Source of the DNA: Bacteriovorax sp.
Lineage (GTDB): Bacteria; Bdellovibrionota; Bacteriovoracia; Bacteriovoracales; Bacteriovoracaceae
DNA: 64,000 nucleotides
Direction of reading: 5' to 3'
Assembly (NCBI GenBank): GCA_014377485.1
Contig: JACMPM010000055.1
Span: 1 to 64,000 of the forward strand
In this document: positions 1 to 64,000 of the stretch, one piece after another
Layout: each line of letters starts with the position of its first letter
Numbering within the stretch: the stretch's first letter is position 1
Notes under the pieces: model-generated
What the model was told of the DNA's origin: nothing
Databases searched by the model: none
Seen by the model: only the letters and a program-made list of their open reading frames with translations
Translations under genes and position numbers: made by a program

Positions 1-61
1 ATTTACCTCATAAACTGGTGGTCCTAGAAACATTAAAAAAAGTTGAATTAATAGGCAAAAA

Positions 62-100
62 AAAGGCCCTAACATATTATGATAGGGCCTTTATTTTATT
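62..100. terminator. Rho-independent terminator (bidirectional)
   Basis: A 10-bp perfect stem (AAAGGCCCTA at 62-71, TAGGGCCTTT at 83-92, 11-nt loop) is followed by a T-rich run and preceded by an A-run, so it could stop transcription from either side. It probably ends a gene lying left of the window. Confidence 0.75.
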
Positions 101-135
101 GTCTACTTTTTAGGGTACAGATCATTTCTCTAAAG

Positions 136-192
136 GGGGGGGCGATCCGAGTTGCATTTTGAGAGAAAGGTGTTCTAATTTAACCTATAGTC
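136..192. repeat. 57-bp direct repeat, copy 1
   Basis: Positions 136-192 match 2064-2120 at 56 of 57 bases (single G/A difference at 161 versus 2089). The repeat starts with a poly-G tract (8 G here, 7 in copy 2). In both copies the repeat sits at the 3' end or broken 5' end of a minus-strand gene remnant. Both copies have the same orientation, so they are direct repeats bracketing about 1.87 kb. Confidence 0.9.
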
Positions 193-380
193 ATGTTTCT
201 TCTAATGATTGAAATTGGCTTCTTAGTAATGGGATGTCGCTTGCAGTAAGAGGCAACCCAATATCTTTTTTCCTCATCATATTTGATCCCCACTATAACC
301 TCGTATGTTAATTCTTGTGACCAACACCCGCTCCTGCTCGTGTTGGCATACATCCCATCCTGGGAATAAAATGTGTTCAT
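180..380 (-). pseudogene. Truncated N-terminal arm of a tyrosine-integrase-like protein
   Basis: A 66-residue minus-strand reading frame. The C-terminal half (GIKYDEEKRYWVASYCKRHP, then ITKKPISIIRRN) resembles the N-terminal arm-type DNA-binding segment of phage-like tyrosine recombinases, where a basic RHP/KRHP motif precedes a region rich in Arg. The frame stops four codons after entering the 57-bp repeat (the last residues TIG and the stop are repeat sequence), so the catalytic part is missing. I read it as an integrase gene cut off at the repeat. The family assignment rests on pattern memory only; it could instead be a free-standing small protein. Confidence 0.4.
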
Positions 381-700
381 TTACTTCGTTACAGCTTCAC
401 TCAAGTTCATCACTTTCAGAAGGAATAAATAACGTTATAAAGACGGTTAAAAAAGGGCTTATGGATATCGAAATATGAGCTATTTTAAGCTTAAGATTCT
501 GCAAGTCTGTGGATACTTAAACTCGAGATATGTGCCTATGAACTTTTAGGTGTTTAAACTTTTTTGATAGAGAGACGCCCAATAGACTATTGTTTATACA
601 CTAGTGAATAAAAATTACTCACTCCTCCTTTTTAAGGCCCTGAAAGTCTAATCTTTTTTGACGGCATTGATGTTGCATATCTAAGTTCATTAGTTCATTC
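381..700. other. Noncoding spacer upstream of the 714 gene
   Basis: About 330 bp without a credible gene on either strand. It must contain the divergent promoters for the integrase-like fragment and the gene at 714. A TTGACG hexamer at 658-663 could be a -35 element, but no good -10 hexamer sits at the right distance. A short tandem GTTCATTA/GTTCATTC motif lies just before the ribosome binding site of the 714 gene. Confidence 0.5.
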
Positions 701-713
701 ATTTGGAGAAACC

Positions 714-1220
714 ATGAAAAAAGTCATTATAATTGTGAGTCTAATTTTAAGCTCAAACGTATTCGCTATGAAAAATGGAGTCGTAAAATTTTATAACGAC
801 GCTAAAGGTTTTGGATTAATCAAGCAAGATTTATCAGAGAAAGGTTTTAGCCACGATGAACTACGTTTAATTATGGACATAGTGAAAGAAGAAATTCTTG
901 ATAAATCTGCAACACAGGTTGACGTCGTTATTGATCCTAAAGCAGAAGCCCTGGCGATGGACCGAATGATAAAGGCCTTATCAGGTGAAGGTTTTAATGA
1001 AACTGACGTAGAAGTCATTATGGAAGTTTTAAAAGAAAGTGGTGGAAGACATACTCCTTTTCATAATAAAGGAATTAATCAGGCCGGCATTAAAAGAAAT
1101 GAAGAATCTCTAGAGAGAGGAATCGATAAAAAAGATATCCGCAAAATTGAACAATCTTCAGAAAAAGAAATTCAAAAAGGAAAGAAAGGTCTTAACGCTG
1201 TCAATGTAAAACTCGCATAG
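714..1220 (+). CDS. Small exported protein with cold-shock-like segment and two helical repeats
   Basis: 168 residues. A clear signal peptide (residues 1-18, cleavage after VFA) is followed at once by GVVKFYNDAKGFGLI, which closely matches the start of a cold-shock domain including the RNP1-like KGFG core. The rest of the cold-shock barrel is absent. Two similar helical segments follow (LSEKGFSHDELRLIMDIVKEE near residues 40-60, LSGEGFNETDVEVIMEVLKE near 90-110), then a Lys/Glu-rich tail. GGAGA sits about 7 bases before ATG and a strong terminator follows, so this is a single-gene unit. Function is not known to me. A secreted nucleic-acid-binding fragment would be odd; the motif may be convergent or captured. 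Confidence 0.75.
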   Translation: MKKVIIIVSLILSSNVFAMKNGVVKFYNDAKGFGLIKQDLSEKGFSHDELRLIMDIVKEEILDKSATQVDVVIDPKAEALAMDRMIKALSGEGFNETDVEVIMEVLKESGGRHTPFHNKGINQAGIKRNEESLERGIDKKDIRKIEQSSEKEIQKGKKGLNAVNVKLA

Positions 1221-1231
1221 GTCATGAAGAT

Positions 1232-1262
1232 AAGCCGAGGAAAATGCCTCGGCTTTTTTTTT
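1232..1262 (+). terminator. Rho-independent terminator after the 714 gene
   Basis: AAGCCGAGG (1232-1240) pairs with CCTCGGCTT (1247-1255) over a 6-nt loop and is followed by a run of T. Confidence 0.9.
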
Positions 1263-1263
1263 A

Positions 1264-1497
1264 TATAAGAAGAGCATATTTCACAACGACATTTTTGCCG
1301 TATAAAAACCAAAAAAAATTATAAAAGCAGCCGTTAGGCGTTCCTTCAAGAAACCCGAATCATCAAAACCCTCTCGGCTTTTGCTGCTTCGTGAAAGGTC
1401 CCCAGGTATTGATTAGTTTTTAAATTAGTGCTCTAATTTCACCTCATGGCACTGAGTTAATTAGCAAAATGGGATGTAACGATTATAACTCTGTTCT
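1264..1497. other. Noncoding spacer with two hairpins
   Basis: No gene seen. AAGCAGC at 1325-1331 can pair with GCTGCTT at 1383-1389, closing a roughly 65-nt segment, and AAATTAG/CTAATTT at 1422-1439 forms a 7-bp stem with a TGCT loop. Neither is followed by a T-run in either direction, so they are not classic terminators. Confidence 0.4.
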
Positions 1498-1788
1498 TTA
1501 TTGACGCTGGAACGTGTGCTGTCCAAACTCTACTAAAACTTCATCGTTAAAAGCAAAAAAATAAGCATCTACTCTTGTGAGTGGTAATGTATCATTTGGA
1601 TGCAGGAAATATGTGTAAACTACCATATTACCTCTTGCTCCAGTTTCAGATGGTTTTCCCATAACACTAAAAAATTCATCTTTACTCATTCCTGTCTTAA
1701 GAGAATTCATTTTGATTGAAGATTCAGCGCAACTTACACAAACAATTAATGTTAATAAAATAATTAAGTAGTTTAACTTATACTTCAT
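1498..1788 (-). CDS. BamE/SmpA-like small lipoprotein
   Basis: 96 residues from the ATG at 1788, chosen because AAGGT lies about 8 bases upstream and because the frame then begins with a lipoprotein signal (lipobox near residues 16-20, CVSC). The mature part carries the SmpA/OmlA-type motif LKTGMSKDEFFSVMGKPSE, the conserved turn of small outer-membrane lipoproteins of the BamE-like fold, followed by beta strands. An upstream in-frame extension to 1902 exists but belongs to the lipocalin-like remnant. It is probably anchored in the outer membrane. Whether it acts in the BAM complex or is one of the many unrelated proteins with this fold cannot be told. It sits inside the repeat-bounded segment. 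Confidence 0.65.
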   Translation of the reverse strand: MKYKLNYLIILLTLIVCVSCAESSIKMNSLKTGMSKDEFFSVMGKPSETGARGNMVVYTYFLHPNDTLPLTRVDAYFFAFNDEVLVEFGQHTFQRQ

Positions 1789-1794
1789 TTTTTT

Positions 1795-2063
1795 TACCTT
1801 GAACGTTTTCAATTTTATCGGATTCTCACGAACAATTAGTCCTTTTAATTTCACATAAATTATCTCCTCTTTTGAGTTCCGTTTTTTTTTGAATTGGAGC
1901 ATATGTTTATTTTATGAATGACCTCATCAGCGCCAGTGATTTCAAATGTGCCCGAATAGGCGAGAAATTTTCTAGGAGTTTCTGAATCTTCATTGAAAAA
2001 TATTAAAGCCGAAAGATAGCCCTCACCAGAATAGATTAGTTCGCCTTTTAGAAAGGGAGATGT
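1795..2063 (-). pseudogene. Lipocalin-like domain remnant (5' truncated, frameshifted)
   Basis: Reading the minus strand from 2063 gives PFLKGELIYSGEGYLSAL and then FLAYSGTFEITGADEVIHKI, the characteristic G-x-LIY...DGYMSA and YLAYSGTFE...VTHH pattern of the lipocalin-like family (Pfam Lipocalin_5). The frame reaches NGTQKR, where the family has (V)GTEQxR, and then stops; the expected continuation (YVKLKGLIVRENPIKL) is in another frame, so there is a frameshift just after a nine-A tract. The 5' part of the gene is missing because the 57-bp repeat begins exactly there. No start codon is available. Confidence 0.55.
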
Positions 2064-2120
2064 GGGGGGGCGATCCGAGTTGCATTTTAAGAGAAAGGTG
2101 TTCTAATTTAACCTATAGTC
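2064..2120. repeat. 57-bp direct repeat, copy 2
   Basis: Second copy of the element at 136-192, same orientation, one substitution and a 7-base G tract. It replaces the 5' end of the lipocalin-like remnant and lies about 27 bp beyond the 3' end of the S1/P1 nuclease gene. Confidence 0.9.
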
Positions 2121-2147
2121 CAGATCAAAGAGGGCCATTATTTTTAT

Positions 2148-3083
2148 CTAAAAATTTGTAAGGTTTAATTTTCCCAGAATTTGTTTTTTATCCATTGATA
2201 CTTCAGGGCCGCTGTTTGATCCGATTTCAAAAATCTTATATAACAATCCAGCTAATCTAATTCCGCCCTTAAGCAATCTCAATTCTACTACTTCAATTGC
2301 TTTCTTTTTGTAATCGTCAGTCAATAGAGGATCAACAGCAGGTGGACTAAATGATTGGCAATAAACTCTTGAAGACTCTTCATCGGCCGGAAGTTCATCA
2401 GGATATACAATTGATCTCAAGTTTTGCGATTCTTTTATCCAGTCGAAATAATTTGCAGATTGAATCTCTTTTATATCTTCTAGAGTAGGTGAGTTCTTTT
2501 TAATTATATCATCCGCATAATTGATGAAACCGTAATTTTTCAACGGAGAAGTTTTGGATTTCAATTGAGTCATGTCGAGATCAATTAGCTGGCTATCCCA
2601 AACTGAATGAAGGTTTAATAATTGGACGCGACAAAGGTTTCCGCCCATATCGAAAGAATTTCCGACATGTAAAGGCTGATGAATATCTCCAATAACATGA
2701 ATGAGATATTTAAGTGCAGCCATCTTTACGGTTCTAGGAGTGAGTGGATCTATTAGTAGTTCGGGATATTTTTTTAAAACAGTGACCGAGTCTCTTTTTT
2801 CATGATCTATATCTTTTATGTCTTGATAATTTTTTCCAGTTTGAATTTCAATGAAGTGATAGTCCTTGAACGCATCATAATCTTTATCAGCTCTCATGGA
2901 GTCGGACCAAGTTGCAGTGAGGGCCGATTTTTCAGGACCTAATAAATCGAGAACTGCTTGTGTGGCCTTAGGCGAGAGGTATCGTTCAGCAATTTCACCG
3001 GTTGTTTTATGGCATGTGATTCCTGATCAATACAGTCGATTTATATTATTTATAGATCCTCCGATAAAGCCTTTAAGCTTCAT
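2148..3083 (-). pseudogene. S1/P1-type nuclease, damaged at the mature N-terminus
   Basis: Homology to zinc-dependent S1/P1 nucleases (single-strand nuclease / 3'-nucleotidase, normally exported) runs from about 3026 down to 2148: TTGEIAERYLSPKA, TWSDSMRADKDY, YHFIEI, IHVIGDIHQPLHVG and NLHSVWDSQL carry the Asp and His ligands of the three-zinc site. The family begins with W-G-x-x-G-H at the mature N-terminus; here the equivalent reads SGITCH, immediately preceded by an in-frame TGA (3027-3029). An upstream in-frame ATG at 3083 would otherwise supply the leader, but no hydrophobic signal peptide is visible. An internal ATG at 2897 gives a 249-residue protein lacking the first zinc ligands and the export signal. 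Most likely inactive or degenerating. Confidence 0.65.
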
Positions 3084-3096
3084 CCTAGGGTTTAAT

Positions 3097-3846
3097 ATGA
3101 AATCGCTAATAATCTTATCTCTTCTCTTTTGCTTTAACTTAAAAGCCGAAGTAAGTCGTTCTCCGGCAGTGGTTGGAGGTATGTGTGATCTCGATATATC
3201 GACGACTAAAATTCAAAAAGGCAGCGATAAAGTTTTTACCGATGAAGTCTCTCATAAAGTAGTTATTTTATCAGATGATAGTCTCGGTTGTTCCGCCATG
3301 CCTAAAAAGCAATATCCTAGTTCAATTTATGAAGAAAATGCCCGCAATGAAATGAAACTTCTTTTTCAAAAATATCCAGAAAACTATTTCAAAAATTGTG
3401 CTGATCATTTTAAAAGTAAAGGTTTGAAAAAAACAGAATTTGTCTGCGAAGAGCCGTCAATTACAGCTATTTCATTTACACGTTTTGGCTGTGAAAAGAA
3501 AATGGAAGATGGAACGCAGAAAGTGTCTTTCGCTGGCTTCACTTACGCTACGGTAAAGTACCAGCAACGAGGAGTCAGAATCGAAGAGAAGACGGCTGAG
3601 GTTGTTCAAAAAGAGCAGTGCGCTCGAGTGAACGAATGTATTGAACAAGCTTCGGAAAAAGAAATGCCAGAACTTAAAAAATTATCTGCAGTTGCTTGTA
3701 AAGCAGAGTTAACACCAGTTTCAACGGCAAGAGCACCGGCCCTCGAAAAAGATTCTAGTTTTAATGGTAATAGAACGCCAAAAACAAATTCTAATAAAGA
3801 TGAACAACAAAAAAATCCTGAAGGATCAGGTTCAGTGTTAAAATAA
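3097..3846 (+). CDS. Secreted Cys-containing protein of unknown function
   Basis: 249 residues from the ATG at 3097, picked because it opens a clean signal peptide (MKSLIILSLLFCFNLKAE, cleavage near residue 18) and has AGGG upstream; longer in-frame starts overlap the divergent nuclease gene. The mature protein has about eight cysteines (MCDLD, LGCSAM, KNCADH, FVCEE, FGCEKK, QCARVNECIE, ACKAE), suggesting disulfides in the periplasm, and a low-complexity Asn/Lys tail. I recognise no family. The next gene starts 4 bp after the stop, so the two are co-transcribed. Confidence 0.7.
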   Translation: MKSLIILSLLFCFNLKAEVSRSPAVVGGMCDLDISTTKIQKGSDKVFTDEVSHKVVILSDDSLGCSAMPKKQYPSSIYEENARNEMKLLFQKYPENYFKNCADHFKSKGLKKTEFVCEEPSITAISFTRFGCEKKMEDGTQKVSFAGFTYATVKYQQRGVRIEEKTAEVVQKEQCARVNECIEQASEKEMPELKKLSAVACKAELTPVSTARAPALEKDSSFNGNRTPKTNSNKDEQQKNPEGSGSVLK

Positions 3847-3850
3847 TTTT

Positions 3851-4081
3851 ATGAACTTCTTAGATATATTTCTCTTCATCCTTAAATATATTCCATTTTG
3901 GGCCGTGCCAATGGGACTTATGAGTGCAAACTTCGGATACCTTTATTGGTTGAAAGACTTCAGAGAAATGGCCTACGCATGGGGCGCTATAACCTTATTT
4001 TGTCTTACATCAACAGTCGCCTATTTTATAATTGGTGGTCCGGATCAAATTGTGCAGACTTTCACGCACGTTTTTCACTAG
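3851..4081 (+). CDS. Small two-helix membrane protein
   Basis: 76 residues, almost wholly two transmembrane helices (about residues 5-31 and 41-62) joined by a short charged loop (KDFREM). It begins 4 bp after the preceding secreted protein gene and is probably translated from the same mRNA. No family recognised; it may be an inner-membrane partner of the Cys-rich protein. Confidence 0.6.
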   Translation: MNFLDIFLFILKYIPFWAVPMGLMSANFGYLYWLKDFREMAYAWGAITLFCLTSTVAYFIIGGPDQIVQTFTHVFH

Positions 4082-4143
4082 TTACTCTTCACAAAAGTAT
4101 TTTTGGGAATTTATTGCCTTCTTTTGTCTAGGATGTTGAGAAA

Positions 4144-4173
4144 TTGACACCACACCAATTATATTGCTAGCAT
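4144..4173 (+). promoter_or_regulatory. Possible sigma-70-type promoter of the NtrC-family gene
   Basis: TTGACA (4144-4149), 18-bp spacer, TAGCAT (4168-4173). The -35 is perfect, the -10 is 4 of 6. It lies about 90 bp before the start codon at 4265. Confidence 0.35.
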
Positions 4174-4182
4174 TTTTCTATG

Positions 4183-4199
4183 GGTCATAAGGATTGACC
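4183..4199. promoter_or_regulatory. Inverted repeat, possible operator
   Basis: GGTCA-N7-TGACC lies 10 bp downstream of the candidate -10 element, where a bound protein would block or modulate transcription of the regulator gene at 4265. Confidence 0.3.
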
Positions 4200-4264
4200 A
4201 ATTTTCTTAAGTAATAACTTATTGCTTGCATTAGGTTTCATTAATTTCTTTCAAGGACTGAAGA

Positions 4265-5845
4265 GTGAATGATTTTCAATTTCTGCATACTTCTTTTGAG
4301 CAGCAGGATCAGACTAAGTCTGGAACAATTCAAACCGTAAAATTACCAGATATTTATCTGGTCGAAGATGACCGCGTGCTTGGTATGACGATCAAAAAAT
4401 ACCTGGAAAAAAAATTAGCTCTAAACGTCCACTTCTTTTTAACTCCCACTGAATGCCTTCTCGAACTCGATAAAAAAATAAAATCTGAAACCGTCGTTAA
4501 TCAAACTCCCTTCTGCCTAATTACTGATATTAGTTTTGAAGTTGGTGGTTCTGATGGTTTATTGTTAATAGATCTTCTTAAAGAGCGCGGACACCATTTT
4601 GTATCGATCGTTATGACTGGTTTTGCTTCGATTGAAACTGCGATCAATGCGACTAAGAAAGGTGTTTTTCACTACCTCACAAAGCCGTTTGAATTAGAAA
4701 TCCTAAGTGAGCTTGTCACTAAAGCGTTCACTAAAAAATTAAATGTTCCCGAAAGCGCTTTCACAAGCAGTGAAGCATTTATTAATAAAACAAATACTTC
4801 TCCTAATGCTTCGAACGCTCCTCATTTATTCCAAAGCAAATTTAAAATTGAAGCTCCAGGGCCTGATGATATTTTTTGCGGAATGGTTGGACGTTCAAAA
4901 CAAATGAAGCAAGTCTTCGAGAGAATTAAAAAAGTAGCAGCATCGGATTCGACCATTTTTATTTCCGGACCTTCGGGAACTGGGAAAGAGTTGGTAGCAA
5001 ATGCTCTTCATAATCTCTCTAACAGAAAAGCTCATAATATGGTCTCTGTGAATTGCGGTGCAATTCCTTCGGAACTTTTAGAGAGTGAACTCTTTGGTCA
5101 TGAAAAAGGTGCCTTTACTGGTGCAATTTCTTCTCGCAAGGGAAGATTTGAAATGGCTCATAGAGGATCAATCTTCCTTGATGAAATTGGTGATATGCCT
5201 CTTTTATTACAAGTTAAAATTCTGCGCGTGCTTCAAAACCGCGTGATCGAGCGGGTTGGTAGTACCGAGACAACGGAAATCGATGTTCGTATTATCACTG
5301 CCACTCATAGAAATTTAGAAGAAGCCGTTCAGGAAGGAAACTTCCGCGAAGATCTTTATTACCGCTTAAATGTTATTCCTATCAAAATTCCCTCACTAAA
5401 AGAGCGGCGTGAAGATATTCCTTTAATGATTTCTTATTTCTTATCAAAATTCGTAAGTGCGGATTTAAGAAATAATATTGAATTTGATGATGAAACTCTC
5501 GAGCTGCTTATTTCTTATGATTGGCCCGGAAATGTTCGCGAACTAGAAAATCTCATTGAACGTTTAGTTATCTTAAAAGGCGGAAGCTTAATTAAAGTTG
5601 CCGACCTTCCCGCAAAATTCTTAAAAGCCTCACCCCAAAATCTTGAATCATATAAGAGCTTAATTAATCTTCCAGACGCAGGTGTGGATTTAAAGCAGTT
5701 ATTATCTGATATTGAAGATTCACTTATCAATCAGGCGTTAGAAGTGACAGGGGGGAATAAGAATCAAGCTTCTAAACTTCTTTCTATGAACCGCACCACT
5801 TTGATTGAGAAAATGAAGAAGAAAGGTTTTTTGCAGTTGAATTAA
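4265..5845 (+). CDS. NtrC-family sigma-54-dependent response regulator
   Basis: 526 residues; GTG start with AAGGA 6-10 bases upstream. Order: receiver domain (about 28-155; acidic pocket VEDD, phosphoacceptor Asp in LITDIS, Thr in VMTGF, Lys in LTKPF), linker, AAA+ domain (about 205-440; Walker A GPSGTGKE, the sigma-54 contact loop GAFTGA, Walker B IFLDEIGDM, arginine region FREDLYYRL), and a Fis-type helix-turn-helix (GNKNQASKLLSMNRTTLIEKM) at the C-terminus. It should activate sigma-54 RNA polymerase when phosphorylated. No sensor kinase is adjacent, so it is an orphan here. It retains every catalytic element that the FlbD-like protein at 14061 has lost. Confidence 0.93.
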   Translation: MNDFQFLHTSFEQQDQTKSGTIQTVKLPDIYLVEDDRVLGMTIKKYLEKKLALNVHFFLTPTECLLELDKKIKSETVVNQTPFCLITDISFEVGGSDGLLLIDLLKERGHHFVSIVMTGFASIETAINATKKGVFHYLTKPFELEILSELVTKAFTKKLNVPESAFTSSEAFINKTNTSPNASNAPHLFQSKFKIEAPGPDDIFCGMVGRSKQMKQVFERIKKVAASDSTIFISGPSGTGKELVANALHNLSNRKAHNMVSVNCGAIPSELLESELFGHEKGAFTGAISSRKGRFEMAHRGSIFLDEIGDMPLLLQVKILRVLQNRVIERVGSTETTEIDVRIITATHRNLEEAVQEGNFREDLYYRLNVIPIKIPSLKERREDIPLMISYFLSKFVSADLRNNIEFDDETLELLISYDWPGNVRELENLIERLVILKGGSLIKVADLPAKFLKASPQNLESYKSLINLPDAGVDLKQLLSDIEDSLINQALEVTGGNKNQASKLLSMNRTTLIEKMKKKGFLQLN

Positions 5846-5849
5846 TGTT

Positions 5850-5885
5850 ATAGTTTTTATCTATCAGTTCATAATATCAATCGAT
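5850..5885 (+). promoter_or_regulatory. OxyR-like operator upstream of ahpCF
   Basis: 5850-5864 matches the OxyR half-element ATAGnTnnnAnCTAT at all ten defined bases. After 6 bp a second, weaker element (5871-5885) matches at 7 of 10 bases. The E. coli arrangement has 7 bp between elements. The site lies 80 bp before ahpC, just after the preceding stop codon. Confidence 0.55.
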
Positions 5886-5965
5886 TTTATTAAAACTCCC
5901 CGATGGGCGATACTTTTTTTGTGTTGATTTATTCAACTTAAAAAAATTATTCAAGGGAGTACTCT

Positions 5966-6535
5966 ATGGCCGCTACACTTATTAACACCAAAGTTCCAGA
6001 TTTTAAAGTTCAAGCTTACCACCACAGCGATTTCAAAACGATTACTCAAGACGAGCTACTTGGAAAGTGGTCGATCTTCTTTTTCTATCCAGCAGACTTC
6101 ACATTTGTGTGTCCAACAGAGCTTGGAGATATGGCCGATAAATATCCAACTTTCCAAAAATTAGGAGTTGAAGTTTATTCTGTAAGTACTGATACACATT
6201 TCGTTCATAAGGCCTGGCATGATGCTTCGGAGACAATTAAAAAAATTAAATACCCAATGTTAGCTGATCCAACAGGACATTTATCAAGAGCCTTCGGTGT
6301 TCATATCGAAGAAGAAGGCTTGGCCTATAGAGGAACATTTTTAGTAAATCCTGAAGGACTTATTAAACTTGTCGAAATCAATGATAATGGCATTGGAAGA
6401 AACGCTGATGAGTTACTCCGAAAAGTTCAAGCCGCTCAGTTTGTTGCTGCTCACCCGAATGAAGTTTGTCCTGCTAAATGGGTTCCGGGCGGAGAGACTT
6501 TGAAGCCGGGTCTTGATCTGATTGGTAAAATTTAA
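5966..6535 (+). CDS. ahpC: Alkyl hydroperoxide reductase peroxiredoxin subunit AhpC
   Basis: 189 residues, the usual length for typical 2-Cys peroxiredoxins. The peroxidatic Cys is in FYPADFTFVCPTEL (about residue 49) and the resolving Cys in HPNEVCPAKW near the C-terminus (about 169), the AhpC-type pair. It reduces hydrogen peroxide and organic hydroperoxides in the cytoplasm and is recycled by AhpF, encoded 31 bp downstream. AAGGGAG lies before the ATG. The OxyR-like site upstream suggests peroxide induction. Confidence 0.95.
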   Translation: MAATLINTKVPDFKVQAYHHSDFKTITQDELLGKWSIFFFYPADFTFVCPTELGDMADKYPTFQKLGVEVYSVSTDTHFVHKAWHDASETIKKIKYPMLADPTGHLSRAFGVHIEEEGLAYRGTFLVNPEGLIKLVEINDNGIGRNADELLRKVQAAQFVAAHPNEVCPAKWVPGGETLKPGLDLIGKI

Positions 6536-6572
6536 TAAAAGCAAAAGCTGAATTTGAAAGTGGGGAATGTCT

Positions 6573-8123
6573 ATGTTGGATAATAATATAATTGAGCAAC
6601 TGAAAACTGTATTTACAAAACTTACGAACACTGTGGACTTAGTTTATGATCTAAGTGATCATGCGGACCAAGCTCAGTTGGTCGAAATGCTCGGTGAAAT
6701 TGGTTCAACGTCTCAGTATATTGAAGTAAAAACTTCTAAAAATTTTTCTGACATTCCTCAATTTCATATTGCTCATAAAGGTTTCACCAATGGGATTTCG
6801 TTTAAAGGAATACCTAGTGGTCATGAGTTTACTTCACTCATACTGGCCATTTTAAATTCTGATGGAAAGGGGAAATTTCCAGATCAAAAAATTATTGAAA
6901 GAATTAAAAAATTAAAAGGACCAATAGAGCTTAGAACTTTTATTTCATTAAGTTGTGAGAATTGTCCTGATGTCGTGCAAACCTTAAATCAAATGGCGAT
7001 TATTCACGGAAACTTCAAACACCAAATGGTTGATGGAGCATACATACAAGCAGAGATTAAAGAGCTTGGTGTTCAGGGTGTTCCGAGTGTTATTCATGAT
7101 TCAAAACTGGTTTACTCCGGAAAACTAAGTTTGATAGATTTACTCTCGAGTCTTGAGAAGACTTTTGGAGTTGAAGAGTCGAATGTATTGTCCGATCCTA
7201 ATCTAGGGCAATTTGATGTTGTCATTATTGGTGGTGGGCCTGCCGGAGCAGCGGCTGCGATTTATAGTGCAAGAAAGGGTTTGAAGACTGCTTTATTAGC
7301 TGAAAAAATTGGAGGTCAGGTTCAAGAGACTAAGGGGATTGAGAATTTAATTGGAGTGAAGTACACGGAAGGACCAATGCTAGTAGCTCAATTTAATCAA
7401 CATATTGCAGAATATCCTATTACAGTGTTCGAGCATCGAAGAGTGAGTGCTGTCATAGAAGATTCTATCAAACGGATTGAGATTGAAGGTGGAGAGTTTT
7501 TAACGACGAAATCTATAATTGTGACAACTGGAGCGAAATGGAGAGAGCTTGGTATTCCAGGAGAAAAAGAATATATCGGTCGCGGTGTTGCCTTTTGTCC
7601 TCACTGTGATGGACCTTATTACAAAGGCAAAAAAATTGCAGTTGTCGGTGGAGGAAACTCTGGTGTTGAAGCAGCTATAGATCTTGCAGGGATTGTGAAA
7701 GAAGTTGTGTTGTTTGAATTTATGGATCAGTTAAAAGCAGATAAAGTTTTAATTGATAAATTGAAATCACTTCCGAATGTATCGATTGTGACAGAAGCTC
7801 GGACTTCGCAAATTATTGGAGATGGCCAAAAGGTCGTATCGCTTGAGTATGAAAATAGAAAATCTAAAGAGATGATGAAGATTGATCTTGACGGAATTTT
7901 TATACAGATTGGATTGTTGCCCAATAGTGGGTTTATTAAAAACATTGTTGAGACGACTAAGTTTGGAGAGATTATTATTGATAATAAAAATCGAACTTCA
8001 GCAAAAGGGATTTATGCTGCTGGAGATGTAACGACCGTGCCTTATAAGCAGATCGTGATTGCAATGGGTGAAGGAGCTAAGGCAGCGTTGGCTGCGTTTG
8101 AAGACCAGATGTTTTCCCTTTAA
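6573..8123 (+). CDS. ahpF: Alkyl hydroperoxide reductase flavoprotein subunit AhpF
   Basis: About 516 residues. The N-terminal double-thioredoxin domain carries the CENC redox pair (SLSCENCPDVV, about residue 130); the C-terminal thioredoxin-reductase-like part has the FAD motif IIGGGPAGAAAA, the active-site CPHCDG and the NADH motif VVGGGNSGVEAA. Electrons pass from NADH through FAD and the two Cys pairs to AhpC. The ATG at 6573 is preferred over that at 6567 because GGGGA (6562-6566) is then 6 bp away. It is co-transcribed with ahpC and its stop codon abuts the convergent mlaD stop (8124). Confidence 0.95.
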   Translation: MLDNNIIEQLKTVFTKLTNTVDLVYDLSDHADQAQLVEMLGEIGSTSQYIEVKTSKNFSDIPQFHIAHKGFTNGISFKGIPSGHEFTSLILAILNSDGKGKFPDQKIIERIKKLKGPIELRTFISLSCENCPDVVQTLNQMAIIHGNFKHQMVDGAYIQAEIKELGVQGVPSVIHDSKLVYSGKLSLIDLLSSLEKTFGVEESNVLSDPNLGQFDVVIIGGGPAGAAAAIYSARKGLKTALLAEKIGGQVQETKGIENLIGVKYTEGPMLVAQFNQHIAEYPITVFEHRRVSAVIEDSIKRIEIEGGEFLTTKSIIVTTGAKWRELGIPGEKEYIGRGVAFCPHCDGPYYKGKKIAVVGGGNSGVEAAIDLAGIVKEVVLFEFMDQLKADKVLIDKLKSLPNVSIVTEARTSQIIGDGQKVVSLEYENRKSKEMMKIDLDGIFIQIGLLPNSGFIKNIVETTKFGEIIIDNKNRTSAKGIYAAGDVTTVPYKQIVIAMGEGAKAALAAFEDQMFSL

Positions 8124-8924
8124 CTACTGTTCACCCTTCTTAATCGATTCACGTAGAAAATATTTTAAAACCTTATTGCGGTTGGCACCACCAACGAGAG
8201 AGCGTAAATCTTCATGCAAACCTTGATCATATATAAGCGCATGTAGAGTTCCTGGTCCTTCTTCAATTTGTTTGGTGATCTTGCTCATTGCTTCCGAAGA
8301 CTGTTTAAAGTTCGTCACTGTTTGAGTGAGATGTTTATCATTTAAGCTGCTCATTACTTTATTAGTGCTGGCAGTTAAATTTTCAAGATTTAATAGAATT
8401 TTTTCTAAACGATTATTTTCCACAGATGACAGAATTCTATCAAACTTAGTGAGAATGCTTCCAGCGGCAACCATTAAGTCTTCACTCTTTGTGATGATAT
8501 GTTCGAATTGATTGCTTTCATTGGTGACGAGGGTATCACCTTCCTGCACTGAAGGAGCGGCATCAGTCCCACCGTTAATTTCTAAAAATTTATCACCGAG
8601 AACACCTTGAGTTTTAAAAGTCATTGTGGCATCTTTTTTAACCCACGTTTTATAATCTGCACTTACTCCGAGAGTAATGACCAAAGTGCTGACGCTTTTA
8701 AATTTAATTGAAGAAACACTTCCGATCTTAATTCCTTTTAATTGAAGTGCAGCGCCTTCTTTTAAGTTCTGAGCGTTTGTTACTTCTGTTTTTATATAAA
8801 CACGTCTCGAAAAAAGTGCATTTTCTTTGTTGAGCATAAAGATTGTGACAGCGCATACGCCAAGGAGGATTGAAATAAAAAATCCGGAGATTAGATAATT
8901 TTTTTTATCAGTTGGCTTTATCAT
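8124..8924 (-). CDS. mlaD: MCE-domain phospholipid-transport protein (MlaD-like)
   Basis: 266 residues. One N-terminal membrane anchor (about 11-31) is followed by an MCE domain (about 38-120; LKEGAALQLKGIKIGSVSSI and GVLGDKFLEI are typical), then a helical tail similar to other MlaD/Ttg2C C-terminal regions. MlaD forms the periplasmic hexamer through which lipids pass to or from the MlaFE transporter. It is the last gene of the operon, 2 bp after mlaF. The tail (about 120-266) is longer than in E. coli MlaD and may form the extended helical tunnel seen in longer MCE proteins. Confidence 0.88.
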   Translation of the reverse strand: MIKPTDKKNYLISGFFISILLGVCAVTIFMLNKENALFSRRVYIKTEVTNAQNLKEGAALQLKGIKIGSVSSIKFKSVSTLVITLGVSADYKTWVKKDATMTFKTQGVLGDKFLEINGGTDAAPSVQEGDTLVTNESNQFEHIITKSEDLMVAAGSILTKFDRILSSVENNRLEKILLNLENLTASTNKVMSSLNDKHLTQTVTNFKQSSEAMSKITKQIEEGPGTLHALIYDQGLHEDLRSLVGGANRNKVLKYFLRESIKKGEQ

Positions 8925-8926
8925 AG

Positions 8927-9664
8927 TTATTCCTTGGTGCTCGTAATGAATTTTTTGACGATCGGGTCTTCAGAGTTCTGGAACTTTTCAGGTGTATCGT
9001 TAAAGGCGATTTTTCCTTCGTGTAAAACGACGATACGGTCACACAGCATAATGGCAGAGGGAATATCGTGAGTGACAAAAATAGAAGCGAGGCCTTTCAA
9101 TTTTAGTTTTTGCATCAAAGAGACGACATTTAAAGTATTGGCCGGGTCGAGTCCAGCTGTAGGTTCGTCATATAAAATAATTTCGGGATTTAAAATCATC
9201 GCTCTAGCCATACCGACACGTTTTTGCATACCACCTGATAAATCAGAAGGCATAAGATCTTCTTTACCTTCGAGATCTATTAACTTTAACATCTTAGCCA
9301 CTTTGTCTTTGATTTGATTATAGCTAAATTTCGTATGTTCAAATAAAGGATAGGCGACATTTTCAAAAACATTGATGGAGTCGAATAGAGCACCGCTTTG
9401 AAAAGAGTATGAAATTTTAATTCGAAAAGGGATGAGAGCATTTTCTGAAAGATGATCAATTCGTTTTCCACTGAAAAGAATTTCTCCTTTATCGATTTGC
9501 TCGAGCCCAATAATTGATCTGAGGAGAACTGATTTTCCTGTTCCAGAGCCACCGAGAAGACCCAAACTCTCTCCTTTGTGGAGTGTAAGATTAATACCGC
9601 TATGGATTGTGTTGTTCCCGAAAGATTTATGAATGTTTTTTAATTCCAGGATTACTTCATTCAT
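8927..9664 (-). CDS. mlaF: ABC transporter ATPase (MlaF-like)
   Basis: 245 residues with a full set of ABC motifs: Walker A LGGSGTGKS, Q-loop YSFQSGALFDS, signature DLSGGMQKRVGMARA, Walker B IILYDEPTAGLD and switch His (FVTHD). SFQSGALFDSINVFENVAYPL is the MlaF/Ttg2A hallmark. It powers retrograde or anterograde phospholipid transfer at the inner membrane with MlaE and MlaD. Gene spacing of 2-3 bp on both sides indicates one operon. Confidence 0.93.
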   Translation of the reverse strand: MNEVILELKNIHKSFGNNTIHSGINLTLHKGESLGLLGGSGTGKSVLLRSIIGLEQIDKGEILFSGKRIDHLSENALIPFRIKISYSFQSGALFDSINVFENVAYPLFEHTKFSYNQIKDKVAKMLKLIDLEGKEDLMPSDLSGGMQKRVGMARAMILNPEIILYDEPTAGLDPANTLNVVSLMQKLKLKGLASIFVTHDIPSAIMLCDRIVVLHEGKIAFNDTPEKFQNSEDPIVKKFITSTKE

Positions 9665-9667
9665 AAA

Positions 9668-10459
9668 TTACCAAATAACCAAAAAGATTTTACTAATAAA
9701 AAAATCAGTTACTAAAATAAGTATTGAAGCTGTTACAACAACCCAGGTTGTCGTCAAGCCAACACCTTTAGTTCCATCTCTTGTTTTAAGACCTTTGTAA
9801 CAAGCAAAAATAGTAATGATTCCCGCGAACACCGCAGACTTAACCAGTCCAGACATATAGTCGTGAAATTTTACAGTTGAAAAAACTTTATAAAGATAAA
9901 AACCAGGCACGATATCAAATTCGCTTTTACAAACGACCATTCCGCCGAGAATCCCGACTGCAAAAGCAAGGGCGGAAAGAAGCGGGAGTGAAATCACCAG
10001 TGACCAAAAACGTGGAACTACTAAAACTCGAACGGGAGAAGTTCCGAGTGCTCTAATTGCATCGACTTGTTGAGTAACGTTCATTGCTCCAATTTCTGCT
10101 GCAATACCTGAACCAACACGGCCAGCTACTAATAAAGATGTAAAGAGCGGCGCCATCTCGCGGGCAAGTGAAAGAGAAACTACAGCCGGAACATAAAGTG
10201 TTCCACCAAACTTCGCAAGTCCATAACCAAAGTTAAGAGTCATAACTAAACCCATCGTCAAACCAATGACGACAGTAATTGAAGTTGATCCATATCCAAT
10301 ATGATTAATTTGCTCCATTAGGCGGGAAAAATAAAATGGACCTGTGACTGTGCATTTTAATGTTTCAAACAACAGACCAAAAATCTCACCTACGAAAATA
10401 AAAAATTCTCGTGTAGATAAGTAGAGGCTTTCTATTTTGCTTTCTATTATTTTAATCAA
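9668..10459 (-). CDS. mlaE: Lipid ABC transporter permease (MlaE-like)
   Basis: 263 residues with an N-terminal interfacial helix and about five transmembrane helices. SLAREMAPLFTSLLVAGRVGSGIAAEIGAMNVTEQ-type sequence (here ending NVTQQVDAIRALG) is the diagnostic MlaE/YrbE segment. It forms the membrane part of the transporter with MlaF. Its start overlaps the stop of the upstream lipoprotein gene by 4 bp. Confidence 0.93.
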   Translation of the reverse strand: MIKIIESKIESLYLSTREFFIFVGEIFGLLFETLKCTVTGPFYFSRLMEQINHIGYGSTSITVVIGLTMGLVMTLNFGYGLAKFGGTLYVPAVVSLSLAREMAPLFTSLLVAGRVGSGIAAEIGAMNVTQQVDAIRALGTSPVRVLVVPRFWSLVISLPLLSALAFAVGILGGMVVCKSEFDIVPGFYLYKVFSTVKFHDYMSGLVKSAVFAGIITIFACYKGLKTRDGTKGVGLTTTWVVVTASILILVTDFFISKIFLVIW

Positions 10460-10947
10460 TTAAGAATAATCCTCTGTAGGAAAAGTTTCAGTGAGGGTGA
10501 ATCAGCATCCAGATTTTTTTGATTAGTAGAGATTAAAATATAGTCATAGATGCAATTGTTTTTCTGAATAGTGACGATTCTGAAAAAACGTATGACTCCG
10601 TCAAGCTTTCCATTGGCAGCGACTTCCACTGCTTCCCGGTTCTGATAGAAAACATTTTTATTTTCAGTGATTTTTACATCTTCTATACCGGCAAGCATGG
10701 AAGAGGTGAGGGAATTGAGAGTGCTCGCCTCGTATTTTCTGCAGGCACTATTAAAAAGAAAGAGAGACTTGGTATTTTTATTTTGAAGAGCGAAATCAGA
10801 TCCTTCAGAACTCATTGTAGACCAAGGATAAAGATTTTCTTCTGTTAATTTATTTTCAACACTGATACTTTTTTTATAAACACCGCTATCTGTGGTGGAG
10901 CAAGAACTCAAGATCAGTAAGAATAATAATAGTAAAATGTGTTTCAT
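10456..10947 (-). CDS. Lipoprotein, first gene of the mla operon
   Basis: 163 residues with a lipoprotein signal (MKHILLLLFLLILSSCS, Cys at about 16). No recognised domain; a Cys pair further on (CRKYE and NNCIYD) may form a disulfide. The 4-bp overlap with mlaE shows translational coupling, so it is probably an accessory of lipid transport. It is not recognisably MlaA, MlaB or MlaC, none of which is encoded nearby. Confidence 0.7.
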   Translation of the reverse strand: MKHILLLLFLLILSSCSTTDSGVYKKSISVENKLTEENLYPWSTMSSEGSDFALQNKNTKSLFLFNSACRKYEASTLNSLTSSMLAGIEDVKITENKNVFYQNREAVEVAANGKLDGVIRFFRIVTIQKNNCIYDYILISTNQKNLDADSPSLKLFLQRIILN

Positions 10948-11195
10948 AAACTCGTCTAAAATAGTTTGGTTTTAGGCCATCATTCGTTAAGCGTTTATCT
11001 TTATTAGAATAGCGTTCTAAATTGTTGTAAACAGAGTAAATTATCCACATGTCATATTAATGACAAGAAATATTTGCCGCTCGGAAAAATATTCCTTTAA
11101 AAAATTTCAAAACAGAGTAAACTTAGTCCTGAGTCAGAAGTGCATTCAGGATGAATGAAACTTTATTTAACAAGGCTCCCATAAGGACAAATTTG

Positions 11196-14033
11196 ATGCG
11201 AACAGGATGTTTCGTGACAATGTGCCCAGTAAAAAAAATCTTCAAATTTTTGACGTTTTTTTTCCTTTCATTAATCCTTTTGGAAAATATTTCCTTTGCT
11301 CAATCTATTATGGATCAAGAGAAGGCATCAACCTACCTACGTTGGAACTTCTTTACCGGTCGCGATCAACTTCAATTCAATAAAAAAGGTAATAAGGTTG
11401 TTATAAAGACTCTTAATAATGATCTTTACAAGAATCTTAAAGAAGAGCTCGCTTCTTTAAAGATAGATCAGTCTTATATCAAAGGTATTAACTATAAAGA
11501 GTCTGATACTGAAGCCAACTCGGCCAGCGCATTGGCAATCGAAATAGAATTAAAAAATGATAACGTTGAAATGTTTAGTTTTTATCGTGAAAGAGACAAA
11601 AAATATGTAGTCGATTTTTGGATGGATGGCGACACTGTCTCTCTTAATAAAGCGGCCATTAAAAAACCGATAGAAGAAGACCAGGTTGTAGACGTCACAT
11701 CAAAGCCTTTGCCAATCGTTCCGGTTATTACTAAAGCTCCAAAGACTAAGGTAAAAAAGAATCAGGCGAATAAACCTGCATCAAAAGAAGATTTAGTCTC
11801 GATCGTTAAAGAAGATAAAATACTATCTAGCTTTATAGTTGATCCAAATAAAGTCGTTGTAAAGTCAGACAAAGAGATTCTTGCTGAAGAAGTTGAATCA
11901 AAAAAACCATATAGAGACTTCCGTTACGGAGCTACTTTTATTTGGGATTATGATCCAATAGCTCCTGCATATAAAGAAGTTGTTAATTTAAAAACTAAAA
12001 TCCCAGAAATCTTTTATCCAATTGCCAATCGTTCATTCAAGAAAAGCGAGCAGGAAGCTCATCTGCAACTAACCATTAATCTTTATAGAAAGAAAAAATG
12101 GGGATTGATGTATAAATCAATCAAATTATTCCAACAAAAATACGGAATGGAAAAAGAATGGGAACTTGTTGAGTTTATCAAAGCCAATGCTATTTTAAGA
12201 GAAAATATTGAGACTCCAAATCCAGAACTCTTTAAGAATGCTTTTTCAATTCTAAGCACTCTTTCTGAAAAAAGTGAGAACTACGAACTTAAAAAAGCGA
12301 TCTACAAATACCTACTGACTTTTTATATGGCAAAAGGGGAGCATTTAAAAACTCTTCAATTATCAAAGAACTATTACGCTGGTACTCGCGATAATTTTGA
12401 CTTTGAAGAATCGGCCATTCCAGCAGAAGCAATGTTGAATTCTTTAGCAAAACTTGGACAAATAGAAAAAATTCAAGAGTTGTCGCAAGAGAAGTCTATG
12501 AAAAAGATTCTGCCAGCTCAATTAATCTTATCGTATCAAACATTTAGTTACCTTCGTTCTGGAGATCTCACAAGCCTGATTGCTCTTTATGAAAAAAATA
12601 AAGCTTCATTGGCTAAACCAATTGATCCGGTTATCATGTACAACACGGCCGAAGCTTACTTCAGAGTAGGTCGCTATAATGAATCAATGGCCCTTTATGA
12701 AGATTTTGTAAAAAATTATTCTCATGAATTCGTAGCTTCCAACGCCAGCCTTAGAATTGCACTTTGCTCAGATCTAATGGATCGTAACTATCAGGACACA
12801 TTAGAACTTTATAAGAGAGCAATTGATCAATCTGTTGATAGTAATGTCAGTTATGAAGCCCGCATCCGTTATGTGGCGTTTAGAGGCGTGAGAAAGATAG
12901 CTCTTGATGACCGCGACCTGGAAATTAGAATTTTTCTGGAACAAGACAAGAATTTAAAAACAATTCCAGATAAAAACCTTTCAAAACTATTGCAACAAGT
13001 AAGACTTCGTTCCTTGATTGTGGATGGAAAATACAAAGAAGCTCTGGCTTATTTATCACTTCTCCCGATGGTGACAATGCCTAAGATCGATGCTCGCGTT
13101 TTTGACGGCGACGGTGCAGAAATTATTTACGGAATCATTTCTGATTTCTATAAAAAATCAGAGTACTCACAAGTTATTAAGGCTTGGCAAACTTACAAAG
13201 ACAAATATGTTGATAAAGTGGCACAGGATCCATTTATTAACTTCGTCGTAGGAAGCAGCTATGTGAAGCTTGGCCTCTATAAAGGCTTTGACGAGGTCTA
13301 TGCAAGCTTTGAAAAGTTAAAAGATACTCCGAATAGAACATTCCCAATTTGGATCGCTCGCGGCAGTTTCCAGAAGGCCAGTGATCTTCTCAGTGAATTG
13401 GTTTTAATCAAAGATATCAAGCTACAAAACTGGGACTTAGTTCAGAAGAATATCGCAGTTTTCGGAAAAAGAATGACTAACTATAATAAGACTAATTACT
13501 ATAGAGGATTGGTTGCTTTTAACCAAAAGAACTATCCGGAAGCTGTCACACAATTTGAGAATTTTTTCTCTAAACAAGACCAAAGAATAATATATGATCC
13601 TTCAGACGTTGCGGATATGATCCGGGCCTATACTGACTCCATCTATGAATTAGGTCAGACTGATAAATTCCTGAAAGTAAGTGAAGCAATCTTAAATGAC
13701 ACCAATAGCTTCGGCACGGATAATGCTTATATACAGAACGTGCGGGAAAGAATTGCCTACCTTGGTATCGAAATAACCGCCGGATTTGGTAAGAAAGAGA
13801 ACTACATGTTATTTGAGAAAAAGATTACTGATTTTAAAAAAGCTAATCCTAGATCGATTTACACTGGACGAGTGAATTATCTTTTAGGACAGGCAATGAT
13901 CATTAATCAGAAAGTGAAGGAAGGAAGAGATGTTTTTACAAGTTTGATGAACGATAAGAATACTTCGGATTACATCAAAGAACTTGCAAAGAGTGAACTG
14001 AGTTTATTGAATTTGAAGGAAAAAACTTTATAA
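11196..14033 (+). CDS. Exported TPR-repeat protein at the head of the flagellar operon
   Basis: About 945 residues from the ATG at 11196, chosen because AAGGAC lies 8 bp upstream; an ATG at 11151 has its SD too close. A hydrophobic export signal (KIFKFLTFFFLSLILLENISFAQS) precedes an N-terminal beta-rich region like an AMIN domain (about 35-110), a Lys-rich linker and a long series of TPR-like helical pairs (for example MYNTAEAYFRVGRYNESMAL and INFVVGSSYVKLGLYKGFDE). It stands 27 bp before the FlbD-like gene and probably opens the operon. A periplasmic scaffold for flagellar or envelope assembly fits, but no exact function is known to me. Confidence 0.8.
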   Translation: MRTGCFVTMCPVKKIFKFLTFFFLSLILLENISFAQSIMDQEKASTYLRWNFFTGRDQLQFNKKGNKVVIKTLNNDLYKNLKEELASLKIDQSYIKGINYKESDTEANSASALAIEIELKNDNVEMFSFYRERDKKYVVDFWMDGDTVSLNKAAIKKPIEEDQVVDVTSKPLPIVPVITKAPKTKVKKNQANKPASKEDLVSIVKEDKILSSFIVDPNKVVVKSDKEILAEEVESKKPYRDFRYGATFIWDYDPIAPAYKEVVNLKTKIPEIFYPIANRSFKKSEQEAHLQLTINLYRKKKWGLMYKSIKLFQQKYGMEKEWELVEFIKANAILRENIETPNPELFKNAFSILSTLSEKSENYELKKAIYKYLLTFYMAKGEHLKTLQLSKNYYAGTRDNFDFEESAIPAEAMLNSLAKLGQIEKIQELSQEKSMKKILPAQLILSYQTFSYLRSGDLTSLIALYEKNKASLAKPIDPVIMYNTAEAYFRVGRYNESMALYEDFVKNYSHEFVASNASLRIALCSDLMDRNYQDTLELYKRAIDQSVDSNVSYEARIRYVAFRGVRKIALDDRDLEIRIFLEQDKNLKTIPDKNLSKLLQQVRLRSLIVDGKYKEALAYLSLLPMVTMPKIDARVFDGDGAEIIYGIISDFYKKSEYSQVIKAWQTYKDKYVDKVAQDPFINFVVGSSYVKLGLYKGFDEVYASFEKLKDTPNRTFPIWIARGSFQKASDLLSELVLIKDIKLQNWDLVQKNIAVFGKRMTNYNKTNYYRGLVAFNQKNYPEAVTQFENFFSKQDQRIIYDPSDVADMIRAYTDSIYELGQTDKFLKVSEAILNDTNSFGTDNAYIQNVRERIAYLGIEITAGFGKKENYMLFEKKITDFKKANPRSIYTGRVNYLLGQAMIINQKVKEGRDVFTSLMNDKNTSDYIKELAKSELSLLNLKEKTL

Positions 14034-14060
14034 ATTAGTCTCAGGATGGAGGCGATTCGT

Positions 14061-15014
14061 ATGACAGGAGGTCAGATGGAAGCAGTGATTAGAGTAGAAC
14101 TTTTTGGAACTGATGCAAGAGTTGAGAAAGCTCTTCTACAAGCGAGAAACTTATCTGTTAGTAAAGCCTCGGTATTAGTTGTTGGTGAAAACGGGGTAGG
14201 TAAAAGAACTCTAGGTCGTTACATCCATGAAAATTCAGGAAGAGCTAGCCAGCCTTTTGAATTAGTAGATTGCTCACTTCCAGCTCAGGATGTTGAGAAC
14301 AGAATTCTAGGTCATAGAGACAATGCAACAGGAAGATTCAACAAAGGAATCCTTGAAGCAGCTAATAAGGGGACAGTGGTATTTGCTAATATCGATTGTC
14401 TTGATGAAGAATTCCAAAAAAGACTCCATAAAATTATTAACGAACTTGAAGATTACGATATCGACGTTCGCTTAGTTGCTACAACAACTAAAAATCTATC
14501 TAAACTTGTTGGTGCAGGAAGATTCTATCGCGGATTATTTTCAATCTTCGCAAATAACGCTGTAACTATTCCTGCGTTAAGAGAAAGACAAGAAGATCTT
14601 CAAAGATTAGCCCGTCACTTTATGAATGAAGCAACTGACGCTTCTGAAATGTCGAGTGAGATCGATTCAATCGCAATGAATAGAATTACTTCTCATTACT
14701 GGGCAAATAATATTCATGAATTAAAGCAAGTGATTTCAAGTTCAGTGAATAACAATTCATCTTTATTAGATGAAAGCGCTTACGAAGTTAGCGATAAAAA
14801 ATCAGTAAAATTCATGAGTGATGATGACTCTGAAGGTGTGAGACTTATGTCGTTGAAAGATGCTGAAAAACTTCTTATCAAAAAAGCACTTATTCACACG
14901 ACTGAAAATAGAACTCAAGCTGCAAAAATTCTTGGTGTTTCTATTAGAACTCTTAGAAACAAAATCAATGAATACAGAAATGATGGATCGTCTTATTTTG
15001 TTAATTTGAGATAA
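14061..15014 (+). CDS. Degenerate FlbD-like AAA+ regulator lacking the sigma-54 loop
   Basis: About 317 residues from the ATG at 14061 (GGAGG 8 bp upstream; starts at 14046 and 14076 are also possible). No receiver domain. A sigma-54-activator AAA+ fold is recognisable: Walker A GENGVGKR, then GHRDNATGRF where canonical proteins have GHEKGAFTGA...GRF, so the GAFTGA loop is deleted. Walker B reads VVFANID instead of IFLDEIG, so both acidic residues are gone, and the second arginine of FRxDLYYRL is Ile. The C-terminal Fis-like helix-turn-helix (ENRTQAAKILGVSIRTLRNKINEYR) is intact and FlbD-like. It likely binds flagellar promoters without itself driving open-complex formation, perhaps as a repressor or a partner of another activator. 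Confidence 0.85.
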   Translation: MTGGQMEAVIRVELFGTDARVEKALLQARNLSVSKASVLVVGENGVGKRTLGRYIHENSGRASQPFELVDCSLPAQDVENRILGHRDNATGRFNKGILEAANKGTVVFANIDCLDEEFQKRLHKIINELEDYDIDVRLVATTTKNLSKLVGAGRFYRGLFSIFANNAVTIPALRERQEDLQRLARHFMNEATDASEMSSEIDSIAMNRITSHYWANNIHELKQVISSSVNNNSSLLDESAYEVSDKKSVKFMSDDDSEGVRLMSLKDAEKLLIKKALIHTTENRTQAAKILGVSIRTLRNKINEYRNDGSSYFVNLR

Positions 15015-15056
15015 CCGTTAGGTCAATTGCAACCTAAGTTGCAATTGACCTAACGG
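15015..15056. other. 19-bp perfect inverted repeat between flbD-like gene and flgB
   Basis: 15015-15033 and 15038-15056 are perfect reverse complements with a 4-nt CTAA loop. No T-run follows on either side, so it is not a typical intrinsic terminator. It starts right after the stop codon and ends 22 bp before the flgB ATG. Confidence 0.9.
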
Positions 15057-15078
15057 CAGCTAGAAAAGGAGAACTGTT

Positions 15079-15486
15079 ATGAATATTGATGATAAAACAA
15101 CTCAGGCCCTTGCTGCTTCTTTGAAGTTCAGACAGATGCGCCAGGAATTGATCGCGTCTAATATCGCAAACGCAGAAACTCCAGGCTACAAAGCTAAAAA
15201 AATAGATTTTGAAGATGCTTTGGCCCGTGCTCTTGATACTGATGAACAACAAACTTTAAAAACTACCGACTCTAAACATTTTAATGTTGGAGGCGGTGGT
15301 TTTAATAATTTGCAGCCAGAAATTTACGAAGAATCTAACGGGATCGTGAGTCCAGATGGAAATACGGTTGATCGTGATGCCGAGATGGCAGAGATGGCAG
15401 AAAACAAAATTATGTACGATGCCTCAGTTCAATTACTGAATAAAAAATTAGGTCTAATGAAGTACGTCGTTGGATCTGATCGTTAG
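15079..15486 (+). CDS. flgB: Flagellar basal-body rod protein FlgB
   Basis: 135 residues, normal length. RQELIASNIANAETPGYKAKKIDFED is the flagellar rod/hook N-terminal signature, and the C-terminal helix ends in the FlgB-type segment (MYDASVQLLNKKLGLMKYVV). It forms the proximal rod with FlgC, FlgF and FliE. AAAAGGAGAA precedes the ATG. The hairpin just upstream may set its expression apart from the regulator gene. Confidence 0.95.
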   Translation: MNIDDKTTQALAASLKFRQMRQELIASNIANAETPGYKAKKIDFEDALARALDTDEQQTLKTTDSKHFNVGGGGFNNLQPEIYEESNGIVSPDGNTVDRDAEMAEMAENKIMYDASVQLLNKKLGLMKYVVGSDR

Positions 15487-15508
15487 TTAAATGTTAAGGA
15501 GTGAGTGA

Positions 15509-15949
15509 ATGGATTTATTAACAAGTTTAAAAATTAGTTCATCTGGATTAACTGCCAATAAAAAAAGAATGGCAGCGATCTCTTCTAATATAGCCAACGC
15601 TCAGACTACAAGAACAGCAGAGGGCGGAGCTTACAAACCGAAAGAAGTAGTCTTTGGATCGGAGCCCGCAAAAGAATCTTTTTCAGAAATCCTAAGTGGT
15701 GAGATGGAAGAGAATGCTCAGACTGTTATTGCGAAAGAAGTTACTAATAGCAAGAAACCGCCGGTTTTAAAATATGAACCTAACCATCCGGATGCAAACG
15801 CAGAAGGATATGTGGCTTATCCCAACATCAACACGATGGAAGAGATGGCCAATATGATTGAAGCTTCACGTGCCTATGAAGCAAACATCAATGCGATGAA
15901 TACTGCGAAAAGTATGGCAATGAAAGATTTAGAAATTGGTAAAAATTAA
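15509..15949 (+). CDS. flgC: Flagellar basal-body rod protein FlgC
   Basis: 146 residues. LKISSSGLTANKKRMAAISSNIANAQT is the N-terminal rod signature, and EEMANMIEASRAYEANINAMNTAKSMAMKDLEIG is the FlgC C-terminus. Proximal rod subunit; 22 bp after flgB. Confidence 0.96.
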   Translation: MDLLTSLKISSSGLTANKKRMAAISSNIANAQTTRTAEGGAYKPKEVVFGSEPAKESFSEILSGEMEENAQTVIAKEVTNSKKPPVLKYEPNHPDANAEGYVAYPNINTMEEMANMIEASRAYEANINAMNTAKSMAMKDLEIGKN

Positions 15950-15975
15950 TAGAATTAAAAATAAAAGGATAAGCC

Positions 15976-16341
15976 ATGGCCATTGAAAATCTAGGAAATA
16001 TGAACAAAATGTTGAGTGGATATAACACTCAAGACTGGATGAAAAGTGCATCTATTGAGCAAGGTTCATTGCCACAATTCAATGAGCTCGCAGCCAATCC
16101 AAGCATCGGAGCAAAACCTCCTCAAAGCTTTAGTGAAATGTTAGCAACATCTCTTACTGATGTGAACAATATGCAAGTTGAAGCCAACAAAGCTATTCAG
16201 AAATTAGCTTCAGGGCAAACGAAGAATATTCACGAGACAATGCTGGCAGTAGAAAACGCCGAAATTGCTTTCAAAACCATGAACCAGGTTCGCATGAAAG
16301 TAATTGAAGCCTATAAAGAGATTATGAGAATGCAAATGTGA
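15976..16341 (+). CDS. fliE: Flagellar hook-basal body protein FliE
   Basis: 121 residues. The C-terminal half (SFSEMLATSLTDVNNMQVEANKAIQKLASGQTKNIHETMLAVENAEIAFKTMNQVRMKVIEAYKEIMRMQM in outline) is classic FliE, the junction between the MS ring and the rod. A hairpin follows the stop codon. Confidence 0.95.
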   Translation: MAIENLGNMNKMLSGYNTQDWMKSASIEQGSLPQFNELAANPSIGAKPPQSFSEMLATSLTDVNNMQVEANKAIQKLASGQTKNIHETMLAVENAEIAFKTMNQVRMKVIEAYKEIMRMQM

Positions 16342-16348
16342 TCACAAA

Positions 16349-16380
16349 TGAATTGCTCCTTTGGAGCAATTCAACTTATT
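16349..16380 (+). terminator. Hairpin after fliE (weak terminator or attenuator)
   Basis: 11-bp perfect stem (TGAATTGCTCC at 16349-16359, GGAGCAATTCA at 16363-16373) with a 3-nt loop, followed by CTTATTTT. The T-run is short, so it may only reduce read-through into fliF. Confidence 0.6.
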
Positions 16381-16499
16381 TTGAAAATTGAAAAAGTAGT
16401 ATTTGGCATTAGAGTTTTGTGATCTGAAGTAAAAAAGGTTTTAGTTTTTAAGGATTTGAGAATTGATTTCATAGGATGTGAAATCAAGAGATCAGGAGG

Positions 16500-18194
16500 A
16501 TGGCCTTGCAAGATATATTAGAGAAAATTTATAGAAATTTTAAGGAGTTCTTCGGAGGACTCGATTCAACCAAGAAACTTGGTTTTATCATTGTTTCTTG
16601 CATGATTATGGCGGCCATGACTGGAATTGTTGTATGGGCATCTAAAACTCGTTACGATACGCTTTATTCAGAATTAAATAAAGAAGACGCAAGAAAGATT
16701 GCGATTCTTTTAGAAGAAAAGAAAATTCCTTATCAAACATCTAACGATGGGAAAACAATTTCAATTCCGGAAGATCTGGTTGGTGTTTGGCGTTTAGAAA
16801 TTGCGAAACTTGGAACAAGCTTTTCAGGAACTGTAGGATACGAAGTTTTTGATAAACAATCATTTGGAACAACTAGTTTTGTTCAGAAAGTAAATAAGCA
16901 AAGAGCTCTCGAAGGGGAGATGGTTAAAACCATTATGTATATTCAGGGTGTGAAGCGCGCGCGCGTTCATATTTCCATTCCTGAATCGTCTCCATTTGTA
17001 GCTGAGAAAAAGTCCCCAACTGCGTCAGTTGTTCTTGAATTAAATAATGGAGTTTCATTAACTCCCGCAGAGATTAAAGGGATCGGATCTTTAGTAGCTT
17101 CATCAGTTGAAGAGATGAGACCTGAAAATGTTGTTATCCTAGACGACCGTGGGAAAAAGCTTTCGGAAAATATCGGAGATATGATGACGGCCACTACGGC
17201 TAACCGTCTTGCTCTTGAAGCTCAATTAAATCAAAAATACGAAAAACAAATTGAAGATATCTTAACAAAAGTTGTTGGAGATGGAAAAGTTGTAGCAAAA
17301 GTAACTGTGGATTTAGACTTCACGGAGTCGGTTGCCACTGAAACAAAATACGATAATGAAAACTCAGCAGTTGTTTCAGAAGTTAAAAATATCCAGAATG
17401 TAAACGGTTCTCGTCCTTCTCCCCAGGGGATTGCTGGTGCTCAGTCAAATCTTCCAGGCGAAGTTCCACAACCGGGTGTGGCTGAAACTAAAAACAATGT
17501 CACAAAAGAGTTAACAACTAGAAATCTAAATGTTCCAACAACTGTGACTCAGTCGAGAAAGCCATCGGCAAACGTAAAAGCGATATCTGCAGCAGTTATG
17601 ATTGATGGAAAAAGAATTGCAGTTTTAGGCGAAGATGGTCTTCCTCAGCTTGATAAGAATGGATCCGCCATTATGAAGTATGAGAAGTGGAGTGAAGCAG
17701 ATCTTCAAAACTTTGCTCAGATCGTGGCTTCAACTCTCGGAACTTCAGATAAACGTGGGGACAAATTAGTTATTAAGAATATGGAATTTGCTCGAGAGGA
17801 TATGAGCGTTGCAGATGCAATGTTAAAAGAACAAGCAAATCGTGAACTTATTAAAAATATCGTGAAGTACTTAGCGGTCGGTTTAACGATCTCTTTATTT
17901 TTCTTCTTAGTAGTAAGACCATTCATCCAATGGGTTACGGACAATACAATCGAAACGGTGGAAGATTTCTTGCCTCGTACGCTTGAAGAGTTAGAAAAAG
18001 TACAATCCAATCAACGTCTTCCTGGTCTTGAGGATGCACTTCCTCAGATAGAAGAGAAATTGAATCCTGAGAAAATTGAAGGAAATATGTTGCGTGAAAA
18101 AATTATTGCACTGGTTGAAAACAATCCAGGCAAGGCTGCACAGATTATCCATGAAATGATTCACTCGAGTGAATCAGATAAACAAATTGCTTAA
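16500..18194 (+). CDS. fliF: Flagellar MS-ring protein FliF
   Basis: 564 residues. A transmembrane helix at about 28-48, the YscJ/FliF ring domain (LYSELNKEDARKIAILLEEKKIPY and ALEGEMVKTIMYIQGVKRARVHISIPE), a Pro/Asn-rich variable region, a second helix at about 452-474 and the C-terminal FliG-binding tail. It forms the MS ring and export-gate housing. AGGAGG directly abuts the ATG at 16500 (spacing 0); the TTG at 16506 would have a 6-bp spacing, so the true start may be there. The 158-bp gap from fliE, with its hairpin, suggests a separate or boosted promoter. Confidence 0.95.
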   Translation: MALQDILEKIYRNFKEFFGGLDSTKKLGFIIVSCMIMAAMTGIVVWASKTRYDTLYSELNKEDARKIAILLEEKKIPYQTSNDGKTISIPEDLVGVWRLEIAKLGTSFSGTVGYEVFDKQSFGTTSFVQKVNKQRALEGEMVKTIMYIQGVKRARVHISIPESSPFVAEKKSPTASVVLELNNGVSLTPAEIKGIGSLVASSVEEMRPENVVILDDRGKKLSENIGDMMTATTANRLALEAQLNQKYEKQIEDILTKVVGDGKVVAKVTVDLDFTESVATETKYDNENSAVVSEVKNIQNVNGSRPSPQGIAGAQSNLPGEVPQPGVAETKNNVTKELTTRNLNVPTTVTQSRKPSANVKAISAAVMIDGKRIAVLGEDGLPQLDKNGSAIMKYEKWSEADLQNFAQIVASTLGTSDKRGDKLVIKNMEFAREDMSVADAMLKEQANRELIKNIVKYLAVGLTISLFFFLVVRPFIQWVTDNTIETVEDFLPRTLEELEKVQSNQRLPGLEDALPQIEEKLNPEKIEGNMLREKIIALVENNPGKAAQIIHEMIHSSESDKQIA

Positions 18195-18228
18195 GTAAGT
18201 GTTTTAGTAAAAATTAGAGGATTTGATT

Positions 18229-19269
18229 ATGGCCGCAATCGATGACAATGTACTGGATCCGGACACTGAGTATGGTTTACTCAATGGTTCTGACCGAGCA
18301 GGTTTACTTTTAAGTTCACTAGGTATGAACATTACTCAACTTGTTTTTCAAAACATGAAAGACAACGATGTTAAGAGAATGATCAATGCAATGTCGAATG
18401 TTAAAAGAGCTCCGATTTGGATGGTGAAAAGAGTTCTAGAAGATTTCTACAGTCAACTAAACGAAGACAGTGATTTATTATTTGCGGAAAACCGTGGTCG
18501 TGATTTTATTATCAACACTCTTGGTGAAGATAGAGCTAAGCAACTTCTTGGACAAATTGTTGAAGTTGGACAATCAAATACACTCGAATCTCTTGAACTG
18601 GTAGATACAAGAACTCTTTCTAACTTTTTAATCAACGAGCATCCTCAGACTATTGCTCTTATTGTTGCCCATTTAAATCCAGAGAGAAAAGTGGATGTTC
18701 TTAGACGTCTTCCAGAAGGACTTCAGGCCGAGGTTGTTCTGCGAGTTGCCAACCTCGACTACGTTTCACCAGAACTTATTTCTCAACTTGACGACGTACT
18801 TAAAACTGAGCTTTCTACGCTTGGTTCTATTGATACGAATCAACTTGGTGGTGTTGAGCCAATTGCTGACATGCTTAACCTTATGGATAAAAACACAGAG
18901 AAAAATATCATGTCTCGCGTGGAAGAAAAAGATCCAGAGCTGGCTGAAGAGATCAGAAAACTTATGTTTACATTCGAAGACCTTATGTACGTTGATGATA
19001 AAGGTATCCAGAACCTTCTTCGCGAAGTGGACAATGGAAAGCTTGTTATTGCAATGAAGACTGCTCCTGACGAAATCAAGCAAAAACTTTTCAAGAACAT
19101 GTCGAATCGTGCGGCTACGTTGCTTAAAGAAGATCTTGAGGCACTTGGACCTACAAAACTTTCAGATGTTGAAAAAGCTCAGGCTGAAATGGTTCAAAAA
19201 ACTAAAGAACTTGAGTCTCAAGGTAAAGCCTTTATTGCTCGCGGTTCTGATGGCGATTCATTGGTATAA
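18229..19269 (+). CDS. fliG: Flagellar motor switch protein FliG
   Basis: About 346 residues from the ATG at 18229 with AGAGGA upstream. Three FliG domains are visible: N-terminal (SDRAGLLLSSLGMN), the middle EHPQTIALIVAHL motif and the C-terminal torque domain with charged helices (MFTFEDLMYVDDKGIQNLLREVDNGKLVIAMK). It links the MS ring to the stator and C ring. Confidence 0.96.
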   Translation: MAAIDDNVLDPDTEYGLLNGSDRAGLLLSSLGMNITQLVFQNMKDNDVKRMINAMSNVKRAPIWMVKRVLEDFYSQLNEDSDLLFAENRGRDFIINTLGEDRAKQLLGQIVEVGQSNTLESLELVDTRTLSNFLINEHPQTIALIVAHLNPERKVDVLRRLPEGLQAEVVLRVANLDYVSPELISQLDDVLKTELSTLGSIDTNQLGGVEPIADMLNLMDKNTEKNIMSRVEEKDPELAEEIRKLMFTFEDLMYVDDKGIQNLLREVDNGKLVIAMKTAPDEIKQKLFKNMSNRAATLLKEDLEALGPTKLSDVEKAQAEMVQKTKELESQGKAFIARGSDGDSLV

Positions 19270-19289
19270 TAAGGAAAAGGAATTAGTTT

Positions 19290-20093
19290 ATGGTTAAGCA
19301 ATATTCAAATGTCGAAGAGTATAAATTTAAAAGTTTTACAAATGAAAATGCGGAAGCTGACAAAGTTACATTGTTTGAATTTAAACCTCTTTTGAGTTCA
19401 AGCCATGCTATTGCAAAAAATGAATTTCAGAAAGTTATTAAAGAAGAGAGAACTCACGCAAAAAATAGTCAATTTAAAGTTAATCCGCTTGTTGAGAAAC
19501 ACAGAGGGTTAAAAGATCAGGAAGAGCAGGAGTATCAAGCTGCTGTTGAAAAAGAAGTTGTAAGAAGGATTAATGAAATTCAAGAAGAGGCTTTTAAAAC
19601 AGGTTTCGATGAAGGTGTTAATCAGGGACGCGAAGAAATTTTTAATGAGATGAGAAGTGTCGTTGACCAGAAACTCGATAATTTCTCCCAAATGGTAACT
19701 GAGGTATTAAAAACTCAGGACGAGATTCTGGCACAACAGAAAAAAGAAATTTATCTTCTTCTTCGAAATCTTACAAAATGGATTATTTTAAGAGAACTTA
19801 AAGAAGACGGGAAATATATTGAGCGATTGCTTGAGAAATTATTACTGGAGATTCAGGCTAGAAATAATCTTTTGATTCAAGTTAATCCAAATGATTTTGG
19901 TGGAATGCCAGAAATCCTGGCTCATGTTCAATCTCGTTTAGGTGAATTGAAAAATGTGAGAGTAGAAATAGATTCTGCCATTCTAACTTCAGGGATGATT
20001 GTTGAATCTGATAATGGAATCATAAATGCAACTATGGAAGAGCAATTTAAGAGTTTAGATAAACTTTTTGAAGATGTTTTAGTTGAGTCTTAA
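19290..20093 (+). CDS. fliH: Flagellar assembly protein FliH
   Basis: 267 residues. Charged N-terminus, a coiled-coil region with EEAFKTGFDEGVNQGREE (GxxxG-type repeats typical of FliH), then a C-terminal vacuolar-ATPase-E-like domain. It regulates the export ATPase FliI, encoded next. 20 bp after fliG. Confidence 0.88.
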   Translation: MVKQYSNVEEYKFKSFTNENAEADKVTLFEFKPLLSSSHAIAKNEFQKVIKEERTHAKNSQFKVNPLVEKHRGLKDQEEQEYQAAVEKEVVRRINEIQEEAFKTGFDEGVNQGREEIFNEMRSVVDQKLDNFSQMVTEVLKTQDEILAQQKKEIYLLLRNLTKWIILRELKEDGKYIERLLEKLLLEIQARNNLLIQVNPNDFGGMPEILAHVQSRLGELKNVRVEIDSAILTSGMIVESDNGIINATMEEQFKSLDKLFEDVLVES

Positions 20094-20118
20094 TTAAAAA
20101 TATAAGGTGAATAGCAAA

Positions 20119-21465
20119 ATGGATAAGATACTCGACCTAACTTCTATTCACAATAATTACGAGTATGCATCCCCTTATCAAAAAATCGGAAAAGTATATG
20201 CCAACAAAGGAATGGTTTTTGAAATCAATCTTTCTCGGGCACCTATTGGATCAAACGTAGAATTCGTTACTGAGTTTGGTGATAGATCACTCGGTGAAGT
20301 AGTCGGTATCAATGGAACTAGATGTATGGCCATGCCATATGATGAACTATCAGGAATAAATTCTGAAACTAGAGTCTATTTAAAAGATCTCACAACAACA
20401 ATAAAAATATCAGAAGCGATGCTTGGTAGAGTTGTCGATTTCCAAGGAAATCCAATCGACGGTAAAGGTCCAATTGAGCCTGTTAATGTTGAAGCCCGAA
20501 GTATTTATGGACACGCTTTAAATCCACTTGAAAGACCACCAATTAGAGAACCGCTTGATACCGGTATACATGCCATCAATTGTTTTATGACTGCAGGAAA
20601 AGGTCAGCGTTTTGCGATAATGGCCGGATCAGGTGTTGGTAAGTCAGTTACTCTTGGAATGATTGCCGAGAACTCAAGTTCAGACGTAAATGTTATCGCT
20701 TTGATCGGAGAACGTGGACGTGAGGTTTTAGAATTTATTGAAACAGACTTAGGTCCGGAAGGATTAAAGAGATCTGTCGTTGTTGTTGCAACTTCAGATT
20801 CCTCTGCACTGATAAGAATGAAAGCTGCTTATGTGGCTACAACCATTGCAGAATATTTTCGTGATAGAAACCAAGATGTTCTATTAATGATGGATTCAAT
20901 TACCAGATTTGCCATGGCCAATCGTGAAATTTCACTTTCTGCCGGAGAACCTCCTGGACAGAAAGGATATACACCCAGCGTTTTTGCTCGCCTTCCAAAA
21001 TTAATGGAGAGAGCAGGAACAAAGGCCGGAGCAGGTTCTATAACTGGAATTTATACCGTATTAGTTGAGGGCGGCGATATGGATGAGCCCATTGCCGATG
21101 CCGTAAGAGCAATCGCCGATGGCCACATTATTTTATCAAGAGAGTTAGCTTCAAGAAACCAGTTTCCCGCAATAGATATTCTTGCAAGTCTTTCGCGGGT
21201 AATGTCGAAAGTTGCGACAAAAGAACATAAAATTGTAGCGAGTCACCTTCGCGATCTTCTCGCTTCTTATAAGGCCAATGAAGATCTAATTAATGTTGGA
21301 GCTTATGCTAAAGGATCAAACCCAAAAGTTGATAAGGCCATATTAATTTACGATGACCTAATGAACCTACTTAGACAAAACCAAGGGATGACGGAGTATT
21401 TACCAATAGAAACTCTATACGACCGTATGGTTGATATTGCACGAAAAGCTGAAAATATTAAATAG
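20119..21465 (+). CDS. fliI: Flagellar export ATPase FliI
   Basis: About 448 residues from the ATG at 20119 (AAGG 11 bp upstream; a GTG at 20107 overlaps the SD). Walker A MAGSGVGKS, the family motif ALIGERGREVLEFIE, Walker B VLLMMDSITRFAMA and GEPPGQKGYTPSVFARLPKLMERAG are hallmarks of flagellar/type III export ATPases. It energises substrate unfolding and docking with FliH and FliJ. Confidence 0.96.
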   Translation: MDKILDLTSIHNNYEYASPYQKIGKVYANKGMVFEINLSRAPIGSNVEFVTEFGDRSLGEVVGINGTRCMAMPYDELSGINSETRVYLKDLTTTIKISEAMLGRVVDFQGNPIDGKGPIEPVNVEARSIYGHALNPLERPPIREPLDTGIHAINCFMTAGKGQRFAIMAGSGVGKSVTLGMIAENSSSDVNVIALIGERGREVLEFIETDLGPEGLKRSVVVVATSDSSALIRMKAAYVATTIAEYFRDRNQDVLLMMDSITRFAMANREISLSAGEPPGQKGYTPSVFARLPKLMERAGTKAGAGSITGIYTVLVEGGDMDEPIADAVRAIADGHIILSRELASRNQFPAIDILASLSRVMSKVATKEHKIVASHLRDLLASYKANEDLINVGAYAKGSNPKVDKAILIYDDLMNLLRQNQGMTEYLPIETLYDRMVDIARKAENIK

Positions 21466-21480
21466 AGATTAAAAAAATAA

Positions 21481-21936
21481 ATGCAAAAATTTAAATTCAA
21501 GCTCGATGGTCTTTTAAAAGTTAGAGAGTTTAAAGAAAAAAAAGTAAAGATTGAGTTAGGGGAAATCCTAAAAGAGATCAGTGAAGTGGAAGGGAAGATA
21601 GCTCTCGCTAATAAGGCTATAGATGAGACTTATGAGGCTCAAGAAGTCCTCATGAAAGATCCATCTTCTGGAAGAATGCTTCAGTTTTTTCCTTATTTTA
21701 TTCAAGGAAAAAAAGAAGACATTAAAAATAAAGAAAATCTTTTATGGGCGCTCAAGAAAAAGTACGACGTAAAAATTACTGAACTTGCTACAGCACGAGG
21801 CCAAGTTAAGGTTATGGAAAATTTTAAAGAAAAAAAACTGGGTGAGTACACCAAAGAACGAAACAAAAAAGAAATGGAATCAATAGAAGAACTTTTAATG
21901 ATGAGAAGAAGTGGGTTTGATGCTTCTAAAGAATAA
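21481..21936 (+). CDS. fliJ: Flagellar export protein FliJ
   Basis: 151 residues, almost entirely alpha-helical coiled coil (FKFKLDGLLKVREFKEKKVKIELGEIL is the usual start). It is the stalk of the FliI ring and a general chaperone. Position right after fliI supports the call. Confidence 0.88.
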   Translation: MQKFKFKLDGLLKVREFKEKKVKIELGEILKEISEVEGKIALANKAIDETYEAQEVLMKDPSSGRMLQFFPYFIQGKKEDIKNKENLLWALKKKYDVKITELATARGQVKVMENFKEKKLGEYTKERNKKEMESIEELLMMRRSGFDASKE

Positions 21937-21949
21937 TCACTGGTGTTTT

Positions 21950-22519
21950 ATGAAAATTGTATTTTTAAATTTACTACTATTAACTTTCTCTTCGAATACA
22001 ATCGCTGCGACTGCGCCTGCTAAAGCAGTTGTACCAGCAGGGCCGGTTAAGCGCACATATACAGAAGAAGAATTTAAAAAAGCTGTCATGGTAGAAGCTG
22101 AGAAGCTAATGAAAAAAGCTGGCAGTGGTCACCTGATCGATTTTTCTAAAGAGCTTCTGGAAAAAGAAGAAGCGATCAAAGTAAAAGAGCTCAATGTACA
22201 AAAAGAACAAGAGCAATTAAAACTGAATATGAACGACTTTCAAAAAAAAGTTGTTGAGTTTCAAGAGTCACAGAAAAAATTCCTGGGCTGTATTGATTCA
22301 CAAAATGATAAAGTAGAAAAACGAATATCTCAGATGGTTGAAGTCATCGCAGGTATGAAGCCCCAAAGTGCAGCTGATGTTTTATCTGTTCAAGATCCTG
22401 ATCTTTCTGTTCGGATATTGGGACAACTAGAAGCTCAGAAGGCATCAAAGATTTTTAATCTAATGGACAAGGAAGTTTCTGCCCGACTACAGAAACAATT
22501 CCTTCAGATGAAGAAATAA
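21950..22519 (+). CDS. MotE-like exported coiled-coil protein
   Basis: About 189 residues from the ATG at 21950, which opens a signal peptide (MKIVFLNLLLLTFSSNTIAA). A coiled coil (about 60-120) leads to a small MgtE-N-like bundle (AGMKPQSAADVLSVQDPDLSVRILGQLEAQKASKIFNLMD). This architecture, next to fliJ, matches the YlxF/MotE group of periplasmic flagellar proteins; in Campylobacter MotE chaperones a stator component. The longer start at 21911 would overlap fliJ and bury the signal peptide. Confidence 0.75.
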   Translation: MKIVFLNLLLLTFSSNTIAATAPAKAVVPAGPVKRTYTEEEFKKAVMVEAEKLMKKAGSGHLIDFSKELLEKEEAIKVKELNVQKEQEQLKLNMNDFQKKVVEFQESQKKFLGCIDSQNDKVEKRISQMVEVIAGMKPQSAADVLSVQDPDLSVRILGQLEAQKASKIFNLMDKEVSARLQKQFLQMKK

Positions 22520-22570
22520 GTTACACTAAAAAGAGTACGCTTAGCGTTGAAGTTTTTATTTAAGGAAACT

Positions 22571-24049
22571 ATGCAAGGATTGCCCTCACAAATACTCCCA
22601 AAATCATCTAAGGCCGAAGCCTTTGGTGAGAAGAAAATTTCAGCTAAGGCTGAAGCTGGAGAGGCTGTTGAAGGAAGTCAGGTTGAAGGGGCGCCAGAGG
22701 TTGCTTCGAATGACGGTTTCGCTTCTCTCTTTGCCAAACTTACTGGTAAAGGCAAAACGGAAGGCAAAACAGAAGGTAAACCAAGTGACGTTAAATCAGA
22801 AACGGGTGAGACTCTAAAAAATCTTTTAACAGATAAAAATAAAGATAAGACTGAAGACAAAACTGGCGAAGTGGCAGTCATTGATCCAAAGGCTGTTCAA
22901 GCAGAAAATGTTCATGCAAAAGTTGAACAAAAAATAACTAAGACTTCTAGCAATCTCGATCAACTTTTAAATAACCTTAAAGGAACTAAAGATTCTGATG
23001 AGTTTATTGAGAATGGGAATGTTGATCAACTTCAAGGCGTGCGCGCTAAGAAGGGTGAACAACAAATTAAAGTCGAGAAATCAGAGAGTCCATTAGATTT
23101 CTTAATGAATGGTGCTAAGGCTAAAAATGTAAGCGAAGCAACTTCTTCAACGACTCCAGCAGCTTCAAAAGATATCGAAACTCTTCTTGGGCAGAAAAAA
23201 GTTATGACAGGTGAAGATTATTTAAAAAATATGGAATCAACTGAAAAGAAAAGTTCGAACAAACTTGTCTTGTTGAATGGCCTTGCCGAACTTCAAAAAA
23301 ATAATACACAAAATGTTAAAGGATACGGCCAAGGACTTTCACTCCTTTCCGATCCACTAATTAAAAATACAAAAGACCTGGCTACTAAAGAAAAAAAGAT
23401 TGGAAATTCAGCAATAGATGAACTCCGGTCTCCTGATACAAAAGTAGGAGCTGAACTAGCTGCCATTAAGCAAGATGTGATTCCTGGAATTCAAAATAAT
23501 AAAAATAATCAAGGCCTTCAAGCAGAAACTCAAACTCAAGCAAGCCAAAAAGTACTAGACTTGAGTAAAATAAATACTGCCAACACTACTGAAATCATCA
23601 AAAGAATTTCAGACTATGTAGAGCAAAATCAAGTAGCCAACAAAAGCAGCTTGGATCTAACAGTGAAGCACGAATCTCTTGGAGAATTTAAAATTCAAGT
23701 AAGTAAAATGCCTGCTCAGGCTCAAGGACAAAGTCTTATAGATATGCAAATCACAACTTCAAGTAAAGAAGGGCATGATTTCTTTGTTAAGAACGAAGTG
23801 AGTTTAATGAAAAATTTAAATCAAGCAGGAATTAATCTTTCTGATTTAAGAATTATTTCTACGATGAGTGAATCATCTGCATTTGGGCAAAGTGATTCTA
23901 AGCAGTCTAGTTCATTCAGTCAAAATCAAGATGGATCGGATAAACAATTCATGAGTTTCGAATCTAATAATTTCGCTAGTGATACGGGTAGTGGATCAGA
24001 GAGAAGAAAAGAGTTGTGGGAAGAGTATCAACAACGTTATGGAGCTTAA
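22571..24049 (+). CDS. fliK: Flagellar hook-length control protein FliK
   Basis: About 492 residues from the ATG at 22571 with AAGGAA just upstream. The long N-terminal part is low-complexity and Lys/Glu/Thr-rich (for example GKGKTEGKTEGKPSD), as usual for the FliK molecular ruler. The C-terminal Flg_hook domain is clear (LDLTVKHESLGEFKIQVSKM, FFVKNEVSLMKNLNQAGINLSDLRI). It sets hook length and switches export specificity. Confidence 0.9.
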   Translation: MQGLPSQILPKSSKAEAFGEKKISAKAEAGEAVEGSQVEGAPEVASNDGFASLFAKLTGKGKTEGKTEGKPSDVKSETGETLKNLLTDKNKDKTEDKTGEVAVIDPKAVQAENVHAKVEQKITKTSSNLDQLLNNLKGTKDSDEFIENGNVDQLQGVRAKKGEQQIKVEKSESPLDFLMNGAKAKNVSEATSSTTPAASKDIETLLGQKKVMTGEDYLKNMESTEKKSSNKLVLLNGLAELQKNNTQNVKGYGQGLSLLSDPLIKNTKDLATKEKKIGNSAIDELRSPDTKVGAELAAIKQDVIPGIQNNKNNQGLQAETQTQASQKVLDLSKINTANTTEIIKRISDYVEQNQVANKSSLDLTVKHESLGEFKIQVSKMPAQAQGQSLIDMQITTSSKEGHDFFVKNEVSLMKNLNQAGINLSDLRIISTMSESSAFGQSDSKQSSSFSQNQDGSDKQFMSFESNNFASDTGSGSERRKELWEEYQQRYGA

Positions 24050-24052
24050 TCC

Positions 24053-24916
24053 ATGCCAATGATCGGTAGACCGGGCAATCAAAGCCGGAATTCTTATTCA
24101 GATATTGCAATTAAAAAAGCCGAAATTCAAGGTAACGGAACACCTGTTGATCCAAAAATAGGTGACGAATTAAATAAAATGGTTGGTGTAAAACCAGATC
24201 AACGTTTCGTTGACCGCAAGGCCCATGAAACTCTTGGCCCTGACGGCTTTATGAAACTTCTCGCACATCAATTAAAGAACCAGGATCCAATGAAGCCAAT
24301 GGATCAAAAAGATTTTTCATCTAACCTCGCACAGTTCTCTCAATTAGAGCAATTGACAGCGATGAATAAAAAGATGGATGGAATGAATGCCAACAATGAT
24401 AACGAAAAAAGATTTCAAGGTGCAAGTTACCTTGGAAAGAAAGTTGTCACACGAGGTACGACCGTTGATTATAATGGTGAAGGAAAAGATGTTGAACTTC
24501 CTTTCTACCTTGATAAATCTGCTAAGAATGTCATTATCCGCATCTACGATAATAAAAATCAGATGATCGGAAAAGTAGATAAAGTAGATCTTGGAAAAGG
24601 ACAGCAGGGTGTGACTTGGGATGGAATTGGTCTTGATGGGCAAATTGCACCAAAAGAACAATATCATTTTGATGTAATCGCTTTTGACGACAAGAATGAA
24701 AAATTCATGGGTGTCACAAGAGCAGAAGGGACAGTGTCGGGTGTACGTTTTGAAAATGGTGAAACTATTTTAGACGTAAGTGGTGGAAGAAAAGTATATT
24801 TAAAAGATGTTGAAAGTTTTTCTTTACCCGAAAAAGATGTAGCAAGTAAAAATGTGCCTGCATTGCAAAAACAAGCTGCGTCGACTTATAATCAAGTAGA
24901 CAACCAAACGAACTAA
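24053..24916 (+). CDS. flgD: Flagellar hook cap / assembly protein FlgD
   Basis: 287 residues. FMKLLAHQLKNQDPMKPMDQKDFSSNLAQFSQLEQLTAMN is the FlgD N-terminal signature, followed by the Tudor/FnIII-like FlgD Ig domain (VIIRIYDNKNQMIGKVD, GVTWDGIGLDGQ). It caps the growing hook. It starts 3 bp after the fliK stop. Confidence 0.96.
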   Translation: MPMIGRPGNQSRNSYSDIAIKKAEIQGNGTPVDPKIGDELNKMVGVKPDQRFVDRKAHETLGPDGFMKLLAHQLKNQDPMKPMDQKDFSSNLAQFSQLEQLTAMNKKMDGMNANNDNEKRFQGASYLGKKVVTRGTTVDYNGEGKDVELPFYLDKSAKNVIIRIYDNKNQMIGKVDKVDLGKGQQGVTWDGIGLDGQIAPKEQYHFDVIAFDDKNEKFMGVTRAEGTVSGVRFENGETILDVSGGRKVYLKDVESFSLPEKDVASKNVPALQKQAASTYNQVDNQTN

Positions 24917-24945
24917 AAGTTTTAATGGAAAAAAATATTTAAAAA

Positions 24946-25368
24946 ATGGCAAATTCTAAAATTAATAACATTCTCATCCCCAACGTTACGAAGCTTCCTT
25001 CGAACAAGAATGTTGAATCAACTAATAAATTAGCCAAAGGCGAAACGTCCGAGTTTAAAAGCCTACTTGATAGCAATCTAGAACAACAAGCACCAATAGC
25101 AGAATCCCCAAAAGGACTTAATCTTTCAACTCATGCAATGAGAAGATTGCAAGAGAGAAATCTGTCTATTGATAAAGAAGAATACACAAAAATTTTAAGT
25201 GCGATTGATAAATTAAAACTGAAAGGCGGGCAAGACTCATTAGTAATTACGAGTAAGGCTGCTTACATAATTGATGTACCAAAAAACATGATCGTTACGG
25301 CGATCGATAAAGACAGCATAGGAGATAATGTATTTACAAAAATTGATTCGACGATATTAATGAATTAA
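24946..25368 (+). CDS. Small conserved flagellar operon protein
   Basis: 140 residues. The segment LNLSTHAMRRLQERNLSIDKEEYTKILSAIDKL, then DSLVITSKAAYIIDVPKNMIVTAID, matches the short conserved family found between flgD and flgE in many bacteria (TIGR02530-type flagellar operon protein). Role not established; the position implies hook assembly. Confidence 0.85.
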   Translation: MANSKINNILIPNVTKLPSNKNVESTNKLAKGETSEFKSLLDSNLEQQAPIAESPKGLNLSTHAMRRLQERNLSIDKEEYTKILSAIDKLKLKGGQDSLVITSKAAYIIDVPKNMIVTAIDKDSIGDNVFTKIDSTILMN

Positions 25369-25383
25369 TAACAACATAAAAAA

Positions 25384-25478
25384 TCTCAAAAGAAACGGAG
25401 CTGGTCCTTTCCGGAAGCCCTAGTTTTTAGTCTGTAGTACTAAGAAACGTTTTTGAGAAAATTAGGTCTAGGAGGGAC
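25384..25478 (+). promoter_or_regulatory. Structured flgE leader with possible SD-sequestering element
   Basis: TCTCAAAA (25384-25391) pairs with TTTTGAGA (25451-25458), enclosing GTCCTTTC (25404-25411), which in turn can pair base for base (with G-U pairs) to the flgE ribosome-binding segment GGAGGGAC (25471-25478). The two pairings offer alternative folds. Pairing was worked out by eye, not by energy calculation. Confidence 0.4.
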
Positions 25479-25480
25479 AC

Positions 25481-26761
25481 ATGGGTATTCTACGTTCATT
25501 CACAATTGGTGTATCTGGTTTAAATGCAAGTGGTCAGGGGATGGGAGTCATCGGTGACAACATTGCCAACGCCGGAACCAACGGTTACAAATCTTCAAGA
25601 GCAGAATTTCAAGACGTGCTGGCAGTATCACTTAAAGGTATTGAAGGCGGAGATCAGTTTGGTGCTGGTACAAAACTTGGCCATATCAAGCCAATCATGA
25701 CCCAAGGGGATATCACAAGAACAGAATCGGTTACAGATCTAGCGCTTTCAGGAGACGGTATGTTCACGATCGATTCTCCAGCAGGAAGAACTTTTTCTCG
25801 TGATGGTTCATTTCACTTTGATAAAGAAGGTTCACTTACAACTATGGATGGTTATAAGGTTCTGGGTTTTCAAGCTGATGAAACTGGAAAAATGATGAAT
25901 AAGGTTGATGCCATTAAACTTGGTAACACAACAATTGCAGCGAAAGGATCTAAAGAAGTTGTTATGTCGATGAACTTGGATTCACGCATGAATAAAACAG
26001 AATTTAAAATTGAAAATCCAGAGAAGACTGCTAACTTTTCTAACTCGATGACTATCTACGACAACATCGGTACAGCAAGAACTGTTACTGCTTATTACAA
26101 TAAAGTAGATAACAATACATGGGAATACCATATTGGTGCTGATGGAAAAGATGTTGAAGGTGGAAAGCCGGATACAATGTATGAACAAGCTTCAGGGACT
26201 TTAGTTTTTAATGATAAAGGGCAACTTCAAGAGAAGAAAGAAGGAAAGAACGCTTTCAACTTCAATAAAGGTGCAGCTCAAGGACAAAAAATTAATTTCA
26301 ACTGGGGACAATCAATAAAAGATGGTGGAACTGGATTGGATGCTTCGACTCAATACGGATCTGAATCTGCAATCGCTCGTCACACTCAAGATGGTTCGAG
26401 TGCAGCTACATTAACTTCTCTTTCATTCAATGATAAAGGGATTTTAACTGCTAACTATAACAATGGTGAGACTCGCGATATTGCTCAAATCGCAGTAGCA
26501 AAATTTGAAAACAACGAAGGTCTCTTTAAAATTGGTAAAAACTTATTTAAAGAATCTAAGGCTTCAGGTCAAGCTGCTCTTGGTAAACCAGGTGAATCCG
26601 GACGTGCAGAAGTTCTGTCAAAATCTATCGAACTCTCAAACGTAGATATCGCTAACGAGTTTGTTAACTTGATGACTGCTCAAAGAAACTTCCAAGCTAA
26701 CGCTAAAACGTTAACGACAGCGGATCAAATGCTTCAAGAAGTATTACAAATTAAGAGATAA
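25481..26761 (+). CDS. flgE: Flagellar hook protein FlgE
   Basis: 426 residues. The N-terminus (ILRSFTIGVSGLNASGQGMGVIGDNIANAGTNGYKSSRAEFQDVL in outline), central FlgE core and C-terminus (LSNVDIANEFVNLMTAQRNFQANAKTLTTADQMLQEVLQIKR in outline) are all typical. It polymerises into the hook. Strong SD GGAGG, a 112-bp structured leader, and a terminator after the stop: the last gene of the operon, possibly with its own control. Confidence 0.97.
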   Translation: MGILRSFTIGVSGLNASGQGMGVIGDNIANAGTNGYKSSRAEFQDVLAVSLKGIEGGDQFGAGTKLGHIKPIMTQGDITRTESVTDLALSGDGMFTIDSPAGRTFSRDGSFHFDKEGSLTTMDGYKVLGFQADETGKMMNKVDAIKLGNTTIAAKGSKEVVMSMNLDSRMNKTEFKIENPEKTANFSNSMTIYDNIGTARTVTAYYNKVDNNTWEYHIGADGKDVEGGKPDTMYEQASGTLVFNDKGQLQEKKEGKNAFNFNKGAAQGQKINFNWGQSIKDGGTGLDASTQYGSESAIARHTQDGSSAATLTSLSFNDKGILTANYNNGETRDIAQIAVAKFENNEGLFKIGKNLFKESKASGQAALGKPGESGRAEVLSKSIELSNVDIANEFVNLMTAQRNFQANAKTLTTADQMLQEVLQIKR

Positions 26762-26776
26762 TTTCTTTAACTTTAT

Positions 26777-26804
26777 AAGGGGCCTTAGGGTCCCTTCTTT
26801 ATTT
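26777..26804 (+). terminator. Terminator of the flagellar operon
   Basis: AAGGGGCC (26777-26784) pairs with GGTCCCTT (26789-26796), one G-U pair, 4-nt loop, then CTTTATTT. Confidence 0.75.
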
Positions 26805-26819
26805 GGGTAGGAATAGAAA

Positions 26820-28301
26820 ATGAAACGTTCACTCTCTATACTTTTTTGCTTATTGATATTTAATTCTTCATGTTCTTCGTTGTCCCCTGCAGTGTCGAAA
26901 GCAATGAGAGGAGTCTCTAGTGCCGAACAGGGTGGATTGGATCTGTTAGCAGAATCAAAGTCCATTATCGATTTGGTGGCTACTAGAGAAATTAATGGCG
27001 AGACGTGTGATCACGAACTTAGTAGTTTAATAAGCGATTACCAATTACTTTCTCCTCAAAATTTAGAGCTGGCTGTACTAAAGACCGATGGCCAAAAAAT
27101 TCTAGATTTGAGTTTTGAAGCGAGATTAGCTTTGCACTCAATTCTCGATATTCTGCCAACAGGATGTAGAATTAAATTAAAAGAGTTAAATCTATTAATC
27201 CGTTCTAGCGAAGATTATGTTGGTGTTCATTATTATAAAGATGAGCAAATTTCTTCAAGCTCTATTAAGTTTCCAGAGCAGCCAGTTCCAGTTTATGAAA
27301 CTACTGCATACCATCCATATCATGTCGGAGCTGGAATTGATCCTAAGACAAAATTCGAATTTAGAAATGGCGATCTCATGATCACTAAAGGTGTGAGCTT
27401 CGTGTCTTCAACCATTTCTGAAATCGCACACCCGCGTTCACTCTTTAGCCATATTGTTTTTGTTCACGTAGACAAAGAAACAAAAGTAGTTACGACGATG
27501 GAATCTTATGTTGGAAAAGGGGTAAGCATCTTTCCAATTGAAGAGGCTCTACAAAATGAAAATTCTCGAATTTTAGTTCTGCGTTCAAAGGATGCAGAGC
27601 TGGCAGGAAGAGCGGCAGACTATATGTTCAATAAAGTTGTTACGCTTAAAAAACAGAATAAATTTATTCCGTACGATTACGATTTAGATTTTTCTGACAA
27701 TACGAAACTTTCTTGTGAAGAGGTTGCTTACGATTCTTTCAAGCATGCTTCAGATGGAAAGGTTCTGTTGCCTGAAACAATGTCACTTATCACAATGAAT
27801 GATGCCAGTTTTCTTTCTCGTATAGGAATTAAGAAAGGTGCCATGATGGTTCCAAACGACATGGAAACAGATTCACGTTTTGACATCGTTCTAGATTGGA
27901 CTGATTTCCGTCTTATGAGAGATTCATGGAGAAAGGATGCAATTCTTGGAGAAATGTTTCGTTGGATTGATGAGAGAAATTATAAAATTCATGAAAACTT
28001 GACTTCGATTGCGGCCAAGGCCATTTGGTCGACTCGCCATATTCCGGGAGTGTGGGGAATGTTGTCAAAGGTTTCAGGAATTCCAAAAGACTTCACTAAA
28101 GATGTTCCTTCAATGACCATTGCAACGATGGCCAGTTTAAAAATTATCGGAGGAATCTTGCTTCCTCAAGTGACTAAGGCCGATCAAGATTATTATGCTA
28201 AAAATGGAAAATGGATGTCGAGCGAGATGCTTCGCGAATCACTTGAAGATTTCAGAGAGACTGAGCCAAAAGATTTAAGAAAAGTATTTAGAGAGCGCTA
28301 G
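26820..28301 (+). CDS. YiiX/YebB-like (permuted NlpC/P60) lipoprotein
   Basis: 493 residues with a lipoprotein signal (LLIFNSSCSS). The middle part has the permuted papain-fold pattern of the YiiX/YebB family: FRNGDLMITKG, SLFSHIVFVHVD with the catalytic-type His, TMESYVGKGV, then FIPYDYDLDFSDNTKLSCEEVAYDSF with the Cys. Such enzymes are thiol hydrolases acting on amide or ester bonds, some on envelope lipids or peptides. The C-terminal 150 residues are unassigned. It starts 58 bp after flgE but behind the operon terminator, so it is probably a separate unit. Confidence 0.75.
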   Translation: MKRSLSILFCLLIFNSSCSSLSPAVSKAMRGVSSAEQGGLDLLAESKSIIDLVATREINGETCDHELSSLISDYQLLSPQNLELAVLKTDGQKILDLSFEARLALHSILDILPTGCRIKLKELNLLIRSSEDYVGVHYYKDEQISSSSIKFPEQPVPVYETTAYHPYHVGAGIDPKTKFEFRNGDLMITKGVSFVSSTISEIAHPRSLFSHIVFVHVDKETKVVTTMESYVGKGVSIFPIEEALQNENSRILVLRSKDAELAGRAADYMFNKVVTLKKQNKFIPYDYDLDFSDNTKLSCEEVAYDSFKHASDGKVLLPETMSLITMNDASFLSRIGIKKGAMMVPNDMETDSRFDIVLDWTDFRLMRDSWRKDAILGEMFRWIDERNYKIHENLTSIAAKAIWSTRHIPGVWGMLSKVSGIPKDFTKDVPSMTIATMASLKIIGGILLPQVTKADQDYYAKNGKWMSSEMLRESLEDFRETEPKDLRKVFRER

Positions 28302-28321
28302 TAATCTAGAAATAAAATAAA

Positions 28322-28558
28322 TCAAGAATCCCCATCACTCCCGATAGCTTCTACTGGGCAAGCTTCGAGAGCGCTGAGGCATTCTGCAATATCTTTAGCT
28401 GTTTTTGGCTGTAGTTTGACGTAAGCGTGGCCGTCAGTATCATTCATTATAAAAAACCCTGGGGCTTCGATTACACAAGCGTCGCAAGCGATACATTGAT
28501 CATCAACGTAAAACTGCCCTCCAGAGTTTTCAGACCATTTTGATTTTTTATCGGCCAC
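28322..28558 (-). CDS. Single-cluster [4Fe-4S] ferredoxin
   Basis: 78 residues. Cys ligands CIACDACVIEAP and EACPVEAIG (C-x2-C-x2-C ... C-P) give one [4Fe-4S] cluster. The acidic surface and length match small monocluster ferredoxins of the Thermotoga/Bdellovibrio type. It is 12 bp downstream of ppiD on the same strand and likely co-transcribed. Confidence 0.92.
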   Translation of the reverse strand: MADKKSKWSENSGGQFYVDDQCIACDACVIEAPGFFIMNDTDGHAYVKLQPKTAKDIAECLSALEACPVEAIGSDGDS

Positions 28559-28570
28559 TGCTTATACCTT

Positions 28571-30073
28571 TTATTCTTGTAACATATTTGAGTAAATTTT
28601 AACTTTCGTCTCTTCTTCAAGTTTCTTTAGGATTGAATCCATCATTTTTCTTGAAAGTGCATTCTTTAAACCAGCATTGTCGGTTGCTACTTTTGCTTGT
28701 TCATTTAAGTCAGCTGCAGCAGTTGCTGGAGTTGTTTTAATCATGACCATTGAGGCTCCGTCATCAAATAAATGAATTTGCGGTTTAGTTATGTCCCCAG
28801 AAAAAAGTTCCTTCATGTTTTCAGCAGTTAAGTTAGTCCCAGTTGAAGTCCCGTCAAGGCGATTCACTGAACCTTTAGCATATTGTAGTTTATATTTTTC
28901 AGTGATTGATTTCACTTCATTTGCATTTCCAGCTTCAAGCGCATGTCTCAGGCTATTTGCAATATCTACCGTTAGTTTTTTAATGGCTTCTACTTTATCT
29001 TTTTGAATCAACTCAGTTGCAAATTTGTCTTTATACTCAACAAAAGTAGCAGCGTGTCCTTCTGACTTCTTTTCTACTAATAATAAATGATAACCAAATT
29101 GTGTTTTAATAGGTGCTGAGACTGTTCCAGGTTTTTGAGTGAAGGCTACAAGGTCGAATTCAGGAACCATTCTTCCTCTTCCAAAAGTACCTAGATCTCC
29201 GCCTTTTCCTTTTCCTGATGGATCTTCAGTGTATTTATCGGCCATTTTTGCAAAGTTTGAAGCGGTAACTTCTTTTGCGATTTTTTCGATTGCTACTTTC
29301 AAGTCAGCATCTTTTTTTCCTTCTGCCATTAAAAGAATATGGCGTGCTTTCACTTCTTCAGGTTTATCTAGGCTGGCTTTTCTTTCATTGAACATTGATT
29401 GAAGACGTTTTTGATTTGTCTCAACGGCTAAAAATTTAGCGAGCTCGTCTTTAGATACTTCTACAAAATTTCTCAAACCATTTTTAGAAATTGAGATAAT
29501 CTCGGCATTGAGTTTTTCATCTCTAATTTTTTGAAGGTCATTTAAATATCCTTTAGATAAAGGAAAGGTTTGAACTAAGCCTTGAGTATTTTTCATTTTT
29601 AATTGATTAATTACATCGGCTTCAAATTCAGCTGGAGTTAATTTATTAGCCGCCAAAATTGCTTTGTAACGGTTGATGTCGAACTGTCCGTTGCTTAAGA
29701 AATAAGGAAGAGTTTTAATCTCATTTTTGATTTCTTCTAAAGAGGGATAGGCTCCGATATCAGTAGCAAATTTGACCATTAATTTTCTTTGAACAAGATT
29801 TTTCAATGTACTTTCTTTGATTTTCATTGCCTCGATTTGCTTGGCACTGATTTCTCCACCCATCATTTGTTTATAAAACTCAATTTGGCGGTTGTATTCT
29901 TGTTGGTACTCTTCTGTTTTAATTGGTAGATCGCCAACTTTCCCTATTGCGTTCGGAGAACCCCCACCTTGTTGAAGAGATTGATACCCAGTAAACATGA
30001 ATGAAAGAACGATGATCCCGATTAAAAGGGTAGCGAAAATATTCGCCGTTTTGTGTTTGGTAAATTCCGACAT
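28571..30073 (-). CDS. Membrane-anchored peptidyl-prolyl isomerase PpiD/SurA-like
   Basis: 500 residues. One N-terminal membrane helix (about 13-29), a SurA-N-like chaperone region (about 45-190; ESTLKNLVQRKLMVKFA), a parvulin rotamase domain (about 240-345; ARHILLMAEG, GGDLGTFGRGRMVPEFDLVAF, FGYHLLLVEK) and a second helical part. This is the PpiD layout: a periplasmic foldase anchored at the inner membrane near the Sec exit. It is divergent from mreC. Confidence 0.9.
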   Translation of the reverse strand: MSEFTKHKTANIFATLLIGIIVLSFMFTGYQSLQQGGGSPNAIGKVGDLPIKTEEYQQEYNRQIEFYKQMMGGEISAKQIEAMKIKESTLKNLVQRKLMVKFATDIGAYPSLEEIKNEIKTLPYFLSNGQFDINRYKAILAANKLTPAEFEADVINQLKMKNTQGLVQTFPLSKGYLNDLQKIRDEKLNAEIISISKNGLRNFVEVSKDELAKFLAVETNQKRLQSMFNERKASLDKPEEVKARHILLMAEGKKDADLKVAIEKIAKEVTASNFAKMADKYTEDPSGKGKGGDLGTFGRGRMVPEFDLVAFTQKPGTVSAPIKTQFGYHLLLVEKKSEGHAATFVEYKDKFATELIQKDKVEAIKKLTVDIANSLRHALEAGNANEVKSITEKYKLQYAKGSVNRLDGTSTGTNLTAENMKELFSGDITKPQIHLFDDGASMVMIKTTPATAAADLNEQAKVATDNAGLKNALSRKMMDSILKKLEEETKVKIYSNMLQE

Positions 30074-30217
30074 TGGCTAATCCTCATGTTGCTATTAAAA
30101 AGTACGATTATTGTAACGAGAAAAAAGTTACTTCGTAAAGGTTATTGGCTTTTTAAAATAGATTGCATAAGCTTACGTAGTACAATTAATTTCAAATCAT
30201 TTTTCGGAGTACTTCAT

Positions 30218-31108
30218 TTGAGGCTGTCTGATTCAGAAGAGAGACGAACCAAAATCATAATCAACAGCATAATCCTAGTGATTGCCTTGTATGGTATGTC
30301 GCAGCGAGATTATGTTTTTCAAAAAACTTCAATTGCCGAGAGAGTCATTATTGATCTCATGGCACCTGTTCAAAGTATGGTTACATCTTTCCAGCGTGGA
30401 ATTTCTTCGTATGTCGAGCACTACGTAGCTAATTTAAACGCCAGCAAAGAAAACATCAATTTGAAAGGCAAGATTGCAGATCTCCAAAACGAGATGTTTA
30501 GTTATCAAGAAGCGATTAAAGAAAGTGATCGTTTGCGAGAACTTATTAAGTATGGCGAGCAAATCGACCGCAAAAAAATCGTAGCACGAGTTGTCTCTTG
30601 GGATTCAGCTGATGATTATAAAGTTGTCCGCATCAATCGCGGTTTAAAAGATGGAGTTCGTCTTCAATCAGTAGTTACCAGTGCAGAAGGTTTGGTTGGG
30701 TACGTTTACCGATTAACAGATCATTTCGCAGACGTTATCACAATTCTAGATGCCAATAATAGAGTGGATGGGGTTGTAGAACGTCTTCGCTCACACGGTA
30801 TCGTAGAAGGTTATAGCCGCGGACGTTGTATTATGAAGTACGTCAACAGAACTGAGCCGATTATACTTAACGATTTGGTTTTAACGGCAGGTTTAGGAAA
30901 TGTTTATCCTAAAGGACTTAAGATTGGATATATCTCGCGCATCGAACGCGAAAGTTACGGGATTACTCAGCATGTAGAAATCACTCCTTTAGTTAATTTT
31001 TCTAAGTTGGAAGAAGTTTTGGTTTTGGTTTACGAACAAGAAGAACACAAACAATTAGAGTGGAAAGCACTTGAAGAGCAGCTCAATAGCACAGAGGTCA
31101 AACGATGA
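30218..31108 (+). CDS. mreC: Rod-shape-determining protein MreC
   Basis: About 296 residues from a TTG at 30218 (GGAG 8 bp upstream). A longer frame to 30053 exists but runs into the divergent ppiD start and adds no conserved sequence. One membrane helix (about 11-27), a coiled coil (about 70-110) and the beta-barrel MreC domain (ARVVSWDSADDYKVVRINRGLKDGV, VVTSAEGLVGYV, SHGIVEGYSRGRC, VLTAGLGNVYPKGLKIGYI). It scaffolds the elongasome. Its stop overlaps mreD (ATGA). No mreB lies in the window. Confidence 0.93.
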   Translation: MRLSDSEERRTKIIINSIILVIALYGMSQRDYVFQKTSIAERVIIDLMAPVQSMVTSFQRGISSYVEHYVANLNASKENINLKGKIADLQNEMFSYQEAIKESDRLRELIKYGEQIDRKKIVARVVSWDSADDYKVVRINRGLKDGVRLQSVVTSAEGLVGYVYRLTDHFADVITILDANNRVDGVVERLRSHGIVEGYSRGRCIMKYVNRTEPIILNDLVLTAGLGNVYPKGLKIGYISRIERESYGITQHVEITPLVNFSKLEEVLVLVYEQEEHKQLEWKALEEQLNSTEVKR

Positions 31109-31638
31109 AAACAAACTTAAAAGACATCGTATTTCCACTGATAAAAACTCTTATTCTTCTTTTTGTATTGGAAATTATAACAACGGCTATTTTTCCAATG
31201 ATCGGTCTTTTGAATTTTAGAGTTCCTTTTAATATTCTAGTAGTACTTTTTCTAGGCCTACGCCTTGAAACTCCGTACCTCGCAATTCTTATTATGATCG
31301 TTCAGTATTTCCACGCTTTCTTCTCAGTTGAAGGTTGGGAAATGGGAACTGTTACTGGAATTGTTATTTGTGTTGTCGTTTCATACGTCAGAGAGATGAT
31401 CCATTTTTCTTCTTGGGGAATGACTATTTTGATCACTCAGGTATTTCAACTTTTATGGTTTTTCGTGCAATCGATTCTCATTTATATTCAACTCGGAAAT
31501 CTCGATTATATTTTCGATAAGGGATGGCGCTTCCTTCCTCAGAGCGTAATTATCGCTCTTTTGTCGCCACTCTTCTTTTTCATTTTGAATAAAATCTGGA
31601 ACGTCGACGATCGCGGAATGCTGGGAGATAAGATCTAA
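31105..31638 (+). CDS. mreD: Rod-shape-determining protein MreD
   Basis: 177 residues with about five transmembrane helices, starting in the 4-bp overlap with mreC and ending in a 1-bp overlap with mrdA. Sequence similarity for MreD is always weak; the call depends on topology and position. Confidence 0.88.
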   Translation: MKTNLKDIVFPLIKTLILLFVLEIITTAIFPMIGLLNFRVPFNILVVLFLGLRLETPYLAILIMIVQYFHAFFSVEGWEMGTVTGIVICVVVSYVREMIHFSSWGMTILITQVFQLLWFFVQSILIYIQLGNLDYIFDKGWRFLPQSVIIALLSPLFFFILNKIWNVDDRGMLGDKI

Positions 31639-33689
31639 TGTTTGGAGAAGACGATCTCGTCAGGTCTCATCAGGAACGAGCGGATATCATTCTTAATGTC
31701 ATCGTAATATCTTTTGCCATTTTATTGGCAAGACTTTGGTATTTACAAATTTATCACGGAAAAATGTTTTTTAATTATTCTTTAGAAAACCGCCTGCGAA
31801 AAGACGTCGTCCGCGCTCCAAGAGGAATGATCTTCAGCCGCAATAACGTTCTTCTTACTCATAATGTTCCACGTTTTGATGCCATTATCACTCCTCAGTA
31901 TCTTGAAGGGGATGACGAAACAATTGGATATTTATCAAAAATTCTTGAAACAACTCCAGAGTCCATTGTTAAAACTTTGAAGAAATATCAAGGTCAAGCA
32001 AAGTATATTCCAGTTGTCATAAAGAAAAATATTTCACGCCGCGAAGTGGCCATTCTTGAAACAGAGTCTTCTAAACTTCCGGGTGTATCAGTCGAAACAT
32101 TTATCAGCCGAGAGTACACGGATAAAGATTCCGGAGCTCATTTGCTCGGATATATTTCTGAAATTTCTCAGGAAAAAATTCCTCGCTATAGAGACCGCGA
32201 TAAATACGATTATAAACAGGGAGATTTCATCGGCCAAGGTGGAATTGAGTTGCAGTACGATTTAGAAATTAGAGGCCAGGATGGTTATCAATTTATGGAA
32301 GTTGATGCTAGAGGAAGAGCTCGCAGGCATGTAACGAGTGATGATCTTTACTCTGGTATCGATAATAAACCTGCTGAACCAGGAAAAAATGTTCGCTTAA
32401 CTATTGACCGCGATGTCCAACTTGCCGCCTATCATGCACTCGATGGTAAAGATGGAGCAGCCGTAGCCGTCGATGTTGAATCCGGCGAAATTATCGCGAT
32501 GGTTTCGCGTCCGGCATATGACCCTTCGAATTTCTCAACTGGTTTATCGAGCAATTATTGGGGACAACTGGTGATGGATGAAAAACGTCCTCTCAGAGAC
32601 CGCACCATTCAAGAACATTATTCTCCAGGATCTACCTTCAAACCTCTCACTGCCATTGCTGCCCTTGAAGAAGGCATAGTCGATGAAAATACTAAAGTCG
32701 TTTGTAACGGCGGTTACCGAATGGGTGGTCGTGTTTTTCACTGCTGGAAAAAAGAAGGCCATGGTGTAGTAGATGTTTTAAGAGCTCTTAAAGAATCTTG
32801 TGATGTTTATTTTTATAGTATCGGAAATAAAATTGATATTGATGTGATCTATAAATATGCAACACTATTTGGAATGGGACAACGTCTTGGTATTGTTCTT
32901 CCAAGAGAAACAAAAGGGTTAATACCAAATAGACAATGGAAAAAAGAGCAAACAGGTGTTGAATGGCAGAAGGGGGAGACCCTCTCGTGTGTTATCGGTC
33001 AGTCTTTTGTTAACGTCACTCCATTGCAATTAACAATGTTCTACGCAACCTTGGCCAACGAAGGAAAGTTGTGGAGACCTCATGTTGTTAAGGAAGTTTT
33101 TTCAAATTCGGGACAAGTATTAAAGCGAGTTGAGCCCGAATTGATTCACCAATTTAAAATCCATAAAAGAACTTGGGATATCGTACATGAGGCATTATTT
33201 AATACTGCCAATGCTCCAGGCGGAACGGCTGGTGCATCAAAAGGTATAGGAATACAAATGGCAGCTAAAACTGGGACTGCTCAGGTCATCAGTTTTTCTG
33301 CAGATAAAATTTTCAATAAATGCGAAAACCAAGAATACAAATACCGTAACAACGGACTGTTCGCAGCGTATGCTCCAGCTGGAAGTCCAAAAATTGCAGT
33401 GAGTGTTGTGATCGAACATGGATGTCACGGAGCAAGTGCTGGTGGGCCAGTCGCAAAGGCAATTATCTCGGCATATATGAATAAATATTATCCAAGCTAT
33501 CAGAAAAAAATCATAGCTCAAGAAAATGCAAAAATGTCTTGGAGTCAAATCCAGGAAGACAACCGAGCGAATCCAGTTCCAATGGTACTTGAAAACGATA
33601 CCAAAGATTATTTTGACGAAACTGGGAAATTAATTAGGCCTTATACCTTAGAAAAAGGTGGGCAAGTTCAAACAGGACCGTTGGAGTAA
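31638..33689 (+). CDS. mrdA: Penicillin-binding protein 2 (elongasome transpeptidase)
   Basis: 683 residues. Short cytoplasmic segment, one membrane helix (about 18-38), pedestal domain (RKDVVRAPRGMIFSRNN) and class B transpeptidase domain with the catalytic SxxK (SPGSTFKPL), SxD-type second motif (KESCDVYFYS) and KTG (AAKTGTAQ). It cross-links lateral-wall peptidoglycan together with RodA. The C-terminal extension of about 60 residues is polar and unassigned. Confidence 0.95.
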   Translation: MFGEDDLVRSHQERADIILNVIVISFAILLARLWYLQIYHGKMFFNYSLENRLRKDVVRAPRGMIFSRNNVLLTHNVPRFDAIITPQYLEGDDETIGYLSKILETTPESIVKTLKKYQGQAKYIPVVIKKNISRREVAILETESSKLPGVSVETFISREYTDKDSGAHLLGYISEISQEKIPRYRDRDKYDYKQGDFIGQGGIELQYDLEIRGQDGYQFMEVDARGRARRHVTSDDLYSGIDNKPAEPGKNVRLTIDRDVQLAAYHALDGKDGAAVAVDVESGEIIAMVSRPAYDPSNFSTGLSSNYWGQLVMDEKRPLRDRTIQEHYSPGSTFKPLTAIAALEEGIVDENTKVVCNGGYRMGGRVFHCWKKEGHGVVDVLRALKESCDVYFYSIGNKIDIDVIYKYATLFGMGQRLGIVLPRETKGLIPNRQWKKEQTGVEWQKGETLSCVIGQSFVNVTPLQLTMFYATLANEGKLWRPHVVKEVFSNSGQVLKRVEPELIHQFKIHKRTWDIVHEALFNTANAPGGTAGASKGIGIQMAAKTGTAQVISFSADKIFNKCENQEYKYRNNGLFAAYAPAGSPKIAVSVVIEHGCHGASAGGPVAKAIISAYMNKYYPSYQKKIIAQENAKMSWSQIQEDNRANPVPMVLENDTKDYFDETGKLIRPYTLEKGGQVQTGPLE

Positions 33690-33691
33690 GA

Positions 33692-34798
33692 ATGTTTAAT
33701 TTTAGAGAAGAGCTTAAAAGATACGACTATTCATTCTTCGGAATTTGCACTGCCATTTTTATTATTGGTATTTTAAATCTTTATTCAGCAACACACTCCC
33801 AAGGAATTGGTCCAGAAGAAGGTCTATATAAAACTCAAATCGTATGGTTTATTCTTTCTTGGATTGTTGGGATTGTCGTAAGTTTTATTCAACCAAAAAA
33901 TTTCTTTCGGCTAGCTTATCCATCTTATTTAATAAGCGTCGTCTTACTTGTTATGGTTTTAGTTGTTGGTCACTCTGCTCTTGGGGGTCAGCGATGGATT
34001 GGTTTTGGCTCTTTAAAGTTTCAGCCATCAGAGATTACAAAAATTGCTATGGTCTTAATTCTGTCGCGTTGGTATTCAAAAGCTTCACCTGAACAAGAAA
34101 TTGGTTTTAGAGAATTAATTATTCCTTTTTTAATCACCTTTATACCTGCCATGATGATTATTGTTCAGCCCGATCTAGGGACGGGAATGCTCGTCATGCT
34201 GATTTTTTTCATCATTACTTTTTACCGTAAATTAAAATGGAAAACGATTACAATCATGGCAATCATTGCCATGATTGGTGCAACCGTAGTTTATAATTTT
34301 GGTTTGCGTGAGTACCAAAAGAAACGCATTACCACTTTTATCGATCCGGAATTTGATGCAAAAGGATCGGGGTATAATGCCATCCAATCTAAGATCGCAA
34401 TTGGATCTGGACAATTTTTTGGAAAAGGATTCCGCAGATCAAGTCAGGGGGCCCTCAATTATCTTCCTGAAAACCATACTGACTTTATTTTCGCCATCTT
34501 TAATGAAGAGCACGGCTTCGTTGGATCGATATTTTTGATCGCCCTTTATATTGCACTTTTCTATCGACTGCTATGGCTTGCTTCCAATGTTAATAAAATC
34601 TTCGACTCCGTGGTCGTAGTTGGAATACTAGCTATTTTCTTCTGTCACACCATGATTAATATGAGCATGGTCTCCGGATTAATGCCCATTGTCGGGGTGC
34701 CCCTACCTCTCATGTCCTATGGGGGATCCAACCTTTTGACCTTCGGAATTTGCTGTGGGATCGTAACGTCCATTAGTAACGCCCGAAATCTCTTTTAG
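33692..34798 (+). CDS. rodA: SEDS peptidoglycan polymerase RodA
   Basis: 368 residues, ten predicted membrane helices. SEDS motifs: LGGQRWIGFGSLKFQPSEITKIAMVL, VQPDLGTGMLV, NYLPENHTDFIFAIFNEEHGF and VVGVPLPLMSYGGSNLL-type ending. It is the glycosyltransferase partner of PBP2, 2 bp upstream. Confidence 0.96.
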   Translation: MFNFREELKRYDYSFFGICTAIFIIGILNLYSATHSQGIGPEEGLYKTQIVWFILSWIVGIVVSFIQPKNFFRLAYPSYLISVVLLVMVLVVGHSALGGQRWIGFGSLKFQPSEITKIAMVLILSRWYSKASPEQEIGFRELIIPFLITFIPAMMIIVQPDLGTGMLVMLIFFIITFYRKLKWKTITIMAIIAMIGATVVYNFGLREYQKKRITTFIDPEFDAKGSGYNAIQSKIAIGSGQFFGKGFRRSSQGALNYLPENHTDFIFAIFNEEHGFVGSIFLIALYIALFYRLLWLASNVNKIFDSVVVVGILAIFFCHTMINMSMVSGLMPIVGVPLPLMSYGGSNLLTFGICCGIVTSISNARNLF

Positions 34799-34800
34799 GT

Positions 34801-34870
34801 TAGTCCTTATATCAGACTTGACTTGCAGAATCTCTTCGTGGGAAACTAATTTGGTCTCACTTAAGGACTA
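34801..34870 (+). other. Inverted repeat upstream of the marR-family gene
   Basis: TAGTCCTTA (34801-34809) and TAAGGACTA (34862-34870) are 9-bp perfect complements 52 nt apart. GGAC at 34865-34868 can alternatively pair with GTCC at 34876-34879, next to the GGGAG ribosome-binding site (34880-34884). The first arm begins 2 bp after the rodA stop. Confidence 0.5.
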
Positions 34871-34891
34871 TGAAGGTCCGGGAGTTATTTC

Positions 34892-35353
34892 ATGAAGAAA
34901 GTATCAAGCATTGGCAGTCTGGTTAAAAAAATTTACCGAACATACTCAGGTGAGCTCTTAACACTTCTTCAAGTGAGGGGCTTCACTGATTTGCGTCCGT
35001 CATTTCTGGAAGTACTTTTGTTTATTTGTGAGCATGAAGGACCAACTATTAAAGAAATTGGGTATGGTTGTGGTCTTAAAAAACAAACGATGACTTCCCA
35101 TTTAAATGAATTAGAAAAACGCGGTTATATCGATCGCAAAGTGAATATTCAAGATAAGCGCGAGCAAAATATTTTTCTCACTGAATACGGTTTGAAATTT
35201 AAACTTAATCTCTTTGAGTGCATTAACGAAATTGAAAAAAAATACACTGACTTGATCGGGGATTTAGAACTAAATAGAGTCGAATTAGTTCTGAAAAATT
35301 TTCATTCCAAATTGTTAATCCAGCCTAGTTTATTTGAACATCTAACTGAATAA
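34892..35353 (+). CDS. MarR-family transcriptional regulator
   Basis: 153 residues with a winged helix-turn-helix: FLEVLLFICEHEGPTIKEIGYGCGLKKQTMTSHLNELEKRGYIDRKVNIQDKREQNIFLTEYG in outline, where the DKR/QN wing is the MarR signature. The flanking helices form the dimer interface. Ligand and targets unknown. The regulators of this family usually act on a neighbouring gene or themselves; the inverted repeat upstream is a candidate site or RNA switch. Confidence 0.9.
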   Translation: MKKVSSIGSLVKKIYRTYSGELLTLLQVRGFTDLRPSFLEVLLFICEHEGPTIKEIGYGCGLKKQTMTSHLNELEKRGYIDRKVNIQDKREQNIFLTEYGLKFKLNLFECINEIEKKYTDLIGDLELNRVELVLKNFHSKLLIQPSLFEHLTE

Positions 35354-35366
35354 AGCAAAAAACGGC

Positions 35367-35888
35367 TTAAACATCAGCGGAAGGGTTTTCATCTTTTTTA
35401 GCTTCAGCTTTTTCATTTCCTGGCCAAAATTCATAGCCACCTGAAATATTATTGATATTAAAAAAGCCTTTCTTCACCAAAACTTCACAGGCCTGGATAG
35501 AGCGAAGGCCATTTTCTGAAATGATCATGACTGGAACAGTTTTGCTTGGGATTTCTACAAAGCGAATATGAAGTTCTTCCAAAGGAATTTGAATTGCATC
35601 TTTTAAGCGCGTGCCTTGGAAAGCTTTTTGAGACACGTCTATTACAAAAAAATCTATATTGGGATTATTATAAATTCCCCATGCTTTTTGAGGGTTGATG
35701 TCGTTATAGGGTCTTCCCATTAGGATCATATTGTCGTCGATTTCTTCGCCGTTTTTTATTCGAACTAAATGGTTTCTTTGAAGGGTGATAGAGAAGTCGA
35801 GTTTTTCATCCATACGAGTAATATTTTTCTCAATATTATTAAGACGAGAATTGATAAACTCTAGCATTTGAAAAATTTTAAGATCCAT
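35367..35888 (-). CDS. Rhodanese-like protein without the catalytic Cys
   Basis: About 173 residues from the ATG at 35888 (AGGAG 8 bp upstream). An N-terminal coiled coil (MLEFINSRLNNIEKNITRMDEKLDF) precedes a rhodanese fold (about 75-160; FFVIDVSQKAFQGTRLKDAIQIP, VMIISENGLRSIQACEVLVKKGFFNINNISGGYEFW). The active loop, normally C-x-x-G-x-R, reads SENGLRS, with Ser in place of Cys, so sulfur transfer is unlikely. A binding or scaffolding role is more probable, with the coiled coil giving oligomers. Confidence 0.8.
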   Translation of the reverse strand: MDLKIFQMLEFINSRLNNIEKNITRMDEKLDFSITLQRNHLVRIKNGEEIDDNMILMGRPYNDINPQKAWGIYNNPNIDFFVIDVSQKAFQGTRLKDAIQIPLEELHIRFVEIPSKTVPVMIISENGLRSIQACEVLVKKGFFNINNISGGYEFWPGNEKAEAKKDENPSADV

Positions 35889-35985
35889 TCGTATCACTCC
35901 TATAAGGGCGTTCGTACAATCTCAATTGTAGCGAAGAGCTGATCTTTATTGGAGTGAGGCAAAAGCTGCTAGGGCCTTATAAATA

Positions 35986-37299
35986 TTATCCCTTGTATGA
36001 ATGGATCAGGGCTATGAGATTTCTATGTTGGATGGCGCTTAAGCTGTCCACATCACAATGTAATCTGTTAACCGCATGGGCCTTGGCAAACTTAGTGAAC
36101 AAGTCTGTAGCCTCATCAATATTAAAAGTGATTTTCTCATCACTACCATAAAGTTTCCTTACCACTTTCATCGGGTATTTGCTGATACTTTCTTCATCGA
36201 CATAGTATTTTGAAAGACGGCCACTTGAACCCGAACGGATGTATTCAATATTTTCTTTTTCAAGATATGCCTGTATAGCAGAAAGGTGAATTTCCTGACC
36301 TTCATTGAAAGATTCAAAAATTTTTTGAGGGACCTGGTTTTTTATAATTGCATCGGCATATTTATTTTTAGACTTCTTAAGGACTTTCATTAAATAGTGA
36401 TCGTCGTGTTCAATATACTCTTCAATAGAAGCAGGTATAGTGTATTCAAGCGGTGAAGTTCTAAAGTATTTATAAAGCAATTGTTCTAAGCAAACAGCCC
36501 GGTAATGAAAATAAACCATGATGAACATATGGTAGCGAGATAATAGAAAATCATCAAAAGTTACAACTGCACGTTCATTGATTCCCAGATATGCAGTATT
36601 ATTTTCAATACAGACTTCTAGATTATCCAACAGCCAGTCGAGATCATAATTTCCGTAACTGACACCACAAAAATAACTATCTCTTAAAAGATAGTCCATG
36701 CGGTCACAATCGAGTTCACTAGAAACCAATTGGTGAAGAATGGGAAAATAATTAATTCCTTTCACCGTAAAGTAACTTGCATCACTTGTATGGCCAGTGA
36801 TCAAGTCGGCGATATATTTTCTTCCTACTCCAAATTTTTTTTCTACTAACGAAAATGAACCAGCAAAAGAGCTATCTACGATTGACTTGATTGTATAATC
36901 TTCATGAGTCGCCTGACGGTCTGTCTTCTGATCTTTTTTCGAAAGAAAATCGGACGGGATTTGAAGTTCCGAGAGTTTCGGCATTACCGTCTCTGTTGAG
37001 TGAGAAAGAGGGGCGTGTCCTACGTCATGAAGCAAACAGGCCAGTTTAAAAGTTTCTTTCAATCGTTGAATATCTTTATCAAAAAGATTTTCTTTGAAAA
37101 GTCGATCAAACGCTTTTTCGGCCACATTCATAACACCTATCGAATGAATAAAACGAGTATGAGTTGCACCTGGAAAAACATATTCTGAAAAACCAAGTTG
37201 CTTGATATTTCTTAAACGCTGGAAAAAATCATCGCGGATAATTGGGATCTCTTCATCTAATATATGGATAGAACCGTGGACGGGATCGCGAATTTCCAT
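35986..37299 (-). CDS. HD-domain phosphohydrolase (SAMHD1/YdhJ-like)
   Basis: 437 residues. IRDPVHGSI and the HD core HTRFIHSIGVM...CLLHDVGHAPLSHSTE...LDCDRMDYLLRDSYFCGVSYG are hallmarks of the HD family that includes SAMHD1-type dNTP triphosphohydrolases. Metal ligands H, HD and D are all present. It may hydrolyse dNTPs or another nucleotide; substrate unknown. 12 bp downstream of the glutaredoxin gene, same strand. Confidence 0.9.
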   Translation of the reverse strand: MEIRDPVHGSIHILDEEIPIIRDDFFQRLRNIKQLGFSEYVFPGATHTRFIHSIGVMNVAEKAFDRLFKENLFDKDIQRLKETFKLACLLHDVGHAPLSHSTETVMPKLSELQIPSDFLSKKDQKTDRQATHEDYTIKSIVDSSFAGSFSLVEKKFGVGRKYIADLITGHTSDASYFTVKGINYFPILHQLVSSELDCDRMDYLLRDSYFCGVSYGNYDLDWLLDNLEVCIENNTAYLGINERAVVTFDDFLLSRYHMFIMVYFHYRAVCLEQLLYKYFRTSPLEYTIPASIEEYIEHDDHYLMKVLKKSKNKYADAIIKNQVPQKIFESFNEGQEIHLSAIQAYLEKENIEYIRSGSSGRLSKYYVDEESISKYPMKVVRKLYGSDEKITFNIDEATDLFTKFAKAHAVNRLHCDVDSLSAIQHRNLIALIHSYKG

Positions 37300-37311
37300 T
37301 GGGAGATTTCC

Positions 37312-37572
37312 TTATTCAGTTTTTTCTAACGTTTCTAGATTGGCTTTTAACCAATTAATAATATCTAAAGACTCATGCATTGGATCGCCATTGATAAACA
37401 GACACGGCACTGTTTTTCTTCCTGTTACATAATAAAGCTTATGCATCTCGTTTATGTCGTTATGAATATCTTTGTAAGTAACTTTTATTTTAAGTTCATT
37501 AATAATATTCAATACTCTTTGGCAATAAGGACATGAATCAAAATAATAAAGTTCTAATAAAGGTGTTTTCAT
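37312..37572 (-). CDS. Glutaredoxin-like protein
   Basis: 86 residues with YYFDSCPYCQRVL (CPYC active site), cis-Pro region KTVPCLFINGDPMHESLDIINWL. Dithiol glutaredoxin of normal length; a third Cys lies in the TVPC segment. Likely co-transcribed with the HD gene. Confidence 0.92.
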   Translation of the reverse strand: MKTPLLELYYFDSCPYCQRVLNIINELKIKVTYKDIHNDINEMHKLYYVTGRKTVPCLFINGDPMHESLDIINWLKANLETLEKTE

Positions 37573-37587
37573 AGAATCCTGGGAGAT

Positions 37588-37620
37588 AAAAAAAAGGCTT
37601 CTTTTCAGAAGCCTTTTTTG
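37588..37620. terminator. Rho-independent terminator (bidirectional)
   Basis: AAAAAGGCTTCT pairs with AGAAGCCTTTTT over a short TTTC loop, flanked by A- and T-runs. It separates the histone-like gene from the glutaredoxin gene, both on the minus strand. Confidence 0.85.
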
Positions 37621-37633
37621 TTTTTAATAATTT

Positions 37634-38383
37634 TTAGTAATCGTCGTCGTCATCATCAAGAGCTTCTGTGCCACTTGGAGTTGATTTTTTACCAAGAGCG
37701 TATTCCTCGTCTTCATCTAGATCGCGGTTGGTATCAACATCTTCTGGTTTATCGAAAGCGTCATTATAACCCCAGCCGTAAGAGTAGGCACCTTCAGTTT
37801 TAACTTCTTCATCTACATCTTCATCCGGATCGAAAGAGCCACCAACAAAGCGCGGATCGCCTTCTTCTTCATCGTCATCAATAAAATCTTCGTCGCCCAT
37901 TGCTTCGTCGACAGTTTCAGCATCGTCTTCAAGAAGATCAACTTCTAAATCAAAATCCTCATCTTCATCATCATTGATCACGACAGGTTTAGGTTTTGAT
38001 TTAGCTTTTACTGGCGAAGCTTTATTTTTATATTTTTGAATTGCTTCTTCTCTAGAGAGAACTTGCGACTTTGTTTCTTTTTTTATTGGAGCTGCAATAG
38101 CCTTTGTTTTTTTAGCAACAGACTTTTTAACAGGAGCTGCTTTTTTTGCAGGAGCTTTTTTTGCAACAGGCTTTTTAACAGGAGCTGCTTTTTTTGCAGG
38201 AGCTTTTTTAGCAACTGGCTTTTTAACAGGAGCTGCTTTTTTTGCAGGAACTTTTTTAGCAACTGGCTTTTTAGCAGGTGCCGCTTTTTTTGCAGGAGCT
38301 TTTTTAGCTACTTGCTTTTTAGCAGGTGCCGCTTTCTTTGCAGGTGTTTTTTTTGCTGATTTTAAAGCTTTTGATTTTGCCAT
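37634..38383 (-). CDS. Histone-H1-like protein with acidic C-terminal half
   Basis: 249 residues. Residues 1-100 are Lys/Ala/Pro repeats (units like KKAPAKKAAPVKKPVA), as in eukaryotic-H1-like bacterial DNA-binding proteins (AlgP, Hc1/Hc2 types). A linker (about 100-135) leads to a strongly acidic Asp/Glu-rich tail (about 135-249) containing a short aromatic patch (YSYGWGYNDAF). The basic half should bind DNA or RNA; the acidic half may mask it or bind basic partners. GAGGG precedes the ATG. Such a two-charge layout in one chain is unusual. Confidence 0.8.
   Translation of the reverse strand: MAKSKALKSAKKTPAKKAAPAKKQVAKKAPAKKAAPAKKPVAKKVPAKKAAPVKKPVAKKAPAKKAAPVKKPVAKKAPAKKAAPVKKSVAKKTKAIAAPIKKETKSQVLSREEAIQKYKNKASPVKAKSKPKPVVINDDEDEDFDLEVDLLEDDAETVDEAMGDEDFIDDDEEEGDPRFVGGSFDPDEDVDEEVKTEGAYSYGWGYNDAFDKPEDVDTNRDLDEDEEYALGKKSTPSGTEALDDDDDDY
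38093..38345. repeat. Coding tandem repeats of the histone-like gene
   Basis: About five imperfect units of roughly 48 bp encoding the Lys/Ala/Pro repeats. Units near-identical at DNA level suggest recent expansion or homogenisation and a length-variable region. Confidence 0.75.
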
Positions 38384-38473
38384 TATCTTACCCTCTTTTC
38401 ACTATGGATGACTGCTAAAGAACTAGTATCAACTGGGAAAGAGTATATATGAACTACTTGAATTTTTTCAAGA

Positions 38474-41155
38474 TTAAAAATCGAGAAAGTAAGTATTATT
38501 GCCGACTTCGCTATATTTAAGAGGATTTTTCATCTGAATGACACCATTTAGATCAGCGGGGAACTCCTTATCTGACTCTCGTAGCGCAGGTTGATTTTGG
38601 TAATCTTTAATACCACTACCTCCACTAGGAACAGAATCAAGGACTTTTGCCATCTGAAAAAATTTTGTCGAATAATAATTGCGTTTAGTTGAATAACTTT
38701 CACTGTCAGCGCTGTTTATATTTAATGGATGATCGGCAATTCCAGAACCATCTTTTCTGGTTCCTTGACGAGGACCTGGATAATAAGCGGTCATTAATTG
38801 CTCTGGTTTAAGATTAAGATCTGAGCCAGGTTCGTTAAAATAATAACCAATATAGTACAAACTTTTATCAAGTCCTGCAGCATTGGTAGATGCATTTGAA
38901 ATGTATTCAATCATCATTTTTTTGAGCGGAATAATATCGCATCCAGTGTATTCGGCCACGAAGAAATGGTTAAATTTTGAAGCTAAATCAGTTTTACAGC
39001 CAGGGTCACTGGAAGGAGCTGGGATGAGAAGTGCGGGCGTTTGAGATGTCGTTCCAGCGTTAGTATGAATAGAGCGGGCTGCGTCTTTGTTATCACCTTG
39101 AGTGGCCAGGTTAAAAATACTATTGGCCACGCCAAGAAGTGAACTTAAATAAGCATCAACTGCTGGACCGTTAGTATCTATATACTTTGTAATAACAGAT
39201 TTAACATCATCAGGTGTTTTATACAGAAGGTTTGGACCCATGAGTGGCGCAAAAAGTTTGTAGGCAAAGCCCACACCCGAAATACTATTTAATCGTTGAA
39301 CCATAGGAGCGGCATTATTTTTATCAGGGACTTCTCTAAAGTCTGGAACTAGATAATTAATAACATCGTATTTTGTTGGCCGTCTGGCACGAACTATTGA
39401 TTTTAAAACTTCATCCCCAGTCATTGAAGTACCAGGATTAAGCACTCCGATACTGGCCCTTAAAGCTCTAAGTTGTGGCGCGTGGTAAAGACCTAGAGTT
39501 TCTTTTGGTGCCTGATTAGCAATGGGAATAGGAACAATTTGTTGAACTTTTCCAGAGCTTGCTCTCTGAGTAACAAGATCACTTTCATCCACAAAATCGT
39601 AAATCATATTGGGGATGCCGAAAAAAACAGGCTTCCCGGTTCCGGGAACGCCACCAATGACCGGATTGGAATCGTTAACCCAAAAATTTGAACTAGAAGG
39701 AATTGGCATTCCAGGTTTAAATCCAGCTGCTGCAATGACTTCAATTTGTAATCCATTTATGTAAGAACTAGTCCGTCTGTTGATATCGCCTCTAGCTTCA
39801 ACAGTCGCTTGATCTCCGCCAGTATATGCAAATAATTTGGGACCAATTCTTCCACCGAAAGGTTTAGCTGCAGCATAAGCAGTTAACTTTATTCCTGAAT
39901 TAGAAACGCCAGTTGGAAAAAATAATCCTATAAACTTACTCTCTGCCTTTACTGCGTAATAAGTTAGAACTTCGGGATTTTTAGTAAAGCCCATAATATA
40001 GCCGGGCACCGGTAAAGCAGATTTAGAAATCCCACAAGTTGCTTCCATTGCAACACCGTCCATGCCCATATTGTTATTGGCGGTATCTACAAAAGTAGAA
40101 AACATAGTGGCGAGGTTTACTGGCATCAATTGTAAATCTAGAAAGTATTTTTGGTGCAGCGGACTTCCACTGCCCGAAGGAAAAATTGCATTGTCTGGAA
40201 TAAGAAAACTTGAAACGGAGTCCCCGTTTTGTTTAGCATCGAATGGCTGAGGAGAGAGTTCTGTTAGAGATAAATTAAATGACAATTCTTCAACTGAACC
40301 ACCGGTGGAGTTAACATTATTATTCTTATAAGCGCCACCACCCAAATTTCTATAAGCAGACCAGAAAGCCTTCATGGGGCGTTCATTGAATCCAATTTCT
40401 TCGGCTTGTCCTTGAAACTGTTTTACGTTACTCAGTTTGATATCAGCCACTGGAGGACGGTTCACAATCATTTCTAAATTTCTGATTCTAAAAGCTAACT
40501 CTAAAGCCTCAGGCCATGCCCCTGGGCGATTGGTTGCAATCAGTGGAGCATCAGGCATGCTTACGCCGCCGCCAGCGCCATAAGCCCAGGTCAAGGCTGT
40601 TAAAAAATTAGCTCTGCTTCTTCTACTGCAGTCTTTTCCTTTTTCTTCAACCAGCTTGTTTACGAATGCTTCGTGAATTTCGGAAATACCAGCAACACCA
40701 ATGGCCGGAAAACGCGGAATCCCGGGTAGAGCATAGATTGGGCAAATATTTGTTTTAGAATTGTTGTGAATGCAGATCGATGGAATATTATATTTATCAA
40801 AATCGGTAATACCACTTATAGGGGGAGTGGGAAGAATAAAATTTACGGTTTGTTTTCCAGATATTTTATCGTCTCTTAGGTTGTAGGGAACAAGCCCCAA
40901 TTGCCCCAAAACATAATACTTAAACATCCATTCTTTGTAAGTGTTTCGAAGTTCCCAATTGGCGTAGGCGATATTTGTCAACTGACGAGCTTGAGTGGCA
41001 GCTCCAGAAAAGGCAGCGGCGTCAGTAGCATTCTGTAAGTTTATTTTAGCTTTTACGAACAAACCGATATTTATGATAAAGGCCAACATGCTCATGACGA
41101 TGATGAGCGTGATGCCCATAAAGATACTTAATTGGCCGCGGTTGCTTTTAATCAC
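38474..41155 (-). CDS. Very large TadE/TadG-like exported protein
   Basis: 893 residues. The start RGQLSIFMGITLIIVMSMLAFIINIGLFVKAKINLQNATDAAAFSGA is the TadG/TadE-like pseudopilin-type N-terminus (membrane helix about 10-32 followed by the DAAAFSGA helix). The remaining 840 residues are exported and have no recognised domain; about eight Cys residues are scattered. Tad proteins assist Flp pili or act as envelope-tethered adhesins; no other tad gene is in view. Likely a surface or periplasmic protein. Confidence 0.75.
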   Translation of the reverse strand: MIKSNRGQLSIFMGITLIIVMSMLAFIINIGLFVKAKINLQNATDAAAFSGAATQARQLTNIAYANWELRNTYKEWMFKYYVLGQLGLVPYNLRDDKISGKQTVNFILPTPPISGITDFDKYNIPSICIHNNSKTNICPIYALPGIPRFPAIGVAGISEIHEAFVNKLVEEKGKDCSRRSRANFLTALTWAYGAGGGVSMPDAPLIATNRPGAWPEALELAFRIRNLEMIVNRPPVADIKLSNVKQFQGQAEEIGFNERPMKAFWSAYRNLGGGAYKNNNVNSTGGSVEELSFNLSLTELSPQPFDAKQNGDSVSSFLIPDNAIFPSGSGSPLHQKYFLDLQLMPVNLATMFSTFVDTANNNMGMDGVAMEATCGISKSALPVPGYIMGFTKNPEVLTYYAVKAESKFIGLFFPTGVSNSGIKLTAYAAAKPFGGRIGPKLFAYTGGDQATVEARGDINRRTSSYINGLQIEVIAAAGFKPGMPIPSSSNFWVNDSNPVIGGVPGTGKPVFFGIPNMIYDFVDESDLVTQRASSGKVQQIVPIPIANQAPKETLGLYHAPQLRALRASIGVLNPGTSMTGDEVLKSIVRARRPTKYDVINYLVPDFREVPDKNNAAPMVQRLNSISGVGFAYKLFAPLMGPNLLYKTPDDVKSVITKYIDTNGPAVDAYLSSLLGVANSIFNLATQGDNKDAARSIHTNAGTTSQTPALLIPAPSSDPGCKTDLASKFNHFFVAEYTGCDIIPLKKMMIEYISNASTNAAGLDKSLYYIGYYFNEPGSDLNLKPEQLMTAYYPGPRQGTRKDGSGIADHPLNINSADSESYSTKRNYYSTKFFQMAKVLDSVPSGGSGIKDYQNQPALRESDKEFPADLNGVIQMKNPLKYSEVGNNTYFLDF

Positions 41156-41199
41156 TAGGTAAAAATTCCCATAAATTCGAAATAAGGTGTCTCAATGCT

Positions 41200-41460
41200 A
41201 CCGAAGGGAAATTTCTTGGTCAAACAATACATTGAAAATAGGTCTTCTACTGGTCCGATGAATTGTCCTACAAGTTGGTACGTTACTTGAAGTCATAAGT
41301 GTAGTTCTAGAGTGTCGAGTCTAGATAAGTGGAACGTTTGTTGTATTTCGGCAATCCCATCACTACCACCCTCAAGGTGCATACGCACTCCAGACTGAAC
41401 ATTCTTATCACCAGGACTCGCGGGGGTCCTGGCTCGCCCTTCCTTAAAAACCGAGTAAAC
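41200..41460. other. GC-richer, hairpin-rich noncoding island (candidate ncRNA)
   Basis: No credible gene on either strand between 41156 and 41545. The segment is clearly richer in G+C than its surroundings and holds several stems: TCTAGA-N8-TCTAGA inside GTTC/GAAC near 41300-41333, GTGC-N4-GCAC near 41379-41390, and CCAGGAC (41411-41417) with GTCCTGG (41426-41432). GAAGGG near 41203 could close on CCCTTC near 41437. In an AT-rich genome this pattern is typical of a structural RNA. It matches no tmRNA, SRP RNA or RNase P signature I can recall. Confidence 0.4.
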
Positions 41461-41545
41461 TACAATGGGAAAAAAAAGCCTCGGCGATTCAACCCCCAAG
41501 TTGAAGTACAATAAACTGTGGATCGTAATTAAGAGAGACAATATA

Positions 41546-41944
41546 GTGAGATCAAAACCCCTAGTCAGCCGAGTATATAAATATAAAAACCAGGCGAGCA
41601 CTTTTTTCTGTCCTCTTTGCAGAAGTGAGAGAGGGATTTCTATTTCTCCTCGCTTAACTAAAAAAAATTACCTTCAAATTCTTCTCACTTCCATCGTTTT
41701 AGGCAGCTGTCTTTTCCCTTTTATCGGCGCGAAGTCTTTCGTTATTTTCTTCCTAAGCTGGGGAGTTTTCGAGCTTGCAGTGCGTAGTGATTATAAAAAA
41801 CAGATTGCTTGTCCTCATTGCGGTTTCGATGCAACTTGGTATAAACGCGACGTAAAAGTCGCGAGACAAATAGTTAAGGATTTCTGGGTGCATAAACAGA
41901 CGCTTGGCGATCAAAAAATTCAACCTGCCGCAAAACATTCTTAA
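41546..41944 (+). CDS. Zinc-ribbon membrane protein of unknown function
   Basis: About 132 residues from a GTG at 41546; an ATG at 41465 would add 27 residues of unconvincing sequence. A first Cys pair (FFCPLCRSE), two closely spaced membrane helices (about 45-85) and a second pair (IACPHCGFDATWYKRD) form a probable zinc-binding pair of knuckles at the membrane surface. No family recognised. Single gene ahead of ssb, same strand. Confidence 0.6.
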   Translation: MRSKPLVSRVYKYKNQASTFFCPLCRSERGISISPRLTKKNYLQILLTSIVLGSCLFPFIGAKSFVIFFLSWGVFELAVRSDYKKQIACPHCGFDATWYKRDVKVARQIVKDFWVHKQTLGDQKIQPAAKHS

Positions 41945-42005
41945 GAATTCCCACGTTTACAAATTGTCAGAAAAATCTTCTTTTGCTCCTATGATTTAGC
42001 GTTTA

Positions 42006-42017
42006 ATGTTGCAACAT
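42006..42017. promoter_or_regulatory. 12-bp palindrome upstream of ssb
   Basis: ATGTTGCAACAT is a perfect palindrome about 75 bp before the ssb start, in a position suitable for an operator. Confidence 0.3.
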
Positions 42018-42091
42018 AAGACTAAATTAATCAGGTAACAGTAAGCTTTTACGTAGCACTTACTGTGAATAAAAAAAGGGAGACTTCTGGA

Positions 42092-42550
42092 ATGAGTGTA
42101 AACAAAGTTATTATTTTAGGCCGCCTAGGGCAAGATCCAGAGTTGAAATACACTCCAGGTGGAATGGCCGTTTGTAATTTTACAGTTGCAACAAGCGAAT
42201 CATGGGCAGACAAAGCAGGACAAAAACAAGAAAGAACTGAATGGCATAAAATTGTTGTTTGGGGAAAACTTGCTGAACTTTGCAACCAATACTTAACTAA
42301 AGGCAGACAAGCTTTTATCGAAGGCGGACTTCAAACTCGTTCATGGGACGACAAGTCTGGACAAAAACGTTATACAACTGAAATCGTCGCTAAGACTGTT
42401 CAGTTCATTGGCGGACAAGCTGGTGTTGGAGCTCCAAAAGAGAATTCTCAATCTCAAGGTGCTTCACAATCTTACGATACTAGTATGGTTAATCAGGAGT
42501 ACGATATCTCTACAGATACAAACTTCACTGCTGATGATATTCCGTTTTAG
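42092..42550 (+). CDS. ssb: Single-stranded DNA-binding protein
   Basis: About 152 residues from the ATG at 42092 (GGGAG upstream). OB-fold [48 protein letters not shown], then a Gln/Ser-rich linker and the acidic protein-interaction tip DDIPF. Replication and repair factor. Confidence 0.97.
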
Positions 42551-42584
42551 CCACAGGATAATTTGAAAATTTTTCAGATAAAAA

Positions 42585-42612
42585 AAAGGCCGCAAATGCG
42601 GCCTTTTCTATT
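42585..42612. terminator. Shared terminator of ssb and the convergent small gene
   Basis: GGCCGCA (42588-42594) pairs with TGCGGCC (42597-42603), flanked by A7 on the left and TTTT on the right, so it serves both directions. Confidence 0.85.
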
Positions 42613-42846
42613 TTAGTTAGCTTGAGAGTGTTTTCTCTTTTTGTGGTGCTTTTTCTTAGCATGGTGAGCAGCAGCCTTGTGAGCTTTTTTATGCTTAGTT
42701 TCGTGTGCCATTGAACCTTCACCAGCAGCAGGAGTTGCCTCTTGAGTAGGTGTAACTGATTCAGGAGCAGATGTAGCGCCTGTCTGTGCTGAAACTGAAG
42801 TTGAAGCAAGTAGAGCGAAAAGTAGTGAACTGATTACTAATTTCAT
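42613..42846 (-). CDS. Small secreted His/Lys-rich protein
   Basis: 77 residues from the ATG at 42846 (GGAGGG just upstream). Signal peptide (MKLVISSLLFALLASTSVSAQ), a Thr/Pro/Ala stretch, then a tail of Lys and His (KHKKAHKAAAHHAKKKHHKKRKH). The tail could bind metals or polyanions such as LPS or nucleic acid. No family recognised. Confidence 0.75.
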   Translation of the reverse strand: MKLVISSLLFALLASTSVSAQTGATSAPESVTPTQEATPAAGEGSMAHETKHKKAHKAAAHHAKKKHHKKRKHSQAN

Positions 42847-42994
42847 GGGACCCTCCATATCGGTCGAAAAATTTTTGATAATAATATCTTAATATTAAAG
42901 TTGAATAAAATTTTTTTGTCACCTTTTTTAAATAAAAAGCTCAACTTCTATTTTGAATGCCCGACTAGGTTAGTAATAGATTTAGGGGGACGTT

Positions 42995-43354
42995 ATGAAA
43001 AAGGTGATAGTTTTAGTCGGGTTACTAAGCGCATTTACCATCAAAGCTGAGACTTATCAGAAAATGCCGGTACTTGGTCTTGTTCCAGTCGAAAATATGT
43101 ACGCTTCTTTTGAAATTCAGACTTCTAAATATGAAAAAGTGATTCTGGATTGCCAAAGTTTTGTGAACGGCATGACTTTTTATAATGATAAAAAAGTTGT
43201 TCATGAAATTAAGATGATCAATTATGAAGATTGCAGCAATGTTTATGATTTTATCAGCCAATCAAATCAAGACAAAAAACCGGTCTGTATGGAAATAGGA
43301 CTAAAAGATAGTACTCTCAATCTTTCAAATGATGAGGCATCTGCTTGTCAATAA
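42995..43354 (+). CDS. Small secreted protein, unknown
   Basis: 119 residues with a signal peptide (MKKVIVLVGLLSAFTIKAE) and four Cys residues (LDCQSF, EDCSNV, PVCMEI, SACQ), probably forming two disulfides in the periplasm. Strong SD AGGGGGA. Its 3' end overlaps the convergent hydrolase gene by 38 bp. No family recognised. Confidence 0.7.
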   Translation: MKKVIVLVGLLSAFTIKAETYQKMPVLGLVPVENMYASFEIQTSKYEKVILDCQSFVNGMTFYNDKKVVHEIKMINYEDCSNVYDFISQSNQDKKPVCMEIGLKDSTLNLSNDEASACQ

Positions 43355-44270
43355 TTTTTCTGAGTTCATCAGTTGTCTGAATCTCGATAAAAATATCCTG
43401 GTGATTACCTTCAGTTAAAACATCGTTAATAGATTCAAAGATTTTAAATTGAACTTCTTCCGAGTCGTCCATTTCTGAATGGATCTCAGGGCGCAGTTCA
43501 TTAATGACTTCGGTATAGTCAGTGTTTCTTGCAACGTCTGGGTTTCCATGTAGAAAAGGAATACCACCTTCGCCAATGAAATTTAAATTTCTTTTTACGT
43601 TCATTGGAATAATTGTATTATTCATTCCAACAGAATCGATGCTGACTAATAAATCAATCCCTCTAAAACCATTTTTTACAGTGTTTAAAGTATTGGCTAT
43701 TTCCACGGCTGAATCACCACCAAAACTATGCCCAACTAGTACAACAGGTTGGTCTGGGGCGTGCTTTTTTATTTCATCGACAATTTTATCTTGCTCATCC
43801 CAAGAAAATCTCTTTGCACCTGGCAGATTGTCGGCCATGTCTTTTATACCGTCGCCATTTGAAATACCAAAAGCCGAAAAGCCTTCAATGAAAATGAGTG
43901 CCGGTTTTTTAATAAAGCTTAATTTTGGTGGCAAACTATCTGAGATTTTTTCTTGTAATTTTTTTGCGTCTTTAGATTCGCTCGGAACAGCTATGGGAAG
44001 AACGGGAATTTTAGCCAGAGTTTTTGCAATATTGGTAGCAGTACTTGCAGCTTCAACGGCGCTACTCGGTGTACTTGGAGACTCTGTTTGAGGAGAAGGC
44101 TCTACCGGCGGTGTCTGAGCTGCATTTAGAGTTTTAGCAGTTTCAGAAATTTCAGCGGGAGCATGTGCTTTAGAGGCGTGAGTAGGCACACCTTTACCGT
44201 TGATAGTTTTAAGATTTTTTAAATTATCGTTCTTAATAGGTTCTCTGCTCTTCGGTTGAACCGTTGTCAT
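43317..44270 (-). CDS. Alpha/beta hydrolase with a long disordered leader
   Basis: About 317 residues from the ATG at 44270 (a GTG at 44303 adds 11 residues; neither has a good SD). Residues 1-110 are Pro/Ser/Thr/Ala-rich and without a signal peptide. An alpha/beta hydrolase core follows: PALIFIEGFSAFG (oxyanion side), VVLVGHSFGGDSAVEIA with the GHSFG nucleophile elbow, LVSIDSVGMN (acid), and a His-containing segment (LHGNPDVARN). Possibly an esterase or lipase; export route unclear. Confidence 0.75.
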   Translation of the reverse strand: MTTVQPKSREPIKNDNLKNLKTINGKGVPTHASKAHAPAEISETAKTLNAAQTPPVEPSPQTESPSTPSSAVEAASTATNIAKTLAKIPVLPIAVPSESKDAKKLQEKISDSLPPKLSFIKKPALIFIEGFSAFGISNGDGIKDMADNLPGAKRFSWDEQDKIVDEIKKHAPDQPVVLVGHSFGGDSAVEIANTLNTVKNGFRGIDLLVSIDSVGMNNTIIPMNVKRNLNFIGEGGIPFLHGNPDVARNTDYTEVINELRPEIHSEMDDSEEVQFKIFESINDVLTEGNHQDIFIEIQTTDELRKIIDKQMPHHLKD

Positions 44271-44347
44271 AAGAAGATTATAGAACTGGAATCCCCTAGA
44301 CACATAGCGGGTAAACTTGTCCTAATGCAAAGTTGATTAAAAGAGTT

Positions 44348-45079
44348 TTATAGTTCCTGAAAGATGTTTGAGAAAAATCTATTTGCCGGCATCGTTTTTC
44401 TCTCTCTAACAGTTTTTTTCAAAATAATTCCAGTTCCTCTAGGGGACTCGATTGTAAATTCTAGTTTTGGAAGTTTATTTCTAAGATTGGTAAGGTGAGT
44501 GTTCACGGTGCGATCGAGAACATTGTCTTGATTCCAGGCTTTTTTCACCATTATTTCGCGAGTTATTTTTTCAGGATAATTTTTTACAAGTGAAGCGAGG
44601 ATTTTAAATTCAATAGGCGTTAAGTTCAAATTATTTTCATGTTGAAAAGCTTCAAGCGTTTCAACATTTAAGCTAAGTGAACCTAGAGTTAGATGTTTTA
44701 CCACAGTATTTCTTTTAGAGAAAAGATTCATTTTATTCAGAATACGCAATTCAATTTCTTTATCAGGAAGAGATCTATAGATGATGTCACTGGCTTGAGA
44801 AGCAAGGGCTTGGTAGCGAATGACTTGCAATTCATCAGATGTGAACATAATAACAGGAATATTGGAAAAACGGGATTCACTGATTTCTTTTAGGACTTGA
44901 AATCCATTTCTTTCAGGCATGTGAACATCCAAAAGGATAAGATCGTACCTTTGCCCTTCAAGTAGATTGAATACATTCATCGGACATGTGGATGTTGTGA
45001 TATTAAAAGTTCCAGAAAAGTTTTCTTTAAACATCTCTAGGTTTGTTTCGCTGTCATCAATATATAATAGTTTATTCAT
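44348..45079 (-). CDS. OmpR-family response regulator with altered receiver
   Basis: 243 residues: receiver domain (about 3-120) and winged-helix output (about 130-225; LTPIEFKILASLVKNYPEKITREIMVKKAWNQDNVLDRTVNTHLTNLRNKL in outline). The phosphoacceptor Asp (LILLDVHMP) and Thr (MFTSD) are present, but the conserved Lys of the K-P motif is replaced (IIYRSLPDKE), which should weaken signalling. The C-terminal 18 residues extend beyond the usual end. Divergent from the next two-component pair. Confidence 0.88.
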   Translation of the reverse strand: MNKLLYIDDSETNLEMFKENFSGTFNITTSTCPMNVFNLLEGQRYDLILLDVHMPERNGFQVLKEISESRFSNIPVIMFTSDELQVIRYQALASQASDIIYRSLPDKEIELRILNKMNLFSKRNTVVKHLTLGSLSLNVETLEAFQHENNLNLTPIEFKILASLVKNYPEKITREIMVKKAWNQDNVLDRTVNTHLTNLRNKLPKLEFTIESPRGTGIILKKTVRERKTMPANRFFSNIFQEL

Positions 45080-45154
45080 ATAAAATTATTCTAAATGGAA
45101 TATGAATAAAAATAAAGTTTATAATACGTATTAAGAAATCTTGACCTATTTTAA

Positions 45155-45169
45155 AAGCACTAAGTGCTT
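45155..45169. promoter_or_regulatory. Palindrome in the divergent two-component intergenic region
   Basis: AAGCACT-A-AGTGCTT is a perfect dyad midway in the 189-bp space between the response regulator at 45079 and the receiver gene at 45269, a natural site for a shared regulator. Confidence 0.4.
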
Positions 45170-45268
45170 AATATCCTATATGTTTTAAACTTTCCGCAGT
45201 AAGATATTATTTAACTTATTTCAATTTTACCCGAAAGAGAATCAATAAAAATTTTAAACGGGGCGAGA

Positions 45269-45760
45269 ATGCATAACCAGGAAACATCAATCTTAATCGT
45301 CGAAGATGATCGAGAATTACTAATTATTCTATCTAATATTTTCTCTAAGCATTTTAATACAATTTACACCGCAACAAATGGCAAAATAGCCCAAGAGATA
45401 TTTGAAGAGGTGGATCCTGATTTTATCTTAACTGATATTCAAATGCCGGAAGTAAATGGAATTGAATTTGTCACAAAAGTGAGATCAGTTGGAAGGACTA
45501 CTCCTATCGTTATGATTAGCTCAAGCCAAAATAGAGAATTTTTAGTGCAAGCAATTAAACTAGGTGTTCAAGATTTTGTTGAAAAGCCTTTTAAAAAGGC
45601 GGACATCGAAATGGTCGTATACCGTGTACTTGAAGTGGCAGCAAGGAGTAAGGATTTGACCAATTTGATTTTCTTATTTGGAATGGAAAGTAAGGAAGTT
45701 AAGCAACAAAAGAAACTCATAGGATTACTTCAGGCAATAAACGCTCAGAGTAAAAAATGA
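45269..45760 (+). CDS. Single-domain response regulator
   Basis: 163 residues: canonical receiver (acidic VEDD, Asp in FILTDIQMPEVNG, Ser in VMISSS, Lys in VEKPF) followed by about 40 helical residues with no DNA-binding domain. It probably relays phosphate or acts by protein contact. It overlaps the kinase gene by 4 bp (ATGA). Confidence 0.9.
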   Translation: MHNQETSILIVEDDRELLIILSNIFSKHFNTIYTATNGKIAQEIFEEVDPDFILTDIQMPEVNGIEFVTKVRSVGRTTPIVMISSSQNREFLVQAIKLGVQDFVEKPFKKADIEMVVYRVLEVAARSKDLTNLIFLFGMESKEVKQQKKLIGLLQAINAQSKK

Positions 45761-47121
45761 TCAACCAATTACAAATTCTATTATTAATTTATTCTGTAAT
45801 ACTAGTCATTAATCTAACTACAGGTTTGATGCTTTTCAAATTACATCGTCACGAGCTTTTTAAAATTTTAATTGCGATGTGGGCATTTAGTTTGATTAAT
45901 TTTTTTCTTCAAGGAATATTCATCACTCCAGGCCTAGGGATGTATATTTCTTTTTCAACATACTTGCTTGTCTCATTATGTCTTTATCAGTTCAGTAATT
46001 TCCTTTTAAAACGAATCAGGGACTCTTACGCTATAGAATTTACTTGTGCCGCTATATTATTATTGGGAGCGTTTTGCTTTCGTTTCACAAATAATTATTC
46101 ATTGGTAAGTTCGTTCGCAGCTGTAGCAATAGCAATTCCAATGCTCATTAGTTCCTATCGTCTTTGGAATTCAAAAGTTGGACCTGGATCTAATGCACTT
46201 TCAATTTTGCTTTTATTTAATTCTATCCACTTTCTTGATTATCCTATATTGCGCTTTTATCCATCAGGTGCAATATGGGGGTTTAGCATTGCTCTCATTA
46301 TATTAATTATCTTTTCTACTTTTTTTCCAGGATTTATTTTACTCCAAATGTCTAACACATATACTTTGGAATTGGAAAAAAAAGTAAAGTTCCGCACTAA
46401 AGATCTGGAAGAGGCCCTTGATCAAAATAAAACTTTAGTGAATATATTATGTCACGACTTATCTAATCCTTTAACTATACTAGACTTTTATTTAGAAAGA
46501 ATATTTGAAGAAAACGATTCAATTTCTCATGGGAAATATGGATCGAATGTAAAACAATCTTTAAAAATCATTCTTACTATCGTTGCAAAAGTTAAAGAGC
46601 TTCAAGCTATTTCCTTGGGTAAAAAGAATATCGAATCAAAAAAAATAAATTTACATGAAGCCGTTAACGAAATTTTGGGTAATTTTGAAAATTCACTCAT
46701 TCTAAAAAACTTAAGTCTAAATTTCACAAACCTTGCAAATACGGACACTGTAATCCTTGGAGATATAGATTTATTGAAGAATCAAATTTTTACTAACCTT
46801 ATTTCCAATGCCATAAAATTCTCCTATCAAGATTCCATCATCGAAATTATTGTCAGTGAAAATATTAAACATGTGAATATAGTAATTGAAGACCATGGAA
46901 TGGGAATTCCCGATGAACTTCTCCTTAAGATTTTCAAATGGAGTGAGAAGACAAATAGAAATGGAACAAATGGTGAGAGTGGAACTGGCTTTGGCCTTCC
47001 TTTAGTGAAAACCTGTGTGGAGATGATGGGAGGAAGTATTAGAGTCGAGAGTATTCCAAAAGAAAGTCTCGACTCTATTTCAGGAAGTAAATTTATAGTT
47101 CAGTTTGATAAATTTGCTTGA
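45757..47121 (+). CDS. Membrane histidine kinase
   Basis: 454 residues. About seven membrane helices with short loops (residues 1-200) and no periplasmic sensor domain, a short coiled coil, dimerisation/phosphoacceptor helix (NILCHDLSNPL) and catalytic domain with N box (NLISNAIKFS), G1 (DHGMGIP) and G2 (GTGFGLPLVKT). It likely senses a membrane-associated cue. Partner: the receiver encoded just upstream. Its 3' end overlaps the convergent 47100 gene by 22 bp. Confidence 0.92.
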   Translation: MINQLQILLLIYSVILVINLTTGLMLFKLHRHELFKILIAMWAFSLINFFLQGIFITPGLGMYISFSTYLLVSLCLYQFSNFLLKRIRDSYAIEFTCAAILLLGAFCFRFTNNYSLVSSFAAVAIAIPMLISSYRLWNSKVGPGSNALSILLLFNSIHFLDYPILRFYPSGAIWGFSIALIILIIFSTFFPGFILLQMSNTYTLELEKKVKFRTKDLEEALDQNKTLVNILCHDLSNPLTILDFYLERIFEENDSISHGKYGSNVKQSLKIILTIVAKVKELQAISLGKKNIESKKINLHEAVNEILGNFENSLILKNLSLNFTNLANTDTVILGDIDLLKNQIFTNLISNAIKFSYQDSIIEIIVSENIKHVNIVIEDHGMGIPDELLLKIFKWSEKTNRNGTNGESGTGFGLPLVKTCVEMMGGSIRVESIPKESLDSISGSKFIVQFDKFA

Positions 47122-47861
47122 AACTCTAATTGTGGCGAAACGATAAAAGGATTAATAGGAGTAAAACGCCCTTGGAATTTATCTTTCTGGTTGAACCAAC
47201 TTTCAAAGACAGTATGAAATTTTTGAAATATTTCATGAACAATGAAATTTGCTTGGGCCTTTTGAATATCATTGAGGAAAATATTCTTTAAATCATTATC
47301 AATAACCTTCTCACCAACCCAGGTACCCAATGCATGATTTGATTCATCCTCATGGTGTCTGGAACCAAAATACCGAAGATCATTTTGCCATCCTCTATTT
47401 TCAATTTGTGGCAAAAGAGCGTTGATGAACACAGCGAAAGCCGCTTCAAGCGATTCAATCATGGCCAGATTTACAAAAGGGTCGGAATTTACTTTCGCAT
47501 AATGAACGAGAGTATAAATCATGTCACGTGAAGCGTATCCCATTTCAGACCAAGTTATAGTAAGTAGTTCAGAAAAATCATTACCCCAGAGAGTTTCTTT
47601 CACTCCGATTTTTTGTAAATCTTCAATGAACCATTGCCAGTGATTAGCATCTTCATCGCAGTGAACATTGATAGAATGATCCCAAAAATCTTTAGGATTA
47701 GTGCGCTTTATGTAAGAGAGAACATCTCGAAAACCGAGAACAAAAAAAGTCATCGCCGGAACAAAGGTTAGTGGTTGATCACTTGTCGTGATCCATTTAA
47801 TTAGATCATGAGTGGCCAATTGAGATTTCTCTTTTTCAATAATTGTGAAAATGTTTTGCAC
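47100..47861 (-). CDS. Heme-oxygenase-fold, candidate diiron protein
   Basis: 253 residues, all-helical. Two EDxNH motifs (HCDEDANHWQWFIEDLQKIG near residue 70 and HHEDESNHALG near 175) plus a central ESLEAAFAVF helix suggest metal ligands as in heme-oxygenase-like diiron oxidases or oxygenases. The first motif with WFxxDLxxxG is shared with uncharacterised members of this fold. Substrate unknown. Convergent with the histidine kinase gene. Confidence 0.55.
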   Translation of the reverse strand: MQNIFTIIEKEKSQLATHDLIKWITTSDQPLTFVPAMTFFVLGFRDVLSYIKRTNPKDFWDHSINVHCDEDANHWQWFIEDLQKIGVKETLWGNDFSELLTITWSEMGYASRDMIYTLVHYAKVNSDPFVNLAMIESLEAAFAVFINALLPQIENRGWQNDLRYFGSRHHEDESNHALGTWVGEKVIDNDLKNIFLNDIQKAQANFIVHEIFQKFHTVFESWFNQKDKFQGRFTPINPFIVSPQLEFQANLSN

Positions 47862-47990
47862 GTATACTCCTTAAAAAATGATTTATAAGTCATATCGCTT
47901 TTATTTTCTTTGTTACACAGAAAAGTCACATATTGATATTATCTTGATATACATTGGGGAATTTATCTGGATATTCTCTGACATCTTATA

Positions 47991-49058
47991 TTACTCATCA
48001 AGTTTATAATCCTTTAAAAGATTTCCCAAGGTTGTTTTCTTGTTATTTGATTGAAGTTTGGCAGGCCTTTCTTCAATATTATTTTCGTCAATCAAGTAAT
48101 CTGTAAACGAAGGCAACTGACTTTTGTAAACGATGCGATTGAGATGCTTTACAAAACCACTCCAATGACCGGTATTGGAATCCGCTTTTTTTACTTGATC
48201 AAATGAACTCATTTTCGAATCCATCAAGTCGATTAAATGAACTAAGAACGCTTCGCTGGTACTTGGAATTTTTGGAGATCCGTATTCATATTCTCCATGG
48301 TGAGAGAGCAAAATATGTTTAATATGGGTTTTTACAGAGTAAGGGAAATTTTTAATTTTAGCAGCGTAATGGTCGACGATTTCCAATCCCTTCACAAGGT
48401 GCCCGATTAATTTTCCTTCTTCTGTATATTCTACAACTGGTCCTTCGGAGAGTTCATATATTTTACAAATATCGTGCAGAATACATCCGGCAACGACATA
48501 AGAGCGATTGACTTTATAGTGAGGAGAAAGATTGACTGCAAGTTGAGTGCAAGAAAGAATATGTTCTAGCAAACCCGATTGATAAGCGTGGTGAATACTT
48601 TTTCCAGCTTGCCAGATTTTCAGTCTGCGAGCGATTTCATAATCATTCAAAACACTCATGAGAAGATCGCGGATATAAACTTCTTCCAAGGTATTTACGA
48701 TGGCTAAAAGTTCAGCGTACATTTGCTCTGGAGCACTTCCCGCTTTCTGAATATAATCTTCACGTTTAATTTGAGATTCATCGAGCTTCGACATCTCCTG
48801 AATAATTAACTGGATTCTTCCCTGGAACAGATTGATCTTGCCATTGACTATGACAACGTCACCAGCGTTAATTCGTTGCATGGCAAGTTCAGCTCCTTGC
48901 CACTTGCGCGCCTCGATCTCACCGGAATTGTCGGCTAAAATGACATTCAAATAGGTTTTGCCATCTTTACCTTCCGCAGTGGAGATATATTTGACCAAAA
49001 ATGGCGACAGAACATCACCTTTAGCATTGAGTTGAGAAATAAATTGCGTTTTATTCAA
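47991..49058 (-). CDS. YhaM-like 3'-5' exoribonuclease (OB + HD)
   Basis: 355 residues. N-terminal OB-fold (about 14-90; YLNVILADNSGEIEARKW, VIVNGKINLFQGRIQLII) and HD domain (about 165-285; HHAYQSGLLEHILSC, GCILHDICKIYEL, HILLSHHGEYEYGSP). This is the YhaM/CBF1 arrangement, a 3'-5' exonuclease acting on RNA and some DNA. Confidence 0.88.
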   Translation of the reverse strand: MNKTQFISQLNAKGDVLSPFLVKYISTAEGKDGKTYLNVILADNSGEIEARKWQGAELAMQRINAGDVVIVNGKINLFQGRIQLIIQEMSKLDESQIKREDYIQKAGSAPEQMYAELLAIVNTLEEVYIRDLLMSVLNDYEIARRLKIWQAGKSIHHAYQSGLLEHILSCTQLAVNLSPHYKVNRSYVVAGCILHDICKIYELSEGPVVEYTEEGKLIGHLVKGLEIVDHYAAKIKNFPYSVKTHIKHILLSHHGEYEYGSPKIPSTSEAFLVHLIDLMDSKMSSFDQVKKADSNTGHWSGFVKHLNRIVYKSQLPSFTDYLIDENNIEERPAKLQSNNKKTTLGNLLKDYKLDE

Positions 49059-49170
49059 ATGAATCTCCTAGGAATTAAGCTATTCAATTCTTCGTCAATA
49101 TGGCATAGTAAGGCAATCAAAAAAACGGATCATTATTTAACATATTTATAGATGTTGCCTTGGAGACCCT

Positions 49171-50187
49171 ATGACTAAAGTAAAAGTTGGTATTAACGGA
49201 ATGGGAAGAATCGGTCGCACTGTTCTTCGTGAATATTTCAATCGTGCTGAAACTGATTTTGATATTGTTGCAGTTAACAATCCTGGAGATCCTGCAGAAT
49301 ACCTCCATTTAATTAAATACGATTCTGTTCATGGCCGCTTTGCGGGAACTGCAAAACTAGAAGGCGATACTTTAACAATCAATGGTAAATCAATTAAATT
49401 TTTCACTCAAAAAGACCCTTCCGAGATTCCTTGGGCTGCATGTGGAGTTCAACTCGTTATTGATGCAACTGGAATTTTTAAAGATAAAAAAGGTCTCGGC
49501 CTTCATATGAAAGGCGGATCAGTTAAAAAAGTTATTATGTGTGCACCAGGAAAAGATTTGGATGCTACTTTCGTAATGGGAATTAATAATAATATTTACG
49601 ATGCTGCAAAACATCACATCGTTTCAAACGCTAGCTGTACAACTAACTGTCTCGCTCCAGTTGTAAAAGTTATCAATGACAAATTTGGAATTGAAAACGG
49701 ATTTATGACGACTGTTCACTCATACACTTCAGACCAAATGCTTTTAGACGGATCTCACACTGATCCGCGACGTGCTCGCGCAGCTGGATTATCGATGATT
49801 CCTACTACGACTGGAGCCGCAAAAACTGTTGGAGAAATCATTCCAGAACTTAAGGGAAAACTTGATGGATACTCAGTTCGCGTTCCAACGCCAAACGTTT
49901 CATTGACTGATTTTACGGCAAACTTAAAAACGAAAGCTACAAAAGAAGAAATCAATGCTGCTCTAAAAGAAGCAAGTGAAACAACTTTGAAAGGAATTCT
50001 TCGATTTGAAACTGAAGAACTAGTATCAGTTGATTATATGGGAATGACACACTCTTCATGTGTAGATGCTTCTCTAACAAATGTTATCGGTAACAGTGTA
50101 AAAGTTGTTGCTTGGTATGATAATGAGTGTGGATTTTCAAACCGCGTACTAGATCTTGTAAAATTCATGGCGAGTAAAGGACTTTAA
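49171..50187 (+). CDS. gapA: Glyceraldehyde-3-phosphate dehydrogenase
   Basis: 338 residues. NAD-binding start (VKVGINGMGRIGR), catalytic SNASCTTNCLAP (Cys about 153) and the C-terminal YDNECGFSNRV. Type I GAPDH. First gene of the glycolytic block; GGAG precedes the ATG. Confidence 0.97.
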   Translation: MTKVKVGINGMGRIGRTVLREYFNRAETDFDIVAVNNPGDPAEYLHLIKYDSVHGRFAGTAKLEGDTLTINGKSIKFFTQKDPSEIPWAACGVQLVIDATGIFKDKKGLGLHMKGGSVKKVIMCAPGKDLDATFVMGINNNIYDAAKHHIVSNASCTTNCLAPVVKVINDKFGIENGFMTTVHSYTSDQMLLDGSHTDPRRARAAGLSMIPTTTGAAKTVGEIIPELKGKLDGYSVRVPTPNVSLTDFTANLKTKATKEEINAALKEASETTLKGILRFETEELVSVDYMGMTHSSCVDASLTNVIGNSVKVVAWYDNECGFSNRVLDLVKFMASKGL

Positions 50188-50190
50188 TTC

Positions 50191-51393
50191 ATGGCTCTAA
50201 AATATATTACTGATGAAGGTTTCAAGACAAATGCAAAAGATAAAAAAATCTTAGCGCGTTTTGATTTCAATGTACCAATGGACAAGAATGATCCGACTAA
50301 AATCGCCGATACTACTCGTATCGATGAAGCAGTTGAAACAATTCTGGCAATACTAGAATTAAAGCCTAAAAAGCTCGTTCTTATGAGTCACTTTGGCCGG
50401 CCAAATGGAAAAGTTGATCTTAAGTATTCACTGGAACCAGTAGCAAAATACTTAGCTGAAAAATTGGGACAAGAAGTTCTACTTACTGAAACGGCACTTG
50501 ATCGCGGAATTAAAATTCTCCTTAATTTGAATGAATCAAAAATCATCATGCTTCAAAATCTTCGCTTTCATCCGGAAGAAGAAGCTAATGACCGCGATTT
50601 TGCCCGTACTCTTTCAACTTACGGTGACCTCTTTGTCTTTGATGCTTTCGGAGCTGCTCATAGAAAACATGCCTCTACTTATGAGATTAATGCTTTCTTC
50701 AAAACCACGGCTTACGGTGGATTGCTTTTGAAACGCGAGATCGAAGCTCTTGATAAAATTGTAAAAAATCCAGCCAAACCATTTGTCGCAATCGTCGGTG
50801 GTGCAAAAGTTTCTGATAAAATTAAAATTATCGATATGCTTCTCGTCGCTGTTGATAAACTTCTTATCGGCGGAGCTATGGCCTATCCGTTTCTGAAAGC
50901 TCAGGGGCATGAGATCGGAAATTCTCTTTGCTCAGATGAGGATGTATTGCTCGCTAGAAGAATTCTTGGAGCACCTGGAAAAGGAAAAATCGTTCTTCCA
51001 AGCGATCATATTGCTTCAGCTACTTTCGGAGGAACTCCGGAAGATATCGGTCAGGCCAATATTCCCGAAGGAAAAATTGGATTGGATATCGGACCTTCTA
51101 CTTTACAAAATTTTACTGACTATCTAAAGCCTGCCAAAACCGTTTTGTGGAATGGACCAATGGGACTTTTTGAAAATCCAAATTACGCCAAAGGGACTTT
51201 GGGAATTGCAAAAGTACTGGCCTCTTTAGATGCATTCACTCTTGTTGGTGGAGGAGACTCTGTGAACGCCGTAAAAATGTCTGGCTTGTCTGATAAAATG
51301 TCTCATATTTCAACAGGCGGCGGAGCAAGTTTGGAATACATAGAGAACGGAAGTTTGCCGGGCATTCAAGCGCTTAAGTTTGGTATTGATTAA
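50191..51393 (+). CDS. pgk: Phosphoglycerate kinase
   Basis: 400 residues, standard length. ARFDFNVPM, MSHFGRPNG, PFVAIVGGAKVSDKI and the C-terminal VGGGDSVNAV...HISTGGGASLEY. Starts 3 bp after gapA and ends before a terminator. Confidence 0.97.
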   Translation: MALKYITDEGFKTNAKDKKILARFDFNVPMDKNDPTKIADTTRIDEAVETILAILELKPKKLVLMSHFGRPNGKVDLKYSLEPVAKYLAEKLGQEVLLTETALDRGIKILLNLNESKIIMLQNLRFHPEEEANDRDFARTLSTYGDLFVFDAFGAAHRKHASTYEINAFFKTTAYGGLLLKREIEALDKIVKNPAKPFVAIVGGAKVSDKIKIIDMLLVAVDKLLIGGAMAYPFLKAQGHEIGNSLCSDEDVLLARRILGAPGKGKIVLPSDHIASATFGGTPEDIGQANIPEGKIGLDIGPSTLQNFTDYLKPAKTVLWNGPMGLFENPNYAKGTLGIAKVLASLDAFTLVGGGDSVNAVKMSGLSDKMSHISTGGGASLEYIENGSLPGIQALKFGID

Positions 51394-51430
51394 AAAATAA
51401 AAGTTTATTGATATTTAGAATTTAAAAATT

Positions 51431-51458
51431 AAAGCCTCGATTTTTTCGAGCCTTTTTT
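51431..51458 (+). terminator. Terminator after gapA-pgk
   Basis: AAAGCCTCGA and TCGAGCCTTT form a stem with a single C-C mismatch over a T-rich loop, then a T-run. Confidence 0.75.
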
Positions 51459-51551
51459 ATTTTCATGTGAAAAATTCTCAAAAAAGGTTACATATTTACT
51501 CCTGCCAAATTTTAAAGCAAAATCTACAGAACAAAAATAATCAGGATCGAT

Positions 51552-52310
51552 ATGAAAAAGCGCGAAGTGCATATTGTAGGCAATTGGAAAATGCATCAAA
51601 CCTTGGTGGAAATTAGTCATTTCTTTATAGAGATGAGCAAGATGAAAATGGAGCTCAAGTGCAAGGCTTGGATCGCCCCGCAATCAATTCACATCCCAAT
51701 TTTAAAAGAAATAGCTTTCACCACCGGCTCAATTCAAATTGGTGCTCAAAATTGTTGTGAGCATGAATCAGGCGCCTATACTGGAGAAGTTTCACCGTTG
51801 GCCTTAGCCGATATTGGAGTGGAGTTCGTCATTATTGGACATTCGGAACGTCGAAGTATTTACGGGGAAAAAAACGAAGTTTTGAATAAAAAAGTTTTAT
51901 TGGCCTTAAAGCATGGGCTTAAAGTTATTTACTGTGTAGGTGAAACTTTAGCTGAGCGCGAAGCTGAGCAAACTTTTAATGTGATTGAAAATCAACTAAG
52001 TATTGGGCTTAGAAATGTCACTCCTGAATCGGCTCATCTTTTAATGATCGCCTATGAACCAGTATGGGCCATCGGAACTGGAAAGACGGCGACTGCCGAG
52101 CAAGCAGAGGAAGTGCATGCTCATATTCGCACGAAGCTTAAACTTAATGCTGAACAAACGATTATCCTTTATGGAGGGTCGGTTAAACCAGATAATATTG
52201 ACTCACTACTAAGACAAGAAAATATTGACGGTGCGTTGGTAGGTGGAGCAAGTCTTAAGGCACAGGATTTTAGAGCACTTTGTTCAAGTGCTAGCACCGC
52301 CATGATGTAA
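51552..52310 (+). CDS. tpiA: Triosephosphate isomerase
   Basis: 252 residues. VGNWKMHQTL (catalytic Lys), IGHSERRSIYGE (catalytic His), AYEPVWAIGTGKTA (catalytic Glu) and YGGSVKPDN, VGGASL (phosphate loop). Separated from pgk by a terminator, so likely its own promoter. Confidence 0.97.
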   Translation: MKKREVHIVGNWKMHQTLVEISHFFIEMSKMKMELKCKAWIAPQSIHIPILKEIAFTTGSIQIGAQNCCEHESGAYTGEVSPLALADIGVEFVIIGHSERRSIYGEKNEVLNKKVLLALKHGLKVIYCVGETLAEREAEQTFNVIENQLSIGLRNVTPESAHLLMIAYEPVWAIGTGKTATAEQAEEVHAHIRTKLKLNAEQTIILYGGSVKPDNIDSLLRQENIDGALVGGASLKAQDFRALCSSASTAMM

Positions 52311-52397
52311 CTAGAAAGCTGGCCCACGGCTTTATCTTTACAAAGGTTTGGTAAGTTTGTTATTTAATTAAGACGTTAATTTTTTAAGGATTGATAC

Positions 52398-52784
52398 ATG
52401 ACTACAGCTCTAATGGTTCTTCAAGCGCTTACTTCACTACTTCTTATCATTGTAGTTCTTCTTCAATTCGGTAAAGGAGCAGAAGCAGGATTAATGACTG
52501 CAGCGGGAAGTGAATCGATTATGTCGAGCTCAACTCGTGGTAACGTAATGGTTAAGATCACAGCTTTTTTAGCTATTCTTTTTCTTGGAAATTCAATTCT
52601 ACTAGCTCGCCTTTCAGATACAAAATATCAAAAATCAATTTTAGATACTGAAAAACCAGTTTCACGTCCGTTGAATTCAGATGCAGAACAAAAAGCTGCA
52701 GCTGCTAAAGCGGCTCCGACTTCATCTACTAGTGCACCGGCTGCTCCAGCAACTCCAGCTGCCGCACCAACAACAACCAAGTAA
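52398..52784 (+). CDS. secG: Protein-export membrane protein SecG
   Basis: 128 residues. Two helices (about 4-23 and 53-71) with LLQFGKGAEAGLMTAAGSESIMSS, the SecG loop, and an Ala/Pro/Thr-rich tail. Component of SecYEG. Position after tpiA is a common bacterial arrangement. Confidence 0.95.
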   Translation: MTTALMVLQALTSLLLIIVVLLQFGKGAEAGLMTAAGSESIMSSSTRGNVMVKITAFLAILFLGNSILLARLSDTKYQKSILDTEKPVSRPLNSDAEQKAAAAKAAPTSSTSAPAAPATPAAAPTTTK

Positions 52785-52791
52785 GTAGACA

Positions 52792-53937
52792 ATGGATTCT
52801 GCTACCAAAAGCTTAATCGAAAAAGAATACGCACATTTAAAAACAATTTATTTTAACTCGGCTTATTTTGGGCCGAGTCCAATACGCTCTAAGGCCACTA
52901 TCCTTGCGGCCATGGAAAAAGAACTCGATCCTTCGTTTTATGCTTATGACGATTGGATGAGTATCCCGGAAAAACTTAGAGTAAAATTCGCCTCTCTTAT
53001 TAATACGTCTCCAGACAATGTCACTCATTCAACTTCGTCTTCTGATGTCGTCAATATTGTCGCCAATGGATTTATGTTTGAAAAAGGTGATAGGGTTGCA
53101 GCGATCAATAAGGATTATCCATCGAACATCCTTCCGTGGATGCTGGCCGAAAGACATAATAAATTTGTCTTTGATAAACTCGACCTTGGTTCGGCAGTCA
53201 TTCCAACGCCGGAATGGTTGGAACAACATTTAAAACCTCAAACTAAAATTTTTAATATTTCTTATGTAACTTTTGATACGGGTAAAAAAATTGATTTACT
53301 GGCGATTGGAAAATACCTGAAATCAAAAAATATTCTTTTTGTGGTCGATGGCACTCAGGCCCTCGGCGGACTTGAAATTACGCCTGAAGAACTCTCTTAT
53401 ATAGATGTATTAACTGTCTCTTCTTATAAGTGGATGCTTGGTCCTTACGGACACGCTTTTGCTTATTTTAGTCAGAGGGCCCAGGATCAAATTTATCATC
53501 TGAATGCCAATTGGATTTTAAGTCCTAATTCAAAAAAAGTTTACAATCTGCTCGACTACACGACGGAAACTCTGCCAGGAGCTCGTCAATACGATAGAGG
53601 ACAGGCCGCTAATCTTCTTTGTTCTGGATGCCTGGAAGGAAGTTTAAATTTTCTTTTGGAAGTCGGTCTGGGCAATATCGAAAAATACAATGCTATTGTT
53701 CGCGATTATTTTTTAGCGAATTATCCAAAAGAAAAATACAATCTAGTCACACCTCTTGAGTACATGGGCAATATCGTATGCTTAAAAGCAATAGGTGGAG
53801 ACAGCATCACTTTGGAAGAAGAACTCAAAAAGCGCAATGTAGATGTTTCTGTTCGCCAGGGAAATATCAGGCTTTCATTTCATATCTTTAACACCAATCA
53901 CCAGGTAGATGAGTTGATTAAAGCTCTCGATATATAA
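52792..53937 (+). CDS. Class V aminotransferase-like PLP enzyme
   Basis: 381 residues. FNSAYFGPSP start, THSTSSSDVVNIVA, FVVDGTQALGGLEI (PLP-contacting Asp) and SSYKWMLGPYG with the Schiff-base Lys. It belongs to the fold-type I class V group (isopenicillin-N epimerase / cysteine desulfurase-like); no desulfurase Cys loop is seen, so the substrate is open. Only 7 bp after secG, hence probably in the same transcript. Confidence 0.88.
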   Translation: MDSATKSLIEKEYAHLKTIYFNSAYFGPSPIRSKATILAAMEKELDPSFYAYDDWMSIPEKLRVKFASLINTSPDNVTHSTSSSDVVNIVANGFMFEKGDRVAAINKDYPSNILPWMLAERHNKFVFDKLDLGSAVIPTPEWLEQHLKPQTKIFNISYVTFDTGKKIDLLAIGKYLKSKNILFVVDGTQALGGLEITPEELSYIDVLTVSSYKWMLGPYGHAFAYFSQRAQDQIYHLNANWILSPNSKKVYNLLDYTTETLPGARQYDRGQAANLLCSGCLEGSLNFLLEVGLGNIEKYNAIVRDYFLANYPKEKYNLVTPLEYMGNIVCLKAIGGDSITLEEELKKRNVDVSVRQGNIRLSFHIFNTNHQVDELIKALDI

Positions 53938-53940
53938 TAG

Positions 53941-55089
53941 TTAACCGACTTTCTTTTTGATTTTTCCAAATGCGCGTTCTTTTTCTTTATCTCCAAAGCC
54001 TTCAACTTTAAAACTAGGTTTTGGTATCCTGAATGGAAGAACATTTTGTGGCTGGCAAGGATCAAAATCTTCAGGCAACTCTTTATTAATTTTACCAGTC
54101 AAAACTAATTGTTTCACGCTTGTTGTAAATATTTCAAATAATTCAGGATCCAGTTTTTTACCAACTGATTTCGACATCACGGCAATGGCATCTTCTGTTG
54201 GAAGAACGTCATGATAAGAGCGCTTGGTAGTAATGGCATCAAAAAAATCCGCAATAGCTGTCACGCGTGCAAGCAAATGTATATCGACGCCCGCGAGTTT
54301 GCTTGGGTATCCTGTGCCATTGAAGTTTTCATGGTGTTCATGAACAATTCTTTTAATGACTTCGAAGTCCACTCCTTCGCAACTGCACGAATTTTCCACT
54401 AATAAATTATATCCGTAGTCCGGATGTTTTTTAATGACATCGAATTCTTCTTCTGTGAGTTTGTCTGGATTATTAATAATATCTGTAGAAATTTTTACTT
54501 TTCCAATATCGTGAAGGAGTCCGCCCAGGCCCGCTAAAACAATTTCTTCTTTCGGAGCGTTTGGACGAGCTGCAGAGTAGAGTGCAATACAATACATGGA
54601 AACATTGATTGAGTGATCGTAAGTATAAAAATCGTGAAAGCTCAAAGTTGCAATCAGACTTTGTAGTTTTGAAACGTCATAGTCTTTTATCACATCAACC
54701 ATTGATTCAACCGTTGTCTTACAGCCTTGAAGTGTTTCAGAAAGTATTTCTGTGGTGAATACTTTATCCTTATCAAATAATTTATCCAGGTAGTGAATGG
54801 CCGAATCTTTAATGATCTCAGATTTTTTTGAATCGGGAACATTCGAGCAATGGAGAAGACTTTTTAAATACTGCTCTCGCTGAGACTCGTGAACATAAAG
54901 TTGAAAATATTTTTTCTTAAAGACTTTTAATTCTTCCGAAGTGACGGAGTCATTCACGGGAAAGATACGAACATATTTTTCTTTGTTTTCATTGGCAGAA
55001 GAATTCACATATAGGTCATAAGGAATTGCGCAATCAATTGCGATCAAATCAAAAGAGATTGAAAAAAAATTATTACCCATCTTGGCCAT
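53941..55089 (-). CDS. HD-GYP-domain protein
   Basis: 382 residues. N-terminal region (about 1-130) without a recognised domain; HD-GYP domain (about 140-340): HDFYTYDHSINVSMYC, LLHDIGKVKI, HPDYGYNLLV and HEHHENFNGTGYPSKL. The GYP motif is intact, so c-di-GMP phosphodiesterase activity is plausible. The C-terminal tail is basic. Convergent with the PLP gene, 3 bp between stops. Confidence 0.9.
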   Translation of the reverse strand: MAKMGNNFFSISFDLIAIDCAIPYDLYVNSSANENKEKYVRIFPVNDSVTSEELKVFKKKYFQLYVHESQREQYLKSLLHCSNVPDSKKSEIIKDSAIHYLDKLFDKDKVFTTEILSETLQGCKTTVESMVDVIKDYDVSKLQSLIATLSFHDFYTYDHSINVSMYCIALYSAARPNAPKEEIVLAGLGGLLHDIGKVKISTDIINNPDKLTEEEFDVIKKHPDYGYNLLVENSCSCEGVDFEVIKRIVHEHHENFNGTGYPSKLAGVDIHLLARVTAIADFFDAITTKRSYHDVLPTEDAIAVMSKSVGKKLDPELFEIFTTSVKQLVLTGKINKELPEDFDPCQPQNVLPFRIPKPSFKVEGFGDKEKERAFGKIKKKVG

Positions 55090-55199
55090 AAATAACTATC
55101 GGCTCCTATTCGTTGGGAGTTAAAAGCTTTATTAATTGTATTTTACCATATTTCCAGGTCTATATGGTCAAACGCAGCTAAGCCCTCTACAATACAAGC

Positions 55200-56447
55200 A
55201 TGGTAAACGATAAATTCCCTAAATTAGATCCTTATATCGCCCTCAAGTTTCCCGATTTTCGCTTCTTTGTGACGGTCAAAATCCTATTAACCATGGCATT
55301 GCAGTTCCAAGCGGTTATCGTCGGATGGCATGTTTATTCCATAACTCATGATCCACTTTCTCTTGGATTGATTGGTCTGGTCGAAATTATTCCAAATTTT
55401 TCAGTTACATTATTCGCGGGACATTTTGCTGATCTCTACGATAGAAAAAAAATTGTCTACAGTTGTTTAACAGTGCTTTTCTTTTGCAGCCTCGGACTTT
55501 ATTACACGTCTTTTTATATAGAAGCCGCCCATCAGCTTTATCTTCTCTACGGAATTATTGCCGTCAGTGGATTTTCACGGGGAATAATCGCTCCTTCGTT
55601 ATTTTCAATTCTTACAGAGTGTGTGCCTAAAGAACATTTCGTAAATTCAACTTCGTGGCATTCAACCCTCTGGCAAATTGCTTTTATGTTGGGAGCAGGT
55701 GCGAGCGGCTTTCTTTTTTCTGCCATCTCCTACAATGCCTATCTGGTGATCACTGCCTTTGTTGTATCGGCGATGATTGCTTTTCACTTCGTTTCACCGA
55801 AACCTCACTTGACTAAAAACGATGCGAAAGCACCAATGTTTGATTCGATAAAATCAGGAATAAAATTTGTCTTTAGCAGTCAGATTTTTTTAGGCGCAAT
55901 CTCTCTTGATCTCTTTGCCGTTTTATTCGGTGGAGCTGTCGCACTTCTTCCTATTTACGCGAATGATATTTTAAAAGTCGGACCACAAGGATTAGGATTT
56001 TTAAAGGCAGCACCAAGTCTTGGTTCTTTTTTAATGGCAGCGATTGTCGTTTATTGGCCACCAGTAAGAAATACCGGAAAAAAATTATTATTGGCGGTAT
56101 TTGGTTTCGGAATTTGTATGATTATTTTCGGAATTTCCAAAAATTTTTACCTCTCTATATTCGTCCTCGCACTAAGTGGTGCCTTTGATAATATTTCTGT
56201 CGTTGTTCGCGGGACAATTATGCAGTCTCTTATCCCTGCCGAAATGAAAGGAAAGGTCTACGCTGTTAATTCTATCTTCATCGGTTCATCAAACGAGATA
56301 GGTGCTTTTGAATCAGGACTCGCTGCCAGGCTTATGGGAGTGGTTCCTTCAGTAGTTTTTGGTGGCACTATGACACTTCTAGTGGTCATTTTTACATCAT
56401 TTAAGGCTCCAAAACTTAAAAATTTAAACTTTATAGATAATCCTTAG
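55200..56447 (+). CDS. MFS exporter (EntS-like)
   Basis: 415 residues, about twelve membrane helices. GLIGLVEIIPNFSVTLFAGHFADLYDRKKIVY carries the MFS motif A (G-x-x-A-D-x-x-D-R-K), and the set resembles the enterobactin-exporter (MFS_3) group. Substrate unknown. Weak SD. Confidence 0.88.
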   Translation: MVNDKFPKLDPYIALKFPDFRFFVTVKILLTMALQFQAVIVGWHVYSITHDPLSLGLIGLVEIIPNFSVTLFAGHFADLYDRKKIVYSCLTVLFFCSLGLYYTSFYIEAAHQLYLLYGIIAVSGFSRGIIAPSLFSILTECVPKEHFVNSTSWHSTLWQIAFMLGAGASGFLFSAISYNAYLVITAFVVSAMIAFHFVSPKPHLTKNDAKAPMFDSIKSGIKFVFSSQIFLGAISLDLFAVLFGGAVALLPIYANDILKVGPQGLGFLKAAPSLGSFLMAAIVVYWPPVRNTGKKLLLAVFGFGICMIIFGISKNFYLSIFVLALSGAFDNISVVVRGTIMQSLIPAEMKGKVYAVNSIFIGSSNEIGAFESGLAARLMGVVPSVVFGGTMTLLVVIFTSFKAPKLKNLNFIDNP

Positions 56448-56455
56448 TCAATTCT

Positions 56456-56483
56456 TTGACTATTATTTTTGCTCTGTTATAGT
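56456..56483 (+). promoter_or_regulatory. Sigma-70-type promoter of the subtilase gene
   Basis: TTGACT (56456-56461), 16-bp spacer, TATAGT (56478-56483), 44 bp before the ATG at 56528. Confidence 0.55.
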
Positions 56484-56527
56484 CACCCGTCCACAGAAGG
56501 TATATTGGAACGCACGGGAGACTCTCT

Positions 56528-59500
56528 ATGAAAAATTTCTCATCATTACTTTTAGTTCTAGCACTGGCTTCATCATGTGCTCCAAAAAACGCTGGAGATA
56601 AATCTCCACTTAGTAAAATGTCTACCATCCTTGGAGACATGTTCAGTAATCGTCAACAGTCGACTACTTTATATGTGGGATTAATCCAATTGCAATTGCC
56701 TGCTCTTTTAGCGCAAGCTCAAATGGTTGATGGAAAAGCTGTTATTGACGATGCTGCAAAAGCTGCATTATTGGCTGAACAAGATCAAGTTATTCAAGCA
56801 CTAAAAGATCTTTCACCTGAAATTAAAATTGTTTCAACTTATAAATTAGTCTTGAACGCAATTGCCTTTATAGCTCCTAGTGATCTTTCAGATAAAATTG
56901 CTAAAATTGAAGGCGTTAATAAAGTTATCGAGAATACAAATTTTGACCGTCCAAAAGTTTCTTCAACAGAGCAAAAATTATCTGAACTCGCTTCAGTGGT
57001 AGCGACTCAAAGTTTAAACGATCACAATACGGTGACTTTTATTGGCGCTGATAAACTTCATAAAGCAGGTATCAGTGGGCAAAACATGAGAGTAGGAATT
57101 ATTGATACAGGTATCGATTACACGCACGCTATGCTTGGTGGTGCTGGTAAGAAAGAAATTTATGATTCAATTGATCCGTCTAAACCAAATCAATATTTTC
57201 CAAATGAAAAAGTTGTTGGTGGTGCTGACTTCGTAGGAACGGAGTATTCATCGGGAGACCCTGATGTAGAAAAAAATATTCCTAAGCGCGACGCTAACCC
57301 TATCGATGAAGCAGGACACGGAAGCCACGTAAGTGGAACTATTGCAGGCCTTGGAGATGGAGTAAAAACTTACTCCGGTGTAGCTCCGGAAGCAAAGCTG
57401 TATGCTCTTAAAGTATTTGGTAAAGAAGGAAGTACTTCTGATATCGCAGTTATCGCGGCGCTAGAATACGCAGCCGACCCAAGTGAAAAAACTGATCCAG
57501 CAGATCACTTAGATGTAGTTAACCTCTCTTTAGGAGGCGGTTACGGTAAACCTAAAATTCTTTATACTGAAGCTATTAAAAATTTAACGAAAGGTGGAAC
57601 TGTAGTTGTCGCTTCTGCGGGTAACTCTGGAGACAATCCTTATATCGTTGGTGCACCTTCAACTGCTGACGAAGCTATTTCAGTTGCGGCCAGTATTGAT
57701 GATATGCCACAAAATATTTCAATCCCTGCTGTTGGATTAAAAATTGGAGACAGCGAAAAACTTCTTGAAGCAACGGAAGGAACAATCGGTGTTCCAGCTG
57801 CTGAGAGTCATGTCGTAGGATCATTTATTTTTATCGGTAACGGTGCTGATCCAATCGCTGAAGACGTTAAAGCTGCTGTTAACGGAAAAATCGCTCTTAT
57901 CGATCGCGGTGGAATTTCTTTCGTAGAAAAACTTAAAGTTGCAGTAAACCTCGGGGCTATCGGTGTTGTTGTTTCTAACAATGCAGAAGGAAATCCTATC
58001 CAAATGGGTGGAGATGGAAAATTTGGAATTCCAGCTATCATGATCACAAAAGCAGAAGGTGCTCAAATTAAAGATGCTCTTAAAAATAATGTAGCAGTAG
58101 TTTTTAATTTTTCTCCAGGAAAAGTTATTACTCGCGTTGATCTAATTGATACTATTACTGACTTCTCTTCTCGTGGTCCTCGTTCAATCGATTCATTGAT
58201 TAAACCTGAAATCGCAGGTCCAGGTGCTAATGTCATTTCAGCCAAAATGGGTTCTGGATCTGAAGGTGTTCAATTCAGTGGAACATCGATGTCTGGTCCG
58301 CATATCACAGGAGTCATGACACTGCTAAAACAGGCATTCCCGAAACTAACTGTTGCTCAGTTGAAAGCAAAAGTTTTAAACAATTCTAAAATTATGATGA
58401 AAGGTCTAGTTCATGTTCCAGTATCTCTTCAGGGAGCAGGACGTGTTCAAGTTGATCAAGCGTTCAAGTCTCAGGTCATTGCAATGCCTGCTACTTTATC
58501 TCTTGGTGAAGTTTCTCTTTCTTCAAATAAGACGGTTTCAAAAGCAGTAACTCTTACTAACTTCTCTGATAAAGATATCGTTTTTGCTTCGAGAGCTATA
58601 AACAGTAAAAACATAAAAGTCTCTCTACCAGGTTCTTTTAAAGTAAAAGCAAACAGCACTCTTAAATTGAATATTAGTTTTACACTTCTAAGAGCTAATG
58701 CAGATCAAAACAATATTGAAGCTGACGGTTTCGTTATTCTTCAATCAGGTGATGGATCTGAAAAAATCAATCTTCCATTCCTTGCAGTTCTAAATAAGGT
58801 GACAAATATTATTGGTTCTGATTTCTTAACTCTTACTAATTCACAAGATGATAAAGTTGGAGCTGAAGTTCGTTTAACTTTAACAAATAAAGGTCAAAAC
58901 GATGGAGACGCTCTCGTATTCAACCTTCTTGGAACTGACGAGAGAAAGAAAGTACTTCCACCTTTGAACCTTTCTAAGAGCACAGCTTGTGATCTTGAAG
59001 CTGCTGGTATTCGTATTGTTGATAAAACGGTTGATGGTGCGGATAAAAAAGTATTACAAGTCGGAGTGAAGTTATACGACGCTCTAACTATGTGGCAGCC
59101 ATGTGATATCTCATTACAGATTGACTCTGATGGTGACGGTGTCGCAGACCTTGAATTAGTGGGAACTAAGGCCAGTTATTTGGCAGGTGTGACTTCAAAC
59201 GTTGTGGCTTCACTTCTATTAGATGCAAAAGCTGTTCGCGATATTCGTAAGGCTTATGAAACTGCTCCAAAAACTGTTAAGGAAAACTATGTCTCTGCCA
59301 TTATCGATGCTGGTGAGATGAAATTCTACGATCACTCAGATGTTGCTGTTATCGAAGCGGATATCACAAAAATTGTCACTGATAAAAAGGGTAATATTGG
59401 TATAAAGCTAGCTGTTTCAAATCTTGAGTCTGAAGAAAATTCTGACGATTTCCTTGCTGATCATGAAACAAAATGGCAAAAAATTAATATTAGTGAGAAT

Positions 59501-59686
59501 GCTTTTGCATTCTACAATATGCCTGAAGCTGTAACGGTTAAAGCTAATGATCTCGAAACTCTTTCTATGAAACGTGGGGCGGGAAGTGCAAGATTACTTG
59601 TTCTTTATCCAAACAATGCTCCAGCTGTGAATGAAGTTTTAAAAGATCATCAGTCGCAAATTCTTGTAGAGAATTTTCAAAAGTAG
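56528..59686 (+). CDS. Large subtilisin-like (S8) lipoprotein protease with PA domain
   Basis: 1052 residues. Lipoprotein signal (LVLALASSCAPK); propeptide-like region (about 80-150); catalytic Asp in GIIDTGIDYTH (about 196), His in AGHGSHVSGT (about 262), Ser in FSGTSMSGPHITG (about 587). A PA domain (about 435-520; VNGKIALIDRGGISFVEKLKVA) is inserted before the Ser. C-terminal beta-rich domains (about 640-1052). Likely a cell-surface protease of the C5a-peptidase/vpr type. Good SD, own promoter and terminator. Confidence 0.93.
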   Translation: MKNFSSLLLVLALASSCAPKNAGDKSPLSKMSTILGDMFSNRQQSTTLYVGLIQLQLPALLAQAQMVDGKAVIDDAAKAALLAEQDQVIQALKDLSPEIKIVSTYKLVLNAIAFIAPSDLSDKIAKIEGVNKVIENTNFDRPKVSSTEQKLSELASVVATQSLNDHNTVTFIGADKLHKAGISGQNMRVGIIDTGIDYTHAMLGGAGKKEIYDSIDPSKPNQYFPNEKVVGGADFVGTEYSSGDPDVEKNIPKRDANPIDEAGHGSHVSGTIAGLGDGVKTYSGVAPEAKLYALKVFGKEGSTSDIAVIAALEYAADPSEKTDPADHLDVVNLSLGGGYGKPKILYTEAIKNLTKGGTVVVASAGNSGDNPYIVGAPSTADEAISVAASIDDMPQNISIPAVGLKIGDSEKLLEATEGTIGVPAAESHVVGSFIFIGNGADPIAEDVKAAVNGKIALIDRGGISFVEKLKVAVNLGAIGVVVSNNAEGNPIQMGGDGKFGIPAIMITKAEGAQIKDALKNNVAVVFNFSPGKVITRVDLIDTITDFSSRGPRSIDSLIKPEIAGPGANVISAKMGSGSEGVQFSGTSMSGPHITGVMTLLKQAFPKLTVAQLKAKVLNNSKIMMKGLVHVPVSLQGAGRVQVDQAFKSQVIAMPATLSLGEVSLSSNKTVSKAVTLTNFSDKDIVFASRAINSKNIKVSLPGSFKVKANSTLKLNISFTLLRANADQNNIEADGFVILQSGDGSEKINLPFLAVLNKVTNIIGSDFLTLTNSQDDKVGAEVRLTLTNKGQNDGDALVFNLLGTDERKKVLPPLNLSKSTACDLEAAGIRIVDKTVDGADKKVLQVGVKLYDALTMWQPCDISLQIDSDGDGVADLELVGTKASYLAGVTSNVVASLLLDAKAVRDIRKAYETAPKTVKENYVSAIIDAGEMKFYDHSDVAVIEADITKIVTDKKGNIGIKLAVSNLESEENSDDFLADHETKWQKINISENAFAFYNMPEAVTVKANDLETLSMKRGAGSARLLVLYPNNAPAVNEVLKDHQSQILVENFQK

Positions 59687-59702
59687 TCCGCTATTCTTAT
59701 AA

Positions 59703-59740
59703 GGGAGGTCATTTTTACATGACCTCCCTCTTTTCATTTT
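59703..59740 (+). terminator. Terminator after the subtilase gene
   Basis: GGGAGGTCA (59703-59711) pairs with TGACCTCCC (59720-59728), 8-nt loop, followed by TCTTTTCATTTTT. Confidence 0.9.
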
Positions 59741-59741
59741 T

Positions 59742-60326
59742 ATATTCCCCAGCAGCTTAGTTCGAATTTACCTCTGCAATTATTTACGCATTTTCATGGC
59801 CATAATTTAGCGGTGTATGATCACTTTTCAAAAGTTTATGGAGACTATGGATCATATCTTTTAAGTTCTAACGCCAATGCCGTTTTGGTTATACCTGAGG
59901 GCCTTGGCAATACGATAATTTTTTTACTGATCAGATTAAAACGGAGCAATTTTTTCTTGAGATTGAAAATGATGTTGAGATTATGACGTCGATGAAAATC
60001 AGCTCGCTTGAGCTCTCAGGGCACAGTGGAGCTTATCGTGTGCTCAATCGGTTAATGGGATATACCAAGAAAGGACAAGGGCTCCTGAAGTTAATACAGA
60101 TAAAAAAAATGATTTTCTTTTTTATAATGCTTTTGTATCGGGATCAAAAGCTACTGCAGAAGATGGAAGCCAGGCCCTTGAAAAACAATTTATTGTTGTA
60201 TCACCAGATAAAATAATTTTTATTTCTGTTTCGGGACATGATTCAGAAAGTATACTTGATCAACATTTTAATATTTTAAAACGCGGCAGTTTAACTAGCT
60301 TTTGGAAAAGAGCTTCATCATTTTAG
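59742..60326 (+). pseudogene. Alpha/beta-hydrolase-like pseudogene with frameshifts
   Basis: Three successive frames each give convincing pieces of one protein: LFTHFHGHNLAVYDHFSKVYGDYGSYLL...VLVIPEGLGN (about 59775-59915), then FFTDQIKTEQFFLEIENDVE...ISSLELSGHSGAYRVLNRLMGY (about 59925-60075) with a G-H-S-G nucleophile-type motif, then DFLFYNAFVSGSKAT...IIFISVSGHDSESILDQHFNIL up to the TAG at 60324-60326 with a late His. At least two frameshifts separate them and no start codon is apparent. The layout suggests an esterase-like enzyme. Confidence 0.65.
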
Positions 60327-60457
60327 ACTGTTAAAACTCAATCCAAATTAACTTTTTCTGACCTTTGCTTTGCGTAAACCTTGACGAATTTACTCATTTG
60401 GGATTACCTTAAGTGTTCAAATTAATACAGAAATTTTAATCTTACATAGGAGCTACA

Positions 60458-62527
60458 ATGTTTAGTGACTCTCTACTTCTCTCTCCTGCCATTGCTGGAG
60501 TGATTGGGTTAGTTCTCGCTTTTCTTTTTTACATTCGTGTAAAAGCACAGCCGGGCGGAAATGAAACTATGGAAAGAATCGCATCTTATGTGCGCGAAGG
60601 TTCTATGGCCTTCTTGTCACGTGAGTATAAAGTACTTGCGGTTTATTCTCTTGTGATCGGATCGCTTCTTTGGTTCTCACTTGGGCAAATTTCAGCTCTA
60701 AGTTTTATTCTTGGTGCAATTTTATCTCTGCTTGCTGGATTCTTCGGAATGAAGGCTGCTACATACGCTAACGTTCGTACAACTCAAGCAGCTAGAGACG
60801 GATCAAAAGCAGCAGCTCTTCTTGTTGCTCTTGATGGTGGAGCGGTTATGGGACTTGCTGTTGCAGGTCTTGGTCTAATCGGACTCTCAGTTATTTATAT
60901 TCAATTTAAAGGCACTCCTAATTTATCTGTTGTACTTCACTCGTTTGCTGTTGGAGCTTCATCGATCGCACTTTTTGCACGTATCGGTGGTGGTATTTAT
61001 ACAAAAGCTGCTGACGTTGGTGCTGATATCGCAGGTAAAGTTATTGAAAATATTCCTGAAGATGATCCAAGAAACCCAGGTGTAATTGCAGATAACGTTG
61101 GTGACAACGTTGGTGACGTCGCAGGTATGGGCGCAGATATTTTTGAATCAATGGTTGCTGCGATTGTTGCAACTATGGCAATTGCTTTAACAATTCCAGG
61201 GGATAGTTTAAAAGCACTAGTCACAAATGCAGGTGATCTTGAAGCGACTCGATTGCTTGGAGTAGGTCTTCCACTTATTCTTTCAGGCCTTGGTTTAGTG
61301 ATTTCAATTCTCGTTATTTTTGCAGCTCGAATGTTTAAAAATTCAAAACCAGCAGTGGTACTTCGTAATGCTCTTATCGTTCCCCCGATTCTTCTAACAG
61401 TAGCTAGTTATATTATTATGCCAATGTTCGGAATGACTCAAAACGTGACAATCGCTCTTGCGGCGGGAGCTTTTGGTGGATTATTCATTGGTTTGATTAC
61501 TGAATACTACACTGCTCACAGACCTATTCGTTTAGTCGCTGAAGCTGCCCTTACAGGCGCAGGAACAGGAGTTATTCGAGGCCTAGCTGTTGGTATGGAA
61601 TCAACTGCTATTCCAATGTTAATTGTTGTAACTGCTGCTTATTTTGCAGACAGAGCTCTAGGACTTTACGGTATTGCACTCTCAGCAGTAGGAATGCTTG
61701 CAGGAACAGCTGTTGTTATGACCGTTGATGCTTACGGGCCAATTGCTGATAACGCTGGTGGAATTTCTGAAATGTCTGGTCTTGGAAAAGAGGTTCGCGA
61801 TATTACTGATGAACTAGATGCTGTTGGAAATACAACTGCAGCTATCGGAAAAGGATTTGCAATCGGTTCAGCAATCTTAACTGTTATTGCACTTTTTTCT
61901 GCCTTCAATATAGAAGTAAATCATGTTCGTGAAGCTGCTGGACTCGCGAAAATGTCATTAGAATTAACTTCAGCAAAAGTACTAATGGGTATCCTAATCG
62001 GATCAATACTTCCTTTCTTGGTTGGATCTACGACTATGACGGCAGTTGGAAAAGCAGCTCAACAAATCGTTCAAGAAATTGCACGCCAGTTTAAAGAAAT
62101 CCCAGGACTAAGAGAAGGAACAGCTGAACCAGAACCAGCTAAGATCGTAGATATTGCAACTAAGGCTGCATTGTTTGAAATGATTTTACCGGGAATGATC
62201 GCAGTTTTCTCTCCAGTAGTCGTTGGGTTCTTAATGGGGCCAGCAGTTCTTGCAGGTATGCTAGCAGGATCTCTTGCGGTTGGTTCAACAATGTCTCTCT
62301 TCATGGCAAACGCTGGCGGAGCTTGGGATAACGCTAAAAAATTCATTGAAAAAGGTGGTCTTCCAGGTCATCCAAAAGGATCTGACGCTCACAAGGCAGC
62401 AGTCGTTGGAGATACTGTTGGTGACCCTTTCAAAGATACATCTGGTCCAGGTGTAGCGATCTTGATTAAAGTTATGTCAGTTGTTTCACTTTTAATTGCT
62501 CAATTGATTGCAACTATTGGTGGATAA
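60458..62527 (+). CDS. hppA: Membrane-bound ion-pumping pyrophosphatase
   Basis: 689 residues, about sixteen membrane helices. Substrate-binding motifs [20 protein letters not shown]-type (here [18 protein letters not shown]), [20 protein letters not shown] and [14 protein letters not shown] bind Mg-PPi. The [16 protein letters not shown] segment has Ala where K-independent enzymes have Lys, pointing to the K-dependent class. Pumps H+ or Na+ across the inner membrane using PPi. Single gene with a good SD and a terminator. Confidence 0.96.
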
Positions 62528-62554
62528 AATTAAAAAATTTTAGTTCGTAAAATG

Positions 62555-62588
62555 AAGCCCATATAGAAATATATGGGCTTTTTTTTTA
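62555..62588 (+). terminator. Terminator after hppA
   Basis: AAGCCCATAT (62555-62564) pairs perfectly with ATATGGGCTT (62571-62580), 6-nt loop, followed by a long T-run. Confidence 0.92.
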
Positions 62589-62707
62589 GTAATTGTATAA
62601 ATAATAGACACTCAATATTCATGGCCATAGAAAAATTACACTCATTCAATTGTGTCAGCTAGTTACCTATATACTTCAAACAATAATTCAATTCCAGGAT
62701 AAAAGAA

Positions 62708-63865
62708 ATGATGAGTTCAAAGACCAGTTCGTTGGTATTTTTATGTATGACCATAATGATCGCAGGCTGCGGAAATAAAGGGACTAGTAACGCTGTTTTA
62801 AAAAGTACTTCCCTTAGAACAATCTTTGTAAAAGGTGATCCTACGAACTTATTAGAGGGAAGCACTTCAAACTCAACCTCTTTTGTAACACCAGCAAATC
62901 TTGAAGATTACAGCAATTATTCTTTAACCGGCATCACTCAATTTACAGAAAGAGAAGAAGTAATTGAACAACAGGATGTAGGTAATATTGAATCTGGCAA
63001 CGAAGCGACTGAAGAAGACGCGACTAAGAAAGCTGGAAATATGATTTTTAGTTTTGCAAAAAAAGGAAATGATTATATTTATTCAAGTCCTGCAGAGAAT
63101 TTAGAGTTAGCTTTTGAGCTTGCAAATGGAAAATTAGATTTAACAAGTTTGCAAATTAAGAACGGTGGAATTTATAACTTACAAAGTATTCATTATAGCG
63201 TAAAGAAAACAGGGAACGCCTTTTCTATTTTAGCTAAATTGGACGACCAAGATGGAGCAGGTAAAATTTTATTAGCTTTCTCTTTCGTTAAAAAAACAGA
63301 ACAAAGAAGCATTCCTAAAACGGCTTCAACTTATAAGTATATTTATGGAGCTGGAGTCATTGTTCCCTGGGAACAAAAAGAAATTTTAGAAGTCGATATT
63401 TGTGGAGCACCCTCAACTAAAATTGAAAACCTCTATAGAGCGGGAATCAATATGTGGAATCAGGCGCTGGCGAATCGATTGAAAATTGTAACAAAAAGTA
63501 TAAACACCTATCCACCTTTTAGTGATTTAAATACACATTGCATCTATACCGTTAATAATTATCTAACTCTGTCTGATAATAGAGTGATGAATCCTGGAAC
63601 AACCTATACTGTAGGCGATACTTTTCAAGGGAAGCTGGTCGATTCTGATATAATGATTTGGGTTAAAGAAAATGAAAAATCAGGTGAGGCTCTCGGAGAT
63701 AGATCTTCACTTCAAAAAACAATAGGTCATGAGTTTGGACATTTACTGGGACTAGATCATCAGTTTAGCGACACTCTAACCAGCATTATGTCTTACGATG
63801 GAATTGATTGGGTAACCAATTATGATCAAGACGCAATTGTTCAGTTGTATCCTTTAATTAAATAA
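62708..63865 (+). CDS. Lipoprotein matrixin-like zinc metalloprotease
   Basis: 385 residues (start ATG 62708 or 62711). Lipobox IMIAGC near residue 21, then a low-complexity segment. The catalytic domain lies at the C-terminus: TIGHEFGHLLGLDHQFSDTLTSIMSYD, the HExxHxxGxxH zinc site with the Met-turn SIMSYD typical of metzincins/matrixins. Likely anchored in the outer membrane and acting on extracellular or prey proteins. The stop codon abuts the convergent tatD stop. Confidence 0.88.
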   Translation: MMSSKTSSLVFLCMTIMIAGCGNKGTSNAVLKSTSLRTIFVKGDPTNLLEGSTSNSTSFVTPANLEDYSNYSLTGITQFTEREEVIEQQDVGNIESGNEATEEDATKKAGNMIFSFAKKGNDYIYSSPAENLELAFELANGKLDLTSLQIKNGGIYNLQSIHYSVKKTGNAFSILAKLDDQDGAGKILLAFSFVKKTEQRSIPKTASTYKYIYGAGVIVPWEQKEILEVDICGAPSTKIENLYRAGINMWNQALANRLKIVTKSINTYPPFSDLNTHCIYTVNNYLTLSDNRVMNPGTTYTVGDTFQGKLVDSDIMIWVKENEKSGEALGDRSSLQKTIGHEFGHLLGLDHQFSDTLTSIMSYDGIDWVTNYDQDAIVQLYPLIK

Positions 63866-64000
63866 TCAGAATTTGAATAACTCGATACTATTTTTATAAC
63901 TATTTATTAAAATAGTATCGAGATCCACGCCTTTTACTTCTGCAATCTTTTCAACAATAAAAGGCAAATAGTATGGGGCATTCTCAAATCCACGATAAGG
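63866..64000 (-). CDS. TatD-family hydrolase, C-terminal end (partial)
   Basis: The 44 last codons of a minus-strand gene that continues beyond the window. PYRGFENAPYYLPFIVEKIAEVKGVDLDTILINSYKNSIELFKF is the end of TatD-family metal-dependent DNases, where the family has RGKxNEPxY, then helices before N..RLF. The stop (63866-63868) follows the metalloprotease stop directly. Confidence 0.7.
   Translation of the reverse strand, partial: PYRGFENAPYYLPFIVEKIAEVKGVDLDTILINSYKNSIELFKF
63881..63922. other. 14-bp inverted repeat inside the tatD 3' end
   Basis: CTCGATACTATTTT (63881-63894) and AAAATAGTATCGAG (63909-63922) are perfect complements separated by 14 nt. It lies within tatD coding sequence and downstream of the convergent metalloprotease, so it may end transcription from the latter. 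Confidence 0.75.

Follow-up and report, generated by a model that had tools for sequence, protein, structure and literature searches.

A degenerate FlbD-type regulator retained in the main flagellar operon of Bacteriovoracaceae

The window analyzed here, a stretch of 64,000 nucleotides from a Bacteriovorax sp. contig (JACMPM010000055.1), carries a main flagellar operon in which a TPR-repeat gene (11151–14033, + strand, likely start 11220) is followed by a regulatory gene, flgB (15079), flgC, fliE, fliF, and further genes to flgE. All features described below lie on the + strand. We use REG as the name for the product of the regulatory gene, a degenerate FlbD-type bEBP encoded at 14046–15014, which is second in the operon, between the TPR gene and flgB, as a sequence-only reading of this DNA had placed it. 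The longer open reading frame begins at 14046, and the likely true start is the ATG at 14076, which gives a protein of 312 amino acids (14076–15014), has AGGAGG just 5′ of it (14067–14072), and encodes a methionine shared by most orthologues in the alignment. Some distance upstream, at 4265–5845, lies an intact NtrC-family activator with a receiver domain and a FleQ-like HTH. The gap between REG and flgB contains a perfect 19-bp inverted repeat with a 4-nt loop (15015–15056). Its arm has no other exact copy in the genome, and the repeat survives in part in the sister species but not in the other relatives checked. Since the hairpin occurs only here and, in part, in the sister species, we set it aside as a component of any general mechanism.

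Both sequence and fold homology place REG in the bEBP AAA-HTH family. The Pfam search returned Sigma54_activat, AAA lid, and HTH_8 domains and no receiver domain, with a Sigma54_activat score of 80 bits for REG versus 246 bits for the canonical 4265 protein. The AlphaFold model is a confident bEBP-type AAA fold (mean pLDDT 84), and its best PDB matches include NtrC1, PspF, ZraR, FleQ, and FlrC. Among the NCBIfam matches listed, the best was FlbD (NF050807) at 158 bits, which is under the cut-off of 750, so REG does not have FlbD equivalog status.

Alignment with the activator encoded at 4265, our reference for motif calls, revealed losses throughout the AAA domain. The sequence-only reading had described a deleted sigma-54 contact loop, a Walker B Asp-Glu changed to Ala-Asn, and the loss of one key arginine; the first two observations held, and the third understated the loss, which extends to both arginine fingers and to the arginine of sensor II. 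The L1 region of the 4265 protein, GHEKGAFTGAISSRKGRFE, corresponds to GHRDNATGRFNKGILE in REG, where GAFTGA is gone and the remnant RDNATGRF (14316–14339) stands in its former place, and L2, the second sigma-54-contact loop, is 8 residues shorter in REG. In the Walker B region IFLDEIG has become VVFANID, with Ala-Asn at 14385–14390 and Asn at the Glu position across the whole family alignment. The arginine-finger region FREDLYYRL reads FYRGLFSIF in REG, the two finger positions (14526–14546) now being Tyr and Ile, and an invariant arginine one position on (R152) might be a partial substitute for the first finger. At sensor II, GNVRELE has become NNIHELK, with His in place of Arg (14715–14717). 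REG retains Walker A and the Fis-type HTH, as the earlier reading had also noted. Walker A reads GENGVGK (14184–14204), in agreement with the pattern GExGxGK expected of a functional sigma-54 activator, and its G, E, G, G, and K are the same in all 32 orthologues aligned; positions 14841–15011 encode the HTH and the C-terminal tail. Apart from Walker A, REG is, judged by its residues, without any catalytic or sigma-54-contact element.

The residues that remain in the active site suggest that REG may bind nucleotide without hydrolyzing it. In PspF, the glutamate switch consists of the Walker B Glu and a switch Asn (PMC4132715). The REG counterpart of this pair is an Asn at the Walker B Glu site and an Asp at the site where the 4265 protein has the switch Asn, next to an invariant P-loop, and the Asn-to-Asp change is found in 49 of 50 distinct orthologues from the window's family, Bacteriovoracaceae (f1; other families of the phylum are labeled f6, f12, and f20).

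These losses are fixed within f1, and the gene is under selection. The closest REG orthologues come from Bacteriovorax sp. and other Bacteriovoracaceae, and an orthologue with an intact frame was present in 55 of the 56 f1 genomes searched, the exception being G012, an assembly that is 87% complete. GAFTGA, the Asp and Glu of Walker B, both arginine fingers, and the arginine of sensor II were absent from all distinct f1 orthologues in the motif table (50/50), and none of 13 additional distinct f1 sequences had GAFTGA. Across the family, the HTH and C-terminal tail hardly vary. Between near relatives, dN/dS in the AAA part is 0.02–0.06, so REG is under purifying selection and no pseudogene; it is maintained yet, on the evidence of its motifs, is no bEBP motor. 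The proposal that REG is a predicted non-enzymatic flagellar regulator is thus well supported by three features: only Walker A is left, the loss is fixed in f1, and the HTH is near-invariant.

Comparison with other families indicates that this state is derived. In those families, flgB-flgC-fliE-fliF-fliG is immediately preceded by the gene for a bEBP without a receiver domain, which itself follows a gene of ~930 amino acids, as in the window. These syntenic orthologues are mostly intact outside f1, with LLDE in 24 of 30 and G[AS]FTGA in 24 of 30. REG and the intact orthologues form one clade in the tree (support 76), inside which the contig-edge sequence L135 also falls; f1 and its sister group are united with support 100, f1 on a long stem branch (1.21) followed by short branches. 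REG therefore shares both clade and position upstream of flgB with intact FlbD-type flagellar regulators. Because the syntenic copies elsewhere are mostly intact and the clade is single with a long f1 stem, we interpret the intact motor as ancestral and the dead REG as derived. The sequence-only reading had named orthologues with intact motifs as grounds for rejecting it, and such orthologues exist outside f1; they represent the ancestral state and are no refutation for f1. The gap before flgB in f20 was considered as the site of a second activator copy and proved to be inserted DNA without such a gene.

Loss of the motor has recurred elsewhere in Bdellovibrionota. Five f12 sequences (L137, L138, L352, L353, and L377) have lost GAFTGA, L2, and the Walker B Asp, and four of these (L137, L138, L352, and L353) still have the arginine fingers. 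As f12 is placed elsewhere in the clade, its loss is independent of that in f1. In f6, probably Bdellovibrionaceae (the Bdellovibrio family), the copy upstream of flgB has a more extensive deletion, spanning L1 and L2, in G079, G112, G120, G151, and G153 and lacks most of the AAA domain in G039 (L372), and no copy was found upstream of flgB in G122 and G157. The deletions in f12 and f6 differ from each other, and the HTH is spared in every dead copy present in either family. Other sequences show partial decay of L1 (GAFAGT in L132 and L133, GAFVGA in L122, GAFAGA in L145); these four have partly lost GAFTGA or Walker B, still have the sigma-54 promoter, and are possible intermediates. A larger tree that included f6 placed it with f1, both on long branches, and contained one mis-extracted outgroup row, so this tree does not distinguish a common from a separate origin of the f1 and f6 losses. 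The deletions differ between the two families, which points to separate endpoints.

The promoter of the operon has also changed. The search for the -24/-12 site used an approximate sigma-54 matrix based on general knowledge of such promoters. At 28 of 30 non-f1 loci, a sigma-54 site immediately precedes the TPR gene (24 by scan and four more by position); the two exceptions are both f12, and two further f12 loci also lack it. With this approximate matrix, no site was found upstream of the TPR gene at any of 31 f1 loci. Considering the operon over its ~15 kb, as far as flgE, the sigma-54 site heads the TPR gene in 11 of 11 outside loci and is absent in f12 and f1. Despite the promoter loss in f1, rpoN is still present. 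In f1, a conserved block has taken the place of the sigma-54 promoter: GTCA-N6-TGAC, GGAAAAATTTTCC, and a hexamer resembling a -10 element follow one another at nearly fixed spacing. The window's copies are the FleQ-box-like GTCA-N6-TGAC palindrome GTCATATTAATGAC (11051–11064), ~73 bp upstream of a putative start site near 11130; the palindrome GGAAAAATATTCC (11083–11095), centered near -41 and conserved in f1; and a putative -10-like hexamer, TAAACT (11118–11123). The window's block upstream of the TPR gene gave no hit in a generic sigma-70 scan, so our label "sigma-70-type" is drawn from position and conservation. The TPR leader holds two AGGA-containing palindromes conserved in f1 (CATTCAGGATGAATG, 11143–11157; GAACAGGATGTTTC, 11199–11212), which look like candidate CsrA sites; AACAGGA occurs in 20 of 23 f1 representatives versus about 1 expected.

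Death of REG and loss of the sigma-54 promoter are not strictly coupled. We abandoned a strict rule equating the two, to which f1, f12, and every intact lineage conform, because of f6, where sigma-54 sites precede the TPR gene in G079, G112, G120, G039, G122, and G157 despite a dead or undetected REG; no such site was found there in G151 and G153. A sigma-54 site is also present at the rod operon of G079 (TGGCACACGCCTTGCT), and at the f1 rod operon such sites are either intact, as in G015 and G033, or decayed. The rod/ring operon of the window's own genome (C76; L338) has a decayed sigma-54 promoter, TGGCACctcgcacgtTATAGT, that overlaps a -10-like TATAGT. The same genome contains 27 exact sigma-54-like sites (L156–L182) versus 6 for the reversed pattern, many of them before predicted lipoprotein or secreted-protein genes.

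Since f6 keeps sigma-54 sites beside a dead or undetected REG, some other activator probably drives the sigma-54 promoter of the operon; the likeliest is a FleQ-like one such as the predicted 4265 protein. FleQ-type HTH domains carry the signature RTTLxEKM. The REG HTH reads SIRTLRNKINEYR and that of the 4265 protein RTTLIEKMKKKG, and REG is not of the FleQ type by this signature. The GTCA-N6-TGAC box occurs in 13 of 23 f1 representatives versus 1.2 expected and in 16 of 28 sequences outside f1 versus 2.5 expected, mostly about 70–110 bp before the sigma-54 site. It matches published FleQ boxes (GTCaNTAAAtTGAC and GTCAaAAAAtTGAC, PMC6120874; see also PMC10723142). We considered the box as a REG operator given its enrichment in both groups, but rejected it on account of its match to the FleQ box and to the FleQ-like 4265 protein; it is more likely read by the intact 4265 activator than by REG. 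A second candidate, TTTGCC-N-GGAAA, is shared by the operon and rod-operon promoters and was not significant in most genomes. The f12 family, where a search at E<=1e-90 turned up no 4265-type protein, yielded no shared motif, and neither the two-promoter shared-element test nor this f12 search identified a REG operator. We also discarded a GGAAAAATNTTCCTTT regulon in the window's own genome, where only the operon site is perfect and the 11 matches compare with 5 for the reversed pattern.

REG resembles several characterized regulators in part. Like Caulobacter FlbD, it has a Fis-type HTH and a flagellar setting, and FlbD is its best NCBIfam match; FlbD, however, has GAFTGA and activates sigma-54 promoters (PMC10274813, PMC3096577), whereas REG consists of the AAA-HTH part only, with no N-terminal domain and the activation motifs lost. 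Caulobacter NtrC, Rhodobacter capsulatus NtrC, and Vibrio VpsR also lack L1 and GAFTGA and are reported to work at sigma-70 promoters (PMC10274813). REG shares this absence, in f1 at an operon whose promoter is not of the sigma-54 type, but differs from them in having no receiver domain, in also lacking L2, Walker B, the arginine fingers, and sensor II, and in being flagellar. Caulobacter NtrC still depends on Walker A and B residues, unlike REG with its lost Walker B. Pseudomonas FleQ is a flagellar bEBP whose box is matched by the GTCA-N6-TGAC upstream of the REG operon (PMC6120874), but the REG HTH is FlbD-like and the FleQ-like protein of the window is 4265. FlrC, FleR, and FlgR share the flagellar setting and the AAA fold, FlrC structures being among the best matches; in contrast, each works with a cognate kinase as part of a two-component system and switches on sigma-54 promoters (PMC7064773). 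In the literature searched, we found no paper joining bEBPs, GAFTGA, and Bdellovibrio.

We consider it probable that REG is an FlbD-type regulator stripped of activation that keeps a DNA-binding role on flagellar operons, either in repression or timing or at sigma-70 promoters. FlbD represses class II genes (the early fliF-class operon) and activates class III (late) genes (PMC3096577). Because the HTH survives each loss and FlbD, the closest named relative, both represses and activates, we take the DNA-binding half to have been retained. The retained job would most likely be the negative or timing half of this dual role. REG would work without ATP hydrolysis, as a dimer or a nucleotide-bound oligomer on flagellar promoters, and would give feedback on its own operon among them. 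The chief alternative, possible but rather unlikely, is that REG acts positively at sigma-70-type flagellar promoters in the manner of R. capsulatus NtrC and VpsR, binding near -41 or -73 and recruiting sigma-70 polymerase, perhaps gated by ATP binding. The rigid spacing of the f1 block, in which two palindromes (near -73 and -41) precede a -10-like hexamer, the invariant P-loop, and the known GAFTGA-less bEBPs reported to act at sigma-70 promoters (PMC10274813) are consistent with this, but the -73 box better fits the 4265 protein, the generic sigma-70 scan was empty, and dead copies coexist with sigma-54 promoters in f6.

The suggestion that REG mixes as a subunit with a true activator fared less well. 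An inhibitory or tuning subunit that poisons the ring of the 4265 activator or makes it asymmetric would accord with the preserved AAA fold and with the presence of a 4265-type activator near REG in most f1 genomes sampled. However, the interface arginine fingers are lost, a dead REG persists in f12 where no close FleQ-like partner was detected, and a near-invariant HTH would be needless for such a role, making it improbable. Most doubtful of all is that REG is a decaying remnant kept only through its operon position; many catalytic residues are lost, and in some f6 genomes the copy is shorter still or was not found, but the low dN/dS, the near-invariant HTH, and the frames preserved across f1 speak against this reading in f1.

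Returning to the favored reading of a DNA-binding FlbD-type regulator, the activating half would have been dispensable several times, with the DNA-binding, probably repressive or timing, half kept. We tentatively suggest, as a possibility that may well not hold, that catalytic death of this activator has occurred repeatedly in Bdellovibrionota as a step ahead of a switch of the main flagellar operon from a sigma-54 to a sigma-70-type promoter, a switch that in Bacteriovoracia then took place. The dead protein would have become a nucleotide-gated DNA switch, its Asn/Glu pair changed to Asp/Asn beside the invariant P-loop. The loss of L2, the second finger, and sensor II, the recurrence across the phylum, and the promoter change all go beyond the sequence-only reading.

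Bacterial regulators without GAFTGA were already known, and what is of interest here is that the loss is recurrent and linked, if not in every case, to a change of promoter type. Annotating REG-like genes as sigma-54 activators would be wrong. Copies of this regulator form a natural series, from intact to partly degraded, to dead with the sigma-54 promoter kept, to dead with the promoter replaced. This series shows an ATP-driven activator becoming a plain DNA-binding regulator and an operon leaving sigma-54 control, which bears on flagellar control in predatory bacteria.
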